A stretch of 40,735 nucleotides of DNA from Candidatus Latescibacterota bacterium. Its GTDB lineage: Bacteria; Krumholzibacteriota; Krumholzibacteriia; Krumholzibacteriales; Krumholzibacteriaceae. Where the stretch lies: the NCBI GenBank assembly GCA_019038625.1, contig JAHOYU010000062.1:1-40735 (forward strand), read 5' to 3'. Each line of letters begins with the position of its first letter. Positions within the stretch are counted from its first letter, which is position 1. The position numbers and the translations under genes were made by a program. Shown in pieces: positions 1-40,735 of the stretch. The notes under the pieces are model-generated. The model was not told the DNA's origin. It searched no databases and saw only the letters and a list, made by a program, of their open reading frames with translations.

Positions 1-55
1 GGAATGGTGTCCGGCTTCGTCCGGAATCAGTGTCCGGGTTGCTCCGGAATACGCA
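1..55. repeat. Tandem 23-bp repeats, probable IS21-family terminus
   Basis: Two adjacent 23-bp direct repeats lie at 7-29 and 30-52, each beginning GTGTCCGG and containing TCCGGAAT. They differ at five positions. Bases 1-6 look like the tail of a further copy that leaves the window. Read on the minus strand the end is TGCGTATTCCGG, starting with the TG dinucleotide. IS21-family elements carry multiple short terminal repeats of this general form, bound by the transposase, so I infer one end of such an element whose body lies left of the window. No transposase gene is visible to confirm it. Confidence 0.5.
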
Positions 56-73
56 TTCAGAAGAGCAAGAAAG

Positions 74-123
74 AAAGCGGTACGATACCAGCCCCCACGA
101 AGCTGGAATCGTCACCGCTTTTT
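74..123 (+). terminator. Long hairpin plus T-run upstream of rep: terminator or replication-origin hairpin
   Basis: The arms at 76-92 and 102-119 pair with only one bulged base and one mismatch, around a 9-nt loop (CCCCACGAA). The 3' arm runs into TTTTT. This has the form of a factor-independent terminator on the plus strand. Because it lies about 40 nt before an HUH replication initiator gene, it could instead be, or also be, a hairpin recognised by that initiator. The sequence alone does not decide between them. Confidence 0.5.
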
Positions 124-165
124 CTGTTTCCACGGATGAGGGCGGAAGAAGTTTGGGAGGAAAAG

Positions 166-1197
166 ATGATTGGATCCCCTTCACTTGATCTTAAGAAGGA
201 TAAATGTAACAGGCCTTGCGGATCAAAAGCGCTGAGAACGAAGATACTAGAGGCAGGATTACAGTGGAAATACATCTACAAACGACTTAACTGCAAGCGG
301 TGGGATTGCGAGAGATGTGGGCCAATTATGGCTTGGCAGCGATGTAAGGATATATCGAAGATTGCAGAGGAGAAACAACTAGATCGCTTTCTCACCTTAA
401 CACTAGACCCTAGCAAGATCCCAAAGGATATCAATCCATTCAAATACATTTGGAAGGTGTGGAGTAAATTTCGTGTGTATCTCGGAAGAAAAAACAAAAA
501 GGCAATATCCTACATATGTGTAGTTGAGCCTCACAAATCAGGATTACCACATCTCCACGTTCTAATAGATAGATTCATCGCTCAGAAGTGGGCAAGTAAT
601 GCATGGTCTTCAGTTGGAGGAGGAAAAATTGTGTTTATTAAAAAAGTGAAAGAGATAAGAGACATCGGGAAATACTTGGCGAAGTATCTAACGAAAATAA
701 CAAAGGAAGCTCTTCCTAGAAGATTTCGGAGGATATCAACATCCAGAGACATAAAGCTGAACACTTTTGAAAAAGGTGGTATTGAATGGAAAATGTCTCC
801 ACTTTACATGGAAATGCTGGAAAAATATGGAGAAGATAATATATGCCAGAAGATATATGACGAGAATGATTTACTGAAAGCCATAGTCACAGATGAAAGC
901 CTAGACGGAGAAGTAGGACTTGAATTTTGGGACGAAGATATGGTATCAGGAAAAGTTACCGGCTGGGGAATAGGAGGAAACAGTGAAGAAATGCGTGATT
1001 TATGTGAGGGTATCAAGCAAGGAACAATCAGAGAAGGGGTTCTCGATATCCTCTCAGAGGGAGTTGCTGATCTCGTACGCAAAGAAAGAGAAGCTGAAAA
1101 TAGAGAAAATATTCGAAGAGGTGGAAAGCGCAAAAAAAGCGGGAAGAAAAAAGTTCGAGGAAATGGTAAAGCTTCTAAGAAAAAACGGAAGCATTGA
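166..1197 (+). CDS. HUH-family rolling-circle replication initiator (Rep)
   Basis: The encoded 343-aa protein has the layout of phage and plasmid rolling-circle Rep endonucleases. There is an N-terminal set of cysteines (C14, C18, C43, C48, C51) likely to bind metal and a motif-1-like FLTLTLD at 75-81. The HUH motif is H129-L-H131 in GLPHLHVLI. A catalytic tyrosine motif YLAKYLTK spans 170-177, with Y170 or Y174 the nicking residue and K177 behind it. The start was chosen at the ATG preceded by GGGAGG with a 5-nt spacer; an upstream ATG at position 4 would place coding sequence across the hairpin and repeats. The last 71 residues are Lys/Arg-rich and overlap the recombinase in another frame. 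The role is to nick origin DNA and start strand-displacement replication. Replicon type is unknown; filamentous-phage-like or plasmid are both possible. Confidence 0.8.
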   Translation: MIGSPSLDLKKDKCNRPCGSKALRTKILEAGLQWKYIYKRLNCKRWDCERCGPIMAWQRCKDISKIAEEKQLDRFLTLTLDPSKIPKDINPFKYIWKVWSKFRVYLGRKNKKAISYICVVEPHKSGLPHLHVLIDRFIAQKWASNAWSSVGGGKIVFIKKVKEIRDIGKYLAKYLTKITKEALPRRFRRISTSRDIKLNTFEKGGIEWKMSPLYMEMLEKYGEDNICQKIYDENDLLKAIVTDESLDGEVGLEFWDEDMVSGKVTGWGIGGNSEEMRDLCEGIKQGTIREGVLDILSEGVADLVRKEREAENRENIRRGGKRKKSGKKKVRGNGKASKKKRKH

Positions 1198-2461
1198 ACA
1201 CATTCTGGTTGAAAAAACAGACCGGCTTACAAGAAATTTCAGAGATGTTGTAAAAATCGATGATCTCGGCAGGACAATTCATTTTGTCAAAGAGGGGAAT
1301 ATCTTAACGCCTGACTCAAAATCAGGCGAGAAATTGATGCACGACATTAAAGTTGTCCTGGCAAAAAACTACATCGACAATCTATCGGAAGAAACTAGCA
1401 AGGGCATGTTGGAGAAGGCCAGACAGAATATCTGGCCTTCTGTTGCCCCATTGGGATATTTAAACAATCGAGAAACAAAGAGAATTGATGTTGATTTCAA
1501 AAGGGCTCCGATAATCAGAGAATTGTTCGAGGAATATTCATCTGGAAAGATGTCTCTAAGATCAGCAACAAAGTATGCGAAAGAAAAAGGACTGAGATCA
1601 AAGAAGGGGAATACTGTTTCTCAGTCGAATATCTACAAGATACTAATCAATCCAATATACATCGGAGATTTTGTCTGGAAGGGTGTCTATTACAAGGGAA
1701 GTCATAATCCCATAGTATCGAGAGAGGTATTCGATAGAGTTCAGATCGCTGTTAGGAACAAAAGCAAACCGGCAAAAAGAAAACATGATTTAGCATTTAG
1801 GGGATTAGCAAGATGTGGCAATTGTGGCTGTATGATCACTGGGGAATTCAAGAAAGAGAAATACACTTACTACCGCTGCACAAGAATGAGGGGAAATTGC
1901 GTCGAGAAGCCAATAACTGAATCAAGGCTGGCTGAGATGCTAGGAGAACCTTTAAAGCGGCTCAGAATGACTGATGAGCGCCTTGAGTGGATTATTGAGG
2001 CATTGAAAGAGAGTCATCAGGAAGAAAAGAAATACAAAGCTGAAGAAATTAGAAAACTGGAATCAGAGTATGAAGGATTGAGTTGGAAGATAGACAAACT
2101 CTATGAAGATAAACTGGAGGATGTCATTCCGCCGAATTTTTGGAAGAGTAAATTTAAAGAGTATCAAAGCCGGCAGGATAAAATAACAGAGCTGATCGAG
2201 GAACACCGGACTGCTGGGAAGGATTATCTGGAGAACGGCGTCAGGATATTAGAACTCGCTCAAAAGGCTTACTCCCTTTATGTTATGCAGGATTCTTTCG
2301 AAAAGCGTAAATTACTCGATTTGCTATATTGGAACTGCACTCTGGAAGGTGGAATAGCAAAAGGCGAACTGCGTAAGCCCTTTGATTTAATTGCAGATGG
2401 AGTGGCAGAGGAAGAACGCCTGATAAAGGAAAAAGCCCCCGAAAAGGCCCTAAATGAAAAT

Positions 2462-2476
<15 letters not shown>
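983..2476 (+). CDS. Large serine recombinase (integrase/resolvase family)
   Basis: The 497-aa protein shows the serine recombinase order. The catalytic domain has R9-V-S11 (nucleophile S11) in YVRVSS, and DRLTRN at 80-85. A Recombinase domain spans about 150-260 (PLGYL, INPIYIG), followed by a zinc ribbon with C278, C281, C299 and C306. A charged coiled-coil region lies at about 335-405. Such enzymes cut both strands at short att sites through a phosphoserine link and integrate or excise elements. The GTG start has an excellent AGGAGG 5 nt upstream and gives the canonical N-terminus, so the 215-nt overlap with rep is real rather than a start error. The final codons lie within the 3' end of the opposing tRNA-Asn gene. 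Codon use is AT-rich compared with the ribosomal genes, pointing to transfer. Confidence 0.9.
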
Positions 2477-2537
<61 letters not shown>

Positions 2538-2585
2538 GCACGTAATATCTATATTTCAGCAAGGTCTGTGCCTCGCAGGTCTTCA

Positions 2586-2614
2586 ATAATAGTAATAGTC
2601 AAGTCCGTTGTCAA
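2586..2614 (-). promoter_or_regulatory. Sigma70-type promoter for tRNA-Asn
   Basis: A consensus -35 box TTGACA and a -10 box TATTAT are separated by exactly 17 bp on the minus strand. They end about 48 nt before the tRNA 5' end, which leaves a leader of roughly 40 nt. This spacer between the oxidase operon and the tRNA (2538-2674) contains nothing else that I recognise; no strong terminator was seen after the GlcF-like gene. Confidence 0.75.
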
Positions 2615-2674
2615 CGCTCTTTTAGAGTTCGGTAAACTGCCCTGGATTCTTTAGAACTACCTGTCTGGGTTGAC

Positions 2675-4216
2675 TTAACCGGCTATTATCCTATGGAGTT
2701 CTGAAGCGAGAAGCTCGGGCGGAGATGTCACCGAGATCCCTGATTTAAGTGGCATTTGAGATTCAACGTTCCCTTCTGCCCTCCTGCTGATAATGTCCAT
2801 CAACTGTATCCTGCAGACCGGGCAGGCGGTGGCCACGACATCTGGCTGGACCGCAGCGATCGCATCAGCCTTTACACTGCCGACCTTGCTGGAAATATCA
2901 TCATGCACGAAGGTAAAGAATCCGCCACCTCCACAACATCTGTCCGCGTCGGGCATCTCCACATACCGATACCCCGGAAGCAATTCGAGAAGAGCTTCAG
3001 GCTGACGTTTGACTCCCTGCCCCCTCCCGAGATGGCATGGATGATGATAGGTGACCACAGGCAATTTTCCAGCATCCTTTTCCCGACCCTCACTGTCCGT
3101 GTTGTGTTTATCAATAAGTTCTATTGCCAGAAGTTCGTTTATGTCACGGACTTTTCCCTCGACTTTTTCCAGATAGCCTTCTCCGGCCCTTCGCAGTTTC
3201 TCCGCCTGGGGCCTGATCGAACCCGGAGCGTCATCATTCCTGTAAAAGACCTCGCTCTTTTCATCCCACTCCACCTTAAAGAAGCCGTCATCATTGAGGT
3301 CGAAAAGCCTGGGGTATTCGCTCTTCAGCATCTTTCCCCCTGACGAACAGGAAGTGATGATCCACTTGTATTCATGAGCCGAAAGACACTCGACCACATC
3401 TACGGCGGCCTTCCTCGCCGAATCGATATCGCCCGAATAGAAGAAGGGGGCTCCGCAACACGCCTGGTCGACAGGAACAATTACATCGATCCCGATCAGG
3501 TTCAGCACCCATACGACCGATTCAGCCTCTTCCGGGAAAAAATGATTTATGCTGTCCCCGATGAAATACAGGACCCGGGTCTTCTTCTCGATGTTCCGGG
3601 CCCTCGCCGCCCTGACTGCTGACAGGAGAATTTCATCCGCTCCTGATTCCTCAGGCAGAATACCATCGAGCTTCGTCGCTGGAAAGAGTTCCGGGTTGTT
3701 TCCGAGAAACGCCTTCGCCCGCGGAAGGGGAAACGATCTCTTTGAGGACCACCCAAGGAGAGGATAGAGGAATCCAACAGGACTTCTCGTACCATACCCT
3801 TGCAGCCTTCCCTTTCTTGATATTCCGAACGCTCTCATTATCCTGAAAGCGACTGAATCCATTGAACCGAGTAATTTAAGAACAACCTTCTTCGCCCAGG
3901 GCATTAGCCCTCTCTTCGCCATTTCTGTGCGAACAGCGAGTACGATCTCGTCAGCTCTCATCCCCGATGGACAACTCTCCTCACAGGCCATGCAGTGAAG
4001 GCATAGATCGAAGACTCTCAATAATTCCCTGTCGGCGATCTCCTCTCCCCTGAAGAAAGCCTCCGCCACTTCTACCTTCCCCCTGGATCCTCCCCATTCC
4101 TCCCGGATCACATCGTAGACAGGGCAGACCGACCTGCACCCTCCGCAACGATTACACAGCAGAAGATCCCTGGTGATATCTTTTCTGTCCTTTTCAATCA
4201 TCTGCGAACCCGTCAT
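2675..4216 (-). CDS. GlcF-like (Fe-S) oxidoreductase subunit with two CCG domains
   Basis: The 513-aa protein has two ferredoxin-type 4Fe-4S motifs, C21/C24/C27/C31 and C72/C75/C78/C82. Two cysteine-rich CCG domains follow: the first includes C253-C254 and C290, the second H391-H392-P-C394-H, C427-C428 and C465/C468. This is the architecture of the glycolate oxidase iron-sulfur subunit, lactate-utilisation LutA/LldE and heterodisulfide reductase subunit B-like proteins. The first CCG domain has Asp221 where a Cys is often found. It probably passes electrons from an FAD subunit to a quinone or another carrier. The start overlaps the GlcE-like gene by 23 nt and has GAGGGG ahead of it. The substrate cannot be read from sequence. 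Confidence 0.8.
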   Translation of the reverse strand: MTGSQMIEKDRKDITRDLLLCNRCGGCRSVCPVYDVIREEWGGSRGKVEVAEAFFRGEEIADRELLRVFDLCLHCMACEESCPSGMRADEIVLAVRTEMAKRGLMPWAKKVVLKLLGSMDSVAFRIMRAFGISRKGRLQGYGTRSPVGFLYPLLGWSSKRSFPLPRAKAFLGNNPELFPATKLDGILPEESGADEILLSAVRAARARNIEKKTRVLYFIGDSINHFFPEEAESVVWVLNLIGIDVIVPVDQACCGAPFFYSGDIDSARKAAVDVVECLSAHEYKWIITSCSSGGKMLKSEYPRLFDLNDDGFFKVEWDEKSEVFYRNDDAPGSIRPQAEKLRRAGEGYLEKVEGKVRDINELLAIELIDKHNTDSEGREKDAGKLPVVTYHHPCHLGRGQGVKRQPEALLELLPGYRYVEMPDADRCCGGGGFFTFVHDDISSKVGSVKADAIAAVQPDVVATACPVCRIQLMDIISRRAEGNVESQMPLKSGISVTSPPELLASELHRIIAG

Positions 4217-5225
4217 CTATTATCCCCTCAGGATCGAAGAGTCTCCTGATCCTGCATGATATTTTCGAAATGGCAGCACCTTTTTCCAGTTTTGCTGAAA
4301 GCCCGGCCAACCCTCCCGCGCTGTCATCCGGTCTAACTCTCCGAATGGCGATTCCTTCGCCGGAGGCCTCTATATACCCTCCCCGAAACCTCGCGCCCGG
4401 GGAAAAGTTCTCTTTCACATATCTTAATATCTCTTCCTCGTCGCGGCAGCTCTCTCCCGGGCCAGCCCCGGAAGATTCGGGCCATATGACGATATTTCTG
4501 TGAGGAGCGAGAGACGACCAGCCGAATGCCGGTGGTCCAGGAAGCGCCAAAGGTCCTCTCAGATCAAAAGACAGGAATTTATACATCCCCGATTCTATTC
4601 CTTCGAGCCTGGATCTTTCGCCCGTGACAACTATCTCCGAAATAGCGGAATTGACAGGAAGCAGCCTCAGGGTCACGGAGGTGATCAATCCATACTGACC
4701 TCCCCCTCCAGTAAAAAGGCCCGCGAGCTCGTATCCTGCAACATCTTTAATGCTCCGCGACCCCGTATGGATCAGATCTCCAGCAGGAGTCACGATCTCT
4801 ATAGAAAGGATCGATTCCCTCAACCGGCCGTACTCCCTTTCATACCTCGACACTCCCCCATCCATCACGAGAGCGCCAATAGTCAGATCAGACGAAGCAA
4901 GCTCAGGATCATAGGGGAAGAACAGACCTTCGGCTTCGACTGATCTTCGCAGCTCTGCGAGAGTGACTCCTCCTCCGCATACAGCGAGCATATCTTTCCT
5001 GGAGACTTCACTGATCTCATTCATACTGCCGCTGGAAAGAAGGAAATGATCACTTTGATCCGCGGGACAGAAAGGACTGTCCTGAATGCAGACACGGATA
5101 TCCTGTCCGTGTTTCTTCTTGTCATTGAATCTTCTGAACAGATCGACAGTCTCGGCGGCGCTTGCCGGAGTTTCTATGCCCGGGGAGGCTTCTGCCTTGT
5201 CGATATTCTTGCGGTTCACGTTCAT
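4194..5225 (-). CDS. GlcE-like FAD-binding oxidase subunit
   Basis: The 343-aa protein resembles the FAD-binding PCMH half of FAD-linked 2-hydroxyacid oxidases. Recognisable parts are CGGGVTLAELRR near residue 84, TIGALVMDGG, KDVAGYELAGLFTGG, QYGLITSVTLRLLP and a C-terminal RRLFDPEGII. The length matches GlcE (about 350 aa) rather than GlcD (about 500 aa). GlcE is the second flavin subunit of glycolate oxidase, acting with GlcD and GlcF at the membrane. Here it is translationally coupled to the GlcF-like gene, and no GlcD is present. The permease gene ends 12 nt upstream, so all three likely form one transcript. D-lactate or another 2-hydroxyacid is also a possible substrate. Confidence 0.72.
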   Translation of the reverse strand: MNVNRKNIDKAEASPGIETPASAAETVDLFRRFNDKKKHGQDIRVCIQDSPFCPADQSDHFLLSSGSMNEISEVSRKDMLAVCGGGVTLAELRRSVEAEGLFFPYDPELASSDLTIGALVMDGGVSRYEREYGRLRESILSIEIVTPAGDLIHTGSRSIKDVAGYELAGLFTGGGGQYGLITSVTLRLLPVNSAISEIVVTGERSRLEGIESGMYKFLSFDLRGPLALPGPPAFGWSSLAPHRNIVIWPESSGAGPGESCRDEEEILRYVKENFSPGARFRGGYIEASGEGIAIRRVRPDDSAGGLAGLSAKLEKGAAISKISCRIRRLFDPEGIIDDGFADD

Positions 5226-5237
5226 ATCCCCGTACGG

Positions 5238-6227
5238 TCATCCAAGCCAGTTCAATATCAATGATATACTGACGATGCTGACCAGAGTCGATGTAAGGAT
5301 CGCGATAGTGACCAGCCTGGGTCTGCAGTCGAACTCGGTCGCGAATACAACGGCGTTCACCGCGGTAGGCATTGCCGATTCGATCAGGATCACATTTCTT
5401 AAAATGGGATCAAACTCGAATAATCTCAAGAGGATCAATCCGAAAAAGAACCCGCCCACGATCTTGATCATCCCGGCGGCCACTCCATTGAGTACCGCGC
5501 CGTTAGGCCTTCCAGTAATTCGAACATCGACTTCATCAAATTTCTTTGTCTCACCTGAAGGGACATCCTTTGTGGTTTTCCTTCCAGATATCCGTCCGGA
5601 GATTATCTTCTGCAGTTGCATACCGAGAAGGAGCAGACCCAGCGGGATCGCAGCCTGACCCAAAAGCCTGATCATCTTCATGAACGGTTCGGGAGGAAGC
5701 ATGCCGGTCTGAGAGAGAAGCCTGCCGAATATAATCGCGTAGACAAGAGGCACCTTGAAGACGGTCGCGAGGGCTTCCAGCGGTTTCCTGTTTCCCGCGC
5801 TGGCAATATAGACGCCCGCCGTCGCCTGTATAGCCGAAGAACAGACTACGTAGATCGATGCGAAGACCACCCCCTGCTCGCCGAAGGCAAGCATGCAGAC
5901 GGGAATTCCGTAAAACCCGCTGTTCGTGAAAAGCGCCGACATGGAGATAGCGTTTCGTTCTATGGAATCGACTTTTCTCAGCACGCCGTATAATTGCGCC
6001 GCTATATAAAGCAGGATCGAAAGAAGTGTCACGTGGAGCAAGACCTTCATGATCAGCCCGTTATCGGCATTCGACCCGGCCATTGTCATAAATATCAGGG
6101 CAGGGGTCAGAATATACATCTGTACCCGGGACAGGACACGCTCATCCAGCTTCCCGTATTTCCGAGCCAGATATCCTAGAGTCACGACAAAGAAAACAGG
6201 AAGGATGACAGTTGCGATTACCGCCAT
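5238..6227 (-). CDS. AEC-family (auxin efflux carrier-like) permease
   Basis: The 329-aa very hydrophobic protein has about ten predicted membrane segments in two halves. A charged loop around residues 215-240 (GRKTTKDVPSGETKK) separates them. The motifs NSGFYGIPV in the first half and ESAMPTAVNAVVFA in the second match the broken-helix motifs of the AEC transporter family, whose bacterial members move small organic acids such as malonate or malate. The ATG has AAAGG 6 nt upstream. Its position ahead of the GlcE/GlcF-like genes suggests import or export of the hydroxyacid they oxidise, which is inference. Confidence 0.82.
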   Translation of the reverse strand: MAVIATVILPVFFVVTLGYLARKYGKLDERVLSRVQMYILTPALIFMTMAGSNADNGLIMKVLLHVTLLSILLYIAAQLYGVLRKVDSIERNAISMSALFTNSGFYGIPVCMLAFGEQGVVFASIYVVCSSAIQATAGVYIASAGNRKPLEALATVFKVPLVYAIIFGRLLSQTGMLPPEPFMKMIRLLGQAAIPLGLLLLGMQLQKIISGRISGRKTTKDVPSGETKKFDEVDVRITGRPNGAVLNGVAAGMIKIVGGFFFGLILLRLFEFDPILRNVILIESAMPTAVNAVVFATEFDCRPRLVTIAILTSTLVSIVSISLILNWLG

Positions 6228-6387
6228 TTGTCGCCTTTCAAGGTCGACTTATAACATGCTCGACCATTACCAGCCCCAATTTCTGTAACGCCCGGTCTCC
6301 CGATCATCTACACCAGGCCGACCATTCTGATCTCACAGAAGATACCATGTAACCATCGTGTATCCAACCCATACCGCAATCGATTAT

Positions 6388-6416
6388 TCTATACCAGTCA
6401 CCTTTTCCGCTTAAAA
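6388..6416 (-). promoter_or_regulatory. Candidate promoter for permease-oxidase operon
   Basis: On the minus strand an extended -10 (TGG followed by TATAGA) lies 17 bp after a weak -35 (TTTTAA). If used, it would give a leader of about 150 nt. The match is only moderate. It is supported by its location just downstream of the paired palindromes. Confidence 0.3.
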
Positions 6417-6437
6417 AGCTGCAGATCAACCCTTTGT

Positions 6438-6492
6438 ACCGTTGCAACAACGCTACGGTATACCCCCTGTACCGTAGCATAAATGCTACGGT
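6438..6492. promoter_or_regulatory. Two 22-bp palindromes, candidate operator pair
   Basis: One palindrome (6471-6492) has perfect 10-bp arms ACCGTAGCAT/ATGCTACGGT around AA. The other (6438-6459) has ACCGTTGC/GCTACGGT arms with one mismatch. Their starts are 33 bp apart, about three helical turns, so a dimeric regulator could bind both on the same face. Neither is followed by a T-run, which argues against terminators. They lie between the ribosomal terminator and the permease operon; the regulator is not identified. Confidence 0.55.
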
Positions 6493-6500
6493 CGTGAGCC

Positions 6501-6541
6501 ATAAAGACAAAACGGGAACCGTCATAATGACAGCTCCCGTT
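6501..6541 (-). terminator. Factor-independent terminator of the ribosomal cluster
   Basis: On the minus strand a 15-bp stem (arms 6527-6541 and 6511-6525, with two G-U pairs in RNA) is followed by TTTTGTCTTTAT. It lies 36 nt after the rplQ stop codon and is the only clear terminator found for the whole minus-strand ribosomal and polymerase cluster. Confidence 0.85.
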
Positions 6542-6577
6542 ATCTTTATTCAACCAGCCATTTTGCCGGAAGAAGAA

Positions 6578-7213
6578 CTACTTCTTCTTCGTCTCGTCCC
6601 CGGCAGCAGCTTTACCTTCATCGGTATCGCCTTCGGCCGTTTCTTCTGACCCGGCTTCAGCCTTCTCTGCTTCAGCTGCGGCAGCGGCGGCTTCCTCTTC
6701 AGCCTTCTTTTCCGCTTCAGCGGCAGCTTTCGCCTCTACCGCGGCTTTCTCCTCAGCTTCCTTTGCAGCCTTATTCGCCGCTTCGACAGGATCACCTGGG
6801 ATATCGACCTTGTGATATGTTTTCATCGGCTTCTTTTTCTTGCCGCGTGGCTTATCTTTCTCACCGACCAGTTCGAGAATCGACGTATCGGCATTGTCAC
6901 CCTTGCGCTCGCCGAGCTTCATTACTCTTGTGTATCCGCCCGGCCTGCTTTCGAATCTCGGACCGATGTCTTCGAAGAGCTTCTTTAGTATCTTCGGATT
7001 CTGAACTGTCTTCGCAACATGACGTCTCGAAGCAAGATCACCTTTTTTTGCGAAGGTTATCATCCGATCGGCTACACGCCTTGCCTCTTTGGCCTTTGCC
7101 GTTGTGGTAGTTATTCTTTCCTTGTCGAACAGGGAAGTAACCATGTTCCGCAGCATAGCCTTTCGGTGTGAGGCGGTCTTGTTGAGCTTCCTGTATCCAT
7201 GATTATGCCGCAT
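6578..7213 (-). CDS. rplQ: 50S ribosomal protein L17 with long charged C-terminal tail
   Basis: Residues 1 to about 118 are canonical L17 ([20 protein letters not shown], then the RPGGYTRV motif). The normal length is about 120-130 aa, but this protein has 211. The extra 93 residues are a Lys-rich stretch followed by an Ala/Glu/Lys low-complexity segment that is probably helical, ending in acidic residues and KKK. The gene overlaps rpoA by one base (TAATG) and is the last gene before the terminator. The tail's function is unknown. Confidence 0.95.
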   Translation of the reverse strand: MRHNHGYRKLNKTASHRKAMLRNMVTSLFDKERITTTTAKAKEARRVADRMITFAKKGDLASRRHVAKTVQNPKILKKLFEDIGPRFESRPGGYTRVMKLGERKGDNADTSILELVGEKDKPRGKKKKPMKTYHKVDIPGDPVEAANKAAKEAEEKAAVEAKAAAEAEKKAEEEAAAAAAEAEKAEAGSEETAEGDTDEGKAAAGDETKKK

Positions 7214-8214
7214 TACTTCTTCTCCTCTGAATTCTCTGTTTCACCGCCGAGCAGGTCATTCATATCCATGCCCAGGTGAAGCCCCATACCGTCGAGAATA
7301 TCAGCGATCTCCTTGAGACTCTTGCGGCCGAAGTTCCGGTATTTGAGCATATCGCTCTCCGACTTCGGTACCAGCTCGCCAAGTGATTTGATATTTGCAG
7401 CCTTGAGGCAGTTCGAAGAACGTACGGAAAGCTCGAGTTCATCGACACTCCTGCCGAGGAGTTCCTTCATCTTTTCCTGTTCCTCATTGACGACTTCTTC
7501 TATTTCTTCTTCAGGCTCTTCTTCAAAATGTATGAAGAGAAGCATGTGATCCTTGAGGATCTTGGACGCAAACCCGAGAGCGTCCTCGGGGCTAGCGCTT
7601 CCATTCGTCGTGATCTCCAGTGTCAGCGAATCGTAATCCGTCTTCTGTCCGACCCTGGTGTCCTTGACCGAGTAGTTGACCTTGGTCACAGGGCTGAAAT
7701 TGGAGTCCATCGGGATTAGCCCGATATCGTAGTCTTCGAGATTGTGGGTCTCCGAACCTACGTATCCACGTCCATGGCCGATGAGGATCTCCATCCTGAC
7801 CTTGGCCTTCTCCGTACACGTCGCGATAACGAGATCCTTGTTCAGTATCTCGATCTCCGGGTTTTCCTGGATGTCGGCGGCAGTGATCTCGCCCTTCTTG
7901 TTAGTCTCGAGAGTCAGAAATCTCGGATCATCACAATGCATGACGACGATGAGCTGCTTCAGGTTGAGCACGATATCCGTAACGTCTTCCTTGACACCCT
8001 TGATAGTACTGAACTCATGGAGCACTTTATCGGCCTTGACCGCGGTAACAGCCGCACCCTGTATGGAAGAGAGCAGCGTGCGCCTGAGCGCGTTACCGAT
8101 GGTATTACCGAATCCGCGCTCGAGCGGTTCCACCATAAAACTTGCGTACTTCGGAGTCGCGGTGGACTGATCCATCACGATTTCTTTCGGCATTAAAAGG
8201 TTACGCCATTTCAT
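7213..8214 (-). CDS. rpoA: RNA polymerase alpha subunit
   Basis: The 333-aa protein has the alpha N-terminal dimerisation domain ([19 protein letters not shown] near 32-50) and an acidic linker at about 230-250. The C-terminal domain begins near 257 with [14 protein letters not shown]265 is the usual DNA-contacting arginine. It nucleates assembly of the polymerase and contacts UP elements and activators. The ATG has GGAGGA about 9 nt upstream, which favours this start over the internal Met8. It sits in the alpha operon between rpsD and rplQ. Confidence 0.97.
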
Positions 8215-8284
8215 CTACGCGTTCCTCCTTGAGCGGTATTCCGGCACCGGCCGAAGCTTCAGAGCGCTACGGCCAGGCACCACA

Positions 8285-8914
8285 TTACTTGGAGTAAAGC
8301 TCCACAATAAGGTTCATTTCGATCGGAACCGGGATAACGTCCCTCGTCGGTTCCTCGATATATGTGCCTTCCTTCTTACTTACATCAACAGATATATAAG
8401 GAACCGTTCCTCTGCTGCCATAGGCCTTGAGAGCTTCTTCTGTTACGAGCAGATTCCTGCTCTTCTCTCTGAGGCTAACCCGGTCTCCCGGAGTGACTTT
8501 GAAAGAGGGAATGTTCACTTTTCTGCCATTGACCTCGAAATGGTTATGAAGGATCAGCTGTCTCGCCGTTGCGCGCGAGGGAGCAAATCCCATCCTGAAG
8601 ACCATGTTATCCAGTCTGCCTTCGAGGAGCCTGAGCAGGTTCTCACCCGTTACGCCCTTCATCTTCGCCGCTCTCTTGAAATAATTGCGGAACTGGCGTT
8701 CGAGCACCTGATACATACGACGCAACTTCTGTTTCTCTCTCAGCTGCACGCGATAATTGCTTCTTCTGCTGAACCTTGACCTTCCGTGCTCGCCTGGAGG
8801 ATAATTCCTCTTCTCTATAGCACATCGGTCAGAATGACAGCGGTCCCCCTTGAGGAACAGTTTTGTTCCTTCACGTCTGCATAGTTTGCAAACGGGACCC
8901 GTATATCTTGCCAT
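8285..8914 (-). CDS. rpsD: 30S ribosomal protein S4
   Basis: The 209-aa protein starts MARYTGPVCKLCRREG and retains C9, C12, C26 and C31, the zinc-binding form of S4. The S4 RNA-binding domain follows at about 98-160 (RLDNMVFRMGFAPSRATARQ). S4 is a primary 16S binder that starts 30S assembly and in E. coli represses its own operon. A 70-nt spacer separates it from rpoA; no S4-type pseudoknot was recognised there. Confidence 0.97.
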   Translation of the reverse strand: MARYTGPVCKLCRREGTKLFLKGDRCHSDRCAIEKRNYPPGEHGRSRFSRRSNYRVQLREKQKLRRMYQVLERQFRNYFKRAAKMKGVTGENLLRLLEGRLDNMVFRMGFAPSRATARQLILHNHFEVNGRKVNIPSFKVTPGDRVSLREKSRNLLVTEEALKAYGSRGTVPYISVDVSKKEGTYIEEPTRDVIPVPIEMNLIVELYSK

Positions 8915-8956
8915 CTAATCCTACCTCCCCGACCTTTTCAGGGTCGAATCACTGAA

Positions 8957-9346
8957 CTACATTCTTCTGCGTTTTTTCAACCTTACACCGTTGTGTGGAA
9001 TCGGTGTACAGTCCTTTATGCTTGATACATCAAGACCGGCGGCACGGAGTGAACGGATGGCCGCTTCTCTGCCCGGGCCGGGACCCTTGATCCATGCTTC
9101 TACCTTTTTCATACCCAGTGCCATCACTTCGCGAGCAACGGTCTGGGCTGCCTGCTGTGCGGCGAACGGCGTGCTCTTGCGAGAGCCCTTGTAGCCGAGC
9201 TTTCCAGGACTGCACCAGGAAATAACGGCTCCTTCACGGTCGGTGATAGAAATGATCGTATTATTGAAAGTAGATTTAATATGGGCTACGCCATACGCAT
9301 CAACATTCTTGATCTTTTTCTTCTTCGACCTCTGTGGACGGGCCAA
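8957..9346 (-). CDS. rpsK: 30S ribosomal protein S11
   Basis: The 129-aa S11 is full length, with [16 protein letters not shown] and the C-terminal [15 protein letters not shown]. It lies in the 30S platform next to the Shine-Dalgarno helix. The start is TTG, supported by GGGAGG 7 nt upstream and by the canonical N-terminus. The 69-nt spacer from rpsM contains a small GC hairpin (CCCCGG/CCGGGG). Confidence 0.97.
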
Positions 9347-9415
9347 TTGGGAACCTCCCTCTCGAATTACCTAACCCCCCCGGTCATCGCCGGGGCGTTC
9401 ATCATGCGAATAATA

Positions 9416-9787
9416 TTACTTTTTCCTCTTCGAACCCGGACGGTTGCGCGGTCCTTTCCTCGTACGAGCATTAGTATGCGTACGCTGCCCGTGAACCGGA
9501 AGACCGTGTCTGTGTCTGATACCACGATAAGACCCGATATCCATCAATCGTTTGATGTTCATCGTGATTTCCGTGCGAAGTGAACCCTCGGTATTATATT
9601 CGTCTTCGATTATATCCCTGATCTTGACTTTCTGGTCCTCTGTCAGGTCCCTCGTCTTGATATTACAGGGCACTTCCGCCTTTTCGAGTATCTTTCGAGC
9701 ACTCGTGCGACCCAATCCGAAGATATAGGTCAAAGCGATCTCGACATGCTTGTTGTCGGGTATATCGACTCCGACTATACGCGCCAC
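9416..9787 (-). CDS. rpsM: 30S ribosomal protein S13
   Basis: The 123-aa S13 begins [20 protein letters not shown]. It has the helix-two-turns-helix region and the basic C-terminal tail [14 protein letters not shown] that contacts tRNA in the P site. The start is GTG with GGAG 7 nt upstream. It follows rpmJ by 37 nt, the standard order of the alpha operon. Confidence 0.97.
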
Positions 9788-9824
9788 AGGCTTTCTCCTT
9801 TCGTTATCCAGATCTCAGACAGCC

Positions 9825-9938
9825 CTAACCCTGACGCTGCTTGTGCTTGGGGTTCTTGCAGATAACGCGAAGAACTCCCTTGCGCCTTACTATCTTGCAT
9901 CCAGGGCACATTTTCTTTATTGAGCTTCTTACTTTCAT
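9825..9938 (-). CDS. rpmJ: 50S ribosomal protein L36
   Basis: This 37-aa ORF reads [17 protein letters not shown] and continues to a KQRQG end. It keeps the zinc ligands C11, C14, C27 and H32 of the zinc form of L36. The ATG is preceded by GGAAGAAGAAAG. The position between infA and rpsM is the normal place for this gene. L36 is a late-assembling large-subunit protein. Confidence 0.96.
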
Positions 9939-10070
9939 CTTTCTTCTTCCTTTTCGATCTTCCTGCCGACCACAGGGATCATCCGCGTTCGGCAGTGAAC
10001 ATTACCAGCGAAACATCAACGAGCTGTCAGGCCCCGGAACTGTCTCCGGATAACGGCCCCTTGAACCAGC

Positions 10071-10289
10071 TCATTTATACCGGTAAGTTATCCGTCCTCT
10101 TCCCAGATCGTAGGGACTCAGCTCCAGTGCCACCCTGTCACCCGGCAGGATCCGGATGAAATGCATCCGCATCTTTCCAGAGACATGGGCAAGCACAATA
10201 TGCTTGTTCTCGAGTTCTACCCTGAACATAGCATTAGGCAGCGCCTCTACGACAGTTCCCTCTACCGGTATTCCTTTCTGCTTGGCCAT
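10071..10289 (-). CDS. infA: Translation initiation factor IF-1
   Basis: The 72-aa protein is a single S1/OB-fold domain of exact family length, with [18 protein letters not shown] and the C-terminal [15 protein letters not shown]. It binds the 30S A site during initiation. The gene is separated from map by 111 nt and from rpmJ by 132 nt; I saw no promoter or terminator that I would defend in either spacer. Confidence 0.97.
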
Positions 10290-10400
10290 CCAGCCTTTCT
10301 CTTTCTTCGCGTGTCACTTTCCGGCCCTAACTTCAGCCGGTGATCTCCGCGATGTGAGCAGAATCGATATTCCGCCCGAAGCAGCCTGCGTGTCGTGCGG

Positions 10401-11144
10401 TCACCTCGTTAAGATCTCAGGTCCCGCATCGGTGACTGCTACGGTATCTTCGAAGTGACAGGATAATTTCCCATCCACCGTAACAAAGGTCCAGTTATCC
10501 TCGAGCGTCAGCACATTACTCGCGCCGGCGTTCACCATCGGCTCCAGAGCCAGTACCATCCCCGGCTTGAGGATCGGGCCCTGCCCAGGAGGGCCGAAAT
10601 TCGGGATCTGCGGTTCTTCGTGCATCCTTCTGCCGATCCCGTGCCCCACGAGTACCTTTACAACCGAGTACCCGTGGCTCTCCGCATGCTTCTGTACAGC
10701 ATGCGATATGTCGGAAAGATGGTTCCCCGGCCTGACCTTGTCAATACCCAGGTCGAGAGCCTCTTTCGTCACCCTCATCAACTGCCTGGCCTCGTTAGAG
10801 ACCTCTCCGACAGCGTATGTCCTGGTCGCATCGGAGTAGAACTCCCGGTGGATCACTCCCATATCGACCCCGATGATATCCCCCTCTTCGAGCTCTCTTG
10901 GTCCCGGTATCCCGTGAACCACCTGCTCATTGACCGAAGAGCATATCGTGCCCGGAAACCCCTGGTAACCCTTGAAAGCAGGGATCCCTTCGTGTGACCG
11001 GATATAATCCTCGGCTATCGCATCGAGTTCTCCGGTCGTCACTCCCGGTCGGACATTCTTCCCGACCTCATCGAAGGTCTCTTTCAAGATCCTGGCGCTC
11101 GCGCGCATCAGTTCCAGTTCCGGCTCGGTCTTAATAACTATCAT
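10401..11144 (-). CDS. map: Methionine aminopeptidase type I
   Basis: The 247-aa enzyme removes the initiator Met from new proteins. All type I residues are present: H77, the metal ligands D94, D105, H168, E201 and E232, and H175 in the active site. It lacks the N-terminal zinc-finger extension of some homologues. The ATG overlaps the adk stop codon (ATGA), implying translational coupling. Confidence 0.97.
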   Translation of the reverse strand: MIVIKTEPELELMRASARILKETFDEVGKNVRPGVTTGELDAIAEDYIRSHEGIPAFKGYQGFPGTICSSVNEQVVHGIPGPRELEEGDIIGVDMGVIHREFYSDATRTYAVGEVSNEARQLMRVTKEALDLGIDKVRPGNHLSDISHAVQKHAESHGYSVVKVLVGHGIGRRMHEEPQIPNFGPPGQGPILKPGMVLALEPMVNAGASNVLTLEDNWTFVTVDGKLSCHFEDTVAVTDAGPEILTR

Positions 11145-11788
11145 TGCAAAGCGCGGATTATCTCCGCTGTAATCTCGTCTATCTTCTTCGATCCATCAAC
11201 GGCCACTATGCCATCGACCCTGCTTTTATAATAATCCAGGACCGGCTCAGTCTTGTCCTTGTAGACCTCGAAGCGTCTCAGGATTGTCGCTTCCTCGTCA
11301 TCGGCTCTCTTGATCAGCTTTCCGCCACATTTCTCGCAGAGCGTATCTTCACCCTTCTCCAGGGTCTCGATGTTGTAGACAGCCTTGCAGTCCTCACAGA
11401 CCCGCCTGCCGCTTACACGCTTCACGACCACCTGTGGATCGACATCGATCGACAGGATGTGGTCGACGATCACTCCATTACCCTCGAGCATCGCGCTGAG
11501 AGCCTCCGCCTGCGGCAGCGTCCTTGGAAAACCATCCAGTATCCATCCACCCTCTTCGCCTCCGAGCTGTTCCTGTACCAGACCGAGCATAAGCTCATCC
11601 GGAACGAGAAGCCCGCGGTCCATGAATGTCTTCGCCTTCAGCCCGAGATCTTTTCCGCCGGTCACAGCTTCCCTCAGGAGGTCTCCCGTTGAAAGATGTC
11701 TCAGGGAAAGTTGATCCGCTATCCGCACAGCCTGCGTTCCCTTGCCGGACCCCGGAGGACCAAGAATGATTATATGTTTACCAGCCAA
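11141..11788 (-). CDS. adk: Adenylate kinase with zinc-type LID
   Basis: The 215-aa enzyme (ATP + AMP to 2 ADP) has the P-loop GPPGSGKGT at 10-18 and the AMP-binding DGFPRT at 85-90. The LID domain carries four cysteines (C131, C134, C151, C154), the structural zinc site of many bacterial long-form adenylate kinases. The start is TTG with AAAGG 7 nt upstream. It lies between secY and map, the usual place. Confidence 0.97.
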   Translation of the reverse strand: MAGKHIIILGPPGSGKGTQAVRIADQLSLRHLSTGDLLREAVTGGKDLGLKAKTFMDRGLLVPDELMLGLVQEQLGGEEGGWILDGFPRTLPQAEALSAMLEGNGVIVDHILSIDVDPQVVVKRVSGRRVCEDCKAVYNIETLEKGEDTLCEKCGGKLIKRADDEEATILRRFEVYKDKTEPVLDYYKSRVDGIVAVDGSKKIDEITAEIIRALQ

Positions 11789-11839
11789 CCTGCTGCCTTT
11801 CTATTTCCAGCACTTCCTGTTGAGAAAGCGCTGAAGAGC

Positions 11840-13144
11840 CTAGCGCCTTCCGCGCAGCTTGCCCTTCTTCATGAATCCGTCATAATGCCTCATCAACAGG
11901 TGAGTCTCGATCTGCTGGAGCGTATCGAGCATGACCCCGACGATGATGAGGAGTCCCGTACCACCGAACCTGAACGGCAGACCGCCTCGATAGATCAGGA
12001 TATCCGGAAGTACCGCGATAAATGCCAGGAAGATAGCTCCCGGCAAAGTGACCCTCGTGAGGATCCTGTCAATATAGTCACTCGTCCTTTTACCAGGTCT
12101 TATCCCGGGAATGAACCCACCGTACTTCTGCATGTTATCAGCAAGATCTACGGGGTTGAGGATGATAGCCGTGTAGAAGTAAGTGAAGAATATGATTATC
12201 AGTGAATAAATTGTCACATACAGCCACGACGAGGGAGCCAGCCACTGCTGAATGCCCTCAAGAAATCCCACGTTGAAAAAAGAAGCTATCGTCGTGGGGA
12301 ACATAAGGATCGACTGCGCAAAGATGATCGGGATGACACCGGCTGTATTGACCCTGAGCGGGATATACTGAGACCGGCCCCCGTAAACCCTGCGGCCGAC
12401 TATCCTTTTTGCGTATTGTACAGGGATCCTTCTCTGCCCCTGAGTTATCAGAATGACCGAGGCTACCACCATCACCATTATCGCGGCAAAAAATATCATC
12501 CTGAAAGGTGTCATATTGCCAAGGCTTATAGCGCGCCAGGTGTTGAGGAAATCCGTCGGGTAGCGAGCGAGGATACCGACCATGATAATCAGCGAAATAC
12601 CGTTTCCGATACCTCTCTCCGATATCTGCTCTCCCAGCCACATGACGAAGATCGTACCGGCTGTCAGCGTGATCATGGTAAGGAGCTTGAACGGAAGGTT
12701 CGCCATTGTCACTACTGGAGCTCCGCCTACATTAAGATTCTGCAGGAAGATGGCTATACCGAACGACTGAATGATCGCAAGTCCCACCGTTCCATAACGG
12801 GTGTACTGTGTGATCTTCTTGCGCCCCTCTTCTCCCTCTTTCGCCAGTTTCTCGAAATAAGGGATGACCGCCTGGAGAAGCTGTATAATAATCGAAGCGC
12901 TGATGTACGGCATGATACCAAGCGCAAAGATCGTCGCACGGCTGAGGTTACCGCCGGCGAAAAGATCGTACAGCGCAAAGATCGTACCCGACTGTGTCTG
13001 AAAAAACGCTTTCAGGGCAAGCGGATTTACGCCTGGAGCGGTGATATGGCCACCGATCCTGTAGATGATCAGCAATCCGATCGTAAAAAGGATCCGTTTC
13101 TTAAGCTCCGGAATACTGAATATATCCTGAAACTTCTTTAGCAT
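11840..13144 (-). CDS. secY: Preprotein translocase channel SecY
   Basis: The 434-aa protein is the ten-helix translocon channel. It starts MLKKFQDIFSIPELKKRI and includes PYISASIIIQL (TM2) and the conserved cytoplasmic loop GQRRIPVQYAKR. It works with SecE (encoded about 26 kb away in the same cluster) and SecG. The start overlaps the rplO stop by one base (TAATG). Confidence 0.97.
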   Translation of the reverse strand: MLKKFQDIFSIPELKKRILFTIGLLIIYRIGGHITAPGVNPLALKAFFQTQSGTIFALYDLFAGGNLSRATIFALGIMPYISASIIIQLLQAVIPYFEKLAKEGEEGRKKITQYTRYGTVGLAIIQSFGIAIFLQNLNVGGAPVVTMANLPFKLLTMITLTAGTIFVMWLGEQISERGIGNGISLIIMVGILARYPTDFLNTWRAISLGNMTPFRMIFFAAIMVMVVASVILITQGQRRIPVQYAKRIVGRRVYGGRSQYIPLRVNTAGVIPIIFAQSILMFPTTIASFFNVGFLEGIQQWLAPSSWLYVTIYSLIIIFFTYFYTAIILNPVDLADNMQKYGGFIPGIRPGKRTSDYIDRILTRVTLPGAIFLAFIAVLPDILIYRGGLPFRFGGTGLLIIVGVMLDTLQQIETHLLMRHYDGFMKKGKLRGRR

Positions 13145-13626
13145 TATTTCTGCTCCTCTTTATCAAGCTCGGGTATCTTCTTGCCTGAAACGAGACTGAC
13201 ACTACCACCCGCGTCGATAATTGTCTTCGCCGCGGATCTGCTCACGCCGTCTACTTCGACGTCCAGAGCGACTTTCAACTCTCCCTGCCCAAGAATCTTG
13301 ACGGGAAGAGAAGCCTTCTTGACGAGTCCGGCTTCAACCAGGACACCACGATTGATTTTCGTACCTTTTTCAAACTGCGAAAGGCTACCAACATTGACAA
13401 CCTGGTTAGCAGTTCTGAAGATATTGTGAAACCCTCTCTTCGGGAGCCTCCTCTGGAGTGGCATCTGCCCGCCCTCGAACCAGGGTGGGACGCCACCACC
13501 ACTACGGCAGTTCTGGCCCTTATGGCCCTTACAGGAGGTCTTTCCATGCCCCGACCCGGGACCGCAACCGATCCTTTTTCTCTTTTTGACAGCTCCCGCT
13601 GCCGGGCTGATCTCGTTAAGCTTCAT
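13144..13626 (-). CDS. rplO: 50S ribosomal protein L15
   Basis: The 160-aa L15 has the glycine/basic N-terminal arm (GSGHGKTSCKGHKGQNCRSG) and GGQMPLQRRLPKRGF. The C-terminal globular domain is usual. It is slightly longer than the E. coli protein (144 aa), with a short charged C-terminus. It is coupled to secY by a one-base overlap. Confidence 0.96.
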   Translation of the reverse strand: MKLNEISPAAGAVKKRKRIGCGPGSGHGKTSCKGHKGQNCRSGGGVPPWFEGGQMPLQRRLPKRGFHNIFRTANQVVNVGSLSQFEKGTKINRGVLVEAGLVKKASLPVKILGQGELKVALDVEVDGVSRSAAKTIIDAGGSVSLVSGKKIPELDKEEQK

Positions 13627-13687
13627 CTTCTGCGCGCTCCTTGAATCTTGTTTTTCTCGAGCTATCCGGGTTAACTACCGGACTTTA

Positions 13688-13987
13688 TTATTCCTCTTCG
13701 TCAGCCCCGGCAGCTTCAGCCGGTGCTCCGGCATCAGGCCTGGCCGCTTCAATCACGGTAAAACCGGCCGTCTTCTTCACGGGGGCAGGAATATCCTTCT
13801 CGTCGATCTCTACCACGGCCACAAGGTGACGCACTTTTTCAAGCATTCCCCTGATCTGTGGATTGTCGTTCTTATACAACGTGCGATAGTTCCTCTTGAA
13901 CCCCAGAGACTCCATCACTACCTTGTGCTTCTTCTCCTGAGAGTGGATGATGCTCCGCACTTGTGTGATTTTCAATTTCTTCGCCAT
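13688..13987 (-). CDS. rpmD: 50S ribosomal protein L30 with C-terminal extension
   Basis: Residues 1-60 are L30 (KKLKITQVRSIIHSQEKK, then LGFKRNYRTLYKNDNPQIRG). The family is normally about 60 aa, but this one is 99. The additional segment ends in an Ala/Gly/Glu/Asp-rich tail. It keeps the position between rpsE and rplO. The extension is uncharacterised. Confidence 0.93.
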   Translation of the reverse strand: MAKKLKITQVRSIIHSQEKKHKVVMESLGFKRNYRTLYKNDNPQIRGMLEKVRHLVAVVEIDEKDIPAPVKKTAGFTVIEAARPDAGAPAEAAGADEEE

Positions 13988-14084
13988 CTTGCTTCCTCGC
14001 TATTGTTCGGCCGGGATACGCTCGCCGTCTGACGCCGCGCCCCTACCCTGGCAACCCCTGCCTTCCGGCACGGACCTGTTCTTT

Positions 14085-14744
14085 CTAGCCCTGTTCGGCT
14101 GATGCCTGCTCTCCGGCGGGAGCCTCTTCGACTTTCGCTGGAGCTTCCTTCACCTGGTCCTTAAGACCAAAAAGTTTGCTGACCGACATGCCGCGCTTCT
14201 TCGCTACCGACTTTGCACTTTTCAGGGCCTTCAGCCCGACCATCGTTGCTTTTACCATATTATGCGGATTGTTTGATCCGAGCGACTTGGTCAGTACATC
14301 CTTTACACCGGCGACTTCCAGCACCGAACGAACGCCTCCACCGGCGATTACTCCGGTACCGGGCGAAGCTGGTTTCATCAGGACTCGCGCGGCGCCAAAT
14401 ACACCCACCACCTTATAAGGTATGGTCCCTGCGACCATCGGGATGGTGATCATGCATTTGCGGGCCTCTTCTCCGGCCTTGCGGATCGCGTCACTGATCT
14501 CGTTAGCCTTGCCCAGGCCTACGCCGACTTTTCCCATTCCGTCGCCTACCGCAACGAGAGCGTTAAAGCTGAACCTTCGTCCACCCTTGACTACCTTCGC
14601 TACACGATTAATATGGACAGTCTGCTCGAGAAGTTCAGGACCGGTATCTTCTCTTCGGTCCCTGCGTCCCCCACGGCCGTCTCTGCGACCGCCGTCTCTC
14701 TGTTTACCTCTGCCCTGGCCTCTGCCTTGTTCTCTATTTTCCAA
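14085..14744 (-). CDS. rpsE: 30S ribosomal protein S5 with RG-rich N-terminus
   Basis: The 219-aa protein has the S5 double-stranded RNA-binding fold ([16 protein letters not shown]-like segment near 45-60) and the C-terminal fold with [18 protein letters not shown]. The first 36 or so residues are an Arg/Gly-rich disordered segment ([20 protein letters not shown]). The last 25 are Ala/Glu-rich. S5 contributes to decoding accuracy. The start is TTG; no internal Met exists before the fold, so the extension is encoded. Confidence 0.95.
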
Positions 14745-14793
14745 CTATTGTACCCCCGTGGGCGATCGTCCCACCGTAGCGGGATTTTCCTGG

Positions 14794-15225
14794 TTAAAAC
14801 CTGAGACCGTTCTTGCGGGCCGCATCCGCGAGCGCCGCTACTCTTCCATGATATAGAAATCCGTTCCTGTCGAACACGACCGTCTCGATCCCATTCTCCT
14901 TCGCCTTCTCGGCAATAGCCTTGCCTACTTCGACGGAGCGACGGATCTTAGTGCTAAGCGGCGCCTTCTTCTTGCCCTTCTTGCCCTTTTTCCCATCTTC
15001 CGGGGTCTCTGCCGCCGGCTCTGGCTCTGCCGCAAGCGTCAGCTTCAGACTGGACGCCGAAGCCAGTGTCTTCCCGGTGACATCATCGATGACCTGGGCG
15101 TAGATATGGCTGAGACTCCGGTAGACCGAAAGACGCGGTCTCTCTGTCGTGCCATGAATCTTCTTGCGCACCCTTGTACGCCTGCTCAGCCTCGCTGATC
15201 TTCTTGTTCCTGTTGCCTTGCTCAC
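14794..15225 (-). CDS. rplR: 50S ribosomal protein L18 with internal charged insert
   Basis: The 143-aa L18 (5S rRNA binder) has [20 protein letters not shown] and the C-terminal [27 protein letters not shown]. Between the two halves, at about residues 64-92, sits a Glu/Pro then Gly/Lys-rich insert that accounts for the excess over the usual 117-122 aa. The start is GTG with AGGAG 7 nt upstream. Confidence 0.95.
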
Positions 15226-15295
15226 TTTTCAACTCCTGTTTTCGGGGCCGGGCCGTCACCTATCGTAACGACAGCCGCGGCACATCCAGTCAGTG

Positions 15296-15844
15296 CTAGA
15301 ATCCTGTTCCAACAGCGGCCTTTCCAGCCTTGCGCAAGATCTGCTCACCCTGATAACGAATACCTTTACCCTTGTACGGCTCGGGCGGGCGGAAAGCTCT
15401 GATCTCGGCGGCTGTCTGGCCGACTTTCTCCTTGCTTATACCTTTTATGGTTATCTTCTTCGGGTCGGGGAGCTCGATCTCTATCCCTTCCCTTGGATCG
15501 TAATTTACCAGATGTGAATATCCCAGGCTGAGAACGAGGGTCTTGCCCTTCATCTCGGCCTTATACTCAACGCCCTCGATCTCGAGCTTCTTCTCGAAAC
15601 CTTTGGAGACACCCTCGATCATGTTAAAGACGAGAGTCCTGGTCAGGCCGTGAAGCGACTTGTGCTGCTTCGAATCGGTGGGCCTCTTGACCGTGACCAT
15701 GTCGGATTCGACCTCGATGATCATATCGGGATGAAGGGTCCTCTCCAATTCACCTTTCGATCCCTTGATCTTCATATAGTTGTTTTTCAGATCCACCTGT
15801 ACACCGGAAGGGATCAGTACTGGATTTTTTCCAACTCGTGACAT
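15296..15844 (-). CDS. rplF: 50S ribosomal protein L6
   Basis: The 182-aa L6 has both tandem L6 domains: MSRVGKNPVLIPSGV at the start and IRAFRPPEPYKGKGIRY near the end. It binds 23S rRNA near the factor-binding site. Length and motifs are ordinary. Confidence 0.97.
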   Translation of the reverse strand: MSRVGKNPVLIPSGVQVDLKNNYMKIKGSKGELERTLHPDMIIEVESDMVTVKRPTDSKQHKSLHGLTRTLVFNMIEGVSKGFEKKLEIEGVEYKAEMKGKTLVLSLGYSHLVNYDPREGIEIELPDPKKITIKGISKEKVGQTAAEIRAFRPPEPYKGKGIRYQGEQILRKAGKAAVGTGF

Positions 15845-15911
15845 TTCTTTCTCCTACCTCCGTTATGGTCCGGGATCCATCGGGACCACCGAGAAGCCGA
15901 TTTAATTCCGG

Positions 15912-16307
15912 CTACCATATATGACAGATGACTTCGCCCCCGATTCCCAGGGAACGGCACTCTTTGTCGGTCAATACACCTTTTGATGTCGAAATGATGG
16001 CTGTGCCATAACCACCCATTACTCGGGGAATATTGGTCCTGTCAACATAGACCCTTCTGCTGGGAACACTGACGCGTTTGATTCCCTCTATGACACTGTT
16101 ATTGTTTTCATCGTAACGAATATACACCCTGAGTTTACCCTGCAGCCCGTCATCGATATACTTGACGTTTTTGATAAATCCGCCCTCAAGCATTATCTTC
16201 GCGATATGCGCCTTCAGCTTTGAAGCGGGCATGTCGACATACGTCTTTCTTGCCCTGTACGCGTTTCGCACACGTGTAAGCATATCAGCTATGGGATCTG
16301 TCATCAT
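15912..16307 (-). CDS. rpsH: 30S ribosomal protein S8
   Basis: The 131-aa S8 starts MMTDPIADMLTRVRNA and ends with the conserved GGEVICHIW. S8 is a primary 16S binder in the central domain and in E. coli the translational repressor of the spc operon, acting near rplE. Two consecutive Met codons are possible starts; the first was taken. Confidence 0.97.
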   Translation of the reverse strand: MMTDPIADMLTRVRNAYRARKTYVDMPASKLKAHIAKIMLEGGFIKNVKYIDDGLQGKLRVYIRYDENNNSVIEGIKRVSVPSRRVYVDRTNIPRVMGGYGTAIISTSKGVLTDKECRSLGIGGEVICHIW

Positions 16308-16338
16308 ATTGAATCCACCTCGTTCTTTTTCGCCGGTC

Positions 16339-16524
16339 CTACCAGCTTGCCTTTACCACACCGGGTATCTTCCCGTCGAGAGCGAGCTCACGGAAACAGA
16401 TCCGGCAAATCCCGTATCTTCTTAAATATGCCCTTGGCCGACCGCACCGCCTGCAGCGGTTATAGGCCCTGACCTTGAACTTGGGCTTCTTTTTCGCCTT
16501 CTCGATCAGACACTTCTTGGCCAC
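16339..16524 (-). CDS. rpsN: 30S ribosomal protein S14, zinc type
   Basis: The 61-aa protein is the short zinc-binding S14, with C24xxC27 and C40xxC43 and the core [18 protein letters not shown]. The long S14 of E. coli (about 100 aa) lacks these cysteines. The start is GTG. It lies between rplE and rpsH as usual. Confidence 0.97.
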
Positions 16525-16542
16525 GGAGCCTCCTCTTTCCTT

Positions 16543-17106
16543 TTACTGATCCTTCTTCAGCGGCATCCCGAGAAGCATGATCAATTCCCTTGCTTCCTCG
16601 TCTGTCTTCGCCGAAGTCACTATGGTTATATCCATTCCCATTACCTTGAGAATCTTGTCGTAATTGATCTCAGGGAAAATGATCTGTTCCTTCACGCCGA
16701 AAGTATAGTTGCCATTACCATCGAAACTCCTGGCATTGAGGCCCCGGAAATCCCTGATCCTCGGTATCGCAGTATTGACCAGACGATCGAAAAACTCGTA
16801 CATCATCTCGCCGCGCAGCGTGACGGAACATCCAACAGGCATTCCTTCGCGGAGTTTGAATCCGGCGATTGCCTTTCTGGCCCTGTTCACAACAGGAGCC
16901 TGCCCGGTAATAGTCGTGAGGTCCTTTACGGCCGCCTCGATTACCTTGGCGTCTGTTATTCCCTCGCCGACCCCCATGTTGACCACGATCTTTTTGAGTT
17001 GTGGTATCTCCATGACGTTCTTGTAATTGAACTTCTTCTGGAGTCCGGGCACCACTTTTTCTTCGTAGAGGCGTTTTACATTCGTCATTGTTTTCTTTTC
17101 AGCCAT
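16543..17106 (-). CDS. rplE: 50S ribosomal protein L5
   Basis: L5 binds 5S rRNA and contacts P-site tRNA. The fold is complete, with [11 protein letters not shown] and [17 protein letters not shown]. Several in-frame ATGs exist. I chose the one with GGTGA 5 nt upstream, giving 187 aa. An ATG four codons earlier (start 17118) is weaker, and one six codons later lacks a ribosome binding site but would match the usual 180 aa. Confidence 0.95.
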
Positions 17107-17167
17107 TTCCTTCACCATTCAGATCCGGGCCTTTCTCACAGGCCCCGTTCAATTACCTCAACCAGGT

Positions 17168-17488
17168 TTAATCATCATCCGCCAGCGTCTCATTACACTT
17201 CTTGCACTTGCGGATCTTGCGGCCGTCGGCCAATTTCGCCATCTCGGTCTTCGCGGGCTTGCCACATTTCGGACAGACAAGGATAACATTCGAAATATCT
17301 ATCGGTGCTTCCTTCTCCACGATCCCGCCCTGTGAGCCCTGACTAGTCTGGCGCGTGTGCCTCTTGATAAGCCTTACCTTCTCGACGATAACTCTGCTGT
17401 TGTCAGGCAAGACCTTCAGGACTTTACCTTCCAGACCTTTTGAGTTACCGGCGATGACCTTAACTGTATCGTTCTTTTTGATCCTCAT
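17168..17488 (-). CDS. rplX: 50S ribosomal protein L24 with zinc-ribbon cysteines
   Basis: The 106-aa L24 has the KOW motif at its start (MRIKKNDTVKVIAGNSKGLEG shortened here to the first residues). A C-terminal pair of CxxC motifs (C72/C75 and C95/C98) is likely to bind zinc. L24 begins 50S assembly. It lies 19 nt after rplN. Confidence 0.96.
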   Translation of the reverse strand: MRIKKNDTVKVIAGNSKGLEGKVLKVLPDNSRVIVEKVRLIKRHTRQTSQGSQGGIVEKEAPIDISNVILVCPKCGKPAKTEMAKLADGRKIRKCKKCNETLADDD

Positions 17489-17507
17489 CTCGACTTCCGT
17501 TCGATAT

Positions 17508-17876
17508 CTAGATGACCTCAGGAGCCAGGGACACGATCTTCATGAACTGCTTTTCCCTGAGTTCTCGCGCGACCGGCCCGAAAATCCTCGTTCCGACCGG
17601 CTCCTTCTGCTCATTTATGATGACAGCCGCATTCTGATCGAATCTGATATAGCTGCCGTCTTTCCTTCTGATTTCCTTCTTTGTGCGTACTATGACACAC
17701 TTCACGACCTGGCCCTTCTTCACGCCGCCGCCGGGCATTGCCACCCTGACGGATGCGCTGATGATATCGCCGATACGCGCGTAACGTTTTTTTGACCCGC
17801 CGAGAACCTTGATACAGCGGATACTTTTCGCTCCCGAATTATCAGCGACAGCCAGATTTGTCTGCATTTGGATCAT
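17508..17876 (-). CDS. rplN: 50S ribosomal protein L14
   Basis: The 122-aa L14 is of exact family length, starting [17 protein letters not shown] and carrying the conserved [11 protein letters not shown]. It forms an intersubunit bridge with 16S helix 14. It follows rpsQ by 10 nt. Confidence 0.98.
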
Positions 17877-17886
17877 CGTCGTTCTC

Positions 17887-18144
17887 CTACTTCGCCCTCT
17901 CGATTACTTCGATTACACGCCAGCGTTTAAACTTGCTTAGCGGTCTCGTAGACATCACTCTTACCTTATCCCCGATGTGGCAATCATTCTCCGCGTCGTG
18001 AACCCAAATCTTCGATGTCTTCTTCACGATCTTCTTGTAACGCGGATGCTGGAACGTCCGTTTGATGGAGACCGTAATGGTCTTTTCCATCTTGTCACTG
18101 ACAACCCACCCGATCAGGGTCTTTCTGGGTTTTCTTTCCTCCAT
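17887..18144 (-). CDS. rpsQ: 30S ribosomal protein S17
   Basis: The 85-aa S17 is an OB-fold primary 16S binder, with [19 protein letters not shown] and [17 protein letters not shown]. The open frame extends 21 codons upstream, but the ATG chosen has GAGGAG 6 nt ahead and gives the normal length. Confidence 0.96.
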
Positions 18145-18232
18145 CGTTTCTCCTCGTCCATCCGGGGTGCCGACCTGATGGTCTTTGCAGCCCCTTGAAG
18201 CGATCAATCACGCTTCATGTTGAGCGTTCCCG

Positions 18233-18454
18233 CTACGCCTCTTCATTCTCCTGATTCGCGGCAAGCTTCTCGTTTATGATCGTCTTGACTCGCGCCAGTT
18301 CGCGCCGCGTACTGCGTACCTGCAGCGGATTGTCGAGACGTTTGATCGAAAGCTTGATCTTACTCGTAGTAAGCTCCTCGACCAGATCTTCTTCCTTCAA
18401 CCTCAACTCATCCAGTGTAAGTTCTCTAATTTCTACAGCCTTCATATCAACCAT
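18233..18454 (-). CDS. rpmC: 50S ribosomal protein L29
   Basis: The 73-aa L29 has MKAVEIRELTLDEL and RSTRRELARVKTIINEK. It borders the exit tunnel. The start could be this ATG (GGAAAG 6 nt upstream) or the ATG three codons later, which gives the typical MKA N-terminus; I cannot separate them. Confidence 0.94.
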   Translation of the reverse strand: MVDMKAVEIRELTLDELRLKEEDLVEELTTSKIKLSIKRLDNPLQVRSTRRELARVKTIINEKLAANQENEEA

Positions 18455-18489
18455 CCAGATCTTTCCGGTTCATCCTCTGCCCTGGTCCC

Positions 18490-18918
18490 CTAACCGGCAA
18501 CCTTACCGCTAGCAATACGGCGGACAAATTTCGTCTTGATGGGAAGCTTCGCCGAAGCAAGCTCCATCGCTCTCTTTGCCAGATCCTGTTCCACTCCCTC
18601 GAGCTCGAACATGATGCGGCCCGGTTTTACAACGGCCACCCAGTACTCGGGCGCGCCTTTTCCCTTACCCATCCTCGTCTCTGCCGGTTTTACCGTGACC
18701 GGTTTGTCGGGGAACACCCTGATCCACAGCTTCCCCTGCCTGTTTATATGGCGCATAATGGCCACACGGGCTGCCTCGATCTGCCTGTTGGTGATCCAGG
18801 CGGGTGCCTCAGCCTGAAGGCCGTACTCGCCGAAGCTGATCTTCGACCCGCGCTGAGCCATGCCGCGCATCCGACCCCTCTGCTGTTTTCTGTGCTTTGT
18901 ACGTTTCGGCATTAACAT
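18490..18918 (-). CDS. rplP: 50S ribosomal protein L16
   Basis: The 142-aa L16 has [18 protein letters not shown] and [20 protein letters not shown]. It lies at the A-site tRNA elbow. An ATG two codons downstream gives the usual MPKRT start, but the upstream ATG has the better-spaced GAGAGG (10 nt). Confidence 0.96.
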
Positions 18919-18943
18919 CTGTTATCAACCTCTCTTGCACGGG

Positions 18944-19636
18944 CTAACGCGTCGGATTATTGCGTCCCGATTCCTCTGCTACAGCTTCTCCCATCTTCCG
19001 CCTGAAATCTTTCGGGAACAACTCACCGCGATAGATCCAGACCTTCACTCCTACCGTTCCGTAAGTGGTAAATGCGGTAGCTCTCGCGTAATCAATATCA
19101 GCCCTGAGCGTATGAAGGGGGACACGACCCTCCATGTACCCTTCAGTCCTCGACATCTCCGCTCCGCCAAGCCTTCCCGAGGTCTTGACCTTGATACCTT
19201 CGGCTCCCATTCTGACAGCTGAACCGATGGCCTTCTTCATGGCACGCCGGAATGATACCCTCTGCTCCAGCTGACCTGCAATATGCTCGGCGACGAGCTG
19301 TGCGTTGAGTTCGGGCCTCTTCACTTCCTTGATATCTATATTGACTTTTCGGGTCGTCAAGTGGGCCAGTTCTTCACTCAGAAAATCGACTTCGGCACCC
19401 TTCCGCCCTATGACCATTCCTGGTCTGGCTGTATGTATGTGCACTTTTACATTGTCGCCGCGCCTTTCAACTTCGACCTTGGATACGCCGGCCCTTGCCA
19501 GACGCTTCTTCACGTAGCGGCGCAACTTAAGGTCTTCCTCAAGCCAATCTGCCGAGTTCTTCGTGGTAAACCACTTTGAATCCCAGGTTCGATTGATACC
19601 GAGCCTCAACCCAATGGGATTTGTCTTCTGACCCAA
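18944..19636 (-). CDS. rpsC: 30S ribosomal protein S3
   Basis: The 230-aa S3 has [20 protein letters not shown], a type II KH domain with [10 protein letters not shown] near residue 75, and the C-terminal domain ([15 protein letters not shown]). It guards mRNA entry and has helicase activity with S4 and S5. The start is TTG preceded by GAGGAGG with a 5-nt spacer. Confidence 0.97.
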
Positions 19637-19647
19637 GATATCCTCCT

Positions 19648-20007
19648 CTACTTACTTTCTGTTTCTTCGCCAGTATGTTCGACGACGACCGTAATGCTGC
19701 TGCTTCTCTTGCGGATCCTGAATGCCCGGCCCTGAGCTCGGGGCCTGATCCTGTACATCGTCCTGCCTTCGTCTACGAATATTTGTTTGATTCCCATTTC
19801 AGACGGCTCCACCGGATGATCAAACTGTCCGGCGAGATTGTGCATTGCTGACGTGACCGTCTTTTCGATCTGGCGCGCGACTGCCTTATTCGAGAACCTG
19901 AGGATCTCGATGGCTTTTTCCACCGACTGGCCCCTGACCAGATCTGCAACGATCCGTGTCTTCCTCGCCGAGACCCTTATCTGCCGCGCTCTGGCGCGTG
20001 CTTCCAT
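19648..20007 (-). CDS. rplV: 50S ribosomal protein L22
   Basis: The 119-aa L22 has [20 protein letters not shown] and the beta-hairpin region with [20 protein letters not shown] that lines the exit tunnel. No macrolide-type hairpin deletion is obvious. The neighbours rpsS and rpsC are 23 and 11 nt away. Confidence 0.97.
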
Positions 20008-20030
20008 TTCCGCCTACCTCCAAAATGAGA

Positions 20031-20300
20031 TTACTTGTTCTTTTTGCTTGTATGTCCTCTATACGTCCTGGTCGGGACAAACTCTCCGACTTTGTGTCCG
20101 ACCATATTCTCGGTAATGAAGACTGGCACGAATTTCTTGCCATTGTGAATCGCAAGCGTATGGCCGACGAACTCCGGGGAGATCGTAGACCTTCTAGCCC
20201 ATGTCTTCACAACCTTCTTGTCCCCGACATCGTTCATCTTTTCGATCTTGCCGAAAAGCTTCTCGTCGATGAAGGGTCCCTTTTTAAGTGATCTGGTCAT
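20031..20300 (-). CDS. rpsS: 30S ribosomal protein S19
   Basis: The 89-aa S19 starts [15 protein letters not shown] and has [20 protein letters not shown]. It sits in the 30S head by S13. A 91-nt spacer from rplB contains no feature that I recognise. Confidence 0.97.
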
Positions 20301-20391
20301 CTATCCTCCAGAAATCCTGATCTTCACCGCTCCATCAGGAACGGCCGCGTTGCTACATACCGCCAGCAGAACGGTCTGTAGTTCGACGAAA

Positions 20392-21222
20392 TTACTTCTT
20401 CTTCCTCTTGTGAACAATATATTTATTCGACAACTTCTTCTTGTTTCTGGTCTTGTATCCCTTCGTCGGCATACCCCACGGGGAAACCGGATGGCGTCCG
20501 CCACTCGTACGGCCTTCACCGCCACCATGGGGGTGATCGACGGGGTTCATCGCGACGCCCCTGACCTTGGGCCTTCTGCCGAGCCATCGTGAACGGCCGG
20601 CCTTGCCGATCTTCACGTTCTCATGGTCAATATTGCTGACCTGCCCGATCGTGGCCGAACACTCCCTGCGGACCATCCTGATCTCACCGCTGGGAAGCCT
20701 CAGATGAACATAGTCACCATCTTTCGCCATCAACTGGGCGTAGGCGCCCGCGCTTCTTACCATCTGCCCGCCCTTGCCGGCCACCATCTCGATATTATGA
20801 ACGAAAAGGCCAGTCGGGATCTTTGCCAGAGGCATCGAGTTGCCGGGATGAATCTCGGCCTCGGGGCCCGAATCCAGAATGTCCCCTACTTTTATGCCAT
20901 TAGGAGCGAGGATATACCTCTTTTCGCCATCGGCATAATGGAGCAGGGATATGAACGCTGAACGGTTCGGATCATACTCGAGGGCAGCAACCTTCGCGGG
21001 AATACCATACTTGTCCCTCTTGAAATCGATCCTGCGGTAACGTCTCTTGTGACCGCCACCCATCCGGCGCATCGTTATGCGGCCAGCGTTGTTCCGGCCT
21101 CCGCTACTCTTCATAGGTTCGAGAAGCGATTTCTCCGGAGCCTTTTTAGTCAACCCGGAAAAATCTGTTGATGTCTTGAACCGAAGAGTCGGTGTCGTCG
21201 GTTTGTACTTCTTCAAAGCCAT
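20392..21222 (-). CDS. rplB: 50S ribosomal protein L2
   Basis: The 276-aa L2 has the peptidyl-transferase-proximal motif [18 protein letters not shown] with the conserved histidine. It starts [16 protein letters not shown] longer frame begins at a TTG 13 codons upstream, but the ATG chosen has AAGGA 8 nt upstream and gives family length. The preceding 94-nt spacer carries two perfect GC hairpins. Confidence 0.97.
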
Positions 21223-21316
21223 CGGTCGTTTCCTTGTCGTTTTTCGTTTATCGCCCGCCAACTGCGGGCCCCAACACTCTTTGCGGCCCCTATTCAGGGG
21301 CTTTTGTCAGGTGAGC

Positions 21317-21619
21317 CTATACCTGATCAAAGATATCTATGTTCTCACCACTGGCCAGTGTGACAATGGCCTTCTTCCGGTCAGGACGCTTGCCCGTGAA
21401 TCTGCCGCCCTTCATAAAGGTCGTCTTGGTCTTTCCTCGCATCACGCTTGTCCTGACATCCTTTACCGTCACCTTGAAAAGCTTCTCAACGGCGGTCTTG
21501 ATCTCTCTCTTGTTCGCCCTTACATCCACCTCAAAGACAAACTTGTTGTCCGTCTCCTTGAGCATCGCACTTCGTTCGGTGATTATGGGCTTGAAGATAA
21601 TTCTGCGAATATCCGCCAT
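21317..21619 (-). CDS. rplW: 50S ribosomal protein L23
   Basis: The 100-aa L23 has RIIFKPIITERSAMLKETDN and VKDVRTSVMRGKTKT. It docks SRP and trigger factor at the tunnel exit. The start overlaps the rplD stop by one base (TAATG). Confidence 0.97.
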   Translation of the reverse strand: MADIRRIIFKPIITERSAMLKETDNKFVFEVDVRANKREIKTAVEKLFKVTVKDVRTSVMRGKTKTTFMKGGRFTGKRPDRKKAIVTLASGENIDIFDQV

Positions 21620-22242
21620 TACACGAACACCTCCTCGAGTCCTGCCAGGGCTTCCTTCGTGAAAAGAAGAACGTCCGCATGGAGGATCTCGTACGCATTC
21701 ATGTTTCTACTGACCATGAAGCTTACACCCTTGATGTTTCTCATCGATTTGAGAATGTTGTCATCGAACGAGTCGGTGACGAAAAGGACTTTCTTTCCAG
21801 AAAGCCCGGAGGCCTTGAAGAACTCGGCGAATACCTTGGTCCTGGGAGCATCTACCGACACACCCTCCACCACGGAAACGCTTTCTTCCTGTCCCTTGTC
21901 AGCCAGAGCCGACTTGAGGGCAAGCCTCTTGACCTTCCTTGGTATCGAAAAACGATAATCCCTCGGATGGGGGCCGAACACAACGCCTCCGCCTCTCCAG
22001 ATCGGGGATGAACGCATTCCGGCTCTCGCCCTGCCAGTACCCTTCTGCCTGTAAGGCTTCACGGTACTATAGGATACCTCGCTACGCTGCTTCGTCTTGG
22101 CCGTGCCGCTGCGCCTGTTTGCCAGGTACATGCGGACCGCATCGTAGAGGACCGGGCGATTCACCTTCCCACCAAAGAGGGACTCGGGAAGATCGATCTT
22201 ACCCTTCAGGTCACCCTTGAAATCGTACAAATTTGCATTCAC
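21619..22242 (-). CDS. rplD: 50S ribosomal protein L4
   Basis: The 207-aa L4 includes the tunnel-lining loop (PYRQKGTGRARAGMRSSPIW, then GGGVVFGPHPRDY). In E. coli L4 represses the S10 operon. The start is GTG preceded by a purine-rich GGAAGAGAAGAAA. Confidence 0.97.
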   Translation of the reverse strand: MNANLYDFKGDLKGKIDLPESLFGGKVNRPVLYDAVRMYLANRRSGTAKTKQRSEVSYSTVKPYRQKGTGRARAGMRSSPIWRGGGVVFGPHPRDYRFSIPRKVKRLALKSALADKGQEESVSVVEGVSVDAPRTKVFAEFFKASGLSGKKVLFVTDSFDDNILKSMRNIKGVSFMVSRNMNAYEILHADVLLFTKEALAGLEEVFV

Positions 22243-22270
22243 TTTCTTCTCTTCCTTGTTGCGCCCCGCC

Positions 22271-22894
22271 CTATCTGTGCGTGGCGGTCAGCCTGAGAAC
22301 CGTATTTCTTGCTCCAGGAACGGCTCCCTTGACCAGGATCAGGTTATTTTCAGTATCGACTTCGACTATTTTCAGATTCTTGATATGCTTTATATCATAT
22401 CCGGTCTGTCCCGGGAGCTTCGTTCCCTTGAAGACCTTTCCAGGATATGCAGCCATACCGATAGACCCGGGGATCCTGTGCGAATGCGATCCATGAGTCT
22501 TCCTGCCACCGCCGAACCCATGCCTCTTCATTACTCCCTGGAAACCCTTACCTTTCGTCCTGCCCGAAACGTCCAGCTTTGCCGAGTCCTTGAAGATGCT
22601 GACATCGATGAGCTGTCCCGTCTCGAATTCATCCGGGTTCTCGACCCTGAATTCCTGCAGGTTGCGGTAAGGAGGGAGGTTTGCCTTGCGGAAATGGCCC
22701 AGGCGTGGAAGGTTCGCCCTCGTGGGACGCACCAGGTCGAAAGCTACCTGAACAGCGTTATAGCCGTCGATCGCTTCCGTCTTTACCTGAACGACCGGGC
22801 AGGGACCAGCCTGTATGACCGAAACTGGCGTAAGGACACCGTTCTCGTCAAAGACCTGGCTCATGCCTATTTTTCTGCCGATCAACCCTATCAT
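22271..22894 (-). CDS. rplC: 50S ribosomal protein L3
   Basis: The 207-aa L3 starts MIGLIGRKIGMSQVFDENG and has the central loop MKRHGFGGGRKTHGSHSHR, which reaches toward the peptidyl transferase centre. It is ordinary in length and position. Confidence 0.97.
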   Translation of the reverse strand: MIGLIGRKIGMSQVFDENGVLTPVSVIQAGPCPVVQVKTEAIDGYNAVQVAFDLVRPTRANLPRLGHFRKANLPPYRNLQEFRVENPDEFETGQLIDVSIFKDSAKLDVSGRTKGKGFQGVMKRHGFGGGRKTHGSHSHRIPGSIGMAAYPGKVFKGTKLPGQTGYDIKHIKNLKIVEVDTENNLILVKGAVPGARNTVLRLTATHR

Positions 22895-22907
22895 CTCTTC
22901 CTCCGAA

Positions 22908-23216
22908 TCAGACTTTTATCTCAATATCCACGCCGGCCGGGAGATCGAGTTTCTGTAATGCATCAACAGCTTTAGCGGTAACATTCGTTATCTCTATCAA
23001 CCTCTTGTGCACCCTTATCTCGAACTGCTCCCGGGATTTCTTGTTTACATGAGGCGAACGGAGAACAGTATAGACAGTGCGCTTCGTGGGAAGCGGAATC
23101 GGTCCGGAAACTTCGGAACCGGTCCTTCTCGCTGTCTTTACGATCTCTTCGGCGCTGCGGTCCAGCATCGAATGTTCGTAAGCCTTCAACTTAATCCTTA
23201 TGTTCTGACCATCCAC
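22908..23216 (-). CDS. rpsJ: 30S ribosomal protein S10
   Basis: The 102-aa S10 has [20 protein letters not shown] and [19 protein letters not shown]. It also serves as NusE in antitermination complexes. The GTG start has GGAGGT 6 nt upstream. It follows tuf by only 26 nt, so there is no room for a long S10 leader. Confidence 0.97.
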
Positions 23217-23241
23217 CGGGTTACCTCCAGATATCCCTTTT

Positions 23242-24437
23242 TCTACTCTATGATCTCAGTCACGACTCCCGCGCCGACGGTCCTGCCGCCTTCACGGATC
23301 GCAAACCTGAGTTCCATTTCCATCGCTATCGGGGTGATCAATTCGATCGCCAGATCGACATCGTCACCAGGCATTACCATCTCGGTCCCCTCGGGAAGCG
23401 TTCCCACTCCCGTTACATCCGTCGTCCTGAAGTAGAACTGTGGCCTGTATCCATCAAAGAATGGCGTATGTCGTCCGCCCTCTTCTTTCTTCAGGATATA
23501 GACCCTCGCCTTGAACTTCGTGTGTGGTGTCACCGAACCCGGCTTCGCTACTACCATGCCGCGCTCCAGGTCATCCTTGTTCATGCCCCTGAGAAGCAGA
23601 CCCACATTGTCCCCGGCCATCCCCTGGTCGAGTAGCTTGCGGAACATCTCCACTCCCGTGCACACCGTCTTCTGCGTATCGCGTATCCCTATGACCTCCA
23701 CCGCGTCTCCTACATTCACTATCCCTCGCTCGATACGTCCCGTCCCGACCGTCCCGCGTCCCGTAATCGAAAATACATCCTCCACAGGCATCAGGAATGG
23801 CTTGTCCGTATCTCGCTCAGGCGTCGGTATATAACTGTCGACCGCATCCATAAGCTCCCAGATACTCTTCGCGTCTTCGCCGTCAGCATCGTCGCTCTCA
23901 AGTGCCTTCAACGCGCTGCCCTGGATTATCGGTATGTCGTCGCCTGGAAAATCGTACTCACTCAAAAGGTCTCTGATCTCCATCTCCACCAGCTCCAGAA
24001 GCTCCGGATCATCCACCATATCGACCTTGTTCATGTATACGATCAGGTACGGTACGTTCACCTGGCGGGCCAGAAGAATATGCTCCCTCGTCTGGGGCAT
24101 CGGACCGTCCGCCGCGCTCACCACAACGATAGCTCCGTCCATCTGCGCCGCTCCGGTGATCATGTTCTTGATATAATCAGCATGCCCCGGACAATCCACA
24201 TGAGCGTAATGACGTGCCTCACTCTCGTACTCTACGTGCGCCGTAGCGATCGTGATCCCGCGTTCCCGCTCTTCGGGTGCCTTGTCAATCGAATCGAACG
24301 GCACATAGTCCGCCAGTCCTCTCGACGCCATATGCTTGGTCATCGCCGCTGTCAACGTCGTCTTCCCGTGATCCACATGACCGATCGTCCCTACGTTCAC
24401 ATGTGGCTTCGTGCGTTCAAACTTCTTCTTTGCCATG
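23242..24437. repeat. Exact long repeat, tuf copy 1 (partner at 39540-40735)
   Basis: About 1.2 kb is identical to the segment at the right end of the window, offset by 16,298 bases. Identity stops one base past the stop codon on the left side and reaches the window edge at the start codon, so the repeat is essentially the coding region. Recombination between the direct copies would excise or duplicate the intervening 16.3 kb with rpoBC and the str genes. Confidence 0.9.
23243..24436 (-). CDS. tuf: Elongation factor Tu, copy 1
   Basis: The 397-aa GTPase delivers aminoacyl-tRNA to the ribosome. It has G1 GHVDHGKT at 19-26, G3 DCPGHADY at 81-88 with catalytic H85, and G4 NKVD at 136-139. It lies 15 nt after fusA. 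Its nucleotide sequence is identical to the second copy at the right edge, a state usually kept by gene conversion. Confidence 0.98.
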
Positions 24438-24451
24438 AAGCATCCTCCTTA

Positions 24452-26533
24452 TCAGGCAAGGCCTCTCAAGCGGCCCTGCATCTCGGCGACCATTGCCTGC
24501 GGCACCTGATCATAATGTGAAAACTGCATACTGTATACTGCCCTGCCCTGGGTCAGTGATCGCAGCGTGGTCGCGTAACCGAACATGTCCGACAGGGGAG
24601 CTCTGGCCGAGATGACCTGAGCCTCAGCCCTGGAGGACATTCCCTCTACTTTTCCTCTTCTCGTATTCAAATTTGCGATAACGTCACCCATATACTCCAT
24701 GGGAAGAACGATCTCAAGTTCCATGACCGGCTCCATGAGTACTGGGCCAGCTTTCCTGACTCCATCGAAAAACGCCCTGCTCCCGGCTATCCGGAAAGCC
24801 AACTCAGATGAATCGACGTTGTGGAACGAACCATCGACAAGCGTCACCTTCACATCGACAACCGGATTGCCGTTGACAGGCCCGCTGACCATCGAATCCT
24901 TCACTCCATCAGCTACGTACGGGATAAACTGCTTAGGGATAGCATTGCCGGTTATCTTGCTCACGAAATGGAACCCCTCGCCGGGCGCCGGTTCGAGATC
25001 TATAATAACGTGTCCGTACTGTCCCCTTCCTCCACTCTGCTTGACAAACTTGCATTCGCTGCGGCAGGAAGAAGTGATCGTCTCCCTGTAGGCCACCTGC
25101 GGCTTGCCGACGTTAGCGTGGACCTTGAACTCCCTGAGCATCCTGTCTACCAGGATCTCCAGATGAAGCTCGCCCATCCCGGATATCAGCGTCTGCCCTG
25201 TATCCTGGTCCACTCTGACCTGGAAAGTGGGATCTTCCTCGCTGAGCCTTGCAAGCACTGTGGACAACTGCATCTCATCGACCTTTGTCTTCGGTTCTAT
25301 CGCCACAGAGATGACCGGCTCCGGAAAATCCATCATCTCAAGCTGAAGCGGATGCTTCGTGTCGCAGAGAGTATCGCCTGTTGCCGAATTCTTCAGCCCG
25401 ACTACAGCAATGATATCTCCAGCATAAATTTCTTTTATTTCTTCACGCTTGTTTGCGTGCATTACCAATATCCTGTTCAGACGCTCTTTTTTCTTGTTCG
25501 TAGCATTCACGAGGTGATCGCCCGACCTGGCCGCTCCGCTGTACACCCTCAAATAGTGCAGCCGCCCGACAAAAGGATCGGTAACGACTTTGAACACCAG
25601 GGCGGAGAAAGGCTCTGATTCGTCCGCATGCCTCTCTTCTTCTTTCTTTGTGAAGGGGTTGATACCCTCCACGGCCGGAACGTCCAGAGGGTTTGGAAGA
25701 TAATCGATAACCGCGTCGAGAAGCTTCTGAACTCCCTTGTTCCTGAAAGCAGATCCGCAGAGAACCGGAATCACGGCGACCTCGTTGACTGCCTGCCTGA
25801 GCGCTTTCTTAACTATCTCTTCAGATACATCGCTACCGTCCACGACGTGATGGAGGATCTCCTCGTCATAATCTGCAAGTGCGCCGAGAAGTTCTTCCCT
25901 CGCTTCGAGACTCTTTTCAACCAGGTCCCTCGGAATATCGTCCTCATAGAACTCAGCGCCGAGGCTTCCTTTTTTATAAAAGATCGCCCTCATCTTCACC
26001 AGGTCGATCATACCGTTGAATATCTCGCCCGACCCGATAGGAAGCTGGATCGGTATGGCGTTTGCGCCAAGCCTGCCGCGCATCATTTTCACAACATTCT
26101 GAAAATCGGATCCGACCCTGTCCATCTTGTTGACAAACGCTATCCTCGGTATATTGTAGTTATCGGCCTGTCTCCAGACTGTCTCCGACTGGGGCTCGAC
26201 CCCGCCAACGGCACAGAAGATCGCTACAGCGCCATCCAGGACACGTAGACTTCTCTCGACTTCCACGGTAAAATCGACATGGCCAGGCGTATCCATGATA
26301 TTCACCCGGTGGTCCTTCCAGACACAAGTAGTGGCAGCAGAAGTGATCGTGATGCCACGTTCCTTCTCCTGCTCCATCCAGTCCATTACAGCATTGCCCT
26401 CATGCACTTCGCCCATGCGGTGGACCTTGCCTGTATAGTACAGGATCCTTTCCGTCACAGTCGTCTTCCCCGCGTCGATATGAGCGGCGATGCCGATGTT
26501 ACGTGTCTTGTCGAGAGGGAATTGCCTTGCCAT
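24452..26533 (-). CDS. fusA: Elongation factor G
   Basis: The 693-aa translocase has G1 AHIDAGKTT at 17-25, G3 DTPGHVDF at 81-88 and G4 NKMD at 135-138, followed by domains II-V. Sequences such as [16 protein letters not shown] (domain IV) are canonical. It follows rpsG across an unusual 250-nt spacer and is followed by tuf. Confidence 0.98.
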
Positions 26534-26596
26534 CCCGATCTCTCCAGTGCCCTGGCCCCTTCAACGCGGACCCGACACTGAAAGGCCGGATCAGCT

Positions 26597-26625
26597 GTAG
26601 AACCAGTAGCAGTTATTGCTGTCAA
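26597..26625 (-). promoter_or_regulatory. Candidate promoter upstream of fusA
   Basis: In the 250-nt rpsG-fusA spacer the minus strand has a perfect -35 TTGACA followed after 17 bp by TTCTAC, a poor -10 that has an upstream TGG extension. The gap otherwise shows no gene or terminator that I can support. Confidence 0.35.
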
Positions 26626-26783
26626 AGCAAAGTTGCGTCTGTTTCATCAATGTATAATCCCTTGTTATCCATTCTGATATCCAACTTGCAACTCGGACAC
26701 CGGGACGGAACCACCCAACACCACACTTAAATCTATTCAACCCGACCAGATTAGCAGTTAATCCGGCGGAACTCCATACCAGA

Positions 26784-27254
26784 CTACCAGCGGTAGTGTG
26801 CGAAGGCCTTGTTGGCCTCAGCCATCTTGTGAGTATCCTCACGCTTCTTGACCGAGGGACCCTCTCGCTTGAAAGCGCTGATAAGCTCAGCCGCGAGCTT
26901 CTCCGCCATCGTCTTTTCGGGTCTTTTCCGGGCAAAACTAATGATCCACCTCATGGCAAGAGCGAGTCTTCTGTTAGACCTCACTTCGATCGGAACCTGA
27001 TACGTGGCTCCACCGACACGCCTTGAGGTGACTTCGAGGACAGGCTTTACGTTCTCGATCCCCTTTTTCATGACTTCGAGACCGTTCTGGCCGGTCCTTT
27101 CCTCCATAATGTCGAGCGCGTCATAAACGATGCGTTCGGCAGTACTCTTTTTGCCTCTTCTCATGATATAATTGATAAACCTGGCCAGAAGAACGTCACC
27201 GAACTTCGGGTCGGGTGTGATCGATCTTTTTACTACTTCCCTTCTACGCGGCAT
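26784..27254 (-). CDS. rpsG: 30S ribosomal protein S7
   Basis: The 156-aa S7 starts [20 protein letters not shown] and has [19 protein letters not shown]. It organises the 30S head and the E site, and in E. coli represses the str operon. It follows rpsL by 14 nt. Confidence 0.97.
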
Positions 27255-27268
27255 CTCGTCATATCCTC

Positions 27269-27652
27269 CTAAGAAGCGGCCTTCTTGGGTTTTCTAACCC
27301 CATATTTTGAACGACTTTTGGTTCTTCCGTCAACGCCGCTTGTGTCGAGCGTACCCCGGACTATATGATACCGCACTCCCGGCAGATCCTTCACCCTGCC
27401 ACCCCTTACGAGGACGATCGAGTGTTCCTGAAGGTTGTGACCTTCACCCGGGATGTAGGCGGTTATTTCGAAACCATTCGTAAGCCTGACCCTCGCAACC
27501 TTCCTGATAGCCGAGTTCGGCTTCTTCGGTGTCGAGGTATAGACTCGCGTACATACTCCCCTTTTCTGGGGACAGGCCTGTAGAGCCGGCGCACTTGTCT
27601 TTTTCGCCGATGCCTTGCGGCCTTTTCTTACTAGCTGATTGATCGTCGGCAC
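27269..27652 (-). CDS. rpsL: 30S ribosomal protein S12
   Basis: The 127-aa decoding-centre protein has [18 protein letters not shown], with wild-type Lys at residue 43, and [19 protein letters not shown]. Neither site shows a classical streptomycin-resistance change. The start is GTG preceded by GAGGG. It begins the str section and has its own promoter. Confidence 0.97.
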
Positions 27653-27695
27653 TTTTCCCTCTTAACTCCTGCTATTACCAGATGTTATAAAATCA

Positions 27696-27723
27696 TGCAC
27701 CCTTGACAAAAAGTCAGGATGCA
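27696..27723 (-). promoter_or_regulatory. Leader hairpin of the str section
   Basis: Just downstream of the predicted start site of the rpsL transcript the RNA can fold TGCATCCTGAC against GTCAAGGGTGCA, with a T-rich loop and a one-base bulge. It would form a 5'-terminal stem-loop, possibly stabilising the RNA or binding a ribosomal protein. No known leader family was recognised. Confidence 0.4.
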
Positions 27724-27731
27724 GATAAGCA

Positions 27732-27759
27732 ATTTAACATCCCCCTATTGTCCTGTCAA
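27732..27759 (-). promoter_or_regulatory. Promoter upstream of rpsL
   Basis: On the minus strand a perfect -35 TTGACA is followed after 16 bp by TTAAAT (or after 17 bp by TAAATT) in the 194-nt rpoC-rpsL spacer. Transcription would start about 70 nt before the rpsL GTG. The surrounding AT-rich stretch differs from neighbouring coding DNA. Confidence 0.65.
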
Positions 27760-27846
27760 GTAATTAATTTACATCTTTTTCCGTCGATAACCCGCCGATC
27801 AGACACCTCTCCCCAAGAGGGGGAAAATGGCCGCGGCGGAAACTTA

Positions 27847-30800
27847 TCAGGAAGCTCCCTCCCTCATGTCATTGACGAGATCGGCGATCTCCTCATCGTC
27901 GAAATCTCTTTCGATAAGGTCAGCTTCGCTGAGCTCTTCCTCTATCTGTAACCTGTTGTACTTGTGCAGACCGGTACCGGCCGGAATGAGATGCCCCATA
28001 ACGACATTCTCCTTCAAGCCTCTAAGGTAATCCGTCTTGCCCTGGACCGCCGCCTCTGTAAGGACTCTCGTCGTCTCCTGGAAGGAGGCCGCCGATATGA
28101 AGCTTTCGGTCGTCAGGGACGCTTTTGTGATTCCGAGTAGAAGAGGCTTGAACGTTGCCGGGATACCCTTCTTCTGAAGGACTCTCTCGTTCTCCTCACG
28201 GAACTCGATCTTATTAACGATATCGCCCTCGAGGAATTTCGAGTCGCCACCATCCTCGACGATCACCTTCTGCAACATCTGCCGAACGATCACTTCGATA
28301 TGCTTGTCGTTAATATGGACTCCCTGCAGCCTGTAGACTTCCTGTATCTCGTTCACCAGGTAGTTCTGCGCGGCATTGACACCCTTGATACTGAGAATAT
28401 CGAAGGGATTGACCGGCCCCTCGGTAAGATTGTCACCAGCATCGATCATGTCACCCTCGTAGACGCTGAGATGCTTGCCCTGCGGGACCTGGTAGGCCCT
28501 GGAATCGCCACTCTCGTTGTTCACGATGATCTTACGCATACCCTTGGCTACCGGCCCGAATTCGACCTGTCCGTCGATCTCGGAAACGACGGCCGATTCC
28601 TTCGGCTTGCGGACCTCGAAGAGCTCCGCCACCCTCGGCAGACCACCCGTGATATCACGAGTCTTTGTGATCTCCTTCGGGATCCTGCAGATTATATCAC
28701 CGGGACGCACATTCGCCCCGTCATGCACGGTGATATTGGAACCTGTCGGAATAATGAAGTTACTGAGCACCTTCTTTTTGCTGTCGATCATCTCGATGTG
28801 AGGATGCAGCTTCTTGTCACGATCGTCAATGATGACCCTCTGTCTGAGACCCGTCTTGTCGTCGACTCTCTCCTTGACGGTGACGCCCTCCTTGATATCG
28901 CGGAATTTCATCTTTCCACCCTTGTCGGCGATGATGAAGTCGCTGTAGGGGTCCCATTCGTATATGATCCCGTCCTTCGCGATCTCCTGACCTGGCTGCA
29001 CGGACAAGACAGCACCGTAAGGCACTCCAAGCCTGGCCCTTACTCGATCATCCTTCTTGTCGCGGATCAGGACCTCGCCCTTACGGCTGATAGCGATCTC
29101 ATTACCGTCACGATTGGTGACGGACCTGATCTTCTTCATCTCCACGACACCGGCATGGTTCGTCGTCTTCTGGGTGTGCTCAGCGATCCTGCTCGCGGTA
29201 CCCCCGACATGGAAGGTCCTGAGTGTAAGCTGGGTACCGGGTTCACCGATACTCTGAGCGGCCACTACCCCCACAGCCTCTCCGTGGTCGACGAGCCTAC
29301 CGTTGGCAAGATTCCTGCCGTAACAGTTGACACAAACGCCTCGCCTGGATTCACAGGTGAGCACCGAGCGGATCTTTACACGCTCCACTCCCCGCTCCTC
29401 GATCTCCATCGCAAATTCTTCGTTGACCAGAGAGTTCGCCTCGACGATCACCTCTCCCGAATGAGGGTCGATGACATCGTCTACAGTTACGCGGCCGAGA
29501 ATACGGTCACTGAGAGCCTCGATGACCTCTTCTCCCTCTTTCAACGCTGTTGTATCCACACCCATGATGGTGCCACAATCATCCTCAGTGATGATCACAT
29601 CCTGCGCGACATCGACCAGCCTTCTTGTGAGGTACCCGGCGTCTGCCGTCTTGAGCGCCGTATCCGCCAGACCCTTTCTCGCTCCATGAGTCGAGATAAA
29701 GTACTGGAGCACGGTCAGGCCTTCCTTGAAGTTTGCCGTGATGGGCATCTCGATGATCTCGCCGACCCCACCCGTGATCCTCTTCTGAGGCTTGGCCATC
29801 AGGCCTCGCATACCGGCCAGCTGCCTGATCTGGTCCCTCGAGCCTCTCGATCCGGAGTTCGCCATCATGAAGATGGGGTTGGCTCCGTCTCGATCGTGAC
29901 TGAGATTCTCGCTCATCGCGTCGGCGACATCGTTCGATGTATGGGTCCATGTATCGATGATCTTGTTATAACGTTCTCCGTCGGTGATCACACCATCCTT
30001 GTACTGCTTCTGGATCTTGTCTACCACCTTGTTCGCTTTTGCTATAAGCTTGCCCTTCTCGGGAGGTACGACGATATCGTCGATCCCGATCGTCACGCCA
30101 GCCTTCGTGGCGTAACCGAACCCGAACTGCTTGAGTCTCTCGAGAAACTTCACGGTCCTGTAGTTTCCAAGTTTCTTGTAGCAGCTCCCCACGAGATTCC
30201 CCAGAGCCTTCTTGTCCAGAAGGTCGTTGACGAACCCAAGCTCGTCCGGGACCATGCTGTTGAAGATGACCCTGCCGGCAGTTGTATTTACAAGCTCGCC
30301 GTCTATTCTGACCTTTATCCTCGCGTGGATATGGATCGTGTCCGAATCAAGTGCGGCGAGTGCTTCGTCGACACTGAAGAATGCCTTGCCCTCGCCTTTC
30401 GCGCCATTCTTTACCATGGAAAGATAATAATGCCCCAGGACCATATCCTGCGACGGAGACGCGAGCGGCGCTCCGCTTGCTGGCGAAAGGATATTGTTCG
30501 CCGAGAGCATCAGGGTCCTGGCTTCCAGCTGGGCCTCATACGACAGCGGTACATGGACCGCCATCTGGTCACCATCGAAGTCGGCGTTGAAGGCCGAACA
30601 TACGAGAGGATGGATCTGTATGGCCTTACCCTCGATCAGTAGGGGCTGGAAAGCCTGGATGCCGAGCCTGTGAAGGGTCGGAGCACGGTTAAGGAACACG
30701 GGGTGATCCTCAATGATCTCCTCGAGAATATCCCAGACCTCGGGTCTTTCTTTCTCGACGAGTTTCTTTGCGCTTTTTACCGTCTGGACATATCCCTTCT

Positions 30801-31953
30801 CTTCGAGCTTCCTGATAATAAAAGGCTTGAAGAGCTCTAGGGCCATCGATTTGGGAAGGCCGCACTGGTAGATCTCCAGCTCAGGCCCCACGACGATGAC
30901 GGAACGTCCCGAATAGTCGACTCTCTTTCCAAGAAGGTTCTGCCGGAAACGGCCCTGCTTGCCCTTGAGCATGTCGCTGAGGGACTTGAGAGGCCTGTTT
31001 CCCTGTCCGCGTACCGCACGCGCCCTGCGACTGTTGTCGAAAAGGGCATCGACGGCCTCCTGAAGCATCCTCTTCTCGTTTCTCAGGATGACTTCCGGAG
31101 CCCTTATCTCTATAAGCTTCTTCAGCCTGTTGTTTCTGTTGATGACCCTTCTGTAGAGGTCGTTGAGGTCGGATGTGGCAAACCTTCCACCTTCCAGCGG
31201 AACGAGCGGCCTGAGATCCGGAGGAAGCACCGGGATGACGTCCAGGATCATCCATTCCGGCTTATTGGTCGACTGCCGGAATGCCTCGATCACTCTCAGT
31301 CTCTTCAGTGCGTCTTTTTTACGCTGTACCGAAGTCTCTACCTTTGCCTGAACCCTCAGGTTTACCGATTCCTCCTCGACATTCAGCTGAGAAAGAAGGT
31401 CCCTGATAGCCTCTCCACCCATCTTCGCGCTGAACTCAAACCCCTGGTCGACCAGGTCGTTATACTTCTCCTCGTCGATCAGTTCCTTCACACTCAGTTC
31501 GGTGTTGCCCGGATCGATGACGACATGTGATTCGTAGTACAGGATCCTCTCGAGGTTCCTTACCGACATGTCGAGCACATACCCGATCCGGCTCGGAACT
31601 CCCTTGAGAAACCAGATATGCGATACGGGAACTGCGAGATCGATATGGCCCAGCCGCTCACGCCTGACGCGCGAGTGTGTGACTTCGACACCACAGCGAT
31701 CGCAGATCACTCCACGATACCTGATCCTCTTGTACTTTCCGCAGGCACACTCCCAGTCCTTGACCGGACCGAATATCCTCTCGCAGAAGAGCCCCTCTTT
31801 TTCGGGCTTGAAAGAGCGGTAGTTTATCGTCTCCGGCTTCGCGACCTCACCGAAACTCCATGAACGGATGACGTCCGGGGAAGCCAGCTGTATCCGCATC
31901 GCCTGAATATCGGTGGGCTTTTTGCGATCCTTATCCACATAGGAATTATACAA
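27847..31953 (-). CDS. rpoC: RNA polymerase beta' subunit
   Basis: The 1368-aa catalytic subunit has the N-terminal zinc site (C69, C71, C84, C87) and the Mg-binding NADFDGDQM with D458, D460 and D462. The bridge helix and trigger loop ([13 protein letters not shown]) follow. From about residue 915 to 1100 an insertion of roughly 185 residues splits the trigger loop before [18 protein letters not shown]. It resembles the SI3 insertion of E. coli beta', a mark of Gram-negative lineages. The start is TTG, supported by GGAGGT 5 nt upstream; no nearby ATG is available. It lies 17 nt after rpoB. Confidence 0.98.
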
Positions 31954-31970
31954 ATATGACCTCCAGCTCT

Positions 31971-35756
<3,786 letters not shown>

Positions 35757-35809
35757 AGGGACCGATCCCTCCTTGCTTCGACTGCTACGCCGAACTTATG
35801 AAAAAAGAA

Positions 35810-36367
35810 TTACTTGACCTCGATAACGGCGCCGACTTCTTCGATCTGCTTCTTGATCTCTTCAGCCTCGTCTTTGCCAATGCCTTCCTTGATCGTCGAA
35901 GGAATATCCTCGACCATCTTCTTGGCTTCGATCAGGCCCAGTCCGGTAATACTACGGACGACCTTGATGACCTGGATCTTCTGGCTTCCGAAATCCTTGA
36001 GGACTACATCGAACTCGGTCTGCTCTTCGGCTTCAGCGGCAGGATCGGCACCCGGCATCATTCCGCCCATCATCATGGGAGCGGCAGCCGAAACACCAAA
36101 ATGATCCTCGAGGACCTTTACGAGTTCGGAGAGTTCGAGAACGGTCATTTTCTCGACCATCTCTACTATCTTCTGTACCGTTTTGGAACTGTCTTTCACG
36201 TCTTTTTTCTCTTTCTTCTCTTCTGTGGCTTCAGGAGCCTTCTCTTCTACTTTTTCTTCCACTTTTTCCTCTACCTTTTTTTCTGCCTTCTCTTTTGGTG
36301 CGGCCTTCTTGGTTTTTTCCTCTACAGCTTCCACGCTTTTCTTTTCATCATCTTTCTTGGCAGTCAT
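35810..36367 (-). CDS. rplL: 50S ribosomal protein L7/L12 with a 60-residue charged N-terminal extension
   Basis: The 185-aa protein contains a normal L7/L12: N-terminal dimerisation domain from about 62 ([17 protein letters not shown]), Ala/Met/Pro hinge near 94-112, and C-terminal factor-binding domain 116-185 ([30 protein letters not shown]). The usual length is about 120-130 aa. The first 60 residues are Lys/Glu-rich with VEEK repeats and no Met near the normal start, so the extension is encoded. GAGAGG lies 7 nt before the ATG. L7/L12 forms the stalk recruiting translation GTPases; in standard structures the N-terminus sits on L10, so the extension would project from the stalk base. Confidence 0.95.
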
Positions 36368-36428
36368 TGCTGACCCTCTCTTTCAGAACTCGATTCGATT
36401 AAGATCCACGGGGCCCTAAGGCCGCTCT

Positions 36429-36953
36429 CTATGATGCTTCTCCCTTTTTCTCGGAAACGGCGTTCAATACGCCGACCAGGTCGCGCATGCTGGCGCTGAG
36501 AACTCCGACGAATCCCTGAATGGGAGCCTGGAACGTTCTAACGACCTGCGCGAGCAACACTTCCCTGCTCGGGAGAGCCGCCAGCCGCACGACTTCATTC
36601 TCGTCGATAACGCGGCCAGCCACGTAGCCCCCCTTGAAACGGGGGAGTTCATATTCATCTGCAAACTTCTTAAGTATCTGTGCGGGAGCGACCTCGTCGA
36701 CCGCGCTTATCGCAACGGCAGTAGGCCCCTCAAGCAACGGATCGAGTCCGTCGATACCCAACTCACTGAAACTCCTCTTCGCCAACGTGTTCTTCACGAC
36801 GGTGTAATAGACATCACCCTCACGACACAGGTTGCGAAGCCGCGAGATATCCTCAACGTTAAGACCTGTAAAGTCATTCAAAATAACGCTTTTGGCATCT
36901 CGAAGGAGATCGGCCAGCTCATTGACTTTTTCGATTTTGGCATGCTGTACCAT
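36429..36953 (-). CDS. rplJ: 50S ribosomal protein L10
   Basis: The 174-aa L10 has the 23S-binding N-terminal domain (SVILNDFTGLNVEDISRLR, NTLAKRSFSELG) and a C-terminal helix for L7/L12 dimers. It lies only 20 nt after rplA, so the long structured L10 leader found between these genes in many bacteria cannot be present. Confidence 0.96.
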   Translation of the reverse strand: MVQHAKIEKVNELADLLRDAKSVILNDFTGLNVEDISRLRNLCREGDVYYTVVKNTLAKRSFSELGIDGLDPLLEGPTAVAISAVDEVAPAQILKKFADEYELPRFKGGYVAGRVIDENEVVRLAALPSREVLLAQVVRTFQAPIQGFVGVLSASMRDLVGVLNAVSEKKGEAS

Positions 36954-36973
36954 TCAATGATCTCCTTTCCGCC

Positions 36974-37675
36974 CTAACGCAATTCATTCATCAACCACTG
37001 GGAATCCAGCCTGATAGCTGGCCCCATCGTCGTTGAGATGTATACGCTCAGGATATATTTCCCCTTGGCTGAAGCCGGTTTCGCGCGAAGCAGCTCCAGC
37101 ATGAGAGCCTTGATGTTCTCGACAAGCTTGATCTTCTCAAAGGAGACCCTGCCTACCGGGACATGGATGTTTGATCCCTTGTCCACGCGATACTCTATCT
37201 TGCCAGCCTTCGAATCCTTGACGGCTTTTCCGACGTCGAAAGTGACGGTGCCGACCTTTGGGTTGGGCATCAGGCCCCTTGGCCCGAGGATCCTTCCCAG
37301 TTTGCCGACCTCGCCCATCATGTCGGGAGTGGCGATCGCCACATCGAAATCGAACCATCCACCGGTTATCTTCTCGATGAACTCGTTCGATCCGACAAAA
37401 TCAGCTCCGGCTTCCTTCGCCTCTACTTCCTTTTCTCCCCTGGTCAGGACAAGGACCCTGACGTCCTTACCCGTTCCGTGAGGAAGAAGCACCGTACCAC
37501 GAACCTGCTGATCGGCGTGCTTGGGGTTGACGCCCAGCCTCGCCGAGAACTCGAAGGTCTCATCGAATTTCGCCTTCGGCAGGTTCTGGATCACTTCTAC
37601 CGCTTCATCAAGAGGATATTCCCGAGTGCGGTCGATCCTAGCAATGCTGTCGACATATTTTTTGCCGCGCTTCAT
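36974..37675 (-). CDS. rplA: 50S ribosomal protein L1
   Basis: The 233-aa L1 has [20 protein letters not shown], the [17 protein letters not shown] signature and C-terminal [14 protein letters not shown]. It moves the E-site tRNA and in E. coli represses the L11 operon. It follows rplK by 26 nt. Confidence 0.97.
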
Positions 37676-37701
37676 CTCTCCTCACCGCTTTCTCTGGTAA
37701 A

Positions 37702-38151
37702 CTATTCCTCAGCCCCGTCATCCACGATGATGCCCATACTTCTGGCGGTGCCCTCGACCATGCGAACGGCTCCTTCAATATTGTAGGCATTCAGGTCTTT
37801 CATCTTCGCTTTCGCGATCTCTTCGACCTGGCTCATGGATATCTTGGCTACTTTTTCCTTATTGGGTTCGCCTGAACCCTTGGCAATACCCGCCGCCTTC
37901 CTGAGCAGCTCGGAAGCTGGAGGAGATTTCGTGACAAAAGTAAAACTCTTGTCAACGTAAACCGTGATCTCCACTGGGACGATAGTCCCCTGCATGCTCT
38001 GGGTTACAGCGTTGAACTGCTTGCAGAAGTCCATCGAACTCACCTGAAGCTGTCCAAGTGCGGGCCCTACCGGGGGTGCTGGTGTCGCACCGCCACCGGG
38101 AATCTGCAGCTTGACTATTTTCAGGACTTTTTTCTTCGACTTCTTGGCCAT
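37702..38151 (-). CDS. rplK: 50S ribosomal protein L11
   Basis: The 149-aa L11 has [20 protein letters not shown] in its N-terminal domain and the 23S-binding C-terminal domain ending [11 protein letters not shown]. It forms the GTPase-associated centre and the thiostrepton site. It follows nusG by 51 nt. Confidence 0.97.
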
Positions 38152-38202
38152 TTTATTTACAGCTCCTTGATCTCTTCAGAAATCACATCCGAAAGACAGC
38201 CG

Positions 38203-39057
38203 TTATAGAGGTTTAACCTGAAGGAAATCAAGCTCCACCGGCGTCTCTCGGCCGAAAATGCTTACGAGGACCTTGAGTTTGCCCCTCTCCGGGTTTATCT
38301 CATCGACAATACCCGTAAACTCCGAGAAGGGACCGTCTATGACGTTAACATGCTCTCCGATGGTGAACGGAACTTCAGGAATAATACCTTCCTTCTTCTC
38401 CATCCTGCCCAGTATCCTGTCGACTTCCTTCTTTGGAATGGGGAAAGGCTTCGTCCCCCCACCGACAAAATGGGTCACACCGGGAACATTCTCAATGAGG
38501 CTCCAGGTCTCGTTGGTCATTTCCATCTCGATCAGAATGTAGCTCGGGAAGAGCTTCCTCTTCGACACGGTCTTCTTACCCTTCTTCATCTCCGCCACCT
38601 CTTCGGTAGCGACAAGGATCTTCCCGAAACTCTCGCTGAAATCGGACGCCTGAACCAGGCGTTCGACTGTATCCCGCACCCTGGCTTCCCTGCCTGAGTA
38701 GGTATGTACAACATACCAGCGCATCTTTGGTCCGCTGTCCGCACTTTCCACAATAGCGCGGGGCTTCTCCGCGGTTGCGCTTACTCCTTCAGGAGCCTGC
38801 TGCTCTGCGGGTTCTTCTACGGAAAGGTCTTCAGCGCTGGCGACCGGGTCTCCGTCCTTGCCGGACGTGATGTCGCCCTCGCCTTCGTCGCCGCCATCCT
38901 CGATGGCGCCGTCTCCGGCCGCTTCTCCCCCTTCTCCTTCAAACGGGTCGGCGGTGCCTTCGGAGTTGGAAGCAATCTCCTCAGCGTTTGCCTCGCCGTG
39001 TGAATCCTCTGTAAGATCCTCTTCAGGACCCTTCTCTTTTGAAAGATCTTCGTTCAT
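38203..39057 (-). CDS. nusG: Transcription factor NusG with acidic N-terminal extension
   Basis: From about residue 112 this is a normal Nus[21 protein letters not shown], the NGN core [11 protein letters not shown], and a KOW domain around 229-284 ([20 protein letters not shown]). Before it lie about 110 residues that are almost all acidic, Gly, Ala and Ser. An ATG at residue 112 has only a weak GGA ahead. The upstream ATG has AGGAA about 10 nt away and the frame is open throughout, so I keep the long form but cannot rule out internal initiation. NusG links polymerase to the ribosome or to Rho. Confidence 0.93.
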
Positions 39058-39092
39058 TATTTAACTTTCCTGACTGCCACTTTCTATGGAGT

Positions 39093-39281
39093 CTACCACC
39101 CAAGCAGGCGACGGATTACCAGGGTCAGTATCTGGTCGATCGTTCCTATGAACACGGTCACAACGAAAGTGGCGATTATGACCAACTTTGTGGATTCCTT
39201 CAGTTCGTCACGGGTGGGCCATGTGACTTTCTTCATCTCACCCTTCATCTCACCGAAGAATTTACCGATTTTCTTTATCAT
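39093..39281 (-). CDS. secE: Preprotein translocase subunit SecE
   Basis: The 62-aa protein has the short SecE form: amphipathic FFGEMKGEMKKVTWPTRDEL followed by one membrane helix (IIATFVVTVFIGTIDQILTL). It clamps the two halves of SecY. The ATG with GGAG 6 nt upstream was chosen; an upstream in-frame ATG at 39311 would add ten unrelated residues. The genes around are rpmG and nusG, with no tRNA-Trp. Confidence 0.95.
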   Translation of the reverse strand: MIKKIGKFFGEMKGEMKKVTWPTRDELKESTKLVIIATFVVTVFIGTIDQILTLVIRRLLGW

Positions 39282-39377
39282 TCCGATCTCCGATCGATTG
39301 CACAACCGCATTGTAACGGCTGTCTATCGTACATCCACTGATTGAGTCGCATATTCTTCAGACCCTGAAAACACCTT

Positions 39378-39527
39378 TTAGCGCGTTTCCTTGTGCAAAG
39401 TATGCTTGCCGCAGAAACGGCAGTACTTCTTGTGCTCCAGCCTGTCCGGATGCTGTCTCTTGTTTTTGTCAGTCGTATAATTTCTTCTCTTGCACTCCTG
39501 GCAAGCCAGTATAACCAGATCTCTCAT
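39378..39527 (-). CDS. rpmG: 50S ribosomal protein L33
   Basis: The 49-aa ORF starts [17 protein letters not shown] and ends [14 protein letters not shown], giving the zinc-type L33 with C9xxC12 and C36xxC39. The start has AGAGCTGAGAAAG ahead of it. It sits between tuf (13 nt upstream) and secE (96 nt downstream), an arrangement found in many bacteria. Confidence 0.96.
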
Positions 39528-39540
39528 CTTTCTCAGCTCT

Positions 39541-40734
39541 CTACTCTATGATCTCAGTCACGACTCCCGCGCCGACGGTCCTGCCGCCTTCACGGATCGC
39601 AAACCTGAGTTCCATTTCCATCGCTATCGGGGTGATCAATTCGATCGCCAGATCGACATCGTCACCAGGCATTACCATCTCGGTCCCCTCGGGAAGCGTT
39701 CCCACTCCCGTTACATCCGTCGTCCTGAAGTAGAACTGTGGCCTGTATCCATCAAAGAATGGCGTATGTCGTCCGCCCTCTTCTTTCTTCAGGATATAGA
39801 CCCTCGCCTTGAACTTCGTGTGTGGTGTCACCGAACCCGGCTTCGCTACTACCATGCCGCGCTCCAGGTCATCCTTGTTCATGCCCCTGAGAAGCAGACC
39901 CACATTGTCCCCGGCCATCCCCTGGTCGAGTAGCTTGCGGAACATCTCCACTCCCGTGCACACCGTCTTCTGCGTATCGCGTATCCCTATGACCTCCACC
40001 GCGTCTCCTACATTCACTATCCCTCGCTCGATACGTCCCGTCCCGACCGTCCCGCGTCCCGTAATCGAAAATACATCCTCCACAGGCATCAGGAATGGCT
40101 TGTCCGTATCTCGCTCAGGCGTCGGTATATAACTGTCGACCGCATCCATAAGCTCCCAGATACTCTTCGCGTCTTCGCCGTCAGCATCGTCGCTCTCAAG
40201 TGCCTTCAACGCGCTGCCCTGGATTATCGGTATGTCGTCGCCTGGAAAATCGTACTCACTCAAAAGGTCTCTGATCTCCATCTCCACCAGCTCCAGAAGC
40301 TCCGGATCATCCACCATATCGACCTTGTTCATGTATACGATCAGGTACGGTACGTTCACCTGGCGGGCCAGAAGAATATGCTCCCTCGTCTGGGGCATCG
40401 GACCGTCCGCCGCGCTCACCACAACGATAGCTCCGTCCATCTGCGCCGCTCCGGTGATCATGTTCTTGATATAATCAGCATGCCCCGGACAATCCACATG
40501 AGCGTAATGACGTGCCTCACTCTCGTACTCTACGTGCGCCGTAGCGATCGTGATCCCGCGTTCCCGCTCTTCGGGTGCCTTGTCAATCGAATCGAACGGC
40601 ACATAGTCCGCCAGTCCTCTCGACGCCATATGCTTGGTCATCGCCGCTGTCAACGTCGTCTTCCCGTGATCCACATGACCGATCGTCCCTACGTTCACAT
40701 GTGGCTTCGTGCGTTCAAACTTCTTCTTTGCCAT
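39541..40734 (-). CDS. tuf: Elongation factor Tu, copy 2
   Basis: A second complete tuf gene (397 aa), identical in protein and nucleotide sequence to copy 1, with G1, G3 and G4 motifs at the same positions. It reads straight into rpmG with a 13-nt gap, so it probably belongs to the rpmG-secE-nusG transcript. The window ends one base beyond its start codon, so its promoter is not visible. Confidence 0.98.
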
Positions 40735-40735
40735 G

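Follow-up and report, generated by a model that had tools for sequence, protein, structure and literature searches.

The filamentous phiRSM phages are among the closest known systems to the locus analysed here. They carry pII, ORF13 and a serine integrase (Int), the latter described as a resolvase-like small serine recombinase, together with virion genes, and their 13-nt attP matches the 3' end of a tRNA-Ser gene; attP adjoins the recombinase gene, and attB is situated at the tRNA 3' end in reverse orientation (PMC3816273). Serine recombinases have also been tabulated for inoviruses (PMC6813254).

The DNA studied here (the window, 40,735 nt) is contig C62 of a 269-contig Candidatus Latescibacterota genome (G000) and starts at the first base of the contig, 165 nt before a rep gene. 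The locus resembles phiRSM in that a Rep (pII in the phages) lies upstream of a serine recombinase and in that the probable att site lies at a tRNA 3' end in reverse orientation. In phiRSM, however, ORF13 stands between pII and Int, whereas in the window the two genes overlap directly by 215 nt; the phage recombinase is small, whereas that of the window is a large serine recombinase (LSR) of 497 aa in which Recombinase and Zn-ribbon domains are recognised; and the phages have virion genes, while none are seen in the element of the window, which is truncated. The features of the locus are collected in Table 1.

Table 1. Features of the rep-LSR locus, in window positions.
Feature	Positions	Strand	Evidence
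IS-like terminal sequence at contig start; element truncated there	1-58		Similarity to plasmid records; inference, not family match
Hairpin between IS-like end and rep (AAGCGGTACGAT...CACCGCTTTTT)	75-128	+	DNA fold of 60-165
rep, HUH replication initiator, 343 aa	166-1197	+	PF23343, phrog_3419, motif residues kept in relatives, fold matches
Shine-Dalgarno AGGAGG for recombinase gene, within rep	972-977	+	Sequence; 5 nt spacing to GTG 983
Overlap rep/LSR	983-1197	+	215 nt, LSR in +1 phase; sequence, ORF list, frame-openness tests
Large serine recombinase, 497 aa; catalytic Ser11; zinc ribbon C278/C281/C299/C306	983-2476	+	PF00239, PF07508, PF13408; phrog_95; invariant columns
Probable attR core region TTGGCTCCTCAGG, tRNA 3' end	2461-2473		Single copy in own genome; same sequence at G008 junction
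tRNA-Asn(GTT), integration target	2462-2537	-	ARAGORN

Gene families and the tRNA junction

The rep gene starts at ATG 166, with a GGGAGG ahead of it at 155-160, and its stop codon ends at 1197. Its product matches the Pfam family REP_ORF2-G2P (PF23343) at 2.8e-14 with 53.6 bits (cut-off 27.8) and the rolling-circle initiation family phrog_3419 of PHROGs at 3.4e-14; the NCBIfam matches of both Rep and LSR fall under their cut-offs. The HUH motif H129-L-H131 is accompanied by Tyr170/Tyr174, and H129, H131 and Y170 are invariant in the relatives. The protein thus belongs to the HUH initiators, within the REP_ORF2-G2P type known from inoviruses and microviruses. The AlphaFold model of the protein, built on a three-sequence alignment, is weak (mean pLDDT 54), with a confident core at approximately residues 60-170 and low confidence for most residues past 200. 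Microvirus replication initiators are among the best matches to this model in a viral fold library. None of the PDB folds passes 0.001, and HUH nucleases (Helitron transposase, parvovirus NS1, geminivirus Rep) stand near the head of that list, above 0.001; a PDB sequence search gave no significant match.

The LSR gene runs from a GTG at 983 to a stop codon at 2474-2476, and its product passes the Pfam cut-offs for Resolvase (PF00239, 1.3e-23), Recombinase (PF07508, 1.1e-18) and Zn_ribbon (PF13408, 6.9e-07), besides matching phrog_95 at 1.7e-78. Residues R9, S11, R81 and R84, which we take to be catalytic from what is known of the family, are unchanged in three homologues; the recombinase looks intact. 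The original prediction of an HUH Rep and a large serine recombinase whose genes overlap by 215 nt in different frames agrees with the coordinates and with the Pfam and PHROGs results; the AGGAGG that it placed ahead of the GTG is confirmed, and so is the Rep frame that stays open to 1197.

The LSR stop codon falls 15 nt inside the host tRNA-Asn(GTT) gene, at its 3' end. A search for attL in the window's own genome found none, the right junction alone being present in the assembly. Entry of the LSR frame into a host tRNA gene (Asn, Asp, Gln or Arg), by 15-66 nt, was observed in 8/8 whole-genome relatives with an examined junction (window 2462-2476, included in the count; L010 2005-2019; L077, L078, L079, L080, L081 and L082), and the last residues and the stop codon are therefore read from tRNA sequence at these eight loci. 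In G136, G188, G234 and G182, no att identity block of at least 12 nt was found in the 20-40 kb upstream, and four of the eight loci thus yielded no attL of this length. Several contigs (G010:C8, G051:C187, G054:C3, G043:C67 and G077:C317) begin within about 40 nt of a tRNA-Asn match, from which it may be that tRNA-Asn is often occupied by mobile elements in the phylum.

At the other end of the locus, positions 1-58 share about 80% identity over roughly 50-56 nt with 11 plasmid records; among the matches listed, four plasmid records overlap a DDE transposase annotation, and the closest plasmid match falls in an unannotated stretch. Because these positions resemble the end of an insertion sequence (IS), the contig start truncates the element, probably at such an IS. 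The original prediction had noted neither this truncation nor the end of LSR within the tRNA-Asn gene. The IS-like end lies about 107 nt before rep, and the DNA fold of positions 60-165 between them reaches -19.5 kcal/mol (z -3.2 vs shuffles); its strong hairpin may act as a terminator or belong to an origin.

Relatives of the gene pair

Relatives of Rep and LSR were sought in 80 genomes of the phylum, which yielded Rep relatives in G062 and G002 and close LSR relatives in G008 and G062. The G062 locus (L006, in JAUSBL010000055.1, a Candidatus Latescibacterota MAG) holds rep at 17603-18601 and LSR from 18510. Gene order and phase agree with those of the window, and the proteins are about 40% (Rep) and 52% (LSR) identical to their window counterparts. 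The locus of this distant relative differs in the length of the overlap, which is 92 nt, in the extra genes upstream and in its Rep, which lacks a basic tail and whose frame closes 30 codons inside the overlap. The G062 contig ends in TTGGCTCCCC, a 3' end of tRNA-Asn type, the tRNA itself being cut away by the contig end. A single copy of TTGGCTCCCCAGG, which is again of the type seen at tRNA-Asn 3' ends, is present in the G062 genome 4.7 kb before the contig end, and its first 10 nt are repeated at that end; on the strength of this 10-nt shared repeat it is a probable attL, and the element would probably measure 4.7 kb, bounded by a tRNA-Asn-like repeat. The genes of this element beyond rep and LSR bear no virion annotation, its low-GC island gave no Zot or coat hit, and the island genes gave no match in PADLOC. 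Two genes (199 and 275 aa) lie upstream of the G062 rep, at L006 15991-17404, for which searches gave no convincing family; the first contains RNRLVH, similar by eye to the R-x4-H motif of HEPN proteins.

The closest LSR relative, 66% identical, was found in G008, a genome of the same bacterial family, at the same tRNA-Asn, with the same junction and its stop at the same place in the tRNA. In contrast to the window, the gene upstream of it is an unrelated 115-aa ORF, which ends 8 nt before LSR and leaves no overlap, and no Rep of the window type was found in the G008 genome. The Rep homologue of G002 (33% identity over residues 12-202) is located in a tRNA-side island and has no basic tail, but no LSR adjoins it. 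This island (L008 12784-15600) adjoins the tRNA-Leu and contains the recombinase, tyrosine-type by sequence, an HTH regulator and the Rep homologue.

Outside the phylum genomes, the inovirus contig L031 (IMGVR_UViG_3300025018_001141) encodes Zot, then a Rep of the REP_ORF2-G2P family and then an LSR on the same strand, the last 36% identical to the LSR of the window. The Rep-then-LSR order on one strand is common to both, whereas in L031 the two genes are separated by a gap of 324 nt and are accompanied by Zot and a coat-like gene. The L031 Rep was reached through its LSR, and Rep pattern scans of IMG/VR had returned no relative; since they missed L031, these scans lack sensitivity and their negative results carry little weight. 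Scanning with the single LSR protein returned nothing, while the alignment scan gave 22 relatives. No Rep was found in phage and plasmid records, and a scan of genome contigs returned the G062 record only. A match in G156 (9e-9) was set aside: the protein is a distant HUH member, and the ORFs of its 2.1-kb locus include no LSR.

Nature of the element

The explanation that we favour, and regard as reasonably probable though well short of settled, is that the locus forms the right-hand end of a small mobile element, integrated and of ssDNA-phage type, a tRNA-borne remnant truncated at an IS-like sequence at the contig start. Both genes would be read from one transcript, with LSR translation beginning at a strong ribosome site of its own within rep, so that the two activities would have a common mRNA and separate start sites. 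LSR would act at the tRNA 3' end to integrate and excise the element; Rep would nick the excised circle to give rolling-circle replication. The overlap would be a feature of some members of a Rep-LSR module, with a dispensable tail. This account is favoured by the families and motifs of Rep and LSR, the Microvirus initiators among the best viral fold matches, the G062 pair in the same order and phase, the G008 junction at the same tRNA-Asn, the Zot-Rep-LSR order of L031, the parallel with phiRSM and a tail that is neither conserved nor confidently modelled. Against it counts that the element is truncated, its full gene content, attL and promoter being out of view. Statements on the group rest on n=2, because only two overlapping Rep-LSR pairs are known. 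The alternatives weighed here and below are compatible with this explanation, and the confidences attached to them are not shares of one total.

The element could also be an ordinary inovirus prophage with its virion genes past the end of the contig or missing from the bin; this is possible but rather unlikely, and would be compatible with the same account of the overlap. The inovirus/microvirus type of Rep, the identical gene order in an inovirus contig and the end of the window contig just before rep are what such a phage would leave. However, Zot has no match in the window's own genome, although the element is truncated and the missing part may be outside the bin, and the related G062 element has no Zot or coat hit either. 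No coat or adhesin genes were found in the portion of the element present, the upstream part lying beyond the contig start. The absence of Zot counts against a complete inovirus, not decisively. Given the G062 genes without virion annotation and the own genome without a Zot match, the element is not filed as an inovirus; inovirus-type ancestry is nevertheless likely.

The overlap and the basic tail

In the ORF listing, LSR lies in the +1 phase relative to rep. When the LSR protein was held fixed and its synonymous codons were redrawn, a Rep-phase frame open over 70 codons was retained in 0.53%, 0.19% or 0.41% of the redrawn sequences, depending on which of three codon pools was used; the resulting P of about 0.002-0.005 is not corrected for the choice of the locus by its ORF length. 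A chance origin of the open Rep frame across the LSR start is unlikely. A sequencing frameshift in 900-1197, raised in the original prediction, is also an unlikely source of the overlap, because G062 independently shows the two genes overlapping in this phase, by 92 nt.

The original prediction had further called an overlap of this size uncommon, and the comparison upholds it. In the other LSR relatives inspected (IMG/VR, phages, other genomes) the overlap with the nearest upstream ORF is at most 44 nt, apart from three exceptions of 116-233 nt, whose upstream ORFs of 82-191 aa matched no Pfam or PHROG family. The largest exception, L078, is the one among the three whose ORFs were listed in full, and its overlapping ORF is read in another frame of a longer, 318-aa ORF, whose end lies 47 nt ahead of the LSR start adopted. 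Long overlaps between replication-initiator and integrase genes appear uncommon, with no comparable family-supported case among the LSR relatives inspected, and no report of a rep-LSR overlap was found among the results of searches in an open-licence full-text library.

A decaying remnant, in which an IS removed or separated the upstream part, the rep stop was lost by drift and the overlap has no function, is likewise possible but rather unlikely. It would suit the IS-like end so close to rep, a tail that is not conserved and overlap lengths that differ between the two pairs (92 vs 215 nt), but both genes are intact, with good ribosome sites and motifs, the open frame is improbable by chance, and the G062 overlap is in the same phase.

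That the overlap is truly dual-coding, with the 71-codon Lys/Arg-rich tail kept by selection as a basic extension for DNA binding or regulation and with both frames constraining 983-1197, is improbable. The openness of the frame speaks for it, as do the LSR third positions, which in the overlap are T-poor (5 of 71 codons, vs 14-22 per 71-codon window clear of the overlap) and also G-rich. Once an open frame is taken as given, the scarcity of T is ordinary (P 0.14), and G enrichment (P 0.02) and the scarcity of W/C/S/F/Y (P 0.018) are weakly unusual, these being 2 of four statistics looked at together. The basic composition is not separate evidence, since 23 or more Lys/Arg residues arise in 41% of open-frame draws (P 0.41). 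In the 30 opening codons of the overlap, window and G062 show a higher Rep-frame similarity than synonymous redraws do (P 0.02), yet this is equalled in the controls with G008 (window vs G008, P 0.02; G062 vs G008, P 0.005). Because these controls behave alike without a Rep, the excess is attributed to shared LSR codon history, not to Rep, and Rep-frame conservation was discarded as evidence for dual coding. Moreover, frame openness in G062 is ordinary (P 0.74), and the tail is modelled with low confidence.

As for the recurrence of both features in related elements, the overlap does return, in the one relative G062, whereas the basic tail is absent from both Rep relatives, and the idea of a conserved basic tail was rejected. 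The last ~40 codons of Rep are probably a lineage-specific, dispensable extension, and a functional dual-coded tail is unproven. It is very doubtful that the locus stands for a whole family of rolling-circle replicons in this candidate phylum, integrative and minimal, that would have Rep, LSR and little cargo but no virion genes. In such a family the +1 overlap would co-express replication and excision, and the host tRNA gene would supply the C-terminus and stop of LSR in the integrated state.

The favoured explanation of a truncated ssDNA-phage-type element leaves a Rep-LSR module of known kind, with an overlap that is unusual and has been seen twice, whose genes are probably linked at the mRNA level; a tied expression of Rep and LSR, as first proposed, is plausible. 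Because the tail was found nowhere else, this is an unusual arrangement of familiar parts and not a new system. If the recurrence holds, the overlap would offer a small integrative element a simple genetic means of coupling its excision with its replication, and it puts replicons of the ssDNA-phage type that carry large serine integrases in a bacterial phylum of which little is known.
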